From Paludisphaera borealis (GTDB lineage: Bacteria; Planctomycetota; Planctomycetia; Isosphaerales; Isosphaeraceae): a stretch of DNA of 64,000 nucleotides. Numbering within the stretch: position 1 is the first letter of the stretch; every line of letters begins with the position of its first letter. A program made the position numbers and the translations under genes. Below are positions 1 to 64,000 of this stretch, piece by piece. The stretch is taken from NCBI RefSeq assembly GCF_001956985.1, contig NZ_CP019082.1:3906001-3970000 (forward strand), written 5' to 3'. The notes under the pieces were generated by a model, which was not told the origin of the DNA, ran no database searches, and saw nothing but the letters and a program-made list of their open reading frames with translations.

Positions 1-604
1 GAACGTAACGACGATTCGATGCAACCCGGTCGGCCTTCGCCCGGCCCATGCCGATGTGCGTCACGCGCTTCGGGGTCTTCTTTACCGCCGTCGCCGCCGC
101 GCGGGCCACGCGCTTGACCACCAGGTCGTGGAACGCGAGATTGCAGATCCGTCCGGTGCAATTGTTCTCTTCGAGCAGTCGTTCGGCGGTGAGGTCGGCG
201 ATCGGCGTATCGTGCTGGTGGACGGCCGTCACGATGACGTTCAGCGGGTCGGTGCCGACCGCCTTGGCGATCGCCTCGCGCCAGGCGTCGTAGGCGTCGT
301 TGCGGATCTCGCACCAGTCGACGACGACCACGGCCACGGGCTTGGCCAGCGAGCCGCCGCGAAGCACGAAGCCGATCGCCTCCAGCGGATCGAGGATCAA
401 CTTCACCGGCGCAATCCCGCCTCCCATGCAAGGGTGCCCGACGAGCGGCGTGACGTCGGCCGAGAACGTGAACAGCTCCCAGGGCCGGCCCGGCGCGGCG
501 GCCGTCTGGCCCTGGCCCTCAGAACGGGCGGCCCCCGGCCAGAGCGCGCCGGCCGCCAGCCCGCCCAGAAGGTTTCGCCGTGTGATCCGCGATTCGAAGG
601 GCAT
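1..604 (-). CDS. Tat-exported neutral-ceramidase-like protein (3' end off the window)
   Basis: The reading frame starts at the ATG at 604-602 and runs off the left edge without a stop, so about 200 N-terminal residues are visible. It opens with a twin-arginine leader: TRRNLL at residues 8-13, then a small hydrophobic stretch, suggesting Tat export. The mature part has the pattern DVTPLVGHPCMGG, then a VHQHDTP segment where ceramidase-like enzymes carry metal-binding histidines, and a VASNRR segment near the edge. This resembles the N-terminal domain of the neutral/alkaline non-lysosomal ceramidase-like proteins that planctomycetes carry in many copies; the substrate cannot be told. Family assignment is from motif style only. 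The gene lies downstream of the ATPase on the same strand but a repeat element separates them. Confidence 0.6.
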   Translation of the reverse strand, partial: MPFESRITRRNLLGGLAAGALWPGAARSEGQGQTAAAPGRPWELFTFSADVTPLVGHPCMGGGIAPVKLILDPLEAIGFVLRGGSLAKPVAVVVVDWCEIRNDAYDAWREAIAKAVGTDPLNVIVTAVHQHDTPIADLTAERLLEENNCTGRICNLAFHDLVVKRVARAAATAVKKTPKRVTHIGMGRAKADRVASNRRYV

Positions 605-627
605 GAATTCGCTCCTGGCAGCAATTG

Positions 628-868
628 TTGGATCGAGCAATCTCACCACGGAGGACTCGGAGAATTCGGGGGGGGGGAACAACTCAATTCCATGGAGAAT
701 CTGTTCTCAACTCCTCTCCCTCTCTGCTCCGCGTCCTCCGTGGTGAAATCTGGTTCGAGCAATCTCACCACGGAGGACTCGGAGAATTCGGGGGGGGAAC
801 AACTCAATTCCATGGAGAATCTGTTCTCAAGTCCTCTCCCTCTCTGCTCCGCGTCCTCCGTGGTGAAA
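628..868. repeat. Tandem pair of about 120-bp units, each able to fold end to end
   Basis: Two nearly identical direct copies (about 628-748 and 751-868) share an internal block that includes CAACTCAATTCCATGGAGAA. Each copy begins with TCACCACGGAGGAC and ends with the reverse complement GTCCTCCGTGGTGA, so each unit can form a stem closing a loop of roughly 80 bases. The copies differ by a G-run length change and a few substitutions. It fills the gap between the ceramidase-like gene and the ATPase and has no coding signal. It looks like a REP-like or small non-autonomous element; its function is unknown. Confidence 0.75.
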
Positions 869-900
869 GGATGAATTTCTTCGACTCTCCAGGCGAGGGA

Positions 901-2766
901 TCAACCGGGGTTCGCCGGGGGATCGTCCTGGCCCTCGGGCGCGGGCCGATCGAGATCCAGAATGGTTCGCAGCGATTCGAGGCTGGTCAAGGGCCTGGTC
1001 CGCTTCCGCCACGAATCGAACGCGGGATCGGCCTCCCGGCGCGCGCGAAAGCTCGCGAACGCGGCCATCGTCCGCCAGTCGGAGTCTTCGACCGTCAGTC
1101 GCCGGCCGCCATTGTGGACGAAGGTTTCAAGGATGCGGAAGACGCCGGTCCTGGGGTTGGCGGGGAAGGCCGTCGACCGCAAGGCAACGGCGACGGCCCC
1201 TCGGTCGCCGGCTCGGGCCGTCAGCTCGTTGATCTGGCGGGCGAGCGCGCCTCCCTGGGCCGACTTGTTGCAGACGCCCGCGAGTCGCTTGACTCCGGCG
1301 TCGTCGATCGTTACGAACCGGCCTTCGGCCTGGCAGGCGATCGCGCGGGGCGGCGACAGCTCGCGCGCGGCGTCGGCGATCGCCTCGGCGAGCACGGCCG
1401 CCAGTTCGGCCTCTTCGACCGTAGGCCCGGCCGCGTGGTCCGACCGGAAGGCGTTCCATTCGCCCTCGATCGCGTTGGCCGACCGCTCGGCGTCGACCTC
1501 GTCCCGGCGACCGCCCGAGCCCGAATCCGAGCCCGGCCCTTCAAGAGGGTAGGGGGCCATCTTCCCTTCCTCGACGCAGCGCTCGCGGTACGCCTGGCAT
1601 TCGAGCAGGACGTCGCGGGCGCGAAGGCCGGCCAGCCGCGACACGAGTGCCTCGGGGATCGGGAACGTCGGCTCGTCGGCCCGGTACGAGGCCCCGCCGA
1701 CTTCGAATAGATGGTGCAGCCGACGGCCGATCAGGGCTCGGACTTCGGCCAGGTCGCACGGGGTTTGCAGGCTCACGGGGCGCGGGTCGTTCTCGACGCG
1801 GTCCTTGATCGAGCGAGTCAGCAGCGACTTCAACTCGTCGTAGAAATTCTCCAGGCACGAGATCACGACGACGGCCGAGGGGAGCCGGCTGACGATGTCG
1901 CAGAGCACGGCCATCGCCTTGCGGAACTTCAGCGCCGCCTCGTCGAGATCGAAGACGTCTTCAAGCTGATCGACGCAGATCACCAGCGGAACCCGTTCGA
2001 GCGCCCAGATCAGCTTGCCGATCCGCTCGATCATCCAGTGCGGGGCGTCGGCGTAGGTACACGGGACGATCCCGCCCAGCAAGCGGCGGTCGTGGTCGTT
2101 GAGGTCCTCGCAACGGAGGTACTTGAGCACGCGGGCCTTGACGGCCGGGTCGCCACTCTGGAGGTAGAGCAGGGCTTGCAGCAGGTAGACGTCGACCTCG
2201 CCGAACTTCGGGTCGCGGATCAAGACGTCGGCCGCGGCGCTCACGGCGGCGTCGAGGGCCGACTGGTCGAGTTCCCCTTCGCCCAGCCGCTCGAGCGCGT
2301 CGCGGCCGGCGTCGTCGAGCGAATCGGCGAGCTTCGACGCGATCCGGGCCAGCGCCGAAGCCGTCGACCGCGGTTCGAAGTACGGCCGGTCGAGCGACTC
2401 GACGACGTTGTTGAGCACGTAGCGGCCGTACGCGCCGGTGAACGCCGTCATCTGCATATAAGCACAATATCCGCGCCCCGCGCCGTGGACCCGGCCGCGG
2501 AACGCGCGCATCAGGTGCGTCTTGCCGCTGCCCGACTCGCCCAGCAGCAGGAGCATCCGGCCGGTCGCCAGGCCCGAGGGTTCGAGCACCCGGTCGAGCG
2601 TGCGGTCGAACCAGCGCCGGACGTTCGCGTGGATCGACTCGACGTCGAACGGGTCGGCCTTCCAGACGTCGTTGCTGTAGGCGAACGCGTGGAACAGGTC
2701 CGCCAAAAGCGGCGACCGGAAGACCCGCGCCCGGGGGTCGTCCGCGGCTTCGGCGTCGGGCGTCAT
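901..2766 (-). CDS. AAA/STAND-like P-loop ATPase of a coupled two-gene unit
   Basis: A 621-residue cytoplasmic ATPase. Walker A GESGSGKT lies at residues 76-83. A strong Walker B, LVICVDQLEDVF, is near 261-272 with D266, E269 and D270. A sensor-1-like strand AVVVISC follows at about 298-304, then RSIKDRVEN, which may supply an arginine finger. A Gly/Ser/Asp-rich linker near 408-420 separates the ATPase core from a C-terminal domain containing GGRRLTVEDSDWR. The start codon overlaps the stop of the upstream gene (ATGA at 2763-2766), so the two are translationally coupled. The C-terminal domain is not one I recognise. Similar architectures occur in ORC/STAND-type ATPases and in phage-defence loci, but no effector is visible here. 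ATPase activity is well supported; the biological role is not known. Confidence 0.75.
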   Translation of the reverse strand: MTPDAEAADDPRARVFRSPLLADLFHAFAYSNDVWKADPFDVESIHANVRRWFDRTLDRVLEPSGLATGRMLLLLGESGSGKTHLMRAFRGRVHGAGRGYCAYMQMTAFTGAYGRYVLNNVVESLDRPYFEPRSTASALARIASKLADSLDDAGRDALERLGEGELDQSALDAAVSAAADVLIRDPKFGEVDVYLLQALLYLQSGDPAVKARVLKYLRCEDLNDHDRRLLGGIVPCTYADAPHWMIERIGKLIWALERVPLVICVDQLEDVFDLDEAALKFRKAMAVLCDIVSRLPSAVVVISCLENFYDELKSLLTRSIKDRVENDPRPVSLQTPCDLAEVRALIGRRLHHLFEVGGASYRADEPTFPIPEALVSRLAGLRARDVLLECQAYRERCVEEGKMAPYPLEGPGSDSGSGGRRDEVDAERSANAIEGEWNAFRSDHAAGPTVEEAELAAVLAEAIADAARELSPPRAIACQAEGRFVTIDDAGVKRLAGVCNKSAQGGALARQINELTARAGDRGAVAVALRSTAFPANPRTGVFRILETFVHNGGRRLTVEDSDWRTMAAFASFRARREADPAFDSWRKRTRPLTSLESLRTILDLDRPAPEGQDDPPANPG

Positions 2767-3809
2767 GACGGCTCGATCCGGATGAAGTGGAAGCTGGCGG
2801 TCATATAGACGACCTCCGAGAGCAGGACGTCTTCGGGGTCCATCGCCTGGACGAGATCGGCGCGGGCGAGGTTCAGGAGCCGGGCGTTGTTGGCCTCGGC
2901 CAGCCGCGCCTTAAAGGCCGGGAAGTCGCCGCCGTGGAACGCCGGGTCGGCCTGGAGGGCGCGCCAGACGTGGACGATGAACACCTTGCCTTCGCCGTAG
3001 CGGCCCGTCTTGCAGCCCCGGGCCGCCGCTTGCACCCGGCGGGCGAAGTCGTCGAGATCAAGCGCCGCGGAGGGAGCCGGCGTGGGTTGCGGCGCCGCGC
3101 CGCCGAGGCTGTCGTCGACCCAGCGGCGGACGACCTCGTCGCGGAGTTCCTTCACGGTCAGGCCGGCTCCGTCCGCCCCGGCGTTCTTGCTCAAGAGTCG
3201 GTCGAGGGCGAGCTTGGGGGCGGGCGGCCTCGGATCGTCCCCCAGGGCGCGGCGGAAGAGGGCGGCCTGGACGGTTTCGAGCGTCACCTTCTCCTTGTCG
3301 CCCATTCCCAGTTGCTTGCGCGTCCAGGCTTCCTTGGCTTGCTTCAAGGTGGGGTAGGCGCCCAGCCCGAGGGCCGACTGGCGGTTGAGCAGGACGGCGC
3401 GGAGGCCGTCGTCCTTGGCGAAGCTCGACGCCGGCGCGGGGAGGTTGAGGGCGCGGGCGGCGACCAGCGACTTCTTGACCGCCGCCCAGGTCGGCTTGGG
3501 CTTGGCGGGAAGCTCGGAGACGTTCAGAAACGCCAAGGCCGCGGGGCGGCCGGAGTCAGTCAGGGCGATCGTCGGGGCCGCCCGCTTGGTCTTCCCGGGC
3601 GATTGGACGATCAGGCCGCTTGCGCCGAGCTTGACGACGGCGCGGTCGACGACGGAGGTCAGCGCGCTCCCCGACCAGCGGCGGCCGAGCAACGGGGCCA
3701 GGTCCTTGCGGAGATCGGCCGACTTCGCCCCTTTGTCTCCGGCGACGAGGAGGCGAGCCAGGATCAACGAATCGACCGGCGCGAGCGAAGGGGGTTCAGG
3801 CGTGGACAT
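2763..3809 (-). CDS. Uncharacterised winged-helix-like partner of the ATPase
   Basis: 348 residues from the ATG at 3809; a longer frame opens at 3875, but its extra residues are Gly/Arg-rich and look untranslated. The N-terminal 100 residues (LLVAGDKGAKSADLRKDL, then a helix-rich stretch and LTDSGRPAALAFL) look like a winged-helix fold. The middle is helical. The C-terminal third is the best-preserved-looking part, with FKARLAEANNARLLNLARA and then a segment ending SFHFIRIEP. No catalytic motif, signal peptide or membrane segment is seen. The stop overlaps the ATPase start by four bases, which suggests that the two products act together, possibly as a DNA- or substrate-recognition subunit with its motor. 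I do not recognise the family; the DNA-binding idea is inference. Confidence 0.65.
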   Translation of the reverse strand: MSTPEPPSLAPVDSLILARLLVAGDKGAKSADLRKDLAPLLGRRWSGSALTSVVDRAVVKLGASGLIVQSPGKTKRAAPTIALTDSGRPAALAFLNVSELPAKPKPTWAAVKKSLVAARALNLPAPASSFAKDDGLRAVLLNRQSALGLGAYPTLKQAKEAWTRKQLGMGDKEKVTLETVQAALFRRALGDDPRPPAPKLALDRLLSKNAGADGAGLTVKELRDEVVRRWVDDSLGGAAPQPTPAPSAALDLDDFARRVQAAARGCKTGRYGEGKVFIVHVWRALQADPAFHGGDFPAFKARLAEANNARLLNLARADLVQAMDPEDVLLSEVVYMTASFHFIRIEPS

Positions 3810-4040
3810 GAGGCGGCTTCCGGGGCGAACGGCACGAGGCCCACCCCCGCCATGATCGCCCCCGCGCCCCAGCAATTCAAGCGCCCACCGCTCGAAAATC
3901 GGGGTGAAAAGGCTCGGGGTTTGCGGGGCATTGGAGGTTGCCGGCCCCTTGAGACGCGAGCGGGTTGAGGCTAACCTGCATGCGGAAGTGTTTAAGTCGA
4001 AAGCTCGGCGAACGAACTACCAAACCAAGGAGAGAGCGAC

Positions 4041-4598
4041 ATGTCGATTTCCAAAGCCGCGACCGTACTGGCCGTTTGCGGGGCGGTCGTCACCGGCCTG
4101 CTCGGATTCCGCAATGCGACGGCCCAGCACGCCGAGACCAAGGAAGCGAAGATCGAGAAGGCCGTGGCGATCCTGATCCCGACCAAGGACAGCAAGGTCA
4201 GCGGGCGGGTCACGTTCAGCCATGAAGGAGGCAAGAACACGGTCCACGCCGTGCTCCACGGCCTGACGCCCGGCGAGCACGGCTTCCACATCCACGAATA
4301 CGGCGTCTGGTCGGAAGACGGCATGGCCTCGGGCGGCCACTACAACCCGACCAGCCACAAGCACGCCGGCCTCGACGTCAAGGAGCGGCACGTCGGCGAC
4401 CTCGGCAACATCACGGCCGACGCCAAGGGCAACGCCGAGCTGGACCTCAAGGACGCCGGCTTCCTGTTCCACGGGCCGACCTCGATCATCGGCCGCGGCG
4501 TGGTCGTCCATGCGAAGGCCGACGACCTCAAGACCCAGCCCTCGGGCGACGCTGGCGGCCGGCTCGCCGTCGGCGTCATCGGCGTCGCCAAGCCCTGA
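4041..4598 (+). CDS. sodC: Cu/Zn superoxide dismutase, exported, lacking the family disulfide
   Basis: 185 residues with a hydrophobic N-terminal leader (about 1-29) ahead of a complete SodC domain; it would dismutate superoxide in the periplasm. Copper ligands are H83 and H85 (GFHIHEYG), the bridging H100 (GGHYNP) and H157 (VVVHAKADD). Zinc ligands are H100, H108, H117 and D120. The substrate-guiding arginine is R174 in GGRLAVGVIG. The two cysteines that form the conserved intrasubunit disulfide in most Cu/Zn SODs are replaced by M95 and V177, and the mature chain has no cysteine. A good ribosome-binding site (AAGGAGAG) precedes the ATG, and a strong hairpin follows the gene, suggesting a single-gene transcript. 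Identity is clear; the loss of the disulfide is seen directly. Confidence 0.93.
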   Translation: MSISKAATVLAVCGAVVTGLLGFRNATAQHAETKEAKIEKAVAILIPTKDSKVSGRVTFSHEGGKNTVHAVLHGLTPGEHGFHIHEYGVWSEDGMASGGHYNPTSHKHAGLDVKERHVGDLGNITADAKGNAELDLKDAGFLFHGPTSIIGRGVVVHAKADDLKTQPSGDAGGRLAVGVIGVAKP

Positions 4599-4625
4599 TC
4601 AAGCGGGCATTCATCCGGAACAGAA

Positions 4626-4661
4626 CGAGCCGAGGCGAGTGCGCCTCGGCTCGCTTCGTTT
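4626..4661 (+). terminator. Hairpin terminator after sodC
   Basis: A perfect 12-bp stem CGAGCCGAGGCG / CGCCTCGGCTCG with a 4-base AGTG loop, followed by CTTCGTTT, 28 bases after the sodC stop. The stem could also terminate the converging epimerase transcript, which ends at 4688. Confidence 0.75.
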
Positions 4662-4687
4662 GCGATCAATCCCCCACAGTCGTCCCG

Positions 4688-5176
4688 TCAGTCCAGGATG
4701 AACTTCGGCGGATCGGCTTCTTCGTGGCGGATCTCGTCGACCGGGTCTTTCTTGCCCCATCCGGCGTAGAGCTGGTTGGGGGCGTTGAGCACGAGTCCCG
4801 GGACGTCGCCGACGTTGCGATAGGCGTGAACGACCCCGGGCGGAATCCAGACGGCCGCCGGCTTCGATTCGCCCAGCACCTGGACGATCTTGTTGCCGTA
4901 GGTCTTGCTGTCGGGACGCGTGTCCCACAGATAGAGCTTGAAGTCGGACGGCCCGATGAACGCGAAACCGTCGGTCTGGTCGACGTGCTCGTGCGGCCCG
5001 CGCGCCACGCCCGGCAGGGTCGAGGAGATGTACGTCATCACCGGCCAGCGATCCTTGGCGAGATCGTCGTGGCGGAAGACCTCGATCAACCAACCGCGAT
5101 TGTCGCGGAAGGTCTTCAAATAGCGGATCTCGACGCCCTCGATGTCGCCGTCGACGTACGTGATCGTGTCAGACAT
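4688..5176 (-). CDS. dTDP-4-dehydrorhamnose 3,5-epimerase-like cupin protein
   Basis: 162 residues forming a RmlC-type cupin. The N-terminus has FRDNRGWLIEVFR, followed by VARGPHEHVDQTDGFAFIG, where the first His occupies the place of the RmlC catalytic histidine, then VWIPPGVVHAYRNVGD, the second cupin motif. True RmlC enzymes epimerise dTDP-4-keto-6-deoxyglucose in rhamnose synthesis; this protein has the fold, but no rml neighbours are present, so the sugar nucleotide is uncertain. It converges on sodC. The start is the only ATG that precedes the conserved N-terminus. Confidence 0.8.
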   Translation of the reverse strand: MSDTITYVDGDIEGVEIRYLKTFRDNRGWLIEVFRHDDLAKDRWPVMTYISSTLPGVARGPHEHVDQTDGFAFIGPSDFKLYLWDTRPDSKTYGNKIVQVLGESKPAAVWIPPGVVHAYRNVGDVPGLVLNAPNQLYAGWGKKDPVDEIRHEEADPPKFILD

Positions 5177-5635
5177 ACTTCATGCTCGGGCCGTCGTTCC
5201 CGACCGCCCCTCCTCGTGCCTCCCCATCTCGGCGACCCGCCCCAGCGGCGGATTCCCCCGCTTCCAATTCAGCCTCGTATTCTTTCCCCGATCCGGCTTA
5301 ACCGTCAACACCGGGACATGATTTTGCTCGCGCGGTCTGGAAATCACTTCATCATGATGACAGCAAACCACTATGATGAATAATTAGAGGGTGACGACGG
5401 TCAAATCGAGATCGGAAAGCGCGAGGAGTCTTCGATCCCCCGAGTGATGGAACGACCTCGGAGGCTCGATCCGCGCGCACATCGCCCGAAACAACACATT
5501 TCGTATTTTTTCGCCTCTCGCCTCGCGATTCCCACGTCTTCGGCACATTTTCGAATCTCCAGAATCGCGTGGCCTCCATCAAATCTCGGCGTTGAAGAGT
5601 GGGAAGGGCCGTTCTGAGTCGAAGGCAGGTGCCAA
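5177..5635. other. Intergenic stretch, AT-richer, no gene seen
   Basis: 459 bases between the divergently transcribed epimerase and glucosidase genes, so it must hold both promoters, though I cannot place them with confidence. The only structure noted is a 12-bp palindrome TCATCATGATGA at 5349-5360, with a related ATGATGAA about 15 bases downstream. Short open frames here look random. Confidence 0.5.
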
Positions 5636-8380
5636 ATGACAGCGGAACACGTCCGGCTCGAAGAGGCTCGCGAGGGGAAGGCCCTCTGGAAGCGGTGGGG
5701 GCCGTACCTCAGCGAGCGGCAGTGGGGGACCGTGCGCGAGGACTACAGCGAGGGGGGGGACGCCTGGGGCTATTTCACCCACGAGCAGGCGCGCTCGCGC
5801 GCCTATCGCTGGGGAGAGGACGGGCTGGCCGGCGTCTCCGACGACCAGCAGCGGCTCTGCTTCGCGCTGGCCCTCTGGAACGGGAAGGACCCCATTCTCA
5901 AGGAACGCCTGTTCGGCCTGACCAACAGCGAGAGCAACCACGGGGAAGACGTCAAGGAGTACTACTTCTACCTCGACAGCACCCCGACCCATTCGTACAT
6001 GAAGTACCTCTACAAGTACCCGCAGGAGCGGTTCCCCTACGCCGACCTCGTCGAAACCAGCCGCCGCCGGGACCGGAGCCAGTTCGAGTACGAGCTGCTC
6101 GATACGGGCGTGTTCGATCAGGACCGCTACTGGGACGTTTTCGTGGAGTACGCCAAGGCGTCTCCCGAAGACCTCCTGATGTTGATCAGCGTGCACAACC
6201 GAGGCCCCGACCCGGCCGTTCTGGACGTCCTGCCGACCCTCTGGTTCCGGAACGAGTGGTCCTGGCAGAGCGCCCCCGACAAGCCGAACCTCCGCCAGGT
6301 CGCCGGGAACGTCGTCCAGGCGGTCGACCGCAAGCTCGGCGAACGCCACCTCTACTGCGAAGGGGAAGCCGCACTCCTTTTCACGGAGAACGAGACGAAC
6401 ACCCAGCGCGTCTTCGGCGTCCCGAACCGAAGCCCCTTCGTCAAGGACGGCATCAACGACTCCATCGTCCACGGCGCGGAAGGGGCGGTGAACCCCGAGA
6501 AGACGGGGACGAAGGCGGCGGCCCACTACCGACTGACGGTGAGCCCCGGCGAGTGCCGGGTGATCCGGCTCCGGCTGTCCGACCGAGCCCCCGCGGCCAT
6601 CGCCCACGGCAACGGCGAGCCCGCGGGACCGTTCGGCGGTCGCTTCGACGAGATCGTCCAGGAGCGTCGCGACGAGGCCGACGCGTTCTACGTCGAGGTC
6701 ATTCCTCGCTCCCTGGACGCCGACGCGGCGAACGTGATGCGTCAGGCCCTCGCGGGGATGCTCTGGTCCAAGCAGTACTACTTCTACGACGTCGACAAAT
6801 GGCTGGAGGAGCGGGGCTCCGACCCCTTCAAGCCGACGCGCAAGCTGGCGCCTCGCAACGACCAGTGGCACCACATGTACAACGGCGACGTGATCTCCAT
6901 GCCGGACAAGTGGGAGTACCCCTGGTACGCCGCCTGGGATCTCGCCTTCCACGTCCTCGCCCTGACGCTCGTCGATTCGGACTTCGGCAAGCAGCAACTG
7001 AAACTGATGCTGCGCGAGCGGTACATGCACCCGAACGGCCAGATCCCGGCCTACGAGTGGAATTTCGGCGACGTCAACCCGCCGGTGCACGCCTGGTCCA
7101 CCATCTTCACCTACCGCCTCGAGGCGGCGGCCAAGGGGGAGGGGGACAAGGAGTGGCTCAAGAGCTGCTTCCAGAAACTGCTGCTGAACTTCACCTGGTG
7201 GGTCAACCGCAAGGACCGTACGGGGCGGAACGTATTCGAGGGGGGCTTCCTGGGCCTCGACAACATCGGGGTCTTCGACCGCAACGCCCCCTTGCCGACC
7301 GGCGGGTGCCTGGAACAGGCCGACGGCACCGCATGGATGGCCCTGTACTGCCAGAACATGCTCGAAATCGCCGAGGAACTGGCGATGACCGATCCGGACT
7401 ATGGAGAAATGGCGATCAAGTTCGTCGAGCATTTCCTGTGGATCGCGTCGTCGATGGCGCATCTGGGCCAGGACACGGGGATGTGGGATGAGGAGGACGG
7501 CTTCTTCTACGACGTCCTCCGACTCCCCGACGGCACGGCGCAGCGACTCAAGGTCCGATCCATGGTCGGCTTGCTCCCCCTTTGCGCGACCACGGTGTTT
7601 GAAGGGGAGTTCGTGGCGAAGTATCCGGAACTTGTGGAGCGGTTTCAACGGTTCCTCGACGCCCGTCCCGAACTCTACGCCGCGATCCACAACCCGCTCA
7701 CGCTCGGCGTCGCGGGCCGCCGGCTCGGCTCGATCCTGGACGAGACCAAGCTGCGGCGCGTTCTGTCGAAGATGCTCGACGAGAACGAGTTCCTCAGCCC
7801 GTACGGCCTCCGCTCCCTGTCGCGCTACCACGCCGACCACCCCTACGTCATCCAGGCGGAAGGCCAGGAATACCGGGTGGCCTACCTTCCCGCGGAGTCC
7901 GACACCGGCATGTTCGGCGGCAACTCGAATTGGCGAGGGCCGATCTGGATGCCGGTCAACGCCCTGATCATCCGGGCGCTGCTGCACTATTACCTCTACT
8001 ACGGCGACGAATTCACCGTGGAATGCCCCACCGGGTCCGGTCGCCAGATGACTCTCTATCAGGTGGCCGAGGAGATCGCGCGCCGACTGTCCGGACTCTT
8101 CTTGAGAGGCCCGGACGGCCGGCGTCCAGTCTACGGCGGCGCCCGGAAGTTCCAGGAGGACCCGCACTGGCGCGATTACCTCCAGTTCTACGAGTACTTC
8201 CACGGCGACGACGGGGCCGGGCTCGGCGCCAGCCACCAGACGGGCTGGACGGGGGTGATCGCGCGCATCATGCACGTGTTCGCGACCCTCACGCCCGAGC
8301 GGGTCCTGGAAGCCGGCAAGAAGTCGTATTTCGAGACGGCCGACCGAATGGTTGCCTATCCTTCTCCCGTCGGTCGATAA
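5636..8380 (+). CDS. GH63-type glucosidase (mannosylglycerate/oligosaccharide glucosidase-like)
   Basis: 914 residues, no signal peptide, the usual length for the bacterial GH63 glucosidase family. The N-terminus (RWGPYLSERQWGTVREDYS, GDAWGYFTHEQARSRAYRW) and the central (alpha/alpha)6-barrel segments are typical. The conserved acidic active-site loop is in YEWNFGDVNPPVHAW, and a second in WRGPIWMPVN near the C-terminus. Such enzymes release glucose from alpha-linked oligosaccharides or glycerate glycosides in the cytoplasm. The downstream transporter starts 46 bases after the stop and may be cotranscribed; a truncated GH13 gene lies beyond it, suggesting a remnant sugar locus. The precise substrate cannot be inferred. 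Confidence 0.88.
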   Translation: MTAEHVRLEEAREGKALWKRWGPYLSERQWGTVREDYSEGGDAWGYFTHEQARSRAYRWGEDGLAGVSDDQQRLCFALALWNGKDPILKERLFGLTNSESNHGEDVKEYYFYLDSTPTHSYMKYLYKYPQERFPYADLVETSRRRDRSQFEYELLDTGVFDQDRYWDVFVEYAKASPEDLLMLISVHNRGPDPAVLDVLPTLWFRNEWSWQSAPDKPNLRQVAGNVVQAVDRKLGERHLYCEGEAALLFTENETNTQRVFGVPNRSPFVKDGINDSIVHGAEGAVNPEKTGTKAAAHYRLTVSPGECRVIRLRLSDRAPAAIAHGNGEPAGPFGGRFDEIVQERRDEADAFYVEVIPRSLDADAANVMRQALAGMLWSKQYYFYDVDKWLEERGSDPFKPTRKLAPRNDQWHHMYNGDVISMPDKWEYPWYAAWDLAFHVLALTLVDSDFGKQQLKLMLRERYMHPNGQIPAYEWNFGDVNPPVHAWSTIFTYRLEAAAKGEGDKEWLKSCFQKLLLNFTWWVNRKDRTGRNVFEGGFLGLDNIGVFDRNAPLPTGGCLEQADGTAWMALYCQNMLEIAEELAMTDPDYGEMAIKFVEHFLWIASSMAHLGQDTGMWDEEDGFFYDVLRLPDGTAQRLKVRSMVGLLPLCATTVFEGEFVAKYPELVERFQRFLDARPELYAAIHNPLTLGVAGRRLGSILDETKLRRVLSKMLDENEFLSPYGLRSLSRYHADHPYVIQAEGQEYRVAYLPAESDTGMFGGNSNWRGPIWMPVNALIIRALLHYYLYYGDEFTVECPTGSGRQMTLYQVAEEIARRLSGLFLRGPDGRRPVYGGARKFQEDPHWRDYLQFYEYFHGDDGAGLGASHQTGWTGVIARIMHVFATLTPERVLEAGKKSYFETADRMVAYPSPVGR

Positions 8381-8426
8381 CGTTCACTCCTTCGAGTCAG
8401 CGACCCGGACGCAAGGCGGCGCGGCC

Positions 8427-9305
8427 ATGAACGCTCCGACTCTGATCGCCCTGCTCAACGTGTCGGCCCTCGTGACGATCATGTTGTCGATGGGGTTGCG
8501 GGTGGACTTCAAGGACGTACTGGCCTCGGCCCGGCCGGCGCGATTGCTCGCGTCGGGCCTGCTCGCCAACTACGTGCTGGCGCCGGCGGTCACGCTCGGG
8601 TTGCTGTACGTCTTCCGGCCCGCCCCGATGGTCTCGGCGGGGTTCCTCATCCTCGCCGTCTGCCCCGGGGCCCCGGTCGGACCACCGATCACCGCCGTCG
8701 CCAAGGGGGACGTTCCCCGGGCGGTCGGGATGATGTTGATCCTGGCGGGGCTCTCGACGATCGCCTCGCCGGCCCTGCTCAGCGTGCTACTGCCTCGCGT
8801 GGCGCCAGGGAGCGCCTTGCGCATCGACTATCCGGCGATCGTCCGGATCTTGCTGGTCACTCAATTGCTTCCCCTGACGGTGGGTCTGGGCGTTCGCCGC
8901 GCGGCGCCGGCGTTGGTCCGTCGCATCGACAAACCGGTCGGCCTGCTCGCGAACGCCTTGCTCCTCGCCCTGGTCGTCGTGATCGTGGCCGCGCAGTACG
9001 AAACCCTGGCGGCGATCCGGCTCAGGGGGTGGATGGGGATGGGCCTCCTCCTGCTGGCCAGTCTCGGCGTCGGCTGGCTCTGCGGGGGACGCGACCTCGC
9101 GACCCGGAAGGCCCTAGCCGTGACCACGGCGACGCGCAACGCCGCCGTGGGTCTGGTGATCGCCACGACCAATTTCGGGGGGACGCCAGCCGTCACCGCC
9201 GTGGTCGCTTACGGCCTTGTTTCCATCGTCGGCGCGCTGGGCTGCGCTCTGCTGCTAGGCAAGTTCGCCGCCGTCGAACCGAAAAACGCCCACGCTCAGT
9301 CGTAG
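8427..9305 (+). CDS. Bile acid:sodium symporter (BASS) family transporter
   Basis: 292 residues, almost wholly hydrophobic, with about nine membrane segments, starting at the ATG at 8427 rather than the longer frame from 8352, whose extra residues are polar and unlike a leader. Features of the BASS/NTCP fold include LVDFKDVL-like and AVCPGAPVGPPITAVAKGD segments and ALAVTTATRNAAVGLVIAT, which corresponds to the conserved sodium-binding crossover region. Family members carry bile acids, pyruvate, pantothenate or other organic anions with sodium. The stop codon (9303-9305) is in the same frame as, and directly abuts, the truncated GH13 sequence, so this end of the gene is a rearrangement junction. 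Confidence 0.88.
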   Translation: MNAPTLIALLNVSALVTIMLSMGLRVDFKDVLASARPARLLASGLLANYVLAPAVTLGLLYVFRPAPMVSAGFLILAVCPGAPVGPPITAVAKGDVPRAVGMMLILAGLSTIASPALLSVLLPRVAPGSALRIDYPAIVRILLVTQLLPLTVGLGVRRAAPALVRRIDKPVGLLANALLLALVVVIVAAQYETLAAIRLRGWMGMGLLLLASLGVGWLCGGRDLATRKALAVTTATRNAAVGLVIATTNFGGTPAVTAVVAYGLVSIVGALGCALLLGKFAAVEPKNAHAQS

Positions 9306-10241
9306 CGAGACAGCTGGCCCGCCACACTCCAGCTCAACTACGGCGAGCCGGCCACGCAGGACGCGATGATCGGCGAACTCTTGAGGATCGCGGAGCGATG
9401 CGACGGCGTGCGCTGCGACATGGCCATGCTGGTCTTGCCCGACGTCTTCGAGCGGACCTGGGGCGTCGCGTCTCAGCCGTTCTGGCCGAAGGCGACCCAG
9501 CGCGTGCGGGAGCAAGCCCCCGACTTCCGGTTCATGGCCGAGGTGTACTGGGACCTCGAATCGACATTGCAGCAACAGGGATTCGATTACACCTACGACA
9601 AGCGACTGTACGACCGGTTGCGCGACCGCCACGCCAGGCCGGTCCGCGAGCATTTCTGGGCGGGCCTGGATTACCAGGACAAGCTGGCGCGGTTTCTGGA
9701 GAACCACGACGAACCGCGAGCCGCCGCGACGTTCCCACCCGAAGTTCACAAGCCCTCCGTCGTCACGTATCTCTCTCCGGGGCTCCGCTTCTTTCAACAC
9801 GGCCAGTTTCAGGGCCGGAAGGCGCGCGTTTCTCCTCATCTCGTTCGAGAACCGGATGAACCGGTCGACCAGGACCTGAAGCGGTTCTACGACCAACTCC
9901 TGACCGTTCTGCGCGTCCCCGTCGTCCGGAACGGGCAGTGGCGGTTGCTGGAATGCGCAGCCGCCTGGGAAGGGAACTGGACCAACGATTGCTTCATCGC
10001 GTTCGCCTGGCAAGGCCCGGACGGTGAGCGGAGGCTGGTCGTGGTCAATTACGCCGACAACCAAAGCCAGTGCTACGTCCGGCACCCCTTCGCGGACCTC
10101 GGCGGTCGAACGTGGCGGTTGCAGGACCGTCTCGGCGAGGCGGTCTTCGACCGGAACGGCGACGGCCTGCAAGCCCAGGGGCTATTTCTGGATCTCGATC
10201 GATGGGGTTATCATGTCTTTGACATCACGTCGACACACTGA
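9306..10241 (+). pseudogene. 5'-truncated GH13 alpha-amylase/trehalose-synthase-like gene
   Basis: An open frame of about 310 codons whose homology starts immediately after the transporter stop (LQLNYGEPATQDAMIGELL) before any start codon; the first ATG is at 9366. It retains GH13 region II (DGVRCDMAM, nucleophile Asp), region III (FMAEVYWD, acid/base Glu) and region IV (FLENHDEPR), plus the C-terminal beta domain ending at WGYHVFDI. The N-terminal half of the (beta/alpha)8 barrel, including region I (the DxxxNH motif), is missing. Without it the barrel cannot close, so activity is unlikely. The frame is otherwise intact, which suggests a recent deletion or some retained use. It is in frame with the transporter stop. 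Confidence 0.8.
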
Positions 10242-10258
10242 AGTGGGGCGGGACCAGT

Positions 10259-11047
10259 ATGCACTCCGGTGGACCGTTCGATCTTCTCCCGATCTGGGGC
10301 GTCTTCTCGGCCACCGTCGCCGTCGTCGTTCTCTCGATCGAGGGGGGATTCCGGCTGGGGCGGTATCGGCGTCGGTATTCCGAGTCGGAGGATCGGCCCC
10401 CCGTCGGCGAGATGGTGGCGGCCACGCTCGGCTTGCTCGCGTTCTTCCTCGCGTTCACGTTCGGGCTGGCCTCCTCGCGGTTCGACGTCCGAAGGGACCT
10501 GGTCATCGACGAGGCCAACGCGATCGGCACGACCTATCTGCGCGCGGCGCTGCTTCCCGAGCCCCATCGGACGGAGGTCCGGTCCCTTCTCCGTGAATAC
10601 GCGGACGTTCGCCTGGCGGCCGTCCAGCCGGGGAAGCTCAGCCAGAGCATCGGCCGATCCGTGGAGTTGCACGCCCGGCTCTGGGCTCATGCGATCGACG
10701 TCGGCGAGAAAAACCCCAATTCGATCGTCGTGGGCCTCTTCATCGGGTCGCTGAATGAAGTCATCGACCTTCATACCAAACGGCTCTCCCTCGGGGTGCG
10801 GAACCGCATTCCCGGAGCCATCTGGGCGACGCTGTATCTCGTGACGATCCTCGGCACGTCCGTGCTCGGTTACCATACCGGTCTGACCGGCTCAGGCAGG
10901 TCGCTGGCGATGCTCGCGCTCGTCCTCGCGTTCTCGGCGGTCATGACGCTCGTCGTCGATCTCGACCGTCCCCAAGAAGGCCTGCTTCAAGTGAGTCATC
11001 AAGCCCTGATCGAGCTCCGCGATTCGTTCAAGGCGACAGATCCATGA
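10259..11047 (+). CDS. Bestrophin-like (DUF4239) membrane protein
   Basis: 262 residues with four predicted membrane segments arranged as two pairs: residues about 10-28 and 50-70 at the start, and 185-205 and 212-230 near the end. Between them is a helical loop with SSRFDVRRDLVIDEANAIG and YLRAALLP, the signature of the DUF4239/bestrophin-like family (PF14023). The function is unproven; relation to bestrophin anion channels is structural. The start follows the GH13 remnant by 17 bases, so it may be read from the same transcript. Confidence 0.8.
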   Translation: MHSGGPFDLLPIWGVFSATVAVVVLSIEGGFRLGRYRRRYSESEDRPPVGEMVAATLGLLAFFLAFTFGLASSRFDVRRDLVIDEANAIGTTYLRAALLPEPHRTEVRSLLREYADVRLAAVQPGKLSQSIGRSVELHARLWAHAIDVGEKNPNSIVVGLFIGSLNEVIDLHTKRLSLGVRNRIPGAIWATLYLVTILGTSVLGYHTGLTGSGRSLAMLALVLAFSAVMTLVVDLDRPQEGLLQVSHQALIELRDSFKATDP

Positions 11048-11272
11048 ACCGAGGTTGGCCCTCATGGAAGCCGACTCGCGAGCGAACTCCAGGGGCATCA
11101 TCTCGATCCAAGCCTCGCACGGGGTGGACTCCGAAGGCGCCCGGGGCTTGACCGCGCCGGCGGGGGCTTGTCCAATGTGGGCCGTGCTCCCCAAATAAGG
11201 GGGAGGGCTGCGACGCGTCCCCTCATGGGAGTTGCGTTCATCCGGGAACCACGCGAGGCGTACATCAGAGCC

Positions 11273-12796
11273 ATGAAATCACGAGCACGTTTCGGCCTCG
11301 CGGCGATTCTCATCGCATCGGTCTTCGCCCCCCTCGACAACGCCCGGGCGGCGGACGGTTACACGCCCTTCGAGGGCGAGAAGTCATCCTGGCGCGACGG
11401 GTTCGATCGTTACGACTTCGTGATGGACGAGGCCAGCCTGACCGTCGCGCCCTTCAAGAGGCCCGAGGGTGAGGGTTTCGGCGTCGGCGGCCCGGCCAAG
11501 GGCCAGCGCCGTTGCGTCGTGATCGTCCCGAAGCAGCCCGCGCCCGGCCTGCCGTGGTCGTGGCGGGGCCAGTACTGGGACCATGAGCCCCAGACCGAGG
11601 TCGAGCTGCTCCGGCGCGGGTTCCACGTCGTCTACGTCACGCCCGACCCGGGGAAGCACTGGGAGGCCTGGTACGCCTATCTCACCGAGAAGCACGGCCT
11701 GGCGAAGAAGCCGGCGTTCGTCGGCATGAGCAAGGGGGGCGTCAACGCCTACGATTGGGCCGCGAGCCACCCGGACAAGGTCTCCTGCATCTACGCCGAC
11801 AACCCCGCGATCCACCCGGAGGCGTTCGCCAGGCTCGGCGAGTTGGCGAAGCACGACGTCGCGCTGCTCAACATCTGCGGCAGCCAGGATTTCCTGCTGG
11901 AACGGCACACTCTAGCCATCGAGGCCCGTTACCACCAGCTTGGCGGCCTGATCACCGTGATGATCAAGGAGGGGCCGGCCCACCACCCCCACAGCCTGCG
12001 CGACGCCAAGCCGATCGCCAATTGGATCGTCGAGCACGTCGGACCGGCCGGCGAGCGGCCCGACTTCGCCGACGCGGACTTCGTGAAATCGTACTACTAC
12101 AGCCTGGATGGCACCTACCGCCGGCTTGACGCCGAGAACACCTACGCGGTCTGCCGCGGCCCCGGGTTCGTGCCGTGCCACGACCGCTACGACGCCAGGG
12201 CCGAGGGGGCGTGGGGTCTGACCGGCATGGCGGTGATCGCGCCCAAGGCCGCCGCGCCGGGCAAGCCCTGGGTGTTCCGGGCCGATGCGATCGCCCGCGA
12301 CGCCGCGGTCGACCAGGCCCTGCTGGCCGAGGGCTTCCACATCGTCGCCGCGCCGATCGTCGCACAGGCCGGGCCGGTGCGGGAGCAGTGGGACGCGCTT
12401 TACAAGCGGCTCGTCGACCACGGCTTCTCGACAAGGCCCGTGATGGAAGGCGCCGGGACGGCGGCCGGCGAGGCCTACGCCTGGGCCGTCGACAACCCGG
12501 AGAAAGTCTCCTGCGTCTACGGCGAGAACCCGGCCCTCCGCAGCCTCATGGCGAAGCAGCCGCCGCTCGACCACCTGAACGCCCTCGCCAAGGCCGGCGT
12601 GCCCCTCATCCACGCCTGCGGCAGCCTCGACCCCTGGCTCGAAGGCGAGACCCGCGTCGCCGAGAAACGCTACAAGGAACTCGGCGGCAAGATGACCGTG
12701 TTCGTCGACGAGGGCAGAGGCCACCTCCCGACCGCCCCGAAAGACCCGAATCCCGTCGTCGAACTCATCCTCGCCGCTCAGAAACCCACGCGTTGA
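11273..12796 (+). CDS. Exported tandem alpha/beta-hydrolase with a degenerate second domain
   Basis: 507 residues from the ATG at 11273, which gives a clean signal peptide (RARFGLAAILIASVFA, cleavage near ARA-AD). Two repeats of one alpha/beta-hydrolase fold follow, roughly residues 35-270 and 280-505. Domain 1 has the nucleophile elbow GMSKGG with Ser153 and a late His in EGPAHHPHS. Domain 2 aligns along its length (HPDKVSCIYADNPAIH matches NPEKVSCVYGENPALR), but the elbow reads GAGTAAG, so Gly395 stands where Ser should be; its late His (EGRGHLP) remains. The first domain is probably an active esterase or lyase-like hydrolase, and the second a pseudoenzyme. A longer frame begins at 11168 but lacks a leader. 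The substrate is unknown. Confidence 0.85.
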   Translation: MKSRARFGLAAILIASVFAPLDNARAADGYTPFEGEKSSWRDGFDRYDFVMDEASLTVAPFKRPEGEGFGVGGPAKGQRRCVVIVPKQPAPGLPWSWRGQYWDHEPQTEVELLRRGFHVVYVTPDPGKHWEAWYAYLTEKHGLAKKPAFVGMSKGGVNAYDWAASHPDKVSCIYADNPAIHPEAFARLGELAKHDVALLNICGSQDFLLERHTLAIEARYHQLGGLITVMIKEGPAHHPHSLRDAKPIANWIVEHVGPAGERPDFADADFVKSYYYSLDGTYRRLDAENTYAVCRGPGFVPCHDRYDARAEGAWGLTGMAVIAPKAAAPGKPWVFRADAIARDAAVDQALLAEGFHIVAAPIVAQAGPVREQWDALYKRLVDHGFSTRPVMEGAGTAAGEAYAWAVDNPEKVSCVYGENPALRSLMAKQPPLDHLNALAKAGVPLIHACGSLDPWLEGETRVAEKRYKELGGKMTVFVDEGRGHLPTAPKDPNPVVELILAAQKPTR

Positions 12797-12842
12797 ACGC
12801 GAAGGCGCCCACGCCGAATCCCATTTTTCTGATCGCCTCCCC

Positions 12843-12870
12843 TTGAAATATTCCCATTACGGAATATACT
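12843..12870 (+). promoter_or_regulatory. Promoter with embedded ArsR operator, leaderless layout
   Basis: TTGAAA at 12843-12848 and TATACT at 12865-12870, spaced by 16 bases, form a good sigma-70 promoter. Between and overlapping them is the inverted repeat ATATTCC-N6-GGAATAT (12848-12867), the expected size and place for an ArsR-family operator. The ATG is only six bases after the -10 box, so transcription probably starts at or beside the start codon, and no ribosome-binding site precedes the gene. This suggests autorepression of a leaderless message. Seen in the sequence; binding not shown. Confidence 0.75.
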
Positions 12871-12876
12871 CCCCGC

Positions 12877-13242
12877 ATGGCACGAGCACCGACCACCACG
12901 GACGCCTTCAACGCGGTCGCCGAGCCGCGTCGTCGACAGATCATCGACCTGCTCGCCGGGGGCGAGAGGCCGGTGAACGACGTGGTCGCGGCGCTCGGCC
13001 TGGCGCAGCCGCAGGTCTCCAAGCACCTGAAGGTGCTGAGGGAGGTGGGGCTCGTCAGCGTGCGAGGCGCCGGGCAGCAGAGGCTCTACAAATTGGAAGC
13101 CGATCGCCTCAAGGCCATTTACGACTGGGTCCGGACCTTCGAGCCGTTCTGGGATCACCAGCTCGACCGTATCAAGGAGCGCGCCGAGCGCCTGGCGAGA
13201 GAGCGATCCGCGGGGCGGGACAATTCGATTAAGGAGGATTGA
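12877..13242 (+). CDS. ArsR/SmtB-family winged-helix repressor
   Basis: 121 residues. Winged helix with FNAVAEPRRRQIIDLLAGG, recognition helix region AQPQVSKHLKVLREVGLV and wing GAGQQRLYKLEAD, the metal-independent ArsR subgroup that commonly sits upstream of SRPBCC (AHSA1-like) genes. No Cys metal-binding motif is present, so metal sensing is unlikely. The C-terminal WVRTFEPFWDHQLDRIKE is typical of that subgroup. It heads a cassette of SRPBCC, DinB and probably DUF899 genes and likely represses its own promoter through the overlapping inverted repeat. The start is at the only suitable ATG and has no ribosome-binding site. Confidence 0.92.
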   Translation: MARAPTTTDAFNAVAEPRRRQIIDLLAGGERPVNDVVAALGLAQPQVSKHLKVLREVGLVSVRGAGQQRLYKLEADRLKAIYDWVRTFEPFWDHQLDRIKERAERLARERSAGRDNSIKED

Positions 13243-13244
13243 GC

Positions 13245-13721
13245 ATGTCGATGACGGGCGTCGAGCAAGAAATCCAGGTCATCAGCATCACCCGGGAGAT
13301 CGAGATCGCCGCGCCGATCGAGATCGCGTTCGAGGCGATGCTCGAAGAGATCGGCCCGGGGGGCGAGATGCCCGGCGGCAAGCCGTTCCCCATGGTGGTC
13401 GAGCCGTGGCCGGGGGGGCGATGGTACCGCGACCTCGGCGACAACGCCGGCCATCTCTGGGGGCACGTGCAGGTCATCAAGCCGCCCACGCTCCTTGAGC
13501 TGTACGGGCCGATGTTCATGTCGTTCCCGGGCGTCAACCACATTCAGTACCGGCTGACGGCCGACGCCGACTCGGGAGGCACGCGGCTCAAGTTCACGCA
13601 CAAGGCGATGGGGCCGATCCCCGACGAGATCCGCGAGGGCGTCGGGCACGGGTGGGATTACGGCCTCAATCGGATCGCCGGGATCGCCGCGCGACTCAAG
13701 GCCGAGCGGGGGGCGAAGTGA
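13245..13721 (+). CDS. SRPBCC (START/AHSA1-like) ligand-binding protein
   Basis: 158 residues from the ATG at 13245, preceded by AAGGAGG at 13231-13237. The fold is the helix-grip SRPBCC barrel: ITREIEIAAPIEIAFEAML at the start, then GGRWYRDLGD, a beta-rich middle and a long C-terminal helix. In ArsR-SRPBCC pairs the protein binds a small hydrophobic ligand; which one is not known. The stop shares a base with the DinB start (TGATG), indicating tight coupling. No signal peptide. Confidence 0.85.
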   Translation: MSMTGVEQEIQVISITREIEIAAPIEIAFEAMLEEIGPGGEMPGGKPFPMVVEPWPGGRWYRDLGDNAGHLWGHVQVIKPPTLLELYGPMFMSFPGVNHIQYRLTADADSGGTRLKFTHKAMGPIPDEIREGVGHGWDYGLNRIAGIAARLKAERGAK

Positions 13722-14215
13722 TGAAAGCGATCGACACGATCCGCTGGGCGCTCAGGATGACCGACGAATCGACGACCCGGCTCGTCGAGGACATGCGCGA
13801 CCATCCCACGACCCAGCCGACCTCGAAGGGGGGCAACCACGCCCTCTGGGTGCTCGGCCATCTCGCCGTGATCGAGGGGATGATCCCGCACACCGTGTTC
13901 GGCGAGCCGAACCCGGTCCAGCACTGGTGGCCGCTGTTCGGCACCGGCTCGAAGCCGACGGACGACGCGGGCGCGTACCCGCCGTTCGAGGAGGTCCTCG
14001 CGACCTATCGCGAGCTCCGGGCGAAGAACCTCGCGCGGCTTGAAGAGATCGGCGAGGCGGGCCTGGAACGGGCCCCGAAGGTCATCCCGCCCGGCTTCGA
14101 GGAGGGGATGAAGACGGTCGGGAGGACCTTCCACCTGATCGCCTTACACCAGATGTTCCATCTCGGCCAGGTCGCCGACGCCCGCCGCGCCGCCGGCAAG
14201 GAACCGTTCATGTGA
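13721..14215 (+). CDS. DinB-family four-helix metalloprotein
   Basis: 164 residues from the ATG at 13721, overlapping the preceding stop by one base. The DinB fold is shown by its four-helix pattern and three putative metal-binding histidines, one in LGHLAVIEG and two in ALHQMFHLGQ. Members act as thiol-dependent transferases (for example on bacillithiol or mycothiol) or are uncharacterised. In this cassette it likely takes part in handling reactive small molecules. A large inverted repeat follows the stop. Confidence 0.88.
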   Translation: MKAIDTIRWALRMTDESTTRLVEDMRDHPTTQPTSKGGNHALWVLGHLAVIEGMIPHTVFGEPNPVQHWWPLFGTGSKPTDDAGAYPPFEEVLATYRELRAKNLARLEEIGEAGLERAPKVIPPGFEEGMKTVGRTFHLIALHQMFHLGQVADARRAAGKEPFM

Positions 14216-14260
14216 ACCGGCGCGTTCGCCGTCGAGTCGCGGGCGAGCCGAGGCCGGATT

Positions 14261-14395
14261 CCCTTCTCCCCTTGCGGGAGAAGGTGCCGCGCAGCGGCGG
14301 ATGAGGGGTGTTCGAGTGCTGCGGCGTTGAGCCAATCCCTACGACGACCACCCCTCATCCGGCCTTCGGCTGACTTCTCCCGCAAGGGGAGAAGG
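14261..14395. repeat. Large inverted-repeat element, copy A
   Basis: The left arm (14261-14310) starts CCCTTCTCCCCTTGCGGGAG and contains GGATGAGGGGTG; the right arm (about 14348-14395) contains CACCCCTCATCC and CTTCTCCCGCAAGGGGAGAA. The outer 22 bases of the arms are perfect inverted complements, and each outer arm is also a small hairpin. It lies between DinB and DUF899. Related elements sit at 45152-45310, 53124-53232 and, as a half element, 56387-56425. Confidence 0.8.
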
Positions 14396-14477
14396 CATAC
14401 TCGCAACAGCTCGTTTTGATGGTTCACCACCAGCAGCACGTCTCTTGACTTCCAGTCCAAGATCGAAGGAGGATCGC

Positions 14478-15248
14478 ATGGCCGATCATGCCGTCGTCTC
14501 GCGCGAGGAATGGGTTCCTGCGCGGAAGGAGCTGCTTGAGAAGGAGAAGCACCTGACCCGGCTCCGCGACGAACTGAGCCGTCGTCGCCGCGAGTTGCCC
14601 TGGGTCAAGGTCGAGACGCCTTACGTCTTCGACGGGCCCAAGGGCAAGGAGACGCTCGCCGACCTGTTCGCGGGCCGCAGTCAGCTGATCGTGCATCATT
14701 TCATGTTCAGCCCCGATTGGGAGGAAGGGTGCATCGGCTGCTCGTTCCATTCCGACCACGTCGACGGCGCACTCGTCCATCTTGAGAACCGCGACGTCAG
14801 CTTCGTCCGGGTCTCGCGGGCGCCGCTCGCCAAGATCCAGGCGTTCAACACGCGGATGGGCTGGCGGGCGAAATGGGTGTCGTCGTTCGGGACGAGCTTC
14901 AACCACGACTACCACGTGTCGTTCACCAAGGACGAGGTGGCGAACGGCGAGCCGTCGTACAACTTCGGGACGGGTAAGGCCGCGATCGAGGAGCTGTCCG
15001 GCGTCAGCGTCTTCGCCAAGGACGAGGCCGGCGACGTCTTCCACACCTATTCGAGCTTCGCCCGCGGCGACGAAGGAGCGCTCGGTACGTACTTCTATCT
15101 CGATCTCACGCCCAAGGGGCGCAACGAGACGGGCCCCTATCACAACCTGATGGACTGGGCCCGGCACCACGACAGGTACGGCGAGGACCTCGTCGACGTG
15201 ATGGGTCTTTATCGGACCGGCAAGCTTTCCTACGAGGCCCGCACGTGA
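14478..15248 (+). CDS. DUF899 thioredoxin-like family protein
   Basis: 256 residues from the ATG at 14478, with AAGGAGG at 14467-14473. DUF899 signatures are clear: [19 protein letters not shown] at the start, [12 protein letters not shown], then a thioredoxin-like core with [16 protein letters not shown] carrying a CxxC, and the end [10 protein letters not shown]. Members are predicted thiol-disulfide-type proteins of unknown substrate and often accompany ArsR-SRPBCC-DinB genes. The GTG start of the next gene overlaps its stop. Confidence 0.9.
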
Positions 15249-15508
15249 GCACCGGCCCTTGCTGCAAGTCGACCAGCCGCCGATCCTACCTCGGGATCGG
15301 CGGCTGGCTGATCCCGGGCGCCGTCCTGGCGCTGTTGCCGAAGTGCCCCGCGTGCGTGGCCGCCTACGTCGCGGTCGGGACCGGCCTCGCGCTCTCGACC
15401 TCGACCGCCGCACACCTGCGGACGACGCTCATCGTCCTGTGCGTCGCATCGCTGATCTACGCGTCGGCCCGACGGTTCGGCCCCTGGTTTCACGCCGGCT
15501 CGGCTTGA
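15245..15508 (+). CDS. Small Cys-rich two-helix membrane protein
   Basis: 87 residues starting from GTG at 15245, overlapping the DUF899 stop (GTGA), so translation is coupled. It has CC at residues 6-7, a first membrane segment with [16 protein letters not shown], and a second ([18 protein letters not shown]). The CC plus CPAC spacing recalls small MerC/MerT-like transport proteins, but the similarity is only by pattern. Its last 19 bases overlap the converging MFS gene. It probably works with DUF899; a thiol or metal role is inference. Confidence 0.7.
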
Positions 15509-16782
15509 TCCTCGACGTGGACGGGCCGCCGCAAGACGAGGCTGAGGAGCACGGCGGCGACGAGCAAAACGCCGGAGAGGTAGAAGGCGGCGTCGAGGCT
15601 GCCGGTGGCGTCTTTGATGTAGCCGGCGAGCTGGGGGACGAAGAAGGCGATCCCCCAGCCGAGGAAGACGAAGCCGTAGTTGAAGCCCATGTTCTTGGGG
15701 CCGAAGAAGTCGGCGGTGAACGCGGGCATCAGCGCGAGCGCGCCGCCGTACTGCCAGTAAGCCACGCCGACGGCCAGGAACAAGAGCGGCACGCTCCCCA
15801 AGGCGATGATCGTCGGCATCAGGAACAGGCAGATCGCCGAGATCACGCCGTTGACGAGGTACGCGTTGGACCGGCCGATCCGGTCCGAGTAGAAGCCGGT
15901 GCCGACCCGTCCGGTCGCGTTCACGAGCCCGCCGAACGAGGCCAGAATCCAGGCGTTGGCGGCGAAGAAGGCGATGCTGCCCGCCGTCGTGTTGAGCAGC
16001 GGCGCGGCGTTCGCGATCACCAGCAGACCCGACTGCGCCGAGCCGATGAACAGGAAGACCAGGCCGTAGAACTGCCAGGTCCTCAACATCTCGGGCGCCG
16101 ACCAGTCGACCGCCGTCAGCTTGGTCGAGGCCGCCACGTCCGAGGCGGGAGGGACGTAGTCGGCGGGCGGGAAGACGAGCAGCCGCGCGGCCGCCACGAC
16201 CACCACGGCGAACAGGATTCCCAGCCCGATGAAGCTCCCCGAAAGCCCGTACGAGGCGATCAGGCTCTTGGCCAACGGCGCGATGTAGATCGCCGCCGCT
16301 CCATAGCCGCCGACGACCAGGCCCACGACCAGCCCGCGCCGGTGCGGGCCGAACCACTTCACCGCCGCCGGGGTCGTCGCGGCGTAGCCGAACCCCATGC
16401 CGATCCCCCCCAGCACGCCGAACCCGAGCAGCAGCCCGACGTACGACTTCATCAGCCCCGCCAGGATGCAGCCGGAGGCCAGGAACAGGCCGCCGAGCGT
16501 CGCGCCGAACCTCGGCCCATAGCGGTCCTGAATCCGGCCGCCGGGGATCATCATCAGGGCGAAGATCATCCCGCACGCCGCGTAAGCCCAGGTCGCCTGC
16601 GCGTCGGTCAGGTACGTCCACCCCGCGTTCACCCCCGACATCGCCGAGCCCGGCGGATGCTCGGCGTTCCCGACCAGATTCGCCTTCCACACGCTCCACG
16701 CATAAAGGATGCCCAGGCAAAGGTTGACCGCCGTCCCGGCGAACGTCACCTCCCAAGCCCGCGCCTTCAAATCGCGCCCCAT
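15490..16782 (-). CDS. MFS transporter of the OFA (oxalate/formate antiporter-like) family
   Basis: 430 residues with twelve membrane segments. The OFA features are GILYAWSVW in helix 1, [11 protein letters not shown] in loop 2-3, [15 protein letters not shown] in helix 5 and [14 protein letters not shown] in loop 8-9. Characterised members exchange oxalate and formate or carry other carboxylates; the substrate here is unknown. It converges with the small membrane protein gene and is followed by the NmrA-like gene on the same strand after 81 bases. Confidence 0.88.
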
Positions 16783-16863
16783 GCCACGCCCCCCGCGTTG
16801 ACGACCGAAAAGAGGCGCAGCATAGCCGGGCCGGGGAGGTCAATGCAAAGGATCGGCCCGCGA

Positions 16864-17718
16864 TTACGAAAACATCGGCGCGTACTCGCGAGCGAACGCT
16901 TCGAAGCGGCGGGGAGCCCGCCCAAGCACGTCCTGAACGCCGGATTCGACAACTGCGGCCTCGCCGCGTCGGTACATCGCGTACTCTTCGAGGAGGCCGT
17001 CGGCCTGCCAGGCGGGGAAGCCGACGTGAATCAAGGTGTTGCGAAGCGCCTCGGGCGGGACATCGACGTAGGCGATCGGCCGCCCCAGCGCCGCGGAAAG
17101 CCCCAAAGCCATCTCGTTGTGCGTGATCGCCTCGGGGCCGGTGAGGTCGTAGATCTTTCCCTCATGCCCGGAGGCCGTCAGGGCCGCCACGGCGACGTCG
17201 GCGAGGTCGCGAATGTCGATCAAGCTCACCCGGGCGTCGCCGGCCGCCGCGAAAAAGGCGCCCTTGGCCTTGATGGTCGGCGTGAAGTTCAACAGCCCTT
17301 GCATGAACAGGTTGGGGCGAAGGAACGTGAACGCGAGCCCCAACGCCTGGATCGCCTCCTCGACCACCGCGTGATAGCGCTGGAACCGGCCTTCGGACTG
17401 CGCGTCGGCTCCCAGTTGCGACAGTTTCACGACGTGCGCGACGCCGCGCTTCCGCGCCGCCTCGGCGAAGGCGATCTGCTGCGCCTCGGTTCGCTCCGAC
17501 GAGCTGGTCGCCAGGAACGCACGCTGCACGCCGTCGAAGGCGGCCTCCATCGTCTCGGGACGGTCGAAGTCGCCTTCGACCACCTCGACGTGGGGCAGGG
17601 CGAGGCTCGCGGCCTTCTCCGGATCGCGGACCACCGCACGCACGGCCTCGCCCTTTGCGGAAAGCCGCCGAACGACCTCGCCGCCCACGGTCCCCGTCGC
17701 ACCGGTCACGAGTATCAT
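16864..17718 (-). CDS. NmrA-like NAD(P)-binding atypical SDR
   Basis: 284 residues from the ATG at 17718; a frame from 17763 adds only 15 unlikely residues. The Rossmann motif GATGTVGGEV is at the N-terminus, followed by VRAVVRDPEKA and VEVVEGDFDRPETM typical of atypical SDR5/NmrA-like proteins. There is no YxxxK catalytic pair, so it may sense nucleotides or reduce quinones like QorB rather than act as a classical dehydrogenase. It is cytoplasmic. Confidence 0.87.
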   Translation of the reverse strand: MILVTGATGTVGGEVVRRLSAKGEAVRAVVRDPEKAASLALPHVEVVEGDFDRPETMEAAFDGVQRAFLATSSSERTEAQQIAFAEAARKRGVAHVVKLSQLGADAQSEGRFQRYHAVVEEAIQALGLAFTFLRPNLFMQGLLNFTPTIKAKGAFFAAAGDARVSLIDIRDLADVAVAALTASGHEGKIYDLTGPEAITHNEMALGLSAALGRPIAYVDVPPEALRNTLIHVGFPAWQADGLLEEYAMYRRGEAAVVESGVQDVLGRAPRRFEAFAREYAPMFS

Positions 17719-17802
17719 GTTTTGAAACTCTCGACTGGGTCGCATGCTGAACATTGGGGGCATGAAGAGCCAAGCCGGTCGACAATGGGTCCGGCTTCCT
17801 CC

Positions 17803-18351
17803 TCAGCGAAGGATCAATCTGGAAATCACGAGAGCCGTTACGGCGCACGCAAACTCCAACAGCCAGTTTGAACGCCTCAAGGCGGGCGGCCGCTGCGGCC
17901 AGAACCTCCGCCTCAATGCAACGGCAACGCGAACCGCCAGCGTCGTTCCGGCTGCCGCGCCCATGGCTATCCAAGCCTCATCATCATACGGAGACCAATG
18001 GCTGCTGCGCGAGGAGAGCGCCATGTACCCGGAATAGCCGACCAGGAAGGCGAGATCCGAAAGGCCGATCACCATGACCGCGACACAGACCGCATTCAAT
18101 GCGGCCCAAACCTTCCGGGGCCGGCTCGTCGTCAAACCTTCCGACCGCCGCAGCGCCAGGGCTTCGGAGAATCGCTTGTACGCCAGAACGAGCACGCAGG
18201 TTCCGACGATCACGGCCCCCGCGATTGGCGATCCCTCTTTGCGTGCCACTGCGCAGAGCACGGCCGCGACCGCCACGGCGGCCATCAACCACCAGAGTTT
18301 CAATCGCACGCCGAGACGCTGCACGGCAGGCCTCCTGCCGCCCTGGCTCAT
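17803..18351 (-). CDS. Planctomycete-type membrane protein, paralog of its neighbour
   Basis: 182 residues with about four membrane segments; the first pair includes WWLMAAVAVAAVLCAV. It is related to the upstream gene, whose N-terminus reads RWLMAGVAVVAMLCAVFRDG, so the two are tandem duplicates that have diverged. The start overlaps the upstream stop (ATGA), giving coupling. Planctomycete genomes hold many such short proteins; the function is unknown. Confidence 0.6.
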   Translation of the reverse strand: MSQGGRRPAVQRLGVRLKLWWLMAAVAVAAVLCAVARKEGSPIAGAVIVGTCVLVLAYKRFSEALALRRSEGLTTSRPRKVWAALNAVCVAVMVIGLSDLAFLVGYSGYMALSSRSSHWSPYDDEAWIAMGAAAGTTLAVRVAVALRRRFWPQRPPALRRSNWLLEFACAVTALVISRLILR

Positions 18352-19028
18352 GCCTCACCGCCTTCCTCCGGCTTGTTCTCGATGACGGCTTCCGACGAGG
18401 AGGCGATGGCTTGCCTTGGGTCACGCGGTCCGATCATGAGCCTGAAGAGCGTTGCTTGGATCATCAGCCTGAGAAACGTCGCGACGCACACGGCCGCGAC
18501 TGTTCCGAGGATCACCCCCTCCGTGACATCACGGAGATTCCTGAAACGCGACATGGGGTCTACATGCCACAGAAAGAAAACCTCCTGAAACGCGAAGAGA
18601 GAAGCCCCGATGATCGTCGTCGCGAGAGGGACGCATCCCAGGAAAATACACACCTTCTGCAACTCGGACGCCTCGAAGCCCCGTCCCCGGACTCGGGTCA
18701 CGGCTTCGGAACCCGTCGCGTACGCAAGGGCCAGGACGCTGCCGCCGACGATTACCGCCGCAAACCGGTCCCCCTGCAACTCGTCGTCGGGGGCTGCGGC
18801 CAACACGACCGCCACGGCCGCGGTCGCCCCTATCATCCACCGCGACGTTACCCGCCACGCCACGACTTCGGAATAGTACGCGCAGGCCGCCAGGAGAACG
18901 CCGGAGGCGATCAGGGCGATCACGAAGCCGGGAGAGCCGCCGTCCCGAAACACCGCGCAGAGCATGGCCACGACCGCCACGCCGGCCATCAGCCACCTGA
19001 CTCTCAACCGACCGCCGAGACGTGGCAT
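18348..19028 (-). CDS. Planctomycete-type membrane protein
   Basis: 226 residues with six predicted membrane segments and a charged tail. The N-terminus RLRVRWLMAGVAVVAMLCAV is followed by a GSPG turn also present as GSPI in the neighbour. It is the first gene of a two-gene coupled unit (overlap 18348-18351). I recognise the pattern as common in this phylum but know no function. Confidence 0.6.
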   Translation of the reverse strand: MPRLGGRLRVRWLMAGVAVVAMLCAVFRDGGSPGFVIALIASGVLLAACAYYSEVVAWRVTSRWMIGATAAVAVVLAAAPDDELQGDRFAAVIVGGSVLALAYATGSEAVTRVRGRGFEASELQKVCIFLGCVPLATTIIGASLFAFQEVFFLWHVDPMSRFRNLRDVTEGVILGTVAAVCVATFLRLMIQATLFRLMIGPRDPRQAIASSSEAVIENKPEEGGEA

Positions 19029-19261
19029 GGACGGCTCCTAGCTACTTTCAAGGATGCCCGCAACCGAACAGGACGTCCATGCTGTGACGCATCGACGACC
19101 ACGGAATGAACCTTCCTTAGTTGAGGGTGATCTATCCCTTCTGAAGTCTCAATCCTGACCGAGAACCGCGCAATCTGTCGCTTCGGCAAGCCTTCGTGGC
19201 GGTGCCGGCCGGATTTTGGGAGGAATCGGACTTCAGGAAGGGTAGGGGATGACTCGGCTGA

Positions 19262-19291
19262 TTGACTCGGCTGGGAACGACTGCCTATACT
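19262..19291 (+). promoter_or_regulatory. Sigma-70-type promoter for argH
   Basis: TTGACT at 19262-19267 and TATACT at 19286-19291, 18-base spacer, 76 bases upstream of the argH GTG. The surrounding 19029-19367 gap contains no gene; the rest of it looks like non-coding spacer shared with the divergent membrane-protein pair. Confidence 0.65.
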
Positions 19292-19367
19292 TGCGCTTTG
19301 GCTGCTGAAATGGCGCGCATTTGCAGCGATCCGATAACGAAGTGCTTCGTGGCAGGGGAGACGACCT

Positions 19368-20750
19368 GTGGCCAGTAAGCCCTGGGGCGGGCGGTTTGAC
19401 GCCGGGACGGATCGGCGGGTGGAGGAGTTCACAGAGTCGATCTCCTTCGACCAGCGGCTGTTCCGTCACGACATCCTGGGCTCGCAGGCGCACGCGCGGA
19501 TGCTCGCGCACGTCGGGTTGTTGACGGACGACGAGCGCGACCAGATCGTGCGAGGGCTGTCGGAGATCCAGACCGAGATCGAGGAAGGGCGGTTCCCGTT
19601 CGTTCTGGAGCGGGAAGACGTCCACATGCACATCGAGTCGGCCTTGACCGAGAAGCTCGGCGACGTCGGCCGCAAGCTGCACACGGGCCGGAGCCGGAAT
19701 GATCAAGTGTCGACCGACGTAAAACTCTGGACCCGCGACGCCATCGACCGGCTCGTCATCGGCCTCGTCCACCTTCAGCGGTCGTTCGTCCAGGCGGCCG
19801 AGCGGCATCGCGACGTGATCCTGCCGGGCTACACGCACATGCAGCGCGCCCAGCCGATCCTCGCCCCTCATTACTTCCTGGCGTACGTCGAGAAGCTCGA
19901 ACGCGATCGAACCCGGCTGCTCGACGCGCGCAAGCGACTCAACGTCCTGCCGTTGGGCGCGGCGGCCTTGGCCGGGACGAGCATCCCCATCGACCGCGCG
20001 TTCACGGCCCGCGAGCTGGGCTTCGACGGCGTGGCGGCCAACAGCCTGGACGTCTCCAGCGACCGCGATTTCGCCATCGAGTCGGTCTTCACCCTCACCC
20101 TGATCGCCGAGCACCTGGCGGGCTGGGCCGAGGAGTGGATCCTCTGGAGCACCCAGGAGTTCGGCTTTCTGGCGCTGCCGGACGCCATCTGCACCGGCAG
20201 CAGCATCATGCCGCAGAAGAAGAATCCCGACGTCCTCGAACTGATCCGGGGCCGGTCCGCCCGGGTCGTCGGGGCGCTGACGACGCTCCTCGTTCTGATC
20301 AAGGGCCTGCCGCTCGCCTACAACCGCGACCTGCAAGAAGACAAACAGCCGCTGTTCGACGCCTTCGACACGGTCGAAGCCTGCGTGGCGCTGGCGGCGG
20401 TCGTCGTCGACGGCGCCCGGCTGAGGGCCGACCGGATCGCCGAACGGATCGACGAAGGCTTCCTCGACGCCACCACGTTCATGGAATACCTGATCCTCAA
20501 GGGCATCCCCCAGCGCACCGCCCACGAGGTCATTGGCCGGCTGGTCGGCCTCTGCGAGCGCCGAGGGTTGAAACGCCTGGCCGACCTGACCGACGCCGAA
20601 CTCGCCGAGGCCCACCCGAAACTCGACGCCGAAGCGCGGGGCGTGCTGGGCGTCGAACAGTCGATCAAGGCGTTCAAGTCGTACGGTTCGACCGCCCCGG
20701 ACGAGGTCGCCAAGCAACTCGAAGGCTGGAAGGCCAGGCTGGAAGTCTGA
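19368..20750 (+). CDS. argH: Argininosuccinate lyase
   Basis: 460 residues from a GTG start with AGGGGAG upstream; normal length. It cleaves argininosuccinate to arginine and fumarate, the last step of arginine synthesis, as a cytoplasmic homotetramer. It has KPWGGRF at the N-terminus, HTGRSRNDQVSTD, GYTHMQRAQP and the fumarase-superfamily signature GSSIMPQKKNPD with the catalytic serine. It is followed after about 100 bases by lysA, and a promoter lies upstream. Assignment is secure. Confidence 0.97.
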   Translation: MASKPWGGRFDAGTDRRVEEFTESISFDQRLFRHDILGSQAHARMLAHVGLLTDDERDQIVRGLSEIQTEIEEGRFPFVLEREDVHMHIESALTEKLGDVGRKLHTGRSRNDQVSTDVKLWTRDAIDRLVIGLVHLQRSFVQAAERHRDVILPGYTHMQRAQPILAPHYFLAYVEKLERDRTRLLDARKRLNVLPLGAAALAGTSIPIDRAFTARELGFDGVAANSLDVSSDRDFAIESVFTLTLIAEHLAGWAEEWILWSTQEFGFLALPDAICTGSSIMPQKKNPDVLELIRGRSARVVGALTTLLVLIKGLPLAYNRDLQEDKQPLFDAFDTVEACVALAAVVVDGARLRADRIAERIDEGFLDATTFMEYLILKGIPQRTAHEVIGRLVGLCERRGLKRLADLTDAELAEAHPKLDAEARGVLGVEQSIKAFKSYGSTAPDEVAKQLEGWKARLEV

Positions 20751-20798
20751 CGAGGGCGGCGGCCGCCCCAAAATATCGACACCGCAGGTTTTATGTAG

Positions 20799-20815
20799 GG
20801 TGGGCGCCGCCCACC
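20799..20815 (+). repeat. Short perfect hairpin in the argH-lysA spacer
   Basis: GGTGGGC-GCC-GCCCACC, preceded by TATGTAG. Similar GTAGGGTGGGC motifs occur as dispersed repeats in several bacterial groups. It could modulate lysA expression or be a small repeat; it has no T run. Confidence 0.5.
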
Positions 20816-20850
20816 GTCTTCTCCCTCCAACGCGAGCCCCACATACTCCC

Positions 20851-22134
20851 ATGGAAGCCTTTCAATACCGCGGCAATGAGCTTTACTGTGAAGGCGTTTC
20901 GGTGGCCGAACTGGCCAAGCAGTACGGGACGCCGCTGTACGTGTACAGCCAGGCGGCTCTGGTGGGCTCGCTGAAGGCGCTGCAAGACGCCTACGCCGAG
21001 GTCGACCCGCTGATCTGCTACTCGGTGAAGGCGAACTCGAACCTGGGCGTGCTGAAAGTGCTGGGCGCGCACGGCAGCGGGTTCGACGTGGTTTCCGGCG
21101 GCGAGCTGTTCCGGGTTCAGAAGGCCGGCGGCGACCCGGGCATGACGGTGTTCGCCGGGGTGGGCAAGAGCGACCCCGAGATCGCCCAGGCGATCGAGGC
21201 CGGGGTCTTGATGTTCAACGTCGAGAGCGAGGCCGAACTCGCGTCGATCGCCCGGGTGGCGGCGGGGATGAACCGGGTCGCGCCGATCGCGCTGCGGGTC
21301 AATCCCGACGTCGATCCGAAAACGCACCGGTACACCTCGACCGGCCAGAAGGAGTCGAAGTTCGGGCTCGACATCGAGCGCGCGTTGCGGATCGCCGAGA
21401 CGGTCAAGGATCTGCCGAGCCTGACGATGATCGGCATGCACATGCACATCGGCTCGCAGATCACGACCGTCGAGCCGTACGCCAAGGCGGTGGCCAAGGG
21501 GGTCGAGCTGATCGCCAAGCTGCGGGCGATGGGCCATCCGATCGCCTGGTACAACATGGGAGGCGGCTACGGCATCGCCTATCGAGGCCCCGAGGCCAAG
21601 CCGGTGAGTGAATTCGCCGAGGCGATCCTGCCGGGGCTGAAGGCCACCGGCTGCCGGCTGGCGATCGAGCCCGGGCGGGTGATCGCGGGCAACGCCGGCA
21701 TCCTGGTCAGTCGTGTGTTATATACCAAGCAGTCGGGCGATAAGCGATTTTTGATTCAGGACGCGGCGATGAACGACCTGATCCGCCCCGCGCTCTACGA
21801 ATCGTTCCACCGGATCTGGCCGGTGACGGTCCCGCAAGGTCTGCCGGCGCCCCCGGCCGACTACGAGGCCGCCATCGAAGGGGCCGAGCCGTGGGACGTC
21901 GTCGGGCCGATCTGCGAGAGCGGCGACTTCTTCGCCAAGGACCGCGCCTTGCCCCCACTGGGCCCGGGCGCGCTTCTGGCCACGTTCTCCGCCGGCGCCT
22001 ACGGGATGGTGATGGCCTCGAACTACAACACGCGCCCCCGCGCCGCCGAGATTCTCGTTAACGGCGACGGCGCCAGCCTCGTCCGCCGCCGCGAGACCCT
22101 CGACGACCTCGTGGCCCAGGAAGTCGGATTGTAA
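20851..22134 (+). CDS. lysA: Diaminopimelate decarboxylase
   Basis: 427 residues from the ATG at 20851; the longer frame from 20800 begins inside the hairpin and is unlikely. This PLP enzyme decarboxylates meso-diaminopimelate to lysine. The PLP lysine lies in CYSVKANSN, followed by GMHMHIGSQ, the glycine-rich MGGGYGI loop, EPGRVIAGNAG and the CESGDFFAKDR motif that supplies substrate-binding residues from the partner subunit. Fold-type III barrel and C-terminal beta domain are complete. A strong hairpin follows, closing an apparent argH-lysA unit. Confidence 0.97.
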   Translation: MEAFQYRGNELYCEGVSVAELAKQYGTPLYVYSQAALVGSLKALQDAYAEVDPLICYSVKANSNLGVLKVLGAHGSGFDVVSGGELFRVQKAGGDPGMTVFAGVGKSDPEIAQAIEAGVLMFNVESEAELASIARVAAGMNRVAPIALRVNPDVDPKTHRYTSTGQKESKFGLDIERALRIAETVKDLPSLTMIGMHMHIGSQITTVEPYAKAVAKGVELIAKLRAMGHPIAWYNMGGGYGIAYRGPEAKPVSEFAEAILPGLKATGCRLAIEPGRVIAGNAGILVSRVLYTKQSGDKRFLIQDAAMNDLIRPALYESFHRIWPVTVPQGLPAPPADYEAAIEGAEPWDVVGPICESGDFFAKDRALPPLGPGALLATFSAGAYGMVMASNYNTRPRAAEILVNGDGASLVRRRETLDDLVAQEVGL

Positions 22135-22139
22135 CAGCC

Positions 22140-22174
22140 GGGGCGGGCGAACTCACTCGTTCGCTCGCCCCTTT
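22140..22174 (+). terminator. Hairpin terminator after lysA
   Basis: A 13-bp stem (GGGGCGGGCGAAC with GTTCGCTCGCCCC, one G-T pair) and a 6-base loop, followed by TTTG, six bases after the lysA stop. Confidence 0.75.
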
Positions 22175-22221
22175 GACGAACAAACGCCGGGACCCAGTCA
22201 CGAACACATCGGACCAGAATC

Positions 22222-24384
22222 ATGCGTGAAATCATCGTTCGCTCGATGGCGGGGATTCTCGCCCTGGTCGTGGTCGCGTCGACCCCGCCGGGGTCGTGGG
22301 GGCAAGTCCCCGGTCCCGAGTCGTTCGCGAAGGAGCCGGAGACGCCGGTCGAGCTCTGGGGGGCGATCGACTACCTCGTCCGCACCGGGCAGAGCAAGCA
22401 GGCCGTGCCGTACCTCGAGAAGTTCACCAAGAGCAACCCCGACGACGCCACCCTGATCACGATCCGCGACAAGTACGGCCCCGGCTCGTTCCTGCGGCTC
22501 AGCGATTATCCGGAAACCAAGTCCTACGCCCACCCGCTCGTCGAGAAGCTCACCGCCGCCTCACGCAAGGTCGCCGCCGACCCTCAGCGCGTACGGCGGT
22601 TCGTCGAGGCGCTCGGGCTTTCGGGCGCGGAGCAGGATTACGCGGTTTCCCGGCTCCGCGAATCGGGTGCGTACGCCGTGCCTCCGCTGGTCGAGGAGAT
22701 CGCCAAACAGGGGTACTCGACGCCCGAGCGGTCGCGGCTGGTCCATAACGCGGGCCGACTCGATCGGTCGTCGGTCCCGGCCTGGATCGCGGCCCTCGAC
22801 AGCCCCGACCCCCACCTGGCCGCCAACGCGGCGACGATCCTGGGGGCGATCGGCGATCCTCGGGCCGTGCCGTTCCTGACCTACCCGGCCGCCGCGGCCG
22901 ATTCGTCGCCGGCCCTCAAAACGGCCGCTCAGCGGGCGATCGCGAGCCTGACCGGCAAGCCGTTCGAATCCCAGCCGACGCCCCCCGCGCAGGTGCTCGT
23001 CGACGCCGCCGTCGCGTTCGCCCGCCACCGGTTCGAGATGCCCAGCGACGCGGTCCTGGTCTGGAAGTGGGACGAGGCCCAAAGCGCGCCGGCGCCGTCC
23101 AAGGCCGTCGTGACCGAGGTCGAGGAGTATTTCGGAATCAAGCTGGCGCGGCAGGCGTTGAAGCTCGACCCGACCAATCGCAAGGCGCAGACGGTGCTGC
23201 TGGGGCTGTCGCTGGAGAAGGCCGTCGAACGGGTCGGCTTCGTGAACTTCCCGGCCAAGGACCAGGCGACGTTCGCGACGGCCCTGGCGGCCGGCCCGGC
23301 GGTCCTCGCCGACATCTTGCGGGCCGCGATCGCCGACGGCAAGTCCGACCTGGCGGCCGTCACGGCCGACGCGCTCGGCAAGGTCACCGACGCCAAGCGG
23401 CTCGCCGCCGACGGCCGTCCCCACCCGCTGGTCGACGCCCTGTCGAGGCCCGGCCGCCGGCTCCAGCTCGCCGCGGCGAAGGCGCTGGTGGACATGGCGC
23501 CGTCCGACCCGTTCCCGGGCTCCAGCCGGGTGGTCCCGGCCCTCGGGCGGTTCGTGATGAATCAGGGCCAGCCGCGCGCCGTGGTGATCGACGGCAACCC
23601 GACTCGGGGGAGCGCCACGGCCGGCTTGCTCAAGCAGCTCGGCTACGACGCGTCGCTGCAACTGACCGGCGAGCAAGGTTTCCAGGACGCGACCGAGTCG
23701 GCCGACGTCGAGCTGATCCTGGTCAGCCACCACCTCACGCAAGGCCGCTGGAACCTGCTCGACGTCCTCACCAACCTGCGGAACGACTCCCGGACTTCGA
23801 ACCTGCCGCTGTACATCTACGGCCCGCAATCGCTCGAAATCACCCGGCCGAACCTGCCGGTCGACTACCCGGGCGTGAAGTACATGGTTTACACGACCGA
23901 CCGCGGCTCGCTCGAACGGCAGCTTGGCGGAAGGCCGGCGAAACTGAGCGACGCCGAACGGCTCGACTACGCCAAGCAAGCCGCGGCGCTGCTGGCCCGG
24001 ATCGCCTCGCAGCCCAACAGCCCGTTCGCCCCCGACCTCGCCGCCGCCGAGCCCGCGCTGACGGCGGCGATCGGCACGCCGGACGTCGCGCTGTCGGCCT
24101 CGACGGCGCTGGGCGACGTTCCCAACGCCGACGCCCAGCGCGCCCTGGCCGACGTCGTGCTCGACCCGTCGCGCGACGCCGAACTTCGCCGTTCGAGCGC
24201 GCAGCAGCTCGCCCGCAGCATCCAGCGGTTCGGCCCGCTCGTGGCGGCCGACCAGGAAGTCAAGCTGGTCGAGGCCTTCCGAGGCGACGACGATCCCGAA
24301 CTGCACTCGGCCCTCGGCATGGTCGTCGGCACTCTTCGCCGCGACCCCCGACCCGGCGTGAAGGCCAAGGCGGACGCGAATTGA
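22222..24384 (+). CDS. Exported HEAT-repeat protein with an embedded pseudo-receiver domain
   Basis: 720 residues. The first 28 look like a signal peptide (IVRSMAGILALVVVAS, then SWGQ). HEAT-like helical repeats occupy about 100-250 (for example DPHLAANAATILGAIGDPRA) and again toward the C-terminus (AASTALGDVPNADAQRALAD-like pattern). Residues about 450-570 form a CheY-like alpha/beta block starting AVVIDGNPTRGSATAGLLKQ. The expected phospho-acceptor strand reads VELILVSHHL with no Asp, and the Thr and Lys positions are also lost, so it cannot be phosphorylated in the usual way. A sigma-54 activator starts 51 bases downstream. An exported receiver-like domain is odd; if the leader is really a membrane anchor the topology would differ. 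The function is unknown. Confidence 0.7.
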   Translation: MREIIVRSMAGILALVVVASTPPGSWGQVPGPESFAKEPETPVELWGAIDYLVRTGQSKQAVPYLEKFTKSNPDDATLITIRDKYGPGSFLRLSDYPETKSYAHPLVEKLTAASRKVAADPQRVRRFVEALGLSGAEQDYAVSRLRESGAYAVPPLVEEIAKQGYSTPERSRLVHNAGRLDRSSVPAWIAALDSPDPHLAANAATILGAIGDPRAVPFLTYPAAAADSSPALKTAAQRAIASLTGKPFESQPTPPAQVLVDAAVAFARHRFEMPSDAVLVWKWDEAQSAPAPSKAVVTEVEEYFGIKLARQALKLDPTNRKAQTVLLGLSLEKAVERVGFVNFPAKDQATFATALAAGPAVLADILRAAIADGKSDLAAVTADALGKVTDAKRLAADGRPHPLVDALSRPGRRLQLAAAKALVDMAPSDPFPGSSRVVPALGRFVMNQGQPRAVVIDGNPTRGSATAGLLKQLGYDASLQLTGEQGFQDATESADVELILVSHHLTQGRWNLLDVLTNLRNDSRTSNLPLYIYGPQSLEITRPNLPVDYPGVKYMVYTTDRGSLERQLGGRPAKLSDAERLDYAKQAAALLARIASQPNSPFAPDLAAAEPALTAAIGTPDVALSASTALGDVPNADAQRALADVVLDPSRDAELRRSSAQQLARSIQRFGPLVAADQEVKLVEAFRGDDDPELHSALGMVVGTLRRDPRPGVKAKADAN

Positions 24385-24435
24385 AAACCCAACGCCAGCG
24401 GGGCGGGGCCCCCGGTCCCGAGGACGGCGCGATCC

Positions 24436-25620
24436 ATGCCCATTGAGACCCGGTCGAGCTACGGCCCGCACGTGAAAGCCTCGCTCGCGGGGTCGGCGTC
24501 CAACGCCGACCCGGACGCGGCGTTGCCCGGCGTCATCGGCGACAGCCCCGTGATGCGCGAGGTCTACCGCACCACCCGCCAGGTCGCCCCGTCGCGCGCC
24601 TGCGTCCTGATCGTCGGCGAGACCGGCACCGGCAAGGAGCTGATCGCCCGCGCCATCCACGACCTCAGCCCACGGTCGACCGGCCCTTACATCCGGGTCA
24701 ACTGCGGGGCCCTGACCGAGAGTCTGCTGGAAAGCGAGCTGTTCGGCCACGTCAAGGGGTCGTTCACCGGCGCGGTCGACAACCGCACCGGCCGGTTCGA
24801 AGCCGCGCACGCCGGCAGCATCTTCCTCGACGAGATCAACAGCACCTCGCCCAAGCTCCAGGTCAAGCTCCTCCGCGTCCTTCAGGAAGGGGAGTTCGAG
24901 CGGGTCGGCGACAACAACACCAAGAAAGTCGACACCCGGATCGTCGCGGCCACCAACCGCGACCTGCTCGACGAGATCGACACCGGCCGGTTCCGCGAAG
25001 ACCTTTATTACCGGCTCAACGTCGTGCCGATCCTGCTTCCCGCCCTTCGCGACCGCCGCGACGACGTCGAGCTTCTGGTCCTCTCGTTCCTCAAGCGGTA
25101 CGCCGAGCAAAACCGCCGCGAGATGCGCAAGGTGCACCCCGAGGCGATGCGGAAACTTCGCGAGCACGACTGGCCGGGGAACGTCCGCGAGCTGCAAAAC
25201 TACGTCGAACGGGCGGTGATCCTCGGGTCGGGCCAGGAGATGCTGGTCGAGCACTTGCCCCCGCAGCTTCGCGGCGAGACCTCGCCCCGGCCGATCCGCC
25301 ACCGAGGCGCGGCGTCCGCCGACTTCGGCTCGCTGACGTCCGAGCTGGTCCGGCAGGGGATACGGACCGCCGGCCCCAACGCCACCGACCTGCACGATCG
25401 CGTCGTCGGCCAGGTCGAGCGCGAGCTGATCCAGCAAGTGCTCCAGTCCTGCGACCGCGTCCAGATCAAGGCCGCCGCCCGGCTCGGCATCAACCGCAAC
25501 ACGCTCCACAAGAAGCTCTCGGAATACCGGATCGACGAGAACCTCCCCGCATCGGCCCCCAACGGCGACGGCGACGACGCCCGGTCCGGCGAACCCTCCC
25601 CCCCTGACGACGAATCGTGA
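24436..25620 (+). CDS. Sigma-54-dependent activator without a sensory domain
   Basis: 394 residues. Only about 35 residues precede the AAA+ core (Walker A GETGTGKE 61-68; Walker B GSIFLDEI 127-134). The sigma-54-contacting loop is GSFTGA (108-113), a known variant of GAFTGA. A C-terminal Fis-type helix-turn-helix ([15 protein letters not shown]) lies around 350-370. With no receiver, GAF or PAS domain it is probably controlled by level, by a partner, or is constitutive. It sits between the pseudo-receiver protein gene and a DNA methylase whose GTG start overlaps its stop, so all three may be cotranscribed. Target promoters are unknown. Confidence 0.9.
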
Positions 25621-26612
25621 GCACCCCCATGTTCGAGCCGGCTTCCTCGCCCATTGAGCCCGTCGAAGTCGACGCCGAACCGGCGACGCGGATCCGCGCG
25701 CGAAAGTCCAGTCGAACTTCGACCGCCGCGCTCGAACTCGACCGTTTGCACCCGGGCGACTGCCTGGACCTATTGCCCCGGATCGACACGGGGTCGATCG
25801 ACCTGATTTTCGCCGACCCGCCCTTCAACATAGGCTATGATTACGACATCTACGACGACAGCCGCGACACCGGCAGTTACCTGGACTGGACCAGGCGATG
25901 GGGTCGTGAAGTCGTTCGTGCGCTCAAGCCCGACGGGACGTTCTGGCTCGCGATCGGCGACGAATACGCCGCCGAGATGAAGGTGATCTTTCATCGCGAA
26001 CTGGGCCTGTCCTTGCGGAGCTGGGTGATTTGGTACTATACGTTTGGGGTCCACTGCAGCCGCAAGTTCAGCCGCAGCCATGCCCACTTGTTTTACTTCG
26101 TGAAGGACCCCAAACGTTTCACCTTCAACGATCTGGACGTCCGAGTTCCCTCGGCTCGCCAGCTCGTCTATAACGACGCCCGCGCCAATCCCCTGGGCCG
26201 ACTCCCCGACGACACCTGGATCCTCCGCCCCCAGGACATGCAGCAGGGCTTCGAGCCCACGGAAGACACCTGGTACGTCCCCCGCGTCTGCGGCACGTTC
26301 AAGGAGCGCGCGGGCTGGCACGGCTGCCAGATGCCCGAACAGCTCCTCGGCCGGATCGTCCGCGCCTGCTCGAGCCCGGGCGAAACCGTCCTCGACCCGT
26401 TCGGCGGCAGCGGCACGACGCTGACCGTCGCCAAGAAGCTCGAACGCCGATTCCTCGGCTTCGAACTCTCCGACGAATACGCCCGGGCCATCCAGGCCCG
26501 CCTCGACCGCGCCCAGCCCGGCCAACCCCTCGAAGGCGGCCCCGAACCCCTCGCCGGCGGCAAGAAGACGCCGACCGAACCCGGCAACGGCAAGAGCCGA
26601 TCCAAGACATAG
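25617..26612 (+). CDS. Beta-class DNA adenine methyltransferase
   Basis: 331 residues starting from GTG at 25617, overlapping the activator stop (GTGA). The catalytic motif IV DPPF is at 67-70 ([13 protein letters not shown]) and the SAM-binding motif DPFGGSGT at 260-267; this order is that of beta-class enzymes, and DPPF favours N6-adenine over N4-cytosine. The target-recognition region lies between. No cognate endonuclease is adjacent, so it may be an orphan (regulatory) methylase; the nearby OLD nuclease is on a later insert. The last 35 codons and about 40 bases beyond are present again at 29161-29294. Specificity is unknown. Confidence 0.9.
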
Positions 26613-26653
26613 TTCAATCCAGCTATGTTACCGCCCGACCTCGTAAGGCGGTC
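26511..26653. repeat. Direct repeat copy 1: methylase tail and downstream flank
   Basis: 143 bases covering the end of the methylase gene (from [10 protein letters not shown] onward) and its 3' flank through CTCGTAAGGCGGTC. Copy 2 at 29161-29294 matches it at an estimated 85-90% identity by eye, differing by one 9-base (three-codon) indel and scattered substitutions. Within it, ACCGCC-N11-GGCGGT (26630-26652) can pair as a weak terminator. The two copies bound the OLD insert. Confidence 0.85.
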
Positions 26654-26762
26654 AGACCGCTGCGTTAATTTCGGGCATTACCTGCGCGAAGCGACCCCAG
26701 AAGCTCACACCATGAGCCGGTGTCGGCTCATTCGATCTCTGGATTTCTGCGAGAGAAGAGCA

Positions 26763-28991
26763 ATGAAGCTCAGTGAAGTCTGCGTCAAGAATTACAAAGG
26801 ACTCCGCGACGTCACGGTGCCGCTCTCGCAGTTTGCCTGTGTAATCGGCCATAATAACGCTGGCAAATCTACACTTCTTCAATCTTTAATTCTCTTCATC
26901 GAAGGCAAGAAGCTGACGCCTTCTCATTACTACGACACTAATCAGGAAATCATCGTCGCCGTCACTATCACGGACGTGTCCGAGGACGATTTGCAGTTGG
27001 TCGTTAACGAAGACCACCGTGAGCGACTTCGAGCGGGTCTGACTGATTCCTCCCTGAAACTTGTCCGCCGGTATGGCATCGACGGCTCTTCCAAACTCCG
27101 TTGGAAGGTCGCCGTGCCGAAGGATGAACGATTCCAGACAGCGAGTATCGACGCTCTACTCAAGGGGAAGAAGCCGAGTACTTCGTTTGCCGAGGAAGTC
27201 GAAGGCGTATACCCCGAGCTGAGCGGCAAGCTCGGAGCTCGCCCAAACCAGTCGCATGTGAGGGAGCTGATATCGGAATTGGTCCGTTCGCTGCCCGCTG
27301 AAGACATGCTCGTAGATGAGACGGAGCTTCCGACCGGCTACGACGCAAGCGTTCGAGCACTGCTGCCCGAACCGATTTACATCCCGGCCGTCAAAGACTT
27401 CAGCGACGACATCAAGACCAAGGAAAGTACTTCGTTTGGAAAAATCATCGGTATTCTTCTGAATGCCATCGCCCCCGAGCTGTCCGAGGCCGACGAGGCA
27501 TTCAAATTACTTAACAAGAAATTAAATATACTTCTACTCCCTAATGGAACAACATCAGACGACAGACTTGATGCGGTACAACGCATCGAGTCGATGGTCC
27601 GGTCGCTCGTGCGAGAACACTTCCCCGCGGTTGACATCGAACTCCAAATCCCGCCGCCGGAAATTAAGACGATTCTCTCGAGTGCCCGAATCTTGGTCGA
27701 CGACGGAGTCAAAGGAGAGTTGGAAGCGAAGGGCGACGGCCTGAGGCGTTCGGTAGCATTCGCGATTCTGAGAGGCATCGCCCAACTCAAGCGAGACCCA
27801 TCGTTCAACCCCCAAGTCAAGAAGACAAATGCCGGGTTCCTGCTACTTTTCGAGGAGCCCGAACTCTACCTTCATCCAAAGGCTCAAAGAGTTCTCTTCG
27901 ACGCCCTTCGAGTCATCTCAGAAACCGACCAAGTCCTCGTTAGCACACACTCGCCTTTATTCTTTTCGCATCGTTGCACCGAGACCTTCATCAAGATGGT
28001 CAAGACTCAGGGCGAGGTTGGGCAAAAGCCTTTCGGACAGGCCTTGCAGGTCGATCTCAGCAAGCTCGATGACAAGGCCAGCTTCCAACTACTCAGCTTT
28101 GAGCTGAATGATTACGCGTTTTTCAGTAGGACCATCGTCCTTGTCGAGGGCGACACGGACCATCTCGTCTTCCCCCACATGGCGAAAGTTTTGAATCCTA
28201 CTTGGTGCGTTGACCGTGAAGACATTTCGATTTGCCGAGTTCATGGGAAAGGTAACATCCCCCGCTACACAAAGTTTCTCAAGAGCCTCCAGGTTCGTGT
28301 CGTTGTGCTAGCCGACTTGGATTGCCTGCTAGAGGGCTTCGACCGCCTGGGCGGCTCTGAGGCATGCTCCAAACTGAGAAACCAGCTTCTCGCCCGAATC
28401 GACAAAGTTCTTGCGAAGGAGATTGAGGAGGGGGACTTCGGCGAGGACGCCGAGGAACTTCGTCAGCAACTCATCGAACGCGGCACGGCAGACCTCGCCA
28501 TCTCGAACCTGTCTCAGCTTGCGCAAAGAAAAATAATCAGCATGTCTACGTCTCCAATTAAGAAGGGCCAATGGGATGACCTCATCGACAAATTCAATCG
28601 CGTCCTATCTGGCGAGGGGACTTTTGAGGACCTTAAGCGGTCGGGTGACGCGTTCTTCGACAAGCAAATCGCCAAGAATCGCCAGCTCGTTCTCGAACGC
28701 GGCGACGACCCTGAGACTGAACGGCTAAAGCATTCCGTACTCATTAGCCTTCGTGAATCGGACATCTTCCTACTGAGCCGTGGCTCGATTGAGAAGTATC
28801 TTCCGTCTCACATCTCTGGTCGTGACAAGACCTCAAAGGCCCTCACTTTCTGCGAGACCGTATGCGAACGCGATGACATTCTATCTTTATGCGACGAGGT
28901 TCCCACTAATGCCGAAGGGGGCGTTCAAAATGAGCTTGAATGCTTATTTTCACGCATTTTCACTAATGCCCAACAATCGACCGTCGCATGA
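26763..28991 (+). CDS. OLD-family ATP-dependent nuclease (ABC ATPase plus Toprim)
   Basis: 742 residues from the ATG at 26763, preceded by AGAGAAGAG; an open frame reaches back to 26625 but would include the methylase flank. The N-terminus has a Walker A GHNNAGKST (29-37) in an ABC/SMC-type ATPase. FEEPELYLHP and VLVSTHSPLF form the Walker B and H-loop. A C-terminal Toprim nuclease follows with E462 in VLVEGDTDH and D518/D520 in VVLADLDCL. OLD proteins are defence nucleases against phage. No UvrD/GajB helicase follows, so this is the single-gene class 1 kind. Codon use and GC are clearly lower than in neighbours, and duplicated methylase ends flank it, both signs of horizontal gain. Confidence 0.9.
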   Translation: MKLSEVCVKNYKGLRDVTVPLSQFACVIGHNNAGKSTLLQSLILFIEGKKLTPSHYYDTNQEIIVAVTITDVSEDDLQLVVNEDHRERLRAGLTDSSLKLVRRYGIDGSSKLRWKVAVPKDERFQTASIDALLKGKKPSTSFAEEVEGVYPELSGKLGARPNQSHVRELISELVRSLPAEDMLVDETELPTGYDASVRALLPEPIYIPAVKDFSDDIKTKESTSFGKIIGILLNAIAPELSEADEAFKLLNKKLNILLLPNGTTSDDRLDAVQRIESMVRSLVREHFPAVDIELQIPPPEIKTILSSARILVDDGVKGELEAKGDGLRRSVAFAILRGIAQLKRDPSFNPQVKKTNAGFLLLFEEPELYLHPKAQRVLFDALRVISETDQVLVSTHSPLFFSHRCTETFIKMVKTQGEVGQKPFGQALQVDLSKLDDKASFQLLSFELNDYAFFSRTIVLVEGDTDHLVFPHMAKVLNPTWCVDREDISICRVHGKGNIPRYTKFLKSLQVRVVVLADLDCLLEGFDRLGGSEACSKLRNQLLARIDKVLAKEIEEGDFGEDAEELRQQLIERGTADLAISNLSQLAQRKIISMSTSPIKKGQWDDLIDKFNRVLSGEGTFEDLKRSGDAFFDKQIAKNRQLVLERGDDPETERLKHSVLISLRESDIFLLSRGSIEKYLPSHISGRDKTSKALTFCETVCERDDILSLCDEVPTNAEGGVQNELECLFSRIFTNAQQSTVA

Positions 28992-29160
28992 GCCGGATTA
29001 GCTGTCCGTAATTCCTTAACGATTCACGAGCGAGGGCACTCTGTCTGAACGAGGAAGCCGCTCGTAAGAAGTCCCATTCCCAGCCGAGCACGAAGTTGGC
29101 GCCGGCGGCAGCCTTGGCATCGTCCGCTGGGATCTCGAACCGGCCATGAGTCCCGACGCC

Positions 29161-29294
29161 GCCCAGCGCGGCCAGCCCCTCGAAGGCGGTGCCGAACCCC
29201 TCGCCGGCGGCAAGCAGACGCCGACCAACGGCAAGCGCCGAAGCAAGGCATAGTTCAATCCCGCTATGTTACTGCCCGACCTCGTAAGGCGGTC
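29161..29294. repeat. Direct repeat copy 2: remnant of the methylase 3' end
   Basis: 134 bases that still encode, in frame, AAQRGQPLEGGAEPLAGGKQ and the end of the methylase tail to a TAG, followed by the same flank TTCAATCC(C/A)GCTATGTTAC as after the intact methylase. Upstream of it the similarity stops abruptly. The 28992-29160 stretch before it contains no recognisable gene. It marks the right edge of the OLD insert. Confidence 0.85.
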
Positions 29295-29361
29295 AAAGCC
29301 CTGCGTCGTTCTTGGATGGCGGCGGACTCGTTTGAAGGGGGGCTGGTCACCGGACGTTTGC

Positions 29362-29550
29362 TCAATCGGCGTCCTTCGGCCGGGACGGGCCGTCGGATCG
29401 GCGCTCCAGCCACATGGCGCGCAGCACGCACTGCACGGCCACGAAGACGCCCACGCCGCAGTAAGCGGCGATGTCTTGATAGCCCATGCCGGACCGCCAC
29501 AGCCGCAAGGACTCGGCGTCCCGCGCCGTGGAATTCATCGGCCTCGCCAT
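29362..29550 (-). CDS. Small HTH-like protein
   Basis: 62 residues from the ATG at 29550; the frame is open much further upstream but that part is Arg/Pro-rich and unconvincing. The core RDAESLRLWRSGMGYQDIAA resembles the first helices of a helix-turn-helix (compare families reading RxxEILRLWRxGxSYxxIA), followed by a more hydrophobic stretch GVGVFVAVQCVLRAMWLE that fits less well. It may be a small DNA-binding protein left by a mobile element. Alternative start at the second Met four residues later. Low certainty. Confidence 0.4.
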   Translation of the reverse strand: MARPMNSTARDAESLRLWRSGMGYQDIAAYCGVGVFVAVQCVLRAMWLERRSDGPSRPKDAD

Positions 29551-30151
29551 GGTCGGCGCCTCCTCCACCATCCCATCGTCGCCGCCGCGTTCAGCCGGCG
29601 GATCGGCGCGCGGACAGGCCGCCGCCGCCGGCTCCATGCCGACGGCGACGGCTCGTTCCCATACCATGCGCGAGGGCTTCAAAAGCCCTCGTCTCAATCC
29701 TAGAACGGGTTTCCGGCCGCGTCCCGCCGACGCAGAAGATTCGTCTTCTTTCCCGATGCTCGGATCGCCGTCACGGTCGTCTTGAAACCGGGCTCGCCGG
29801 TGCGTTCGAACCGCGGCGTCGGGACGCATCGAAGCACTAGTTGCATAAAACTCTGAGTTTGTTTGTGTGGGTGATTGACGACCAATTCCGATTCTGGTTA
29901 ATTAAGCCTTGCACGGCGGCAATGAAACCGACACATCAATAGCCACGACGAGGCGGCTCACGGACCCGCACGACCGGCGTACTCGCCCGATCACGCGGGA
30001 CAGTGGCGAATCCAACCTTTTCCCCTACTTGCGTGAAGCCGACGCCGGGAGTCCCCCGTATTCGGCCTAAGTAGGGGCAAGGACGGCGTGAGGATACGCT
30101 CCAGGACATCACCTAGCCCGACCAAGCCAATCCGAATACACAGGAAATCCC
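29551..30151. other. 601-base gene-poor stretch with two inverted repeats
   Basis: No convincing gene. CGAGGGCTT-CAA-AAGCCCTCG at 29671-29691 is a perfect 9-bp hairpin. CCCCTACTT at 30022-30030 pairs with AAGTAGGGG at 30069-30077, with inner GCCGA/TTCGGC pairing, giving a longer stem-loop. The part 29830-29940 is AT-richer than anything nearby and looks like old mobile-element or promoter sequence for the gene at 30152. Confidence 0.5.
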
Positions 30152-30418
30152 ATGAGCCACGCCTTGGCTGATCCGGACCTTTCACTTCCCCCCGCCGGCC
30201 CGTCCGGAGCCCGCGCCCGGCGTGCGGTCAAGGCCGCACAAGCCAGCGGCCGCCGCCGCCTGGTCGACCCGGCGACCTGCGAGCGCGACTACTCGCGGGC
30301 CGAGATGGAGTTCATGCTCGCCATGGACGCCTACAAGCAGCGCAGCGGCCGGATGTTCCCCACCTGGAGCGAGGTACTCGAAGTGCTCCGCACGCTCGGC
30401 TATGAGAAGCCCGCCTGA
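30152..30418 (+). CDS. Small planctomycete-specific conserved-type protein
   Basis: 88 residues, with ACAGGAAATCCC before the ATG as a possible ribosome-binding site. After a Pro/Ala/Arg-rich N-terminal half comes the pattern [20 protein letters not shown] followed by [19 protein letters not shown] recognise this as a motif seen in many short planctomycete proteins, of unknown function. No catalytic residues, signal or membrane segment. The helical C-terminal half could be a protein-binding module. Confidence 0.7.
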
Positions 30419-30458
30419 GTGAACAGCCTCAAGCCGAGAGGAATACCCGGCTTTGAGA

Positions 30459-30823
30459 TCATTGGGGGTGGAACAGCCGCCGCAGGGGCACCGCGAAGCT
30501 GTGGTAGACTCGCGAGCCCAGGAAGTAGCTCCGCGCCTTCTTTCGGCATTTGCCCGGATTCGTCGAGCTCTCGCAGGCCGCGTACATGTCGCACAAAAAC
30601 TGGCGGTCGCAGTCCCGGGGCGATGTCTCGCAGGTATCGTGCGCCTGGCACGCCGGTCGGAAGTCGGCGCCGAAGAATCCTTGCTTCACCAGTCGGTTGC
30701 CGCCCCATGTCTCGCCCGCCCCGCACGGCCGGTAGGGCAGCCAGACGGCGAGTGCGCCGGCCAGGAGGATTGTCGAGAGTGTGACTCGCAGGATGATTCC
30801 CGTATAGACGCGATCCGGCGCAT
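30459..30823 (-). pseudogene. Small phospholipase A2-like protein with probable frameshift near its start
   Basis: The coding signal in one minus-strand frame contains GETWGGNRLVKQGFFGADF and PACQAHDTC, a PLA2-type His-Asp site between cysteines, then DCDRQFLCDMYAAC and a Lys/Arg-rich end. Upstream in the same frame is a good membrane/signal segment (LRVTLSTILLAGALAVWLPY), but there is no ATG before the next stop. An ATG at 30823 begins MRRIASIR in the neighbouring frame, as expected of a leader, so adding one base near 30800 would join the two. As it stands translation could begin only at an internal GTG (30689). Either a frameshifted gene or a sequencing error. Confidence 0.55.
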
Positions 30824-31018
30824 CAGTCGTGATCCAGGGGAAGCCTCGACTGCGTTCGACGAGGGCGCATGCCGAAGCTTATCACATCGTACGCGTCAAC
30901 GACGGTCGGCCGAGCGGCCGCCGCGTCCCCCGATCGCCCCGCGATCGGAATGGCGGGCGTGATCGCTGCCCGCCGATTCGCGAGATAAGATCCCAAGAGG
31001 CCCCGGCAAGCCCAAGAT

Positions 31019-31516
31019 TCAGGCCGGCGGAGGACCGCTGCCGGGTCCTCCAGGGCCGCCGGGCGGTCCCATTGTCCGGTGCGCCTGGTGGCATTCCTTG
31101 CACGAGTTCTTGAGCGCGTCGTGGGCGACCTTGGCGGCGGCCTGGTCCTTGGCCTGGGCGGCGGCGTCGAGTTCGCCGGCCGACACGAGCCACGCGGCGG
31201 TCAGCTTCTCCCAGGATTCCTTCGAGCCCTTCTTCGGCTCCTGTTTGACGAGTTCGCCGGACTCGTGGACGTAGTCTTTCGACTGGGTCTGGATCGTCTC
31301 CCAGGGGGGAGGGGTCTCGTTCAGCTCCTTGCCGATCGTCTCGGTCAGCGACTGCGGCCCCTTGGCGAGCTTGACCATGATTTTCTTGATGGCCGGGTTG
31401 CCCGGCGGGCCGCCGGGGCCGGGGGGCGGACCGTCCATCGCTTCACCGCCGCCGCAACCGACGAGGCCGGTCAGCAGCAAGGCCAGGGCCGTCTCTTTGC
31501 GCAACAACGCAATCAT
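31019..31516 (-). CDS. Lipoprotein with a C-terminal c-type haem motif
   Basis: 165 residues. The signal peptide ends in the lipobox LTGLVGC, so it is a predicted lipoprotein anchored outside the cytoplasmic membrane. A Pro/Gly-rich linker is followed by a helical domain and, near the C-terminus, SCKECHQAHR with a CxxCH haem-binding site, the layout of cytochrome c'-like four-helix proteins. It might carry electrons or bind a small gas. The end is again Pro/Gly-rich. The neighbouring catalase-family gene is on the same strand but 120 bases away. Confidence 0.75.
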   Translation of the reverse strand: MIALLRKETALALLLTGLVGCGGGEAMDGPPPGPGGPPGNPAIKKIMVKLAKGPQSLTETIGKELNETPPPWETIQTQSKDYVHESGELVKQEPKKGSKESWEKLTAAWLVSAGELDAAAQAKDQAAAKVAHDALKNSCKECHQAHRTMGPPGGPGGPGSGPPPA

Positions 31517-31637
31517 AATTTACGCCTTTCTTCCGCGACCACGGATCGAGACGATCCACGATACCGGTCCCATCGCTGAGTAAGCGACGGGGCGCCGGCG
31601 AACGTCTCGCGGAAATTCGCAAATCATGAAATGGCGG

Positions 31638-32666
31638 TCACTCGGTCGGCTCGCGGCGGGGGACGCCGTTCAGCTCGTGGCGCTGCTTGGAGATGGCCTG
31701 GTAGATCTTCCTGCGCGAGCGGTTGATGCCTCCGAGGGGGCGATGGTCCGGGAGCGCGTGCCAGGGGGTGAACGAGAGGTTCTCGCCGAACGTCCGCCGC
31801 TCGGGGGTGTCGAACTCCTGAGGCGGGATGCGGATCGTCGCGACCTTCTGGAACGGGGCGGTCCACTCGACGGTCGGGTCCTCGACGGGCATCGCGACGG
31901 GGTCGGTCTGGACCTGGACGAAGAAGTCGAACCGGGCCTCGTGGTCCCTCAGGTGGTCGACGGCCGCGAGCCGGAGCTTGTCGGGCGAATCGACGATGCG
32001 GACCGGAGGCGCGCCGGCGAGGTAGGGCGTGGCGCGGTACTTCACGGCGGCGTCGCCGAGCTTGTAAGGGGTCGTGCTCCAGTACGCGATCCGCAGCGGG
32101 CTGTCGGGCTTCTTGCTGCCAGCTTCCCGAAGCATCTTCCATATATAATTTTGCGAGAAAAGGAACTTGAGGCCGGAGGCGACCTTGCCCAGGCCGAACC
32201 CGGGCGATTTCAGGTTGCGGAAATCCTCCATGAACGGGACGTAGTCGGCGACGTTCTTGATGAAAAACACGGGGTTGTCGAAGAGGATGAAGTCCTGGGT
32301 CGTCGCGTCCTTCTCATCCTCCAACAGCTTCGCGCCGGGGACGCCGACGAGCTTGATCGCCATGCCGTGCGCGTCCGCCTGGCGATCGTCCGCCCCCTTG
32401 CCGTTCGAGAACCGGATGTAGGCGTCGAAACTCCGGGGCTCGGCGAACACCCCGCGCCGCAGCTCGGCCGGCAGGTCGGCCGCGACCTCGAACTTCGCCT
32501 TCACGCAGCCGTGCCCCTTCATGTGCTGCCCGCGCGGGACGATCGGCTTCTCGTTGGGGTCGGTCACGCTCAGGTGGATCGCCACGATCTTGTCGATTTC
32601 GGCGGCCTCGCCCGGCGGGACCGACTCTTGACCAAGGCCCAACGGCTTTGCGTTCCCGGACACCAT
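31638..32666 (-). CDS. Catalase-family haem protein
   Basis: 342 residues from the ATG at 32666; the longer frame to 32771 is unlikely. It shows the catalase core of the small catalase-like group: KGHGCVKAKF, where the His aligns with the distal catalytic histidine; FDAYIRFSNGKGADDRQAD, the conserved RFS region; and HGMAIKLVGV. The usual N-terminal arm and C-terminal domains of full catalases are missing, as is normal in this group (SrpA-like). Possible peroxidase or lyase activity; substrate unknown. No signal peptide. The haem lipoprotein lies downstream. Confidence 0.82.
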   Translation of the reverse strand: MVSGNAKPLGLGQESVPPGEAAEIDKIVAIHLSVTDPNEKPIVPRGQHMKGHGCVKAKFEVAADLPAELRRGVFAEPRSFDAYIRFSNGKGADDRQADAHGMAIKLVGVPGAKLLEDEKDATTQDFILFDNPVFFIKNVADYVPFMEDFRNLKSPGFGLGKVASGLKFLFSQNYIWKMLREAGSKKPDSPLRIAYWSTTPYKLGDAAVKYRATPYLAGAPPVRIVDSPDKLRLAAVDHLRDHEARFDFFVQVQTDPVAMPVEDPTVEWTAPFQKVATIRIPPQEFDTPERRTFGENLSFTPWHALPDHRPLGGINRSRRKIYQAISKQRHELNGVPRREPTE

Positions 32667-32726
32667 GGAAAACCGCCTCGTCTCACCAGGGATCGGGCTC
32701 CGACTACACGACAGCGGGAGACTCCC

Positions 32727-32775
32727 GCTTAATTGAACTATCGGTCGATGGAGGGTCTTGGGATCATGCAAGTCT
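32727..32775. repeat. About 50-base repeat, copy 1
   Basis: Contains TTGAACTATCGGTCGATGGA, then GGGTCTTGGGATCATGCAAG. The same block with substitutions and a small insertion recurs at 33190-33245. It overlaps the 3' end of the small gene at 32738-33022. Possibly the boundary of a tandem duplication. Confidence 0.7.
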
Positions 32776-33022
32776 CTCCTGCCCCGCCTACAAGACTCGC
32801 TGGTTCTGGGGTCAAGATTTCATCAAGTATCTCAAACCCTAGCTGTTTCATACGATTGCATACAGCCTCATTCACTTCGTCGCTCTCAATGAGCATTAGC
32901 ACGCTGTTCAACTTATTAAACACACAATACCCTCCCCTTAGGTCGGGTGATTTGAGAAGCACCCAGCCCGCAGCCTTTCCAGACTTCAGCAGGCGCTCGT
33001 ACTCAGCCAAGGCATCACGCAT
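32738..33022 (-). CDS. Small hypothetical protein
   Basis: 94 residues from the ATG at 33022. The N-terminal 70 residues (RDALAEYERLLKSGKAAGW, then CVFNKLNSVLMLIES) look like a folded alpha/beta protein with an even composition unlike the Arg-rich shadows around it. The last 20 or so residues are encoded by the repeat. No family is recognised, and no strong ribosome-binding site is seen. GC is lower than that of the flanking genes. Confidence 0.45.
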   Translation of the reverse strand: MRDALAEYERLLKSGKAAGWVLLKSPDLRGGYCVFNKLNSVLMLIESDEVNEAVCNRMKQLGFEILDEILTPEPASLVGGAGETCMIPRPSIDR

Positions 33023-33043
33023 TTTCTGTCACTGTGTCACAAT

Positions 33044-33190
33044 TTAGATTAATCGAAAGAGGAACCCGATTTCTGAAACGAGGAGCGCGACGGCCGGCAC
33101 GAGGAGCACGACGCCCGCAAATAATAAGCAGACGGTCCCCCCGCTCGCCAATGATCGACCACCGTCGACGACGCCGCCCGGCGAAAGCCC
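33044..33190 (-). pseudogene. Remnant copy of the small membrane protein at 33209
   Basis: The frame encodes GGTVCLLFAGVVLLVPAVAL followed by LLVSEIGFLFRLI and a stop, matching KWTVCFFAAVELLVPIVAFL of the next gene in sequence and position. The N-terminal third is degraded and has no start. It is therefore a decayed tandem duplicate. Confidence 0.6.
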
Positions 33191-33245
33191 GCTGGATTGA
33201 AATATCGATTAATAGAGGGTCTTAGACTTGGTATCATGCAAGTCC
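33190..33245. repeat. About 50-base repeat, copy 2
   Basis: TTGAAATATCGATTAATAGA, then GGGTCTTAGACTTGGTATCA, matching copy 1 at 32727-32775. It overlaps the 3' end of the small membrane protein gene. Confidence 0.7.
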
Positions 33246-33424
33246 CGCCAGATCCTTCTATTGACCAGCCAGAGGAACGCGACGATTGGCACGAGGAGTT
33301 CGACGGCCGCAAAAAAACAGACGGTCCACTTGTTCGTGGTAGCCGCCATAAGTTGGAACGAGGCGCGACAGGCGATGAGGTAGCACACGAATCCCGCAAA
33401 GGCTCGCGATCCGCGGCGCTTCAT
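33209..33424 (-). CDS. Small two-helix membrane protein
   Basis: 71 residues, preceded by GGGAGA. Two membrane segments: about 8-28 (RAFAGFVCYLIACRASFQLM) and 33-54 (WTVCFFAAVELLVPIVAFLW), with a basic linker after. A decayed paralog lies just downstream. The intradiol dioxygenase gene is upstream on the same strand after about 40 bases. Function unknown. Confidence 0.5.
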   Translation of the reverse strand: MKRRGSRAFAGFVCYLIACRASFQLMAATTNKWTVCFFAAVELLVPIVAFLWLVNRRIWRDLHDTKSKTLY

Positions 33425-33463
33425 GGCCTGTCTCCCTTTCGTCGAATCGGCCGCCCTATCGGC

Positions 33464-34135
33464 TCAGGCTTCCGGCGTGACGCCGATAACGAGGTCGCCT
33501 CGGGCGGAGAGTTCGCCGATCTTGGAGCCTTCGACGGGGGTGAAGGCGAGGGTCAGGGCGTCGCGGTCCTTGGGATCGCGGAGGCTCTTGTAGATGCCGT
33601 CGCGTTCGTTTTCGGGGGAGCCCTTGATGTAGAACTGCGTCGTCAGCAGCTCCTTGCGCCCCTTGCGGACCTTGACGTGGATGTGAGGCGCGCGGCCGGT
33701 GTAGGCGACGGGCTTGATCGTCCGGAAGTAGTATTCGCCGGTCGAGCCGGTGAGGAACCGGCCGAAGCCCTGGAAGTTGGCGTTGAACTTGCCGTGCGCG
33801 GGGTCTTTGGTGTGGAGGTACGCGCCGTTGGCGTCGACCTGCCAGATCTCGATCAGGGCATTGCGGATCGGCTCGCCCTTGCTGTCGAGCAGGCGGCCCG
33901 TGAGGTGGGTGATCTCGCCGACGGCCGAGGTCAGATTGTCGTTGACGACGATCAGGTCGTTGTCGGTGTCGAGCGGCAGCTTGTCGGGGTAGAAAGGCCC
34001 CTCGGTCTGGCTGGGCGTCCGCATCAGCTCGTCGGCGAACGCGCCCCGGGCCGCGAAGGCCGACGCCCCCAGCGCCAGCGATCCCAGAAACGCACGCCGA
34101 TGGGTCGGCCGGTCGATCGATTCGAAGCGGTGCAT
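33464..34135 (-). CDS. Exported intradiol ring-cleavage dioxygenase
   Basis: 223 residues from the ATG at 34135, preceded by GGAGG. The leader has THRRAFLGSLALGASAFAAR, a twin-arginine-like signal. The catalytic domain has TEGPFYPDKLP, an Ig-like beta core with EIWQVDANGAYLH, and the iron-binding segment GEYYFRTIKPVAYTGRAPH then IHVKVRKG, which provide Tyr and His ligands of the non-haem Fe(III) site. Related to the protocatechuate 3,4-dioxygenase beta chain, here single-gene and exported, as is common in planctomycetes. Substrate unknown; it may act on plant or humic phenolics. Confidence 0.88.
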   Translation of the reverse strand: MHRFESIDRPTHRRAFLGSLALGASAFAARGAFADELMRTPSQTEGPFYPDKLPLDTDNDLIVVNDNLTSAVGEITHLTGRLLDSKGEPIRNALIEIWQVDANGAYLHTKDPAHGKFNANFQGFGRFLTGSTGEYYFRTIKPVAYTGRAPHIHVKVRKGRKELLTTQFYIKGSPENERDGIYKSLRDPKDRDALTLAFTPVEGSKIGELSARGDLVIGVTPEA

Positions 34136-34438
34136 CACGAGACCTCCGGGAGGACGAGGCGAATTCACCCGACGACACGACTTCCTTGTACCACATTCCC
34201 GGCGACGCCCGCCACGGGCCGGAAGCGGTCCACGCCCCAACGGCACGGGATGATCAATTCCCCGCCGCGCGGGGACGATAAACCGCCGTTCCGATCGCGT
34301 CAGCTCCCGATCGGCAAGACGGAAGTCGAGTGAAAACCCATAGTTGCCCCGCGCCCTCATTCAGGCGCGTGATTTGCGTTCCGAGGTGGCGCTCGCTACG
34401 GATCATCCCGAGACGTCTCGCCTTCGAGTCCACATCCC
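34136..34438. other. Divergent promoter region
   Basis: 303 bases between the divergent dioxygenase and prepilin-like genes. No gene is seen. It should hold both promoters, but no clear boxes stand out. Confidence 0.4.
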
Positions 34439-35464
34439 ATGAAAATTCCCGCATTCTTGCCGACCCGTCCCCCTGGCGCCTCTCGGCTCCGACGACGGGC
34501 CGGATTCACCCTGATCGAGCTGCTGGTGGTGATCGCGATCATCGCCGTGCTGATCGCGTTGTTGCTGCCGGCCGTACAATCGGCCCGCGAGGCGGCCCGC
34601 CGCGCCCAGTGCGTCAACAACCTCAAGCAGATGGGGCTGGCGATGCACAATTACGAGAGTACGAACGGCGGCTTCCCGCCTGGGGCGTTGTACTACGGCT
34701 TCGGCGCCGGAAACGCCTCCAGCTTCAAGAACGGCTGGTCAGTCCGCATCCTGAATTATCTCGAGCAGCGGCAGGTCTACGACTCTTACAACTTCTACTT
34801 TACGTTCACCAACTGGGCCAACCAGACGGCCGTGAAGACGAGCATCTCAAGCTTCATCTGCCCGTCGTCGCCGCGCGGCGGCGAGGTGATCCAGGGCATC
34901 CCCAACCTTGACGTCGGCTACTTCATCGGCCCCGACCGCGCCGCGGCGCGGTCAGACTATTTCACCGCGCGGTCGGTCGTGCCGGCTTGGTATTCCGACG
35001 ACCCCGAACTCGCCGCGGCGCTCCAGTGGACCAAGCACACGCCGTTCTCCGCAATCACCGACGGGACGTCGAACACGATGCTGGTCTACGAGGTCGCGGG
35101 GAAGCCTGATTTTTACAGCCGCCGCTCGCTTGTGCGGACCTGGGCGTCGGACGTCGCCAATAACGTCTACTTCGAGACCGGCGCCTGGGGCGGCTACATG
35201 AGCATGCGGCTCGTGACGTTCAAGGGGGCTGCATTCGGCGCTCCTTGCGCGATCGACTGCCACAACGGCTGGGACTACGACGGCCCTTGCGTCGTCAACT
35301 GCCACAACGGCTGGAACAGCGCCTATTCCTTCCACCCGGGCGGCATCAACACGCTCGCCTGCGACGGCTCAGTGCGATTCGTCAAGGAATCAGTCAGCCC
35401 CTCCGTCTTCCTCGCGTTCGGCACACGGGCCCAGGGTGAGATCCTGAGCGCCGACGCCTTCTGA
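34439..35464 (+). CDS. DUF1559 prepilin-like (type II secretion/major pilin-like) protein
   Basis: 341 residues. The N-terminus has a basic segment, the prepilin peptidase site [11 protein letters not shown] and a hydrophobic helix ([20 protein letters not shown]), then the usual [20 protein letters not shown]. The C-terminus has [17 protein letters not shown], the H-X9-DG motif of DUF1559. This family is greatly expanded in planctomycetes and is exported and processed like a pilin. It has an unusual pair of short repeats, [13 protein letters not shown] and [11 protein letters not shown]. It heads a three-gene cassette with a G8-domain protein and a lipoprotein. Confidence 0.92.
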
Positions 35465-35502
35465 TCGAACGTCTCACGAAACCATCGAGAAAGCCTAGCA
35501 TC

Positions 35503-37602
35503 ATGATTCATTCAATCGTACTGGCGGCGGTCGCCGCGACGATCGGGGCCGCCGAGCCGACGCTGGTCCGCTCGGCTGACAGCGGTCCGTGGTCGGCGGC
35601 GTCGACCTGGGAAGGGGGCCGCGCGCCGGGCGCGGGCGACCGGGTCCTGGTTCGCGAAGGTCATCACGTGCTCTACGACGTCGACTCGGCGACGGTGATC
35701 CGCGCGGTGCACGTCTCGGGCGTGCTCCGATTCGCGACCGACCGCGACACCCGGCTCGACGTCGGCCTGCTCCGCGTCCAGCCGGGCGACGACGTCTCCG
35801 AGGAAGGCTTCGAGTGCGCCCCGCACGCCGCCAAGCCCGCTGACTCGGGCCAGGCCGCGTCGACCCCGACCGCCGCGCTCGAGGTCGGCACGGCCGACGA
35901 GCCGATCGTCGCGGGCCGCAGGGCGCTGATCCGGCTCACGTACATCGAGGGGATGGACAAGGAGTCGTTCCCGGCGATCGTCGCGTGCGGCGGCCGGATG
36001 GAGTTCCACGGCGCCCCGATGGCGCGGACGTGGGTCAAGCTCCAGCGGACGGCGGACGTCAATCAAACGCTCGTGTTTCTGAACGAGCCGGTCGAGGGCT
36101 GGAAGCCGGGCGACCGGGTCATCCTCACCGGGACGACCCGCCACCTGGGCTACGGCGGAACCTACACCGACAGCGTCCGCGACCAGCCGTCGACCGAGGA
36201 GCGGACGATCACGAAGCTGGCGATCTCGCAGTTCAACGGCATCCCGTCGCTCACCGTCGACGCCCCGTTGAAGTTCGATCATCGGGTTATCGAAGACTAC
36301 CGGGGCGAGGTCGCGAACCTGAGCCGCAACGTGGTCATCGAATCGGCCGACCCGAAGGGTGTGCGCGGGCACGTGATGTACCACAAGCGGTCGGCCGGCT
36401 CGATCAGCTACGGCGAGTTCCGACATCTGGGCAAGGAGGGGGTGCTCGGCCGCTACAGCCTGCACTTCCACCTCGCCGGCAACTCGATGCGCGGGACGTC
36501 GGTCGTCGGCGCCTCGTTCTGGGACAGCGCCAACCGCTGGATCACGATCCACGGCACGAACTACCTGGTCGTCCGCGACTGCGTCGGCTACCGGAGCGTC
36601 GGCCACGGGTTCTTCCTCGAAGACGGCACTGAGGTCTACAACGTCTTCGACCGCTGCCTGGCCGTTCAGGCGTGCCTGGGCCGCCCGCTGCCCAAGCAGG
36701 TCTTGCCGTTCGACCACAACGACGGAGCGGGATTCTGGTGGGCCAACAGTCTGAACACGTTCACCCGCAACGTCGCCGCCGAGTGCGACCAGTACGGCTA
36801 CCGGTTCGAGGCCCGCAAAACGGCCGACTTCGACCCGGAACTCAACGTCATGCAGCCCGACGGCTCGTACAAGGTCGTCGACATCCGCACCTTGCCGTTC
36901 GTCCGGTTCGAGGGGAACGAGGCCCATTGCCATCGGCGGTTCGGTGTCAACCTCGGCGGCTTCAAGGGGGTCGCCCGCGATGAAGACAAATATGAGGACG
37001 TGAAGTCGGGCGACGTCCAGGGCGTCGGGCCCGACCCCGGCCACCCGTTCATGATCCGCGACACCAAGCTCTGGAACTGCCACTGGCCGTTCCACGCCGG
37101 CTCGCCGACCGTCAAGGTCGACGACATGTCCATCTACGACTGCGAGTACGGGCTATGGCGCTCGAACACGCGACGGCACGTCTACAACAATCTCGAAATG
37201 CGGGTGATCCGGTCGCACTCGATCTTCCACCCCTGGGGCGGATTCCCGACCGCCGGCGAGGGCTACGAGCAGAACCTGAAACCCGTCGACGATCTGCCCC
37301 CGGCCACCGCAATCACCGGCGTCTCCGCTTCCGGCCCGAGTCGGGTCGTCGTGCGGGGAACCGCCTCGGAGAACGGCGCGGTCGCAAAGGTCTTAGTCAA
37401 CGGCCGCCCGGCGCGTTCGGTTCGCGGCCGGTTCGACGAGTGGGAAGTCGAGATCGACGGCGTCGGCGGCGACGGCATCGACCTCAGCGCCCACGCCGAG
37501 GACGTCGCGGGAAACGTCGAGAAGCTCCCCCACGTCGTCCATTTCCCGATCGACCCGAACGATGCAATCGCCAATCCGAAAGGACGCGCGGCAAGCCGAT
37601 GA
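35503..37602 (+). CDS. G8-domain, right-handed beta-helix secreted protein (CEMIP/TMEM2-like)
   Basis: 699 residues with a short signal (IVLAAVAATIGAAEP). A G8 domain comes first (about 25-150: WSAASTWEGGRAPGAGDRVL, VREGHHVLYDVD), followed by a long beta-helix with GVLGRYSLHFHLAGNSM, SVGHGFFLEDGTEVYN and FDHNDGAGFWW. The same order occurs in animal CEMIP/TMEM2 hyaluronan-degrading proteins and some bacterial surface proteins. A late Ig/cadherin-like portion (TGVSASGPSRVVVRGTASE) ends the chain. It may bind or cleave polysaccharide. The lipoprotein gene overlaps its stop (ATGA). Confidence 0.8.
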   Translation: MIHSIVLAAVAATIGAAEPTLVRSADSGPWSAASTWEGGRAPGAGDRVLVREGHHVLYDVDSATVIRAVHVSGVLRFATDRDTRLDVGLLRVQPGDDVSEEGFECAPHAAKPADSGQAASTPTAALEVGTADEPIVAGRRALIRLTYIEGMDKESFPAIVACGGRMEFHGAPMARTWVKLQRTADVNQTLVFLNEPVEGWKPGDRVILTGTTRHLGYGGTYTDSVRDQPSTEERTITKLAISQFNGIPSLTVDAPLKFDHRVIEDYRGEVANLSRNVVIESADPKGVRGHVMYHKRSAGSISYGEFRHLGKEGVLGRYSLHFHLAGNSMRGTSVVGASFWDSANRWITIHGTNYLVVRDCVGYRSVGHGFFLEDGTEVYNVFDRCLAVQACLGRPLPKQVLPFDHNDGAGFWWANSLNTFTRNVAAECDQYGYRFEARKTADFDPELNVMQPDGSYKVVDIRTLPFVRFEGNEAHCHRRFGVNLGGFKGVARDEDKYEDVKSGDVQGVGPDPGHPFMIRDTKLWNCHWPFHAGSPTVKVDDMSIYDCEYGLWRSNTRRHVYNNLEMRVIRSHSIFHPWGGFPTAGEGYEQNLKPVDDLPPATAITGVSASGPSRVVVRGTASENGAVAKVLVNGRPARSVRGRFDEWEVEIDGVGGDGIDLSAHAEDVAGNVEKLPHVVHFPIDPNDAIANPKGRAASR

Positions 37603-38126
37603 ACTTTCGACCTTCACAATCGCTGCGAGCGCCGAGGCTGGCGCTCGCCTCCGCCCTCTTGCTGCTCGCGCTCCCCTCCTGCGGCAACGACGACGGCCGG
37701 CCGAAACGGCATCCGGCGACCGGCAAGGTCCTGGTCGACGGCAAGGGTACGGGTGGGATTCAAATCCGCCTCGTCCCGGTCGACCGTCTCCGCGACGTCG
37801 ACGCCCTCCGCCCCAGCGGCGTAACTGACGACGGCGGCGCCTACCGCCTGGGAACGTACGACGAGGACGATGGCGCGCCGGTGGGCCGCTACAAGGTCAT
37901 CCTCTTCTGGCCCGACGCACCACCGGGCCAGAGTCGCCCCAAAGACCTGTTCGGCGGCAGATACGCCAAGCCGGAATCGAGCGTCTTCGAACTCACAATC
38001 GCCGACGGAGAGAACCAACTCGCTGACATCGAAACGGCGAAGGCCGCCGCCCCCGCGAAGCCCCGGCCGACAACCCGCCGAAATGCCGCGCTCGGCCCCG
38101 ATCCCGATGGGCCGTCGGCGAAATAG
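37599..38126 (+). CDS. Carboxypeptidase-regulatory-like lipoprotein
   Basis: 175 residues, starting at the ATG at 37599 that overlaps the G8 gene stop. The signal ends with the lipobox LLALPSC. The mature part begins with HPATGKVLVDGKGTGG and has GVTDDGGAYRLGTYD and PVGRYKVILFWP, the beta-sandwich pattern of the small planctomycete lipoproteins that follow DUF1559 genes. Anchored to a membrane; role unknown but likely structural and linked to the G8 protein by expression. Confidence 0.85.
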   Translation: MNFRPSQSLRAPRLALASALLLLALPSCGNDDGRPKRHPATGKVLVDGKGTGGIQIRLVPVDRLRDVDALRPSGVTDDGGAYRLGTYDEDDGAPVGRYKVILFWPDAPPGQSRPKDLFGGRYAKPESSVFELTIADGENQLADIETAKAAAPAKPRPTTRRNAALGPDPDGPSAK

Positions 38127-38197
38127 CAGCTGATGTGGTAAGCTGACTCCTAGATGTTTCAGATCAAACAGAACGAAGGCGAGCGGGGGCCGAGGCC

Positions 38198-38632
38198 ATG
38201 CCACACGAGGACCATCCCACGTCCACCGTCAATGCGGTCGAAGAGCATGAGGCGAAAGACCGGGTCGCCGAGATTTTCGCCGACATCAAAGCGACCAAGA
38301 ACCTCGACTTCGTGCCCCGGTTCTGGCGCGTGATCGCGACCAACCCGGTGCAGCTCGACCTGGTCTGGACGACGCTGAAGACCCTGATGCACCCCGAAGC
38401 CGTCGGCCGAACGGCGAAGCTCGACGCCGCCACCCGCGAGATGGTCGCGCTGGCCGTCTCGGCGACCAACGCCTGCCCCTACTGCATCAACTCGCACACC
38501 GCCGCCCTCCGCAAGCTGGGGATCGACGAAGAGGCGCTCGGCGAGGTCATGGCCATCGCCGGCCTCTTCAACATGACCAACGCACTGGCGAGCGGATACC
38601 AGATCGAGCCCGACGTCCGCCCGCCGCATTGA
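38198..38632 (+). CDS. AhpD-like / carboxymuconolactone decarboxylase family protein
   Basis: 144 residues. The helical CMD domain carries TREMVALAVSATNACPYCIN then SHTAALRKLG: the CxxC plus downstream His of AhpD-like alkylhydroperoxidases. It may reduce peroxides through its redox cysteines. The gene stands alone, with a phasin-like gene converging from the right. Confidence 0.88.
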   Translation: MPHEDHPTSTVNAVEEHEAKDRVAEIFADIKATKNLDFVPRFWRVIATNPVQLDLVWTTLKTLMHPEAVGRTAKLDAATREMVALAVSATNACPYCINSHTAALRKLGIDEEALGEVMAIAGLFNMTNALASGYQIEPDVRPPH

Positions 38633-38662
38633 ATCGAGCGGGAGTGAGCGCCCCCGCGCCGC

Positions 38663-38986
38663 TCAATTGTGCGAGGTCGTCGAGTCTTGGTGCCTCTTCA
38701 ACTCGGCGGCCAGATCGTCGACTCTGGCCTGGAGGCCGGCGATCTCGTCTTTGTGGACCAGGTTCAGCCCTTCGATCGTCTTCTTGACGACCGCGTTGAT
38801 GCGGGTCTCGAACTCGTTGCGGGCGGTGTCCGACTGCTTGACCAGGTTGTCGACGAACTCGCGGCCCTCGCTCTCGGAGAGCTTGGCCTGCGAGACGAGA
38901 TCGCGGCCCAGCTCCTCGACTTTGTCCTTGGTCATGACGGCGAGGCCGACGCCGGTCAGCAAAGTCTTCTTGATCAGGTCGATCAT
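38663..38986 (-). CDS. Phasin-like coiled-coil protein
   Basis: 106 residues from the ATG at 38986 with AAGGAG before it. The sequence IDLIKKTLLTGVGLAVMTKD, KVEELGRDLVSQAKLSESEG then a long amphipathic helix matches the small phasin/PhaI-type (polyhydroxyalkanoate granule-associated) family. It would coat storage granules or act as a chaperone-like helix. No PHA genes are near. Confidence 0.75.
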   Translation of the reverse strand: MIDLIKKTLLTGVGLAVMTKDKVEELGRDLVSQAKLSESEGREFVDNLVKQSDTARNEFETRINAVVKKTIEGLNLVHKDEIAGLQARVDDLAAELKRHQDSTTSHN

Positions 38987-40354
38987 CGCGGGCTCCTTCG
39001 AGAAGAGGACGGTTGTCACCTGATCTCGATTATACCCGAGCGCCACGCCCGGCCGCCCCTCGGCTCAAGGGCCGGGCCCCCGACATAGGGGGCTGAACCC
39101 GCGAATCCGCGCGACAGGGGTTTTCAAAGGGGGGCGGCTTGGTCAGGATGGGATTCTGGAACGAAGCTTCCCGGGCGGCCGGCGAAAGCCGCCTTTCTCC
39201 TCTCTCGGAACCCGTCGCCGCATGGCTCGCCGACGATCGTCGCCCACGCCTTCTCAACCGTCGCCGCAGCGCGGGCGTTCGGAACGGAAACGGATGCGCC
39301 GGGAACCCCGGGGCTGGCGCTGGCGAGGCCGCGACGTCACGATCGCGGTCGTCGGGCTGGTCGCGATCGTGTCGGCGTTGGGCTTCTTGCTGGCTCGCGG
39401 CGACCGCCGGAGCTTGAAGGTCCGAGCCGAGGCCGCCGTCGAGGCGAAGGATTGGGAATCCGCCCTGGCGCTCTGGCGGCGGGTCAACGCCTCGCCCGAG
39501 GCCACGGGAGCGACCTTGCTCCAGGAGGGGAGGGCCTGCCTGGCGATCGGGAAGGCGGCCCAGGCCGAGGATGCGCTGCGGAAGGCCGTGGCGGCGCAGC
39601 CGGAAAACCTTCAGGGGTGGCTCTTTCTGGCCGGGATCTACCGCGTCGAGGACCGCCAGCTCGACGTGATGAACCTCGGCTGGAAGGCGATCGAATACAT
39701 CGCGCCCGCCGATCGCTCGGCCTTGCTCCGCGAGGTCACGCTGACGATCCTGACCGAGCTGCCCGACGACCTGGCGCGATCCACGCTGGCGCGCTGGCTG
39801 GCGGCCGACCCGTCGGACGTCGAGGCCGAGGCGGCGCTGTTGCGGCGGATCGGCTCCGACCCTCGGTCGGACGACCCGGACCGTCAGACGCGGCGGGATC
39901 GGCTCGAAGACCTGTCCGTCCGACACCCGGACCACCCCAACGTGCGCGAGGCCTTGGCGATCTTGCTGGCCGACGGCCGCGACGACGACGACTTCCGCGC
40001 GGTGCTCGACTCGTGGCCCGCCGACAGCCGCGACGCGCGGTACTGGCGGCTCAAGGGGCGACTGTACCTTGACGTCGACCGCCGGCCCGAGCCGGCCGCC
40101 GACGCGTTCCGCCGCGCCCTGGTCGAGCTTCCCCACGACTGGCGGTCGCACTACGGCCTGGCGCGCGCCCTGACGAAATTGAACAAGCCGGAGGAAGCCG
40201 CGAGCGAGGCCAAGACGGTCAGCCGGATTCGCGAGACGATCGACCCGCTGACGCTCGGGCCGAGCCTCGAAGCGACGGTCACCCGTCTCGACCAGGCGTC
40301 GGCCCGCGGCGCGGTCGCCGACCTCTGCGCGCGGGTCGGCCTGGAACGGCTGGC

Positions 40355-41692
<1,338 letters not shown>

Positions 41693-41971
41693 GATGGTCT
41701 TCCTTGGGCCAAGAGGCGCGTCTCCGGACCGATCGAGGCGTTCTCGGCGAGCCTCGGCGCGGCCGCGCCCAACAACGTCAAGGCCGCATTATGGTGAAAG
41801 TCGGCGAGAATCGACAAGATCGGCGGCCCGGAAACAGCGCCGGACTTCTCGCCAGCCCGCGCGCGCTTCGTTACAATAGGACCCCTGATGTTGCGCCCAT
41901 GCTCAGACTCGCGGCCGGTGGCCGGCGGTCGGCGGCGAGGCGCGTCACGGGGCGTCGACGGGAGTAGCACG

Positions 41972-43762
41972 TTGTCATTGCTCGTACAGAAGTTCGGCGG
42001 CACCAGCGTCGCCGATTCCGACAAGATCCTGGCCGCGGCGCGGCGGGCGATCCAGGCGCATCAGCGGGGCGATCAGGTGCTGGTCGTCGTCTCCGCGCGG
42101 GGGCACACCACCGACGAACTGGTCGCCCTGGCCCGCGAGATCACCGACCGGCCGCCGGCGCGCGAGATGGACATGCTCCTCTCGACCGGCGAGCAGGTGA
42201 GCGTGGCGCTCATGGCCATGGCGATCGAGAGGCTGGGGGTGCCGGCGATCAGCTTCACCGGCGCTCAGATCGGCCTCACGACCGACAGTTACCACACCAA
42301 GGCCCGGATCAGGAACATCTCGACCGACCGCATGAAGTCGGCCCTCGACGACGGCAAGATCGTCATCGTCGCCGGCTTCCAGGGGGTGGACGAGAACTAC
42401 AACATCACGACCCTGGGGCGTGGAGGGTCCGACACCACGGCCGTCGCCCTGGCCGCCGTGCTCGGCGCCGCCGCCTGCGAGATCTATACGGACGTCGACG
42501 GCGTCTACACCACCGACCCCAGGATCGTCCCCGAAGCCCGCAAGATCGACCGGATCAGCTACGACGAGATGCTTGAACTGGCGAGCCTGGGCGCGGGGGT
42601 GATGCACTCGCGGTCGATCGAGTTCGCCAAGAAGTACGGCGTGCCGATCCACGTCCGCAGCAGCTTCTCCGACGCGCCGGGCACCTGGATCGTCGCCGCC
42701 GACGACGCCCGCCGCCTGGGCGTCGCCGTCACCGGCGCGGCGCTCGCCAAGGACGAGGCGCGGATCACCATGGTCGCCGTGCCCGACCGGCCGGGCGTCG
42801 TCCACACGATCTTCCACACGATCGCCAAGGCGAACATCGTCGTCGACATGATCGTCCAGAACGTCTCCGTCAAGGGCGCCGCCGAGATCAGCTTCACCGT
42901 CGCCAAGGCCGACCTGCCCGACGTCCTGACCGCCGCCGAGGCCGCCGCCAAGGCCGTCGGCGCGTCGACCGTGATGCACGACTCGGACGTCGCCAAGGTC
43001 TCGGTCGTCGGCCTCGGGATGCGGACCCACACCGGCGTCGCCACGACCATGTTCGAGGCGCTCGCGAAGGAGGGGATCAACATCCAGATGATCACCACCA
43101 GCGAGATCAAGATCAGCGTCCTGGTCGATCGCGCCAAGGCCGCCGCCGCCCTCCGGGCCGTTCACAAGGCGTACTTGCTCGACGAGGTCCACGCGGAGGT
43201 CCACGCGCCGTTCGTCCCGTCGTCGGCCGCCAACCGGGCCATGAAGCTCGTCCCGCTGGCCGACGACGGCGCGACCGACACCCGCCCCCGGGGGATGGAA
43301 GACCTGGTGATCGCCGGCGTCGACCTCGACGAGACCCAGGCCGGCGTCTCGTTGTTCGGCGTCCCCGACGAGCCCGGCTACGCGGCGAAGGTCTTCCGGG
43401 CCATCGCCGACGCCGGCGTGTTCGTCGACATGATCGTCCAGAACGTCAGCCTCGAAGGGAACACCGACCTGTCGTTCACCGTCCCCCGCGAGTCGGCCGA
43501 CCGCGCCGCCGCCGCCGTCGAACCCCTCGCCCGGGGCCGGATCGCCATCGAGCCCGCCCTGGCCAAGCTCGCCGTCTCCGGCGTCGGCATGCGGACCCAC
43601 ACGGGCGTCGCCACCGCGATGTTCGGCGCCCTCGCCGAGCGCTCCATCAACATCAAGCTGATCAACACCAGCGAGGTCCGGATCAACGTCGGCGCCGACA
43701 TCGCCAGCGGCCAGATCGCCCTCGAATGCCTGCGGCGGGTCTTCGCCGTCAATGGAGACTGA
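41972..43762 (+). CDS. lysC: Aspartokinase with four ACT domains
   Basis: 596 residues from a TTG at 41972, which places SLLVQKFGGTSVADSDKI, the conserved start of aspartokinases, at the N-terminus; the frame opens at 41888 but the extra 28 residues do not fit. It phosphorylates aspartate, the first step to lysine, threonine and methionine. The kinase domain has GFQGVDENYNITTLGRGGSD. It is followed by two pairs of ACT domains (VPDRPGVVHTIFHTIAKANI and VPDEPGYAAKVFRAIADAGV start each pair), where most aspartokinases have one pair. Feedback control by lysine and/or threonine is expected. argG follows after about 95 bases. Confidence 0.93.
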   Translation: MSLLVQKFGGTSVADSDKILAAARRAIQAHQRGDQVLVVVSARGHTTDELVALAREITDRPPAREMDMLLSTGEQVSVALMAMAIERLGVPAISFTGAQIGLTTDSYHTKARIRNISTDRMKSALDDGKIVIVAGFQGVDENYNITTLGRGGSDTTAVALAAVLGAAACEIYTDVDGVYTTDPRIVPEARKIDRISYDEMLELASLGAGVMHSRSIEFAKKYGVPIHVRSSFSDAPGTWIVAADDARRLGVAVTGAALAKDEARITMVAVPDRPGVVHTIFHTIAKANIVVDMIVQNVSVKGAAEISFTVAKADLPDVLTAAEAAAKAVGASTVMHDSDVAKVSVVGLGMRTHTGVATTMFEALAKEGINIQMITTSEIKISVLVDRAKAAAALRAVHKAYLLDEVHAEVHAPFVPSSAANRAMKLVPLADDGATDTRPRGMEDLVIAGVDLDETQAGVSLFGVPDEPGYAAKVFRAIADAGVFVDMIVQNVSLEGNTDLSFTVPRESADRAAAAVEPLARGRIAIEPALAKLAVSGVGMRTHTGVATAMFGALAERSINIKLINTSEVRINVGADIASGQIALECLRRVFAVNGD

Positions 43763-43856
43763 CGACGCGTCCCAGGAACGGGATGATGCGCTCGTCGACC
43801 GTAAATCTTCTTGAACCCCGTCCCCTCGTCCCAGCCCAAAGAAAGAGCTATCAGCC

Positions 43857-45116
43857 GTGGCGCGTGAGAAGATCGTACTGGCCTACAGCGGCGGCCTCGA
43901 CACCTCGGTGGCCGTCAAGTGGATCAATGAAACGTATGACATGGACGTCATCGCCTACACCTGCGACCTCGGGCAGGGGCAGGACATTCAGGCGATCCGC
44001 GAGAAGGCGCTGCGCACCGGCGCGGTCGACGCGATCGCCGAGGACGCCCGCAACCTGTTCGTCGACTACTTCGTCTGGCCGTCGCTGATGGCCGGGGCGT
44101 TGTATGAGGGCAAGTACCCGCTGGCCACGGCGCTCGGGCGGCCGCTGATCGCGCAGCTCATGGTGCGCGTGGCCCGCGAGCACGGCGCGACGGCCGTGGC
44201 GCACGGCTGCACCGGCAAGGGGAACGACCAGGTCCGGTTCGACGTCACGTTCCAGACCCTCGCGCCCGACCTCAAGATCGTCGCCCCGGTCCGCGAGTGG
44301 AAGTGGACCCGGACGCAGGAACTCGAATACGCCGCCCAGCACGGCATCGAGGTCGAGGCGACCAAGAAGTCGATCTTCAGCACCGACCAGAACCTCTGGG
44401 GACGGTCGATCGAGGCCGGCATCCTCGAAGACCCCTGGGTCGAGCCGCCGCCGGAGACCTTCCAGTGGACCGTCGACCCCCGCAATGCGCCCGACGAGCC
44501 CGAAGAGGTCGAGATCACCTTCGAGCAGGGCCGGCCGACCGCGATCAACGGCCGCGAACTTGACGGCGCCGAGCTGATCATCGAGCTGAACGCGCTCGCC
44601 GGCAAGCACGGCGTCGGCCGGATCGACCACATCGAGAACCGGCTCGTCGGCATCAAGAGCCGCGAGATCTACGAGGCCCCCGGCGCGGTCCTCTTGTACG
44701 AGGCCCATCGCGAGCTGGAGTTCCTCACGCTCTCGAAGGAGTCGCTGCGGTTCAAGACCCAGGTCAGCCAGGCGTACGCCGACCTGATCTACAACGGCCT
44801 CTGGTTCAGCCAGCTCCACCAGGACCTGATGGCGTTCACGGTCAGCAACCAGCAGTACGTCTCGGGCGTGGTCCGAATGAAGCTGTACAGGGGCCACCTG
44901 ATGGTCGTCGGCCGCAAGAGCCCCCACAGCCTCTACCGCCACGAGCTGGCCACCTACGAGGAAGGCGACCAGTACGACGTCTCCGCCGCCATGGGCTTCA
45001 TCAAGATCCACGGCCTCGGCCAGACCACCCAGGCCAAGTACCAGCTCCTCAACGCCAAAGCCGGCGGCCCCCGCCTCGAACTCCCCAGCATCATCCCGCC
45101 CGACACGCGGAAGTGA
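43857..45116 (+). CDS. argG: Argininosuccinate synthase
   Basis: 419 residues from a GTG. Joins citrulline and aspartate with ATP in arginine synthesis. It has VLAYSGGLDTSVAVKWI, the ATP-pyrophosphatase loop, AHGCTGKGNDQVRFD, and FSTDQNLWGRSIEAGIL, all highly conserved. Length is normal. It lies behind the aspartokinase gene, mirroring argH next to lysA elsewhere in the window. An inverted repeat element follows. Confidence 0.97.
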   Translation: MAREKIVLAYSGGLDTSVAVKWINETYDMDVIAYTCDLGQGQDIQAIREKALRTGAVDAIAEDARNLFVDYFVWPSLMAGALYEGKYPLATALGRPLIAQLMVRVAREHGATAVAHGCTGKGNDQVRFDVTFQTLAPDLKIVAPVREWKWTRTQELEYAAQHGIEVEATKKSIFSTDQNLWGRSIEAGILEDPWVEPPPETFQWTVDPRNAPDEPEEVEITFEQGRPTAINGRELDGAELIIELNALAGKHGVGRIDHIENRLVGIKSREIYEAPGAVLLYEAHRELEFLTLSKESLRFKTQVSQAYADLIYNGLWFSQLHQDLMAFTVSNQQYVSGVVRMKLYRGHLMVVGRKSPHSLYRHELATYEEGDQYDVSAAMGFIKIHGLGQTTQAKYQLLNAKAGGPRLELPSIIPPDTRK

Positions 45117-45151
45117 GCGGAGAGAAACCACATCACCACTTCGGCAATCGT

Positions 45152-45310
45152 CCCCCTCTCCCCCCGGGAGAGGGGGGCCGAAGGCCGGGTGAGGGTCGTC
45201 GGATTCACCACGGATTGCGGCCGGCGAAAGACGGTCTCCGCGTACGCTTTCCTCAAAGCGCCGGGACCCTCATCCGGCCTTCGGCCACCTTCTCCCGAGG
45301 GGAGAAGGAT
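45152..45310. repeat. Large inverted-repeat element, copy B
   Basis: The left arm has CCCTCTCCCCCCGGGAGAGG and CCGAAGGCCGGGTGAGGG; the right arm has CCCTCATCCGGCCTTCGGCC then CACCTTCTCCCGAGGGGAGA. The two arms are near-complements around a loop of about 60 bases, and the element is kin to copies A and C. It follows argG and could act as a transcript end. Confidence 0.8.
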
Positions 45311-45400
45311 AATTGCAACGGCATTTTTTGATATTCGCGAGCGACGCACGAGCCGACCGTGTTGATGGATCGGCAGTCGGCGCTCACCTTGCGTCGCCCA

Positions 45401-46180
45401 TCATTCCGACGATCTTCGCCCCAGGCGGACCGCTTCCGCCTTGGCCTGGAGTTTGAGGGAGATGGAGTTGGCGAGCAGATCGACGTCGGCGACGGCTCGC
45501 AAGACCGTGTCTCCGCTCGCTCCCCGCGCGTAGAGCGGCGCGAGGTTGCCGATGACGGCGAGCATCTCGGTGCAGAAGAGCAGGTATGTGTGATCGAGCT
45601 TCCTGCCGCCGAGGGGAGGTCCGGTCTCGGGCCGGTACAGGTCCGGGGTGAAATAGAGCTGCGTCACGTCGATGACGTGGATGAATTCGCGAAGCTCCTC
45701 GATGTACCCGAGCACCCGCCTGCGCTTGATCCGGGCCTCGAACGAGGCGAGGAACCAGAGCGCCCCGGCGAGGATCGCCACGAGGTTGAAGCCGGCGTCA
45801 GTGGCCTCGAACACCTCGGTGATCGTGCCGAAGACCCAACGCGCGTGGACGTGGAAGCCGATGAACCCCAGGAGCGACGCCGCCGCGACGATCGCCAGCA
45901 CCGACGCCGCCCGGACCGCGTAGATCGGCCGCCGCGCCCGGCTCGCCCGCTCGTCGGTGCAATGCGCGATCTGCACCAGCTCGGCGGCGAGCCCCGACAG
46001 AGTGCTGCCCGGCAGCCGCTGGTCGATCTCGCGCGCCAGGTTCTCGGCGGTCTCGACGATCCGGGGAGGGTCGAGCCGGTGCTTCACCCCGTCTTTCGGG
46101 GCCGTCGAGAATCGGATGCCCAAGGTCGAACTCCCATCAGTCGATCGCGGATCGGCCTCATTCCGTCCTTCCACGCGCAT
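45401..46180 (-). CDS. Two-helix membrane protein, unknown
   Basis: 259 residues from the ATG at 46180; the frame extends to 46270 but upstream residues look like spacer. After a 95-residue N-terminal part come two membrane segments (about 92-118, AASVLAIVAAASLLGFIGFH; and about 132-150, GFNLVAILAGALWFLASF), then a soluble helical C-terminal region with HVIDVTQLYFTPDLYRP. No family is recognised. It is divergent from the SGNH hydrolase gene. Confidence 0.65.
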   Translation of the reverse strand: MRVEGRNEADPRSTDGSSTLGIRFSTAPKDGVKHRLDPPRIVETAENLAREIDQRLPGSTLSGLAAELVQIAHCTDERASRARRPIYAVRAASVLAIVAAASLLGFIGFHVHARWVFGTITEVFEATDAGFNLVAILAGALWFLASFEARIKRRRVLGYIEELREFIHVIDVTQLYFTPDLYRPETGPPLGGRKLDHTYLLFCTEMLAVIGNLAPLYARGASGDTVLRAVADVDLLANSISLKLQAKAEAVRLGRRSSE

Positions 46181-46276
46181 GTTACAATTTCGGGACGTCG
46201 CCAGACAGCCTCTCGTCCACCCCCGTTCGACTTCTTTCCGTCTCGCATCGCCCTCGCCGAAAGGACTCATCTTTTA

Positions 46277-47371
46277 ATGAAGGCATCTTACCGTATCGCG
46301 GCGACCCTGCTGGCCGTGTTCGCCTTGCATCCCGGCCGCGCGTCGGCCGAGGACGTACGGTGGCGCGACGCCGCGTCGCTCGAGATCGAGGGCAGGGGGT
46401 GGGCCAAGACCGCGGGCCCCTACGACCGGCTTCCGGATTCCGCCAAAAGCAAGGTCAACTCGACGGCCTGGAACCTGAGCAAGGAGACCTCCGGCGTCTG
46501 CATCCGGTTCGTCACCGACGCGGCGGTCGTCAGCGTGCGGTGGTCGGTCACCAGCGGGTCGCTCGCCATGCCTCACATGGCCGCGACCGGGGTCAGCGGC
46601 GTGGACCTCTACGCCCGATCGGCCGGCGGTTCGTGGCGGTTCGTCGGCAACGGCCGGCCGCACAAGCAGGACGGCAATCTCGGCAGGTTTGAATTCCCCG
46701 AAGGCGCGAAGCCCGGGCGCGAGTGCCTGCTGTACCTCCCCGCATACAACGGCACGAAGTCGCTGGAGATCGGCGTGCCGGCGAGCGCGCATCTGGAAGT
46801 GCCGAAGCCGCGTCCCGAAGCCCTGCGCAAGCCGATCGTCGTCTACGGCACGTCGATCGTCCAGGGGGGCTGCGCATCGCGGCCGGGGATGGTCTGGACG
46901 GCCATCCTGGGCCGGATGCTCGACCGGCCGGTGGTCAACCTGGGGTTCTCGGGCTCGGGCTCGATGGAGCCCCCCATTGGAGAACCGCTCGCCGAGATCG
47001 ACGCCGCGGCCTACGTGATCGACTGCATCTGGAACATGAGCGAAGACCCGAATGTGTACAAGGATCACGTATCCAATCTCGTGCATACGATCCGCAAGGC
47101 GCGCCCCGACGCCCCCATCATCTTCGTGGGCCAGTCGCTGATGCGCCCGGAGGCCCACCCCACGAAGTCCACGATCGGCCAGGAGGCGGCGGTGCGGGCC
47201 TTGCAGGAAGAAGGCGTCAAGGGCCTCGTCGCGGTTCCGGGCGGGAACCTCATCGGCGACGACGGCGAGGGGACCGTGGACGGCGTCCACCTCACCGACG
47301 TCGGCATGCTCCGGCAGGCGCGCGCCTTGCTTCCCATCGTCCGCGAGGCCGTGAGCGGGTTGATCGAGTGA
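46277..47371 (+). CDS. Exported SGNH/GDSL-type esterase
   Basis: 364 residues with a signal peptide (RIAATLLAVFALHPGRASAE). The N-terminal 160 residues form a beta-sandwich (VSVRWSVTSGSLAMPHM), and the C-terminal domain is an SGNH hydrolase: block I reads VVYGTSIVQGGCASRPG, with Ser in GTSI where GDSI is usual, block III has GFSGSGSM (Gly), and block V reads DGVHLTDVGM with the catalytic Asp and His. It is probably an esterase acting on acyl- or acetyl-sugars. The architecture is like planctomycete proteins with an N-terminal SGNH-associated domain. Confidence 0.83.
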   Translation: MKASYRIAATLLAVFALHPGRASAEDVRWRDAASLEIEGRGWAKTAGPYDRLPDSAKSKVNSTAWNLSKETSGVCIRFVTDAAVVSVRWSVTSGSLAMPHMAATGVSGVDLYARSAGGSWRFVGNGRPHKQDGNLGRFEFPEGAKPGRECLLYLPAYNGTKSLEIGVPASAHLEVPKPRPEALRKPIVVYGTSIVQGGCASRPGMVWTAILGRMLDRPVVNLGFSGSGSMEPPIGEPLAEIDAAAYVIDCIWNMSEDPNVYKDHVSNLVHTIRKARPDAPIIFVGQSLMRPEAHPTKSTIGQEAAVRALQEEGVKGLVAVPGGNLIGDDGEGTVDGVHLTDVGMLRQARALLPIVREAVSGLIE

Positions 47372-47429
47372 CGCGTCCACGCTAAGAAGGAAGGACTCCC
47401 GGGCCGACACGAGAAAGCGACGATACCAT

Positions 47430-47813
47430 ATGCAGACTCGTTCCGCCGATTCAGGTCCGCCCGAACGGCCCGCAAGGCCGCTGAGTGGGCGGCTGCAATG
47501 GAGTTTGCGAGGGATGCTCGCCCTTGTGGCATGCGTCGCGTGCTTCCTGGCGGCTTGCAGGTGGGTCTGGACGCTGATCGACCCGGTGTGGGATTTCCTT
47601 GTCGCTCACGCCGTCGTCGTCGCCGGCGCGTTGCCCCACTCTCCCGTCGCTTTGGGCCGCCTGGAACTCCCGTTGCTGCTCGCCTTCTCGGCGATTGGGG
47701 GCGTCCTCGTCGGGACGTTCGTCGGCGTGGCCGTCGACTTCGCCGCCGGTCTCGTCCGGAAGTCGATCGCGTTCGTGAAGGCTCTCGCACACGCCTTGCG
47801 ACCGGAGCGGTGA
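47430..47813 (+). CDS. Small planctomycete-type membrane protein
   Basis: 127 residues with two or three membrane segments: LRGMLALVACVACFLAACRW at about 26-45, a short hydrophobic stretch near 55-68 and LLLAFSAIGGVLVGTFVGVA at about 82-104. The LxWSLRGMLxLVA start resembles the 'RFSLRSLLxLVA' proteins abundant in this phylum. Function unknown. Possibly cotranscribed with the SGNH gene. Confidence 0.55.
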   Translation: MQTRSADSGPPERPARPLSGRLQWSLRGMLALVACVACFLAACRWVWTLIDPVWDFLVAHAVVVAGALPHSPVALGRLELPLLLAFSAIGGVLVGTFVGVAVDFAAGLVRKSIAFVKALAHALRPER

Positions 47814-47841
47814 CGTTGGTGCGACCGCCCGGCACGCACGG

Positions 47842-48738
47842 TCAAGGGCTCGGCGTCGCCTGCGGCTCGCGCGCCGCGACGACTTTCCAGCCGGCCTCGA
47901 GAGGGTTCTTGAACTCGCCGGGGTCGCCTTCCTCCGCCCGACACGAGTGTTCGTCCACGGCGACGACCCTCAGCTTCCGGCTTCTGTAACGATCGCCGCG
48001 CCCCTGGACCGTCAGAACGCTGCCGATGCGAAGACCGTCGGCCGATCCCACGTCGCCCCTGACGCGGCCTCCCTCAGTCGCCTCGACGATCGCGCCGAAC
48101 ACGGCGCTTTCACGCAAGTACGCCGCCCACGGCTCCGGCAGCTCGGGGACGCCGTCGACCCGGACGTTGAGGCCGAGGGCATAGAAGCGCGAGGCCTCCG
48201 TCTCGTGCCTCGGCTCGTCGCCGTTGATGATCGCGTCGCAGAATTCCTGGAGGCTCTCGGGCGGGATCAGATACGACCGAGAGCCCCACCGGATCGGGAG
48301 GAAGATTCGCTTGATGCGCGGCTCGATTTGCTTGACCGGCGAGAGCACAAGGTATCCAGTAACGGGTATCACAGAGCCCGATTCCCGGTGATACACCCCG
48401 AGACAGCCCGACCAGACGAACGAATACCTGCCGTCGGGCAGGATGCTCAGACGCCAGTTCCGTCCTCGGCTTGCGCCCTGATCGTACTCACCCGCGACGC
48501 CCGCGAAGTCGTTCCCAACGCCCGCGACGGGCGCCGGGTAGCGGTGGGCGAGGTCGTAATCCGCGCCGGTTGGAAGCATGAGGCAGAACAGGACCCAGAC
48601 GATCGCCGCAATCACGACGCCTTCAGTCAAGCTCAGCTTCCGTCGCGGCAGCCACCACCGCCGAGTCGCGGGCGGGGCGCCCCAATCGTCCCACGACGCG
48701 ACGGCTTTCTTCCCGGGCGCGATTCGATCGTCGCTCAC
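47842..48738 (-). CDS. Membrane-anchored hypothetical protein
   Basis: 298 residues. A soluble N-terminal 35 residues, one membrane segment (SLTEGVVIAAIVWVLFCLML, about 36-56), and a long exported part with GVAGEYDQGASRGRNWRLSI, which looks like a beta-rich planctomycete 'WSL' domain, and GDVGSADGLRIGSVLTVQG toward the end, an SH3-like turn. No function is known. Confidence 0.65.
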   Translation of the reverse strand: MSDDRIAPGKKAVASWDDWGAPPATRRWWLPRRKLSLTEGVVIAAIVWVLFCLMLPTGADYDLAHRYPAPVAGVGNDFAGVAGEYDQGASRGRNWRLSILPDGRYSFVWSGCLGVYHRESGSVIPVTGYLVLSPVKQIEPRIKRIFLPIRWGSRSYLIPPESLQEFCDAIINGDEPRHETEASRFYALGLNVRVDGVPELPEPWAAYLRESAVFGAIVEATEGGRVRGDVGSADGLRIGSVLTVQGRGDRYRSRKLRVVAVDEHSCRAEEGDPGEFKNPLEAGWKVVAAREPQATPSP

Positions 48739-48947
48739 GTCGTCCTCCCCCCGGCCAGCGACCCGCGCGAGGTGACGGTCCGCGTCTCCTCCTATACTTT
48801 ATGTCGAAACCATCCCGGCGGTCGATGAGGCTCGGGGGTTTTCGACGTCGCGTCCGACGGACGGACGAGCCTTATCGATTCCCGCCAAGGCTCCCCACGT
48901 GCTAGACTCCAATCGATCGGGTTTCTTACGCGAGAAGAGGCCGAGTC

Positions 48948-49238
48948 ATGAGCACGACCACGAGCCCCGAGAACGAAGTGACGATCCTCGCCCGAGTCCT
49001 CGGCGACGAACGCGGGGAGCTCTCTCCCGAAATCGCCCGCCACATCCTGGGCGTCGGTTTCAGCGACCGCGACAAGGCCCGCATGAACGACCTTGCGACT
49101 CGCAATCAGGAGGGCGCGCTCTCGACCGCAGAGCAGGAAGAGATGGCCGCCTTCTCCAAGGCCGGCACAATGCTCTCCATTCTTAAATCCAAGGCTCGCC
49201 GCGCGCTCGGAGTCAAACTCGAACTTCCCACTTACTGA
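48948..49238 (+). CDS. Small helical partner of an HNH protein
   Basis: 96 residues, helical and charged: ILARVLGDERGELSPEIARH and GFSDRDKARMNDLATRNQEG, ending with a basic KSKARRALGVKL. This small protein is found directly before HNH endonuclease genes in many cyanobacteria and planctomycetes. The HNH gene starts 8 bases after the stop. It may be a regulator or antitoxin-like partner; this is inference from the pairing. Confidence 0.7.
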   Translation: MSTTTSPENEVTILARVLGDERGELSPEIARHILGVGFSDRDKARMNDLATRNQEGALSTAEQEEMAAFSKAGTMLSILKSKARRALGVKLELPTY

Positions 49239-49245
49239 CGTGGGC

Positions 49246-49650
49246 ATGGATGCGGCGCTCACACGCTTGGTCTGGCAGCGGGCCAAGGGTTGTTGCGAGT
49301 ACTGCCAGACGCCCCAGGCGGCCGATGAAATCGCATTTCAGATCGACCACGTCATGGCCCGCAAGCATGGCGGTCCGACCACCGTCGACAACCTTTGCTT
49401 GAGCTGCTTCCACTGCAACTCTTCCAAGGGTTCGGACATCGCGACCCTGGCCCCGCGCACGCGGAGACTCGTGCCGCTCTTCAATCCGCGTCGACAAGAA
49501 TGGCCCCGCCATTTCCGCTGGGAGGGCGCGTATCAGGTCGGCCGTACGCAAATCGGCGACGCCACCATCGTCTTACTCAAGATCAACGACCCGTTCCGCG
49601 TCGATCTCCGCGAAACGCTGATCGAGGAAGGCGTCTTTCCGCCGGTGTAA
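49246..49650 (+). CDS. HNH endonuclease
   Basis: 134 residues from the ATG at 49246. It has CEYCQTPQAADEIAFQIDHV with the HNH core DH and two zinc CxxC pairs: CEYC early and CLSCFHCNSSKG after. It cuts or nicks double-stranded DNA. It forms a module with the 96-residue gene before it. Target unknown. Confidence 0.85.
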   Translation: MDAALTRLVWQRAKGCCEYCQTPQAADEIAFQIDHVMARKHGGPTTVDNLCLSCFHCNSSKGSDIATLAPRTRRLVPLFNPRRQEWPRHFRWEGAYQVGRTQIGDATIVLLKINDPFRVDLRETLIEEGVFPPV

Positions 49651-49680
49651 GTAGCGAGTGGAGAGCCGCCCACCCGCCGG

Positions 49681-49812
49681 CTACTCCGCCTGCATCGCCG
49701 GGTCCTCGACGATCAGTCCGTCGAACCGGGCGGCCCTTTTGAGTTCGCCGTCCGCTCCGGCGGCGGTCACCATCGGCAAAGGGCCGGCCTGACCACTCAC
49801 GCCGTCAACCAT
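49681..49812 (-). pseudogene. Possible protein tail fragment
   Basis: A 43-codon frame ending LKRAARFDGLIVEDPAMQAE with even, protein-like composition on the minus strand; it might be the C-terminal remnant of a lost gene. Nothing else is seen in the 49651-50043 gap other than the promoter at 49849. Confidence 0.25.
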
Positions 49813-49848
49813 CACGGCGTGCGCTGCTTGCAAGGGGCGGGCCGGACT

Positions 49849-49876
49849 TTGACAAACGGTGACGATTTGTTAGGAT
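49849..49876 (+). promoter_or_regulatory. Sigma-70-type promoter for the TPR-alphaCTD/tgt/yajC/secDF unit
   Basis: TTGACA at 49849-49854 and TAGGAT at 49871-49876 with a 16-base spacer; the -35 is perfect. It leaves a leader of about 160 bases before the ATG at 50044. Confidence 0.6.
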
Positions 49877-50043
49877 ATGGGATTCATCCCGTCGTCGCCG
49901 CGGCAGATGTATTGATACGGGCGAAGGATTCGCTGGCGGCGCGACGTGGTCCGATCAACTTCGATGGACGCTGTTGATACGATGATAATGATCCTGCCAA
50001 GGCGTCCTCGACGCTCGCGAGCGGCACAGGGAGATTTTCTGGT

Positions 50044-51390
50044 ATGACCGAGATGATGACCACGGACGTCCGTGCGATCATGGATCGCACCCCCTTCGAC
50101 GTGTCGGCCGTCGCCGACCTCCGCGAGGTGCTGAACCGCGATCCGTCCCGCTATCGAACCCTCCGCGACGCCGTGGCGACGATCCGCGACCGCGAGCAGA
50201 AAGACAAGGACGTCCCCCCCGAGGCTCATCTCCGCCTCGGCGTCGGCGAAGTCCTCCTCGGTCGCTACGGCGTGGGCCTCAACAACCTCAAGCGCGCCGG
50301 CGACGGCGGCATGGCCAATTATTTCCAGGGCCTGGCCCTCGAAAACCTCCAGCGCTACGCCGAGGCCGCCGAGTCGTTCGCCCGGTCGGCCCAGGCCGGC
50401 TACGACCCCAAGAACTCCGAGCTGCACCGCGCCGGGGCCTTGAGGCGGATCGGCAGGGTCGACGAGGCCAGGACGATCCTCCAGGGACTGGAGAAGCACA
50501 GCGGCTCGTCGGCCGAGTACCACTTCCAGCAGGGTGCCGTGCTCGCCGCCGACGGCGAGCTCGAGCTGGCCTCGGCCGAGCTGGAAAAGGCCCTCAGCCT
50601 CGACAAGGACCACAACGGCGCGCTCTTCGAGCTGGCGTACATCAACGACCTGTTCGGCAACGACGACGCGGCCGTCGACTTCTACAAGCGTTGCACCGAG
50701 CGTCCGCCGGTGCCGCTGGCCGCCTGGATCAACCTCGGGGTCCTCTATGAGGACGAGATGCGGTTCCGCGAGGCCGAGCAGTGCTACCGCCAGGTGCTCA
50801 ACCACGAGCCGAACCACCCCCGCGCCCGGCTGTTCGTCAAGGACTGCCAGGCCAGCAAGGGGATGTACTACGACGAGGAAGCCGAGAAGGGCTACACCGT
50901 CCTCAAGCAGCTTCTCGAAATCCCCGTCACCGACTTCGAGCTCTCGGTCCGCAGCCGCAACTGCCTCCGCAAGATGAACATCCGGACCCTCGGCGACTTG
51001 ACCCGGACCACCGAGATCGCGCTGCTCGCCAGCAAGAACTTCGGCGAGACGTCGCTGGCCGAGATCAAGGAGATGATGCAGTCGAAGGGGGTCCGCCTGG
51101 GCATGGCCCTCGAAGGCTCCGAGCGCGGCCCCACCACCCACGACCACCGCGCCGAGCCGCCGCAAGAGATCCCGCCCGAGGTCCAGGCGCTCCTGAGCAA
51201 GCCGATCAGCGAGCTGAGCCTGTCGGTCCGGGCCCGCAAGTGCATGAGCAAGCTCAACCTCCAGTCGGTCGGCGACCTCACTCGGCGGTCGGGCGACGAG
51301 CTTTTGGAGTGCAAGAACTTCGGCGTCACCTCGCTCAACGAGGTCCGCGACAAGCTCTCGACCCTCGGCCTGAAGCTCAAGAACGACTGA
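50044..51390 (+). CDS. TPR protein with two RNA-polymerase alpha C-terminal domains
   Basis: 448 residues. TPR-type helical repeats occupy about 60-270. Then come two alphaCTD-like domains: about 289-352 ([32 protein letters not shown]) and 381-445 ([32 protein letters not shown]). E. coli alphaCTD reads VDDLELTVRSANCLK; R265 and N268, which contact UP-element DNA, correspond to R303/N306 in the first domain and R396/K399 in the second, and the GxxS turn (G334, G427) is kept. The protein therefore resembles a DNA- or factor-binding alpha mimic fused to a TPR scaffold. The tgt gene starts about 10 bases later. Its role in transcription is inference. Confidence 0.88.
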
Positions 51391-51400
51391 GCCCCTCTTG

Positions 51401-52564
51401 ATGCCGGACACCGAAACCGCACCGGAACGAATCCCGCACGGGCCGACGACCGACCGTCCCGTGCGGTTCTCGACCCTTGCGCGCGACGCCGGCTCGGCGG
51501 CCCGCGCGGGGAGGCTGGAGACGCCCCACGGGGCGGTCGAGACCCCGGCGTTCATGCCGGTCGGCACCCAGGGGACCGTCAAGGGGCTGACGCCCGACCA
51601 GCTCTGGGCCGGCGGCTCGCGGATGATCCTGGCCAACACCTATCACCTCGCGCTTCGGCCCGGCGAGGAGACCGTCGCGGCGCTCGGCGGCCTGCACCGG
51701 TTCACGGGCTGGGACGGGCCGATCCTCACCGATTCGGGGGGGTTCCAGGTCTTCAGCCTGGCCCAGCGCGCCAAGATCACCGACCACGGCGCGTCGTTCC
51801 GGTCGCACCTCGACGGCCGGCTGCTGGAGCTGACTCCCGAACGCGCGGTGGCGATCCAAGAGGCCCTCGGCGCCGACGTCGCCATGTGCCTCGACCACTG
51901 CCCGGCCTTGCCCGCCGGCAAGGACGCGATCGCCCGGGCCGTCGACCGCACCATCGCCTGGGCCGGACGCTGCAAGGCCGCCCACGCCCGGGCCGACCAG
52001 GCGCTGTTCGGGATCGTCCAGGGGGGCGCGCACGAAGACCTCCGCGCCCGATGCGCCGAGGCCCTCGTCGCGCTCGACTTCGACGGCTACGCCGTGGGGG
52101 GCGTCAGCGTGGGCGAGAGTCGCGAGGAAGTCCGCCGGGCGCTCGCCGTCTCGACCCACCGGCTCCCCGAGGACCGCCCCCGGTATTTGATGGGGGTGGG
52201 CCGGCCGCAAGACCTGCTCGACGCCGTCGCCACCGGGATCGACCTCTTCGACTGCGTCATGCCGACGCGCAACGGCCGCAACGCAACGTGTTTCACCGAC
52301 CAGGGTTTGGTCAAGCTCCGCAACGCCGCCCACACCCGCGACGCGAGTCCGCTGGAAGCCGGCTGCGACTGCCTGACGTGCGCCAAGTTCAGCCGGGGCT
52401 ACCTCCGCCACCTGTTCATGGCCAAGGAGATGCTGGGTCCGATCCTGGCGTCGATCCACAACCTCGCGTACCTCCATCGACTGACGAGCCGGATGCGCGA
52501 AGCGATCCGCGCCGGGCGGTTTGTCCAGTTGCGGATGGAAGTGCTTGAAGCATTAGGACCCTAG
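51401..52564 (+). CDS. tgt: Queuine tRNA-ribosyltransferase
   Basis: 387 residues from the ATG at 51401; a TTG sits one codon earlier. It exchanges guanine-34 for preQ1 in GUN-anticodon tRNAs. It shows [23 protein letters not shown] and [12 protein letters not shown] with the nucleophilic Asp. The zinc site is CDCLTC with a third cysteine and His downstream (RGYLRHLF). tgt-yajC-secDF is a classic order; here the TPR-alphaCTD gene precedes it. Confidence 0.97.
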
Positions 52565-52697
52565 GCGTTAGAGTGCAGGACGATACGGCGGCCGGATCGG
52601 GCGTGCGACCGACCGATCGCCCCGCCGTCCGCCGCGATCCACCGGCCGACCGGCCTTCCGACGACCTTCTTTGCGAACCGAGCCTTTACGGACCCCC

Positions 52698-53036
52698 ATG
52701 ATGCCTGGACTGTTCGACGTGATCGGGCCGATCTTCGCCCAAGCCGCGGGGAACGACAACAGTTGGACCGGCTTCCTGATCCTGCTGCCGATCCCCGTCC
52801 TCTTCTATTTCATGATCTGGCTCCCCCAGCAGCAGCAAGAGAAGAAGCGGCGGGCGATGATCGACGCCCTCAAGAAGAACGACAAGGTGGTCACCATCGC
52901 GGGGATCTTCGGCACGGTGACCTCGGTCGACCCCGACCAGGACAAGATCGTCCTGCGGATCGACGACGACAAGGGGGTCAAGATCGGCGTCACCCGGGCG
53001 AGCGTGGCGCGCGTGCTCGAACCGTCGTCCGATTGA
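52698..53036 (+). CDS. yajC: Preprotein translocase subunit YajC
   Basis: 112 residues from the ATG at 52698. One membrane segment (about 22-42, FLILLPIPVLFYFMIWLP) is followed by the conserved QQQQEKKRR and a soluble domain with VVTIAGIFGTVTSVD. It is a member of the SecDF-YajC holotranslocon. The N-terminal 20 residues (FDVIGPIFAQAAGN) lie outside. secDF follows after a repeat. Confidence 0.95.
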   Translation: MMPGLFDVIGPIFAQAAGNDNSWTGFLILLPIPVLFYFMIWLPQQQQEKKRRAMIDALKKNDKVVTIAGIFGTVTSVDPDQDKIVLRIDDDKGVKIGVTRASVARVLEPSSD

Positions 53037-53123
53037 TCGAGCGAAGATCGAGAACGGTGGGCACGCCATCCGAAATCGTTACAGCGTTATGAGTTGGAAT
53101 CGGAGCAGGGCGGTGCGAGCATG

Positions 53124-53232
53124 CCTTCTCCCGTTACGGGAGAAGGTGCCCCGCAGGGGCGGTTGAGGGGTGGACGCGAAGGCTCTCGCCCCCTCATCCG
53201 GCCTTCGGCCACCTTCTCCTTCAAGGAAGAAG
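53124..53232. repeat. Inverted-repeat element, copy C
   Basis: The left hairpin CCTTCTCCCG-TTA-CGGGAGAAGG is followed by GGGGCGGTTGAGGGGTGG. The right half reads CCCCTCATCCGGCCTTCGGC then CACCTTCTCCTTCAAGGA. It fills most of the 317-base gap between yajC and secDF. Similar to copies A and B. Confidence 0.8.
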
Positions 53233-53353
53233 GGACGCTTGCCCGATCGTCCGCGACTCAACAGCAAGCTGCTCTAACATTCTTACATCTGATTGATCCC
53301 ATGCCGACCAAGGAAATCGGTCGGCCGTCGCCTGCGGGGCCCGAGGAACGCCG

Positions 53354-56300
53354 ATGAAGAAACTCGTGAACTGGAAGACACTCCTGATCGTGGGATCGAC
53401 CCTCGCGGGCCTGATCGCCATGTATCCCCCCGACAAGAAGCTGAAGCTGGGGATCGACCTCTCGGGCGGCACGATCCTCGTCTACGAGGTCATGCCGGAG
53501 AGCCAGTCCTCGAACTTCGACATGGACGAGCTGATCGCGGCCCTGAAGCAGCGGGCCGACCCTCAGGGGGTGAAGGAGACGCCGATCCGCAAGATCGGCA
53601 GCAACCGGCTCGAAATCATCCTTCCCAAGGCGAGCCCGGAGGAGGTCGAGGAAGTCAAGAAGATGCTGACCGACGTCGGCTCGCTTGAGTTCCGAATCCT
53701 CGCCAACCGCAAGCACGACGCCGAGGCGATCTCCCGCGCCATGGGCCCCGGCGGGCTGGCGAAGCCTCCGACGCGGTACAAGTGGGCGCGGCTGGGCGAG
53801 ATCTCGACCGGCGTCGACCCCACGTTCACCGCCGAGAGCCTCAGCGACCCCAGCCAGACCTGGAAGCGCGACCTGTACGCCGGGACCGAGGTGTTCCTCA
53901 CCGGCAAGGACGCCGACGGCGTGGAGAAGACGATCGACGTGCCGATCGTCCGCAACACGCCCGACACCCTGTTCCTCGCCCGGCCCCACGACCTCAAGTC
54001 GATCACGTCGTACCGGGTCGAGTTCAACCCCAGCGGCATCCGCGGCGGCGACCCCGCCAACCCCCGGATCACCGACCCGATCATTCGCGAGGAGAAGGTC
54101 GGCGGCAACCGCACCGAGATCTACATCCTTTGCGCCGTCGACCGCCAGAACGTGACCGGCGCCTACCTCTCGCGCACCTACCAGACGCCCGACGAGCGGC
54201 TCCAGCCGGCCGTCGGCTTCCAGTTCAACCGCCAGGGCGCCCGGCGGTTCGGCCAGCTCACCCGCGAGCACCTGCCCGAAGAAGGCGACGCCTTCAAGTA
54301 CCAGCTCGCGATCCTGCTCGACAACCTGGTGATGTCGGCCCCGTCGATCAACTCCGAGATCCGCGATTCGGGGATCATCGAGGGAGGCGGCCAGGGCTTC
54401 AAGGCCAAGGAAGTCCAGCACCTGGTCAACATCCTCCAGGCCGGCAGCCTGCCGGCGAGCCTCAACCCGGTCCCGCTCCAGGAGGAGAACGTCGGCCCGA
54501 CCTTGGGTGAAGACTCGATCACCAAGGGCTGGCAGGCGATCTGGGTGTCGATGCTGGTGGTGCCGATCTTCATGATCTTCTACTACCGGTTCGCCGGCGT
54601 GGTGGCGGTCGTCGCCCTGGTGGTGAACATGATCCTGCTGGTGGGCTCGATGGCCTTCATGCAGGCCACGTTCTCGCTGCCGGGCCTCGCCGGGCTGGCG
54701 CTGACGATCGGCATGGCCGTCGACGCCAACGTGCTGGTGTTCGAGCGGATGCGGGAAGAGAAAGAGCGCGGGGCGGGCCTCGCCCAGCAGATCCGCAACG
54801 GGTTCAACCGGGCGTGGGTCACCATCTTCGACTCCCACGTCACCAACCTGCTGGCCGCCATCGTGCTTTACGCCGTGGGGACCCAGGAGGTCAAGGGCTT
54901 CGCCCTGACCATGATCATCGGCATGCTCTGGAACCTGTACACGGCCGTGTTCATGTCGCGGGTGATCTTCGAGACCGCCTACGCCCGCGGCTGGCTCAAG
55001 GAGCTGCACTTCCTCAAGATGTGGGACAAGACCAGCATCGACTTCGTCGGCCCGCGGTACTACTGCATGGCGGTGTCGCTGGTCGTCATCCTGTTGGGCC
55101 TGGGCGCGTTCTTCGCCCGCGGCAAGTCGATGTACAACATCGACTTCACCGGCGGCACCCTGGTCACCATCCGGCTCAACGAGGCCGACCCGACCGTCCA
55201 GAACAAGACCGAGTCGCAGCGGGTCGAGTTCGTCCGCGAGCGCGCCGGCATCCTGCCCGACGTCACCGTCGAGAGCCTCCGCATCGGCCAGTCGGCGAAG
55301 GCCGCCCGGTTCAACATCCGGACGACCGACCAGGATATGGTGCAGGTCAAGAACAAGATCATCGAGTCGTTCGGTTCGACGCTCGCCAAGATCGAGATGA
55401 CCGTCGGCGACGAGAAGGCCATCCCCGGCGCCCCGGCGGCCGACGCCGCCAAGGCCGCGACCCCCAGCCTCGTGAACCGGTTCGCCGGCGGCCGGCAGTA
55501 CGACCTGAACTTCAACACCACGTCGTTCAACAGCACCCAGCCCCCCGCGCAGGTCGTCAGCGCCGAGTTCGCCAAGATCCTCCAGGCCGGCGGAATCGTG
55601 AACCCGAACTCGCGGTTCGAGATCGTCGCCGGCCTCGCCCCGAAGGCCGGCGCGGGGACCAACCTGATCCTCAAGACCGACCTCGAGCCCGACGCCGCCA
55701 AGGCTCAGCTCGCCACGCTCAAGGACTCGCTGGCCAACAACCGCGACCTCCTCTTCGAGCGCGTCAACAACTTCGGCAGCACCGTGGCCGGCGAGACCCG
55801 GACCCTCGCCCTGATCGCCACCGTGGCGAGCTGGATCATCATCATCGTCTACCTCTGGTGGCGGTTCCACTCGTTCACCTACGGCCTCGCGGCGGTCCTC
55901 GCCGTCGTCCACGACGTGCTCATCACCCTGGGCGCGCTGGCCGTCAGCTACTGGCTCGCCCTGGTGCCGGGGCTCAACTCCCTGCTGATGATCGACCAGT
56001 TCAAGATCGACTTGCCGATCGTCGCGGCGTTCCTCACCCTGATCGGGTTCTCGGTCAACGACACGATCGTGATCTTCGACCGAATCCGCGAGATCAAGGG
56101 GAAGACGCCCCACCTGACCAGCAAGCTGGTCAACGACGCCATCAACCAGACGTTGAGTCGGACGATTTTGACGTCGCTCACCGCCTGGCTCGTCGTCGTC
56201 GTCCTCTACGTCCTCGGCGGCGAGGGCCTGCACGGCTTCGCCTTCGCCCTGGTCGTCGGCTTCCTGAGCGGAACCTACAGCACCATCTACATCGCCACCC

Positions 56301-56380
56301 CGATCCTCATCGACTGGATGGGCTCCGACGAGCCCCCCGTCAAGCCCGGCGAGGTGAAGAAGGCGGTGACCTCGCGCTGA
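53354..56380 (+). CDS. secDF: Fused protein translocase subunits SecD and SecF
   Basis: 1008 residues. The SecD half starts with a membrane segment (about 9-22), has GIDLSGGTILVYEV, a large periplasmic head and the first five-helix block (VVAVVALVVNMILLVG, then GMAVDANVLVFERMREEKER). The SecF half starts near 565 with MYNIDFTGGTLVTIRLNE and has the second block ending GFSVNDTIVIFDRIREIKGK. It uses the proton gradient to pull exported proteins. A fused SecDF is seen in several phyla including planctomycetes. A perfect 15-bp hairpin follows. Confidence 0.96.
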   Translation: MKKLVNWKTLLIVGSTLAGLIAMYPPDKKLKLGIDLSGGTILVYEVMPESQSSNFDMDELIAALKQRADPQGVKETPIRKIGSNRLEIILPKASPEEVEEVKKMLTDVGSLEFRILANRKHDAEAISRAMGPGGLAKPPTRYKWARLGEISTGVDPTFTAESLSDPSQTWKRDLYAGTEVFLTGKDADGVEKTIDVPIVRNTPDTLFLARPHDLKSITSYRVEFNPSGIRGGDPANPRITDPIIREEKVGGNRTEIYILCAVDRQNVTGAYLSRTYQTPDERLQPAVGFQFNRQGARRFGQLTREHLPEEGDAFKYQLAILLDNLVMSAPSINSEIRDSGIIEGGGQGFKAKEVQHLVNILQAGSLPASLNPVPLQEENVGPTLGEDSITKGWQAIWVSMLVVPIFMIFYYRFAGVVAVVALVVNMILLVGSMAFMQATFSLPGLAGLALTIGMAVDANVLVFERMREEKERGAGLAQQIRNGFNRAWVTIFDSHVTNLLAAIVLYAVGTQEVKGFALTMIIGMLWNLYTAVFMSRVIFETAYARGWLKELHFLKMWDKTSIDFVGPRYYCMAVSLVVILLGLGAFFARGKSMYNIDFTGGTLVTIRLNEADPTVQNKTESQRVEFVRERAGILPDVTVESLRIGQSAKAARFNIRTTDQDMVQVKNKIIESFGSTLAKIEMTVGDEKAIPGAPAADAAKAATPSLVNRFAGGRQYDLNFNTTSFNSTQPPAQVVSAEFAKILQAGGIVNPNSRFEIVAGLAPKAGAGTNLILKTDLEPDAAKAQLATLKDSLANNRDLLFERVNNFGSTVAGETRTLALIATVASWIIIIVYLWWRFHSFTYGLAAVLAVVHDVLITLGALAVSYWLALVPGLNSLLMIDQFKIDLPIVAAFLTLIGFSVNDTIVIFDRIREIKGKTPHLTSKLVNDAINQTLSRTILTSLTAWLVVVVLYVLGGEGLHGFAFALVVGFLSGTYSTIYIATPILIDWMGSDEPPVKPGEVKKAVTSR

Positions 56381-56386
56381 CCCGAT

Positions 56387-56425
56387 CGGCCGAGCCTTCT
56401 CTCCTCGCGGGAGAAGGCTCGGCCG
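56387..56425 (+). terminator. Long perfect hairpin after secDF
   Basis: CGGCCGAGCCTTCTC pairs with GAGAAGGCTCGGCCG, a perfect 15-bp stem with a 9-base loop. There is no T run. The sequence is a half copy of the A-C repeat family, so it may have been recruited as a transcript end. Confidence 0.6.
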
Positions 56426-56488
56426 AAGGCTGGATGAGGTCCGAATCCAAAACCCACATCGATCGCCCGGCCCATCCAGAACGGCCTC

Positions 56489-57109
56489 ATGTCAACCGAT
56501 GAACAGCAGCTCATGCTCCGGACGATCTTCGAACGCGGCGCCGAGAGCGCCTCGCAGGCGCTTTCGAAGTGGCTGGGGGCGGAGGTCCGGCTGACCGTCA
56601 GCGCGGTCGACCGCGTCGAGCTGGCGGCGGCGGCCGAGGTGCTCGGGCCCCCGGAGACGCTGGTCGCGGCCTGCGCGATGGGCCTCAGCGGCCCGCTCGG
56701 CGGCCGGATGATCCTGGTCTTCGAGGATCGGTCGGGCCTGGCCCTGATCGACCTGCTCCTCAATCAGCCGATCGGGACGACCACCGGCTGGGGCGATCTC
56801 GAACGCTCGGCCGCGATGGAGACCACCAACATCGTCGGCTGCGCCTACCTCAACGCCCTGGCCGCCCACCTGCCGACGGCCGGCTCGGACTCGGCCGAAC
56901 TGGCTCCGACGCCGCCGGTCTTCTTCCACGAGTTCGCCGGCAGCCTGCTGGAGTTCGCGCTCATGGACCAGGCGCTCGAACTCGACGAGGTCTTGCTCGT
57001 CCGCTCGGCCTTCAGCGCCAGCCGCGCCGACCTGAAGCTCGACTGGACGCTGCTGGTCGTCCCCGATCGCCCGACGCTCCAGGCCTTGGCGGCGTCCCTC
57101 TCCTCCTGA
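56489..57109 (+). CDS. cheC: CheC-family chemotaxis phosphatase
   Basis: 206 residues. CheC/FliY/CheX-like fold: the conserved ExxN motif is AMETTNIVG (about 112-118), a second helical pair lies further on, and DLLLNQPIGTT fits the family. Such proteins dephosphorylate CheY-P and, in CheC, bind CheD. cheD follows after 19 bases, which supports the assignment. Only one clear ExxN is seen. Confidence 0.85.
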   Translation: MSTDEQQLMLRTIFERGAESASQALSKWLGAEVRLTVSAVDRVELAAAAEVLGPPETLVAACAMGLSGPLGGRMILVFEDRSGLALIDLLLNQPIGTTTGWGDLERSAAMETTNIVGCAYLNALAAHLPTAGSDSAELAPTPPVFFHEFAGSLLEFALMDQALELDEVLLVRSAFSASRADLKLDWTLLVVPDRPTLQALAASLSS

Positions 57110-57128
57110 CGCGATCGGAAGGTGATCG

Positions 57129-57632
57129 ATGACGATCGCGCCTGACGCCGCCGCAACCGTCTCGGTGGCCATCGGTCAATGGGCCGTAGCCGGCTCGCCG
57201 TCGAAGATCCGGACGTTGCTGGGCTCGTGCGTGGGGGTCGTCCTCTACGACCGCGGCGCGCGGGTGGGGGGGCTCGCCCACGTCGTCCTGCCCCGCTCGC
57301 GAGGCGCGGTCGACCATCCCGGCAAATACGCCGACACGGCCATCCCCGCGTTGATCGCCGACCTCGACCGCGCGCTCCGCGGCAAGTCCGCCGGCCGGCT
57401 GGTCGCCAAGCTCGCCGGCGGCGCCAGCATGTTCACCCTCGGCCCGTCCGCGAACCCGACCATGAACATCGGCCGATCGAACCAGGAAGCCGTCGAGCAG
57501 ATCCTCGCCGACCTCCGCATCCCCATCATCGCCCGCGACCTCGGCGGCGAAACCGGTCGCCACGTCACCCTCGACACCGCCACCGGCCTCGTCGTCGTCC
57601 GCACCCCGGGGGCCGACGAGAAGGAACTCTGA
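57129..57632 (+). CDS. cheD: Chemoreceptor glutamine deamidase CheD
   Basis: 167 residues. The CheD core is IRTLLGSCVGVVLYD with catalytic Cys, GLAHVVLP with His, KLAGGASMF and GRHVTLDTATG. It deamidates receptor glutamines and stimulates CheC. A hairpin-like sequence follows. No receptor, cheA, cheW or cheR gene is in the window. Confidence 0.93.
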   Translation: MTIAPDAAATVSVAIGQWAVAGSPSKIRTLLGSCVGVVLYDRGARVGGLAHVVLPRSRGAVDHPGKYADTAIPALIADLDRALRGKSAGRLVAKLAGGASMFTLGPSANPTMNIGRSNQEAVEQILADLRIPIIARDLGGETGRHVTLDTATGLVVVRTPGADEKEL

Positions 57633-57635
57633 GCC

Positions 57636-57662
57636 GCGGCCCGGCCGTCGGGGCCGGTCCGC
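57636..57662 (+). terminator. GC-rich hairpin after cheD
   Basis: GCGGCCCGGCC pairs with GGCCGGTCCGC with one mismatch and a 5-base loop. It has no T run. The rest of the 57633-57949 gap has no gene. Confidence 0.4.
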
Positions 57663-57949
57663 CCGCGTGGCCGCCAATTCCGCCCTCGACACTCGGGCCC
57701 GGGCCCGCGGGAGATCCGCCCCGAGAAGAGCGGTCCGACGACGCGTTGCGCCGGGTGTAGGGGTTGAAGCGGACCAATAGAGACTGCCCAGGATGCTGGA
57801 ACTGGGGGCGGCTCGGCGAAATACCCGCCGCATGCACGCCCGAAAAAGTGCGTAGGCGAATCGAATCCTCCGAATCGATATGTGTCAGATCGCCAAGGGT
57901 CGACGGTCGTAATGAAGGGACCGTCGCCGACACCGGAGGTTCGTTCGCT

Positions 57950-58381
57950 ATGAGATACCGCCTCGCCGCCGCGTTCGCCTTGGTCGCCTGCTCCGGATGC
58001 TCCCTGATCAATCGGGTCGACACGGCGCTGGAAAGACTGGGAATCGCCAACGCGCAGCTCGCGGAGGCCAATCAACGGATCGCCGAAGCGAACCAACGGA
58101 TCGCCGCCGCCGACCAGACCATCATCAAGTCGAACGAGATGATCGGCGCGGCCAACCAGACCATCGATCGCTCGAATGCGACCATCGTGCAGTCGAACGC
58201 CACCATCGAGAAGTCGAACGATACGATCGTCAACTCGAACAGGATGATCGAGAACTCCAACAAGATGATTGGCGCGGCCAACCAGGGGATCGAGCGCTCG
58301 AACGGCCTGATCGGCGAAGCCAACAAGAAGCTGGACGTCATCGACAAGACGATCCAGAAAATCCCCGGGCTGCGACCGTGA
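57950..58381 (+). CDS. Heptad-repeat coiled-coil lipoprotein
   Basis: 143 residues from the ATG at 57950. A signal peptide ends in the lipobox VACSGC. The mature chain has about 13 near-perfect seven-residue repeats of the form xx(S/A)(N/D)xxI, for example AEANQRI AAADQTI IKSNEMI. Ile at the a position and Ser/Ala at d form a continuous parallel coiled coil about 13 nm long, with Asn next to d. This is like Lpp-type or trimeric-adhesin stalk designs. The end (IQKIPGLRP) is a short basic tail. It lies between cheD and cheY but may be unrelated to chemotaxis. Confidence 0.8.
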   Translation: MRYRLAAAFALVACSGCSLINRVDTALERLGIANAQLAEANQRIAEANQRIAAADQTIIKSNEMIGAANQTIDRSNATIVQSNATIEKSNDTIVNSNRMIENSNKMIGAANQGIERSNGLIGEANKKLDVIDKTIQKIPGLRP

Positions 58382-58418
58382 CCACGGCGGTCCGCGAAGG
58401 GAACGGTCGGCGCCGCGA

Positions 58419-58616
58419 TCAGGCTCCGATGCGCTCGAGCAGGTCCAGCGCGGGGCCCGGGAATCTTTCCCGAGGCTGATGCTCGATCCAGTGGGCGAAG
58501 TCGGAGGCCCACCACGCCGATCGGGGCTCCACGCCCCGAGCTCGAAGAAGGGCTTGCACCCAACGTTCGGCGGTTAGCCTCCCGGTCCGCAGGGGACTCG
58601 TGGCCGAACACGAACA
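58419..58616 (-). pseudogene. Protein-like fragment
   Basis: The stop-to-stop frame encodes LTAERWVQALLRARGVEPRS and then AWWASDFAHWIEHQPRERF, which ends PGPALDLLERIGA. The composition is natural and hydrophobic residues are spaced as in helices, but no ATG precedes it, only GTG or CTG. It may be a decayed gene or a small gene with an unusual start. The rest of 58382-58817 holds nothing I recognise. Confidence 0.35.
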
Positions 58617-58817
58617 CTAAATCATGCATGGACACACACCCAGATCCGGCCCACCGTCGTTGCCCAGGGGAAACCCTCGCGCCAATCGACTGAGTCTGTC
58701 GCACGCACGCCGAATCTAACGCCGCAAGACGATCACGGCCCGATAAGATGTTACACTTGGGACGAGAGGGCGGCTCGGTCCGGTCGTGGGTCGGGCGCCT
58801 CGTGGGCGGAGCACGGC

Positions 58818-59186
58818 ATGAAGCGACTGCTGGTTGTGGACGACGCCTTGTTCATGCGCAGGTTGATCGGCGGGGTGGCCGCCGAGGCCGGTTGGGAGGT
58901 CGTCGGCGAGGCGGGCGACGGCGTCGAGGGGGTCGCGCTCTACGACCAGCTCCGGCCCGACCTGGTGACGATGGACCTCGTCATGCCCAACATGGGGGGC
59001 ATCGAGGCCCTCCAGAAGATTCGCGAACTCGATCCATCGGCCCGGGTGGTCGTGATCACGGCCGTCGACCAGAAGCAATCGCTGATGGATTCGATCCGCC
59101 ACGGCGCCGTCGACTTCATCGTCAAGCCGTTCGACCGCGACCGCGTGATCAGCCTGCTCAACAAGCTCGCCGCCTCCCCGTCCTGA
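58818..59186 (+). CDS. cheY: CheY-like response regulator
   Basis: 122 residues, a single receiver domain: acidic pocket LLVVDDALFMRRL, phosphorylation Asp in LVTMDLVMPNMGG, switch Thr in VVVITAVDQ and Lys in FIVKPFD. The start MKRLLVVDD follows the family. The cheB gene follows after about 45 bases. Confidence 0.93.
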   Translation: MKRLLVVDDALFMRRLIGGVAAEAGWEVVGEAGDGVEGVALYDQLRPDLVTMDLVMPNMGGIEALQKIRELDPSARVVVITAVDQKQSLMDSIRHGAVDFIVKPFDRDRVISLLNKLAASPS

Positions 59187-59230
59187 CCCCTTCCGTCCCG
59201 ACTTCTCTGAAGCCGACCACGAGGCCCGCC

Positions 59231-60370
59231 TTGTCCGACCGTGAACCCGAGCCGGATTCCCCTCCGAAGCGCCCCGACGGGTCGGGGCCGGTGCGCGTCC
59301 TGGTGGTCGACGATTCGGCCTTGATGCGGCGGCTGCTCACCGACCTGCTGAGCGCGGCGCCGGGGATCGAGGTGGTCGGCACGGCCCGCGACGGCCGCGA
59401 GGCGGTCTTGAAGACGGCCCAGCTCAAGCCCGACGTGGTCACGCTCGACGTCGAGATGCCCGAGATCTCGGGGCTCGACGCCTTGCCGGCGATCCTGGCC
59501 GTCCACCCGGTCCCCGTCGTCATGGTCAGCGCTCTGACCCAGGAAGGCGCCGAGGTCACCCTCCGGGCGCTCGAACTCGGTGCCGTCGACTTCCTGCCCA
59601 AGCCCACCAAGAACCAACTCGCCGAGATGCGGGCCGCCAGCGACCTGCTCGTCGCCAAGGTCCTCGACGCCGCCCAGAGCCGCGTGCTCGGCAACCGCCG
59701 CGCCGCGTCGTCGTCGCGGCCGGCTCGCTCGGCGGCTTCTCCTTCATCTCCATCGACATCGACGCCCACGGTCGACGGCGTGGTAGTGATCGGGATCTCG
59801 ACGGGGGGGCCGCAGGCGCTCGCGCGGGTGATCCCGCTGCTCCAGCCGCCGTCGCCGCCGATCGTGATCGTCCAGCACATGCCCGCGCAGTTCACCCGGG
59901 TCTTCGCCGACCGGCTCGGCCGGGGTTCGGCCGTGACGGTCAAGGAGGCGGCCGAGGGGGACCTCCTCATCGCCAACCGCGTCCTGGTCGCCCCCGGAGG
60001 ACGGCAGTTGACCCTCACCGGCGTTCCCCCGCGCGTCCGGATCGCGCTCTCCGACCCGAGCGAGCCCCCCGTCAGCGGGCACAGGCCGTCGGTCGACGTG
60101 CTATTCAAGTCGGCCGCGAAAGTCTACCAGGGGGCGACGGTCGGCGTGATCATGACCGGCATGGGCCGCGACGGCGTCGACGGCTGCAAGGCGATCCTCG
60201 CCGCCGGCGGCCTCACCCTCGGCCAGGACGAGGAGACCTCCGTCATCTACGGCATGAACAAAGCCGCCTTCCTCGAATCCGCCGTCGCCGCCCAGTTCCC
60301 TCTCGACGACCTCGCCGCCATCCTCCAGAACCTCGCCGCATTCCGCGAAGACCACGCCCGAACCCGGTAG
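59231..60370 (+). CDS. cheB: CheB chemotaxis methylesterase/deamidase
   Basis: 379 residues from a TTG at 59231; a GTG at about 59291 directly before VRVLVVDDSALMRRLL is an alternative. Receiver domain with Asp in VVTLDVEMPEISGLD, a Ser/Pro-rich linker (SRPARSAASPSSPSTSTP), then the methylesterase with GISTGGPQALARV, VQHMPAQFT and MTGMGRDGVDGCKAI holding the Ser-His-Asp triad. It removes methyl groups from chemoreceptors once phosphorylated. Confidence 0.95.
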   Translation: MSDREPEPDSPPKRPDGSGPVRVLVVDDSALMRRLLTDLLSAAPGIEVVGTARDGREAVLKTAQLKPDVVTLDVEMPEISGLDALPAILAVHPVPVVMVSALTQEGAEVTLRALELGAVDFLPKPTKNQLAEMRAASDLLVAKVLDAAQSRVLGNRRAASSSRPARSAASPSSPSTSTPTVDGVVVIGISTGGPQALARVIPLLQPPSPPIVIVQHMPAQFTRVFADRLGRGSAVTVKEAAEGDLLIANRVLVAPGGRQLTLTGVPPRVRIALSDPSEPPVSGHRPSVDVLFKSAAKVYQGATVGVIMTGMGRDGVDGCKAILAAGGLTLGQDEETSVIYGMNKAAFLESAVAAQFPLDDLAAILQNLAAFREDHARTR

Positions 60371-60392
60371 CGCCCAAGCCGAACCGTCCCAT

Positions 60393-60535
60393 ACAAGCCC
60401 GAAGCGCCAGCGAGTGAATTCCCCGTCACCACTCGCACTCGCAACCGCGCGCCCGGAACAGAAGCCCGAAGCGCCAGCGAGTGAATTTCCGGTCGGCCGC
60501 TCGAATCCATTCACTCGCTGGCGCTTCGGGCTTGT
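60393..60535. repeat. Three copies of a REP-like element, two direct and one inverted
   Basis: AAGCCCGAAGCGCCAGCGAG is found at 60396-60415 and 60462-60481, each followed by TGAAT; the inverted copy ATTCACTCGCTGGCGCTTCG lies at 60509-60528 and ends GGCTTGT. The outer pair can fold into a long hairpin. I know this sequence as a dispersed repeat in planctomycete genomes, from memory. It fills the gap between cheB and the TPR gene. Confidence 0.85.
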
Positions 60536-60625
60536 ATTCCGATCTTTTTCGTTTCCACGTTCGCTTTCGTCCTGGTATCGTCGAATCATTGATTCCCGAC
60601 GGCTCGACGTACGAGGGGCGAACTC

Positions 60626-63313
60626 ATGGCGCGAACGTGCGGATTCCGCGTGTCCCGGTCGATTCTCGTCGCGGCCTGCCTCCTGGCGACGCACGGCGCC
60701 GCCGCCCGCGCCCAGCAGCCCGCCGCGCCCGACCCCTTGGTCGGCAAGCAGGTCGTCATTCGACACGGAGCCGCTCTCCAGGTCGACGGCAAGAAGCCGG
60801 TTCGGGGGGGCGAACCGAACGAGTTCCGCATCTACCGGGTCGAGCGAGCCGACGGCCCTCGGCTCCGGCTTGTCGACGAGGGCGCCGGCGTCAAGGGTTC
60901 GATCCCGGCCGCCGACGCCATCCCCCTGGATCAGGCCGTCGAGTACATCTCCGGCCTGATCCGCGCCAAACCGGACGCCTCGGCGCTTCACCTCTGGCGC
61001 GGCCGCGTCTGCGACGCCCGCAACGAGTACGACAAGGCCGTCGCAGACTTCAGCGAGGCGATCCGAATCGATCCGCGCAGCTCCTCCGCCTACGTGGGCC
61101 GCGGAAACGTCGAGAACAAGAAAAAGGAATACGACAAGGCCGTCGCAGACTACGGCGAGGCGATCAAGCTCGATCCTGACGACGCGGCCGCCTACTACAA
61201 CCGCGGACACGTCCGCGCCTTTGTCAACATGGACTATGACAAGGCCGTAGCCGACTTCAGCGAGGTCATTCGTCTCGAACCCGCGTACACGGCTGCCTAT
61301 GTGGGCCGCGGCATCGCCTGGAGCGAGAAGAAAGAGTACGACAAGGCCATCGCCGACTACGACCAGGCCATAAGGATCGATCCCGGTGATGCGACCGCGT
61401 ACGTCGCACGAGGCGACGCCTGGTACGTCAAGGATGACTATGATAGAGCCATTGCCGACTACGACGGGGCGCTGCGGCTCGACGCGGGCTGTGCGGCCGC
61501 CTTCGAGGGCCGCGGCAACGCCTGGCTCGCCAAGGAGGATAGCGACAAGGCCATCGCCGAGTACAACCAGGCCATAAGGATCGATCCCGGTGATGCGACC
61601 GCGTACGTCGCACGAGGCAACGCGTGGCATGGCAAGGATCAATACGACAAGGCCGTCGCCGACTACGGCGAAGCGATCAAGCTCGATCCGACCTACGCGA
61701 TCGCTTATTACGACCGCGCCCTCGCCTGGCAGGCCGGCAAGGAAGACGACAAAGTCATCGCCGACTGCACCGAGTCGATCAAGCTCGATCCGGGATTCGC
61801 GGACGCCTACAACCTCCGGGGCGACGCCTGGTACGTCAAGAAGGACTACGACAAGGCGATCGCCGACTACGACGAGGCGATCAAGCTCGATCCGGGTGAA
61901 GCTCGCCGCCACGAAGCCCGCGCCGCCGCCTGGTTTTTCAAGAAGGACTATGACAAGTCGGCCGCCGACTACACCGAGGCCGTACGCATCGATCCGGCGC
62001 ACCCACAAGCTTATGCCAGCCGCGGCACCGTCTGGCAAGTTAAGAAGGAGTACGACAAGGCCATCGACGACTACGACGACGCCGTCCGACTCGACCCGAA
62101 GTACGCACAAGCTTATGCCGGCCGCGGCGCCGTCTGGCAAGTTAAGAAGGAGTACGACAAGGCCATCGCCGACTACGACGACGCCGTCCGACTCGACCCG
62201 AAGTACGCAGTCGCATACGCTCGCCGCGGCGATTCCTGGTACGCCAAGAGGGAGTACGACAAAGCCATCGCCGACTACGACGAAGTCCTCCGGATCAATC
62301 CCACCTACGCAATCGCCCACTACGGCCGCGGCCGCGCCTGGTTCGAGAAGAAGGAATACGACAAGGCCGTCGACGACTACGGCGAATCCATCCGGCTCGT
62401 CCCGAACGATGCAAAGGCCTATCTGGCCCGAGGCAACGCCTGGCAAGTTAAGAAGGAGTACGACAAGGCCATCGACGATTACACCGACGCCGTCCGACTC
62501 GACCCGGCCAACGCGGTCGCCTACAGCAATCGCGCTATCGCCAGACGCGCCAAGAATCAGGACGACGAGGCCCTCGACGACGCTAACGAGGCCGTACGGG
62601 TCGGCCCGGCATGCGCACTCGCCTTATACAACCGCGGCACGGCATGGAGCGAAAAGCAGGAATACGACAAAGCCATCTCCGATCTCGACGAGGCGATACG
62701 ACTCGATCCGGGGTATGCGGATGCTTACCACAACCGCGGCAGCGCCTGGTATGCCAAGGAGGAGCACGACAAGGCCATCGCCGACTACGACGAATCGATA
62801 CGGCTTGCTCCTGGCGAGTCGCTCGCCTACTTCAACCGGGGCAACGCCTGGAGCGCCAAGGAGGATTGCGAAAAGGCCGCAGCCGACTATACCGAGGCCG
62901 TCAAGCTCGATCCGGGATTCTCGGCCGCCTACCTCGCTCGCGGCAACGCCTGGTGCGTTATGAAGGATTATGGCAAGTCCGTCGACGACTACAACGAGGT
63001 CGTGAAGCTCGATCCGGCGTCCTCGTACGGCTACGCGGCGCGTGCCTGGATCTGGGCCACCGCGGCCGACGCCGACCTCCGCGACGGCAAGCGCGCCGTC
63101 GAATCCGCCACGCGCGGTTGCGAACTCGACAACTGGAAAATCCCCGGCCACATCTGCATCCTCGCCGCCGCCCTCGCCGAGGCGGGCGATTTCGCCGAAG
63201 CGGTGAAGCGGCAGGAACAAGCCATCAGCGCACTGCCGGCCGACGACCCGGAGCAGGAGTCGTACCGGACCTACCTCGATCTCTTCCGCGCGGGCAAGCC
63301 GTACCACCAGTGA
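60626..63313 (+). CDS. Exported protein with about twenty TPR repeats
   Basis: 895 residues. A signal peptide (SILVAACLLATHGAAARAQ) is followed by a small SH3-like domain (LVGKQVVIRHGAALQVDGKK), then about 20 near-identical 34-residue TPR units of consensus AYxxRGNAWxxKKEYDKAIADYDEAIRLDP, of which the Tyr, Gly, Ala and Pro positions are most constant. The last one is degenerate and leads into a C-terminal helical cap. The coding DNA repeats are similar enough for recombination to change copy number. It is probably a periplasmic or surface scaffold. Confidence 0.85.
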   Translation: MARTCGFRVSRSILVAACLLATHGAAARAQQPAAPDPLVGKQVVIRHGAALQVDGKKPVRGGEPNEFRIYRVERADGPRLRLVDEGAGVKGSIPAADAIPLDQAVEYISGLIRAKPDASALHLWRGRVCDARNEYDKAVADFSEAIRIDPRSSSAYVGRGNVENKKKEYDKAVADYGEAIKLDPDDAAAYYNRGHVRAFVNMDYDKAVADFSEVIRLEPAYTAAYVGRGIAWSEKKEYDKAIADYDQAIRIDPGDATAYVARGDAWYVKDDYDRAIADYDGALRLDAGCAAAFEGRGNAWLAKEDSDKAIAEYNQAIRIDPGDATAYVARGNAWHGKDQYDKAVADYGEAIKLDPTYAIAYYDRALAWQAGKEDDKVIADCTESIKLDPGFADAYNLRGDAWYVKKDYDKAIADYDEAIKLDPGEARRHEARAAAWFFKKDYDKSAADYTEAVRIDPAHPQAYASRGTVWQVKKEYDKAIDDYDDAVRLDPKYAQAYAGRGAVWQVKKEYDKAIADYDDAVRLDPKYAVAYARRGDSWYAKREYDKAIADYDEVLRINPTYAIAHYGRGRAWFEKKEYDKAVDDYGESIRLVPNDAKAYLARGNAWQVKKEYDKAIDDYTDAVRLDPANAVAYSNRAIARRAKNQDDEALDDANEAVRVGPACALALYNRGTAWSEKQEYDKAISDLDEAIRLDPGYADAYHNRGSAWYAKEEHDKAIADYDESIRLAPGESLAYFNRGNAWSAKEDCEKAAADYTEAVKLDPGFSAAYLARGNAWCVMKDYGKSVDDYNEVVKLDPASSYGYAARAWIWATAADADLRDGKRAVESATRGCELDNWKIPGHICILAAALAEAGDFAEAVKRQEQAISALPADDPEQESYRTYLDLFRAGKPYHQ

Positions 63314-63359
63314 CGGGATCGGGGGCCTTCCGCCGCCAGACCCTCGGCTTCGTCGACGC

Positions 63360-63944
63360 CTACGTGATGTTTCGCTCGATCGACTGAACATCGTCCGACG
63401 GCGGCGACGGGTCGGGGCGGACCATCAAGCGTGCGGCCAGGCTCCCGACCAGGGCGATCACCAACTGCGGCGCGAACGCCATGAGGCTCATGATCGTGAT
63501 GTATCCGATCCCCGGCTCGTCGAGCGAGCGGGGAGCGAACGACCAGACGTTGACGCCGAGGGCTCTCAAGCCATCCCCCGCGAAGCCGAAGTAGGCATTC
63601 CAGATCCACCACGCCGTCGACCCGTGCAGGATCACGTTCGGCCCCCCGGTCGAGGAACGAGCCGAACCGGCCGGGGTCAGGGCCGCCCAGGCCGCGGACG
63701 CCATCATGATCGTCCCGCAGACGAGGAACCCCACCCAGAACGCGCGGGTCCGGCCTCGCGTGTGAAAGAGGCGGAGCAGGGCGAAGTTCAGGGAGAGCGC
63801 GATCGGGACCGTCTGGATCATGGCTTGAAGCCCGAGCCCGAACGTCATCGCCTTGCCGAAGATCGCACGGATCGCGGTGAAGTCGACGGCCGCGATCGCC
63901 ACCACGAACATCGCCGTCCGGACGGGCAGGCGGGGCGGGCGCAT
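63360..63944 (-). CDS. Planctomycete-type membrane protein
   Basis: 194 residues, with GAGGG before the ATG. It starts RLPVRTAMFVVAIAAVDFTA, a pattern common in this phylum, and has four or five membrane segments (about 10-25, 37-55, 67-87, 110-125 and 148-170). The soluble tail is short. Function unknown. Confidence 0.65.
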   Translation of the reverse strand: MRPPRLPVRTAMFVVAIAAVDFTAIRAIFGKAMTFGLGLQAMIQTVPIALSLNFALLRLFHTRGRTRAFWVGFLVCGTIMMASAAWAALTPAGSARSSTGGPNVILHGSTAWWIWNAYFGFAGDGLRALGVNVWSFAPRSLDEPGIGYITIMSLMAFAPQLVIALVGSLAARLMVRPDPSPPSDDVQSIERNIT

Positions 63945-64000
63945 GGCATTGACCCTCGATCGACGGCAGGTGCGGTATGACTTTCCTAGATAGACAGGTT

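Follow-up and report, generated by a model that had tools for sequence, protein, structure and literature searches.

Architecture of the protein

We have analysed a window of 64,000 nucleotides from the genome of Paludisphaera borealis (contig NZ_CP019082.1, positions 3,906,001–3,970,000). All positions given here are those of the window, and the parts of the locus between 20800 and 25620 lie on its forward strand. An open reading frame at 22222–24384 has an ATG start and encodes a protein of 720 amino acids, which is found in a single copy in the 7.65 Mb genome at E≤10. Upstream of it lies a gene for a PLP decarboxylase of the LysA type (20800–22134; Orn_Arg_deC_N, 6e-57). Downstream there is a gene for a sigma-54 activator (24436–25620) with an AAA+ domain (Sigma54_activat, 8.5e-70) and a Fis-type HTH (HTH_8, 2.3e-12), in which Pfam lists no Response_reg. 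The reading frame, Pfam, a structural model and the homologs describe the 720-residue product as a TPR/HEAT – pseudo-receiver – HEAT protein, predicted to be exported. Its parts follow in the order leader, TPR/HEAT solenoid, receiver-fold block (about residues 450–572) and C-terminal helical array.

The helical parts are of two kinds. Residues 38–118 (22333–22575) form TPR-like helices in the model, with a weak match to TPR_14 at residues 44–78 (0.00055, 20.8 bits, under the Pfam cut-off of 23.5). They are followed by a HEAT solenoid with further helices, residues 121–445 (22582–23556), where HEAT_2 matches residues 163–241 (2.7e-10, 40.8 bits, above the cut-off of 27.7). A HEAT_2 match over the gathering cut-off and helical repeats in the model place it among the HEAT-repeat proteins. 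The C-terminal array, residues 577–706 (23950–24339), is HEAT-like by its helices in the model; the Pfam scan lists no best stretch in it. For the full protein Pfam lists no DNA-binding, kinase or cyclase domain. AlphaFold2 models the full protein on a 70-row alignment with a mean pLDDT of 93.3 and a pTM of 0.87, and the best 50 Foldseek matches of this model are proteins with helical repeats, eukaryotic with few exceptions. The model also has a β-hairpin, residues 277–296 (23050–23109), midway in the scaffold. Its W281 is the sole invariant column of the 70 rows and W283 is nearly invariant.

The block has a receiver fold

The pseudo-receiver, residues 450–572 (23569–23937), is a (βα)5 domain recognised by model, profile and alignment. 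A reading of the sequence without database searches had noticed the rhythm of strands and helices of CheY near residues 450–570, and structure prediction bears this out. In the full model the strands and helices follow each other in receiver order from residue 452 to 568, and the block alone (447–580) is again predicted as a (βα)5 fold with a pLDDT of 89.9. Among the best 50 matches from each search, CheY is found with a VIA Z score of 17.1 (2.0 Å over 120 residues, 4h60) and a Foldseek value of 1.1e-6. FrzS is matched in fold at 2.0e-6 and in profile at 1.5e-7.

Homology becomes visible with the family profile of the block, built from 67 rows (the query and 66 homologs). A single-sequence search of the PDB is weak, its best match being the CheY of H. 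pylori with E 0.0036. The profile matches 194 PDB sequences at E≤1, with PleD at the top (3.4e-13). The best 60 of these 194 are response regulators, CheY, PleD, RpaA, short constructs of two sensor proteins, and FrzS with its fusions. Run against the own genome at E≤10, the profile recovers the block and matches 35 further places; all but one of these 35 overlap PF00072 receivers. Pfam does not reach its gathering cut-off for Response_reg (PF00072), which is absent at E≤10 from the full protein and at E≤0.1 from the query block. Taken singly, eight of the 67 blocks give a Response_reg match at E≤0.1, at best 0.0065, and two give a match to an RCK domain, at best 0.00063.

The block is a pseudo-receiver in its fold, which is predicted, and in its descent, which is given by the profile. 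A non-receiver fold was considered and rejected on the profile matches in the PDB and on the Foldseek and VIA matches; judging from the model, the block is almost certainly a receiver fold.

Active site and its probable decay

At the five positions of the active site the query reads D-G-S-G-Y: D457, G458, S502 at the Asp site, G534 at the Thr site and Y557 at the Lys site. The loss of Asp, Thr and Lys which had been read from the query sequence is confirmed by the alignment, and S502 makes the query an aspartate-less receiver (ALR). In an alignment of the 70 PF00072 receivers of the same genome, whose reference reads D-D-D-T-K, 62 are complete at the five positions and two of the other eight are gapped at the Lys site.

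A survey of the homologs for the Asp gives a divided answer: it is absent from the query, but it has not been lost throughout the family. Of the 70 rows of the class alignment (the query and 69 homologs), 26 have the Asp, one has the Thr and none has the Lys. Because of these 26 rows the term ALR does not extend to the entire family. A larger set of 125 blocks was scored with D or E accepted in the acidic pair and T or S at the Thr site. The columns of the five residues are subject to alignment error, and one of two canonical controls was shifted by a column at the Thr site. No block in this set is complete for the acidic pair, Asp, Thr/Ser and Lys, and neither is the query; four of the five residues are found in three blocks, and three of the five in six blocks. 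The nearest to complete read D-S-D-T-K (L123), E-D-S-T-K (L105) and E-D-S-S-K (L102). L123, from genome G405, is a phylum member with a leader; it keeps an acidic residue, the Asp, the Thr and the Lys, and is one of the members which come closest to a receiver with an intact site and predicted export. On the tree of the 70 class sequences the Asp state has changed at least 11 times. We infer from this pattern a repeated decay of an ancestral receiver which would have been functional. In three class members (L060, L066 and L068) the receiver block contains about 200 additional residues between its first and last aligned positions.

Predicted export

A signal peptide ahead of the block had also been proposed, and it stands as a prediction. 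The leader MREIIVRSMAGILALVVVASTPPGSWG, followed by Q, fits a Sec signal peptide, residues 1–27 (22222–22302). It has a basic start, a hydrophobic stretch of 11 residues with a mean hydropathy of 2.87 and small residues before Q28, so that the n-, h- and c-regions of a cleavable Sec leader are present by a crude rule. It has no Cys for a lipobox. By eye we place the cleavage between G27 and Q28; the scripted rule favoured A19 and S20. In the homologs AxA before Q is common at this position.

A start site without the leader was considered and rejected. Ahead of the ATG the frame stays open for another 15 codons, none of which is a start codon. The in-frame starts are at residues 1, 9, 17 and then 62, and residue 62 lies inside the conserved part, so that no plausible start removes the leader.

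The rule that we used is crude and self-made, not a trained predictor, and its results have to be read against controls. It fires in 62 of 68 homologs, with a choice of start which favours hydrophobic leaders, and to the eye the six that it misses are leader-like as well. When the start is chosen in this way for the products of neighbouring genes, it fires in 6 of 106 (argH 1/20, lysA 1/35, sigma-54 activator 3/49, methylase 1/2); 12 more neighbours had no testable N-terminus. The controls give 5 of 116 with their listed starts (argH 1/22, lysA 1/45, sigma-54 activator 2/46, methylase 1/3) and 6 of 116 when any Met in the first 60 residues is allowed (argH, lysA, sigma-54 and methylase). Each of another 40 phylum members shows a hydrophobic leader when its best start is taken, a measure which has no control of its own and in which the choice of start again favours such leaders. 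Applied to the 70 receivers of the own genome with every upstream start permitted, the rule also fired in 10; by eye these are long proteins or internal starts, some of them probably membrane kinases. Leader and receiver-like block occur together in the homologs that we have read. From its sequence we predict with high confidence that the protein is exported.

Distribution and selection

Our surveys covered the Planctomycetota. Counting the own genome, homologs are found in 43 of the 45 genomes sampled from the family (E≤1e-5), in 278 of 297 genomes of the class and in 232 of 294 genomes of the phylum (family profile, E≤1e-20). This last count rests on the whole profile, to which the helical repeats contribute, and the receiver itself was checked in 60 further phylum loci: 58 of them keep it. 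The two members without it, L088 (genome G564) and L089 (G417), have open frames that are 624 and 588 codons long. Five further short frames of the phylum list (G445, G541, G431, G493 and G421) matched over the first part only. A separate scan for related loci yielded just three.

The block is about as conserved as the helical repeats on its two sides, with a mean of 1.97 bits against 2.03 in residues 121–245 and 1.95 in residues 577–706. Within the block conservation is high in β1 (2.89 bits), β3 (2.53), α3 (2.35) and the α3–β4 turn (2.89). It is low in α4 (1.31), β5 (1.68), α5 (1.53) and the β3–α3 loop (1.28). In nine near pairs, picked by hand, dN/dS is 0.07–0.39 in the receiver, 0.06–0.31 in one flank and 0.14–0.58 in the other: in these pairs the receiver domain is under purifying selection.

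Gene neighbourhood

The sigma-54 activator is a conserved downstream neighbour within the class. By a midpoint rule, 48 of the 70 class loci carry its homolog downstream of the gene and in the same orientation, inside the sequence fetched as flank; by our own tally these loci span 10 families. The number becomes 49 if L005 is included, where the matching open frame also crosses the gene. Gene calls give the activator as the next gene in 44 loci and as the third in one. The sigma-54 gene was not found downstream in the remaining 21 or 22 class loci. In 45 activator proteins the median number of residues ahead of the AAA+ domain is 32; three have more than 110, probably as a result of overlong starts. 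The own genome has one RpoN match and 16 activator matches, and the neighbour of our gene has the shortest open frame of the latter, 411 codons.

Outside the class the arrangement is rare. Among the 20 phylum loci with flanks the same order is found once, in L079; in the other 19 no activator was found at that position, and 17 of these have the receiver. Ten neighbours taken from phylum loci are diverse by Pfam: FHA twice, TPR twice, RNase Y, a cyclase, a phosphoesterase and three with a weak match or none. In two phylum loci an FHA-domain protein is the next gene instead of the activator (L077, 6098–7618, and L085, 5693–7291). In the window the activator is followed by a gene for an N6/N4 DNA methylase (25617–26609), a feature shared with a few loci (L021, L022 and L070) in a set where many flanks are short.

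On the upstream side 55 of 70 loci have lysA and/or argH in the same orientation as the gene; among the remaining loci several offer little upstream sequence. Between lysA and the HEAT gene we have found a stem-loop of 13 bp at 22140–22171 (−28 kcal/mol, z −4.88) with three T after it. It is terminator- or attenuator-like, and the terminator scan does not list it. Since this strong hairpin separates lysA from the HEAT gene, the latter may form a transcription unit of its own with the activator. We have found no sigma-54 promoter at the locus: the four matches in the whole window are all away from the gene, and 83 of the 100–200 shuffles run reach as many. No sigma-70-like promoter was found in 20700–26700.

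Comparison with known receivers

The studied receivers are to our knowledge all cytoplasmic, and we are not aware of any published HEAT/TPR protein with a receiver inserted between its helical arrays. PleD is a cytoplasmic diguanylate cyclase whose second receiver is degenerate. Both of its receiver domains (PDB 1w25, 9g85) are the best profile match of the block family. With the bacterial HEAT/TPR α-solenoid proteins (Pfam HEAT_2) our protein shares a HEAT_2 match above cut-off; it differs by the receiver between its two helical arrays.

Receivers are in the top 0.1% of domains in abundance, according to the available passages of PMC12632262. The pseudo-receiver (PsR) and ALR domains described in the available passages of PMC12632262 and PMC4395418 are the closest class: the query lacks four of the five active-site residues, the Asp included. 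It differs from those domains by its predicted export, its insertion in a HEAT solenoid, the lack of a Pfam-listed DNA-binding, kinase or cyclase domain and a similarity which lies under Pfam detection. The same passages of PMC12632262 state that pseudo-receivers show differences in α2, the β3–α3 loop and α3, regions often used by those which bind ligands. The receiver of FrzS from Myxococcus xanthus (PDB 2i6f, 2gkg) is likewise a receiver fold without the Asp. As far as the available passages of PMC1974792 go, FrzS needs its output face; in the predicted exported family α4–β5–α5 is instead among the least conserved parts.

The sequence-only reading held that export of a pseudo-receiver would be new, and nothing in the literature that we searched speaks against it. 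In titles and the openings of abstracts, with most subscription journals outside the scope, no exported or periplasmic receiver is described. The terms periplasm, extracellular and signal peptide have no match in the main text of two reviews on pseudo-receivers and Asp-less receivers. In the passages available of the essential-gene paper on P. limnophila (PMC10632474) we found none on a HEAT protein.

A probable binding module in a predicted exported scaffold

The account which we favour, and hold to be rather probable, is that of an exported scaffold whose degenerate receiver is a binding module independent of phosphorylation. The protein would be exported by Sec and its leader cleaved, as predicted, and its TPR and HEAT repeats would form a superhelical scaffold in the periplasm. 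Between the two helical arrays it would carry a domain descended from the receiver of response regulators, according to the predicted fold and the profile homology. In the periplasm a receiver is out of reach of any ATP-fed histidine kinase domain. For this reason the phosphorylation site would have been free to decay, and to do so differently in each lineage; the pattern is apparent in the alignment and its cause is our interpretation. Meanwhile the domain would have been kept by purifying selection, as it is in the nine pairs. It would most likely serve as a surface which binds a partner protein or a small ligand for the scaffold. This suggests that the fold has found a new use, as a passive binding element in a scaffold of the envelope. 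Several points temper the account. The receiver is dispensable somewhere, since two of the 60 phylum members have none. Moreover the conserved β1, β3, α3 and α3–β4 turn are in good part core, so that their conservation is no proof of a binding surface. The leader rule is crude, and no activator was found downstream in 21 or 22 of the 70 class loci or in the same order in 19 of the 20 flanked phylum loci.

The same observations lend themselves to another explanation, in which the receiver is a rigid spacer, a captured domain which links the helical arrays on its two sides and has no binding function. In its favour, conservation is lowest in the classical output face (α4, β5, α5) and the β3–α3 loop, the conserved positions belong in good part to the core, and two of the 60 phylum members have no receiver. 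However, α3 and the α3–β4 turn are about as well conserved as the core strands β1 and β3, and 58 of 60 phylum members have retained the domain. We consider the spacer a serious but rather unlikely explanation.

A cytoplasmic protein, its leader being misread or an inward anchor, would allow the pseudo-receiver to act in trans on the adjacent activator, much as a regulatory domain would after becoming detached. One RpoN match is present in the genome, and the activator, which has so few residues ahead of its AAA+ domain, is adjacent in 48 of 70 class loci and the very next gene in 44. Against it stand the leader-like N-termini across the homologs and the 19 of 20 flanked phylum loci in which no activator was found in place, 17 of which have the receiver. 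The best listed matches of the block are moreover PleD and CheY, in a comparison which left NtrC-type receivers together with the others. We regard this explanation as very improbable. The related idea of an NtrC-type regulator split into two genes was thought less likely on the same grounds, the receiver without an activator neighbour and the best listed matches.

In some members a secreted kinase or a small phosphodonor might still phosphorylate the receiver outside the cytoplasm and so switch it. The Asp in 26 of 70 class rows and the three nearly complete sites of L123, L105 and L102 would agree with it. The Lys is missing in all 70 class rows, none of the 125 blocks has all five residues and the Asp state is labile, with its 11 or more changes on the tree, so that we give very little credit to such a switch. 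Finally, the block could be another flavodoxin-like fold with a convergent likeness to receivers, given that single sequences are nearly invisible to Pfam (Response_reg in eight of 67, RCK in two), but the profile matches to receivers in the PDB and in the own genome and the three members with four of the five receiver residues make this hardly credible.

Returning to the exported scaffold with its binding module, adjacency suggests that the HEAT gene is probably co-transcribed with the receiver-less activator, so that the regulon of the activator and the envelope protein would belong to one process. Direct contact between the two proteins is unlikely, because they would sit on opposite sides of the membrane. 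A wider reading, which we put forward as tentative and doubtful, joins these points. It would be the first family of receiver domains working outside the cytoplasm, captured into an exported HEAT scaffold early in the Planctomycetota. Its phosphorylation chemistry would have been lost piecemeal, and it would have been kept as a periplasmic module for binding or sensing, in a process controlled by the adjacent receiver-less activator.

The family would show the fate of a receiver fold when the phosphodonor is out of reach, in a domain predicted to be external in most sampled genomes of the phylum. It offers a natural series of active sites, from nearly complete to fully dismantled. A widely conserved planctomycete protein, predicted to belong to the envelope and encoded beside a sigma-54 activator, is also, for a tractable species, a direct starting point for genetics.
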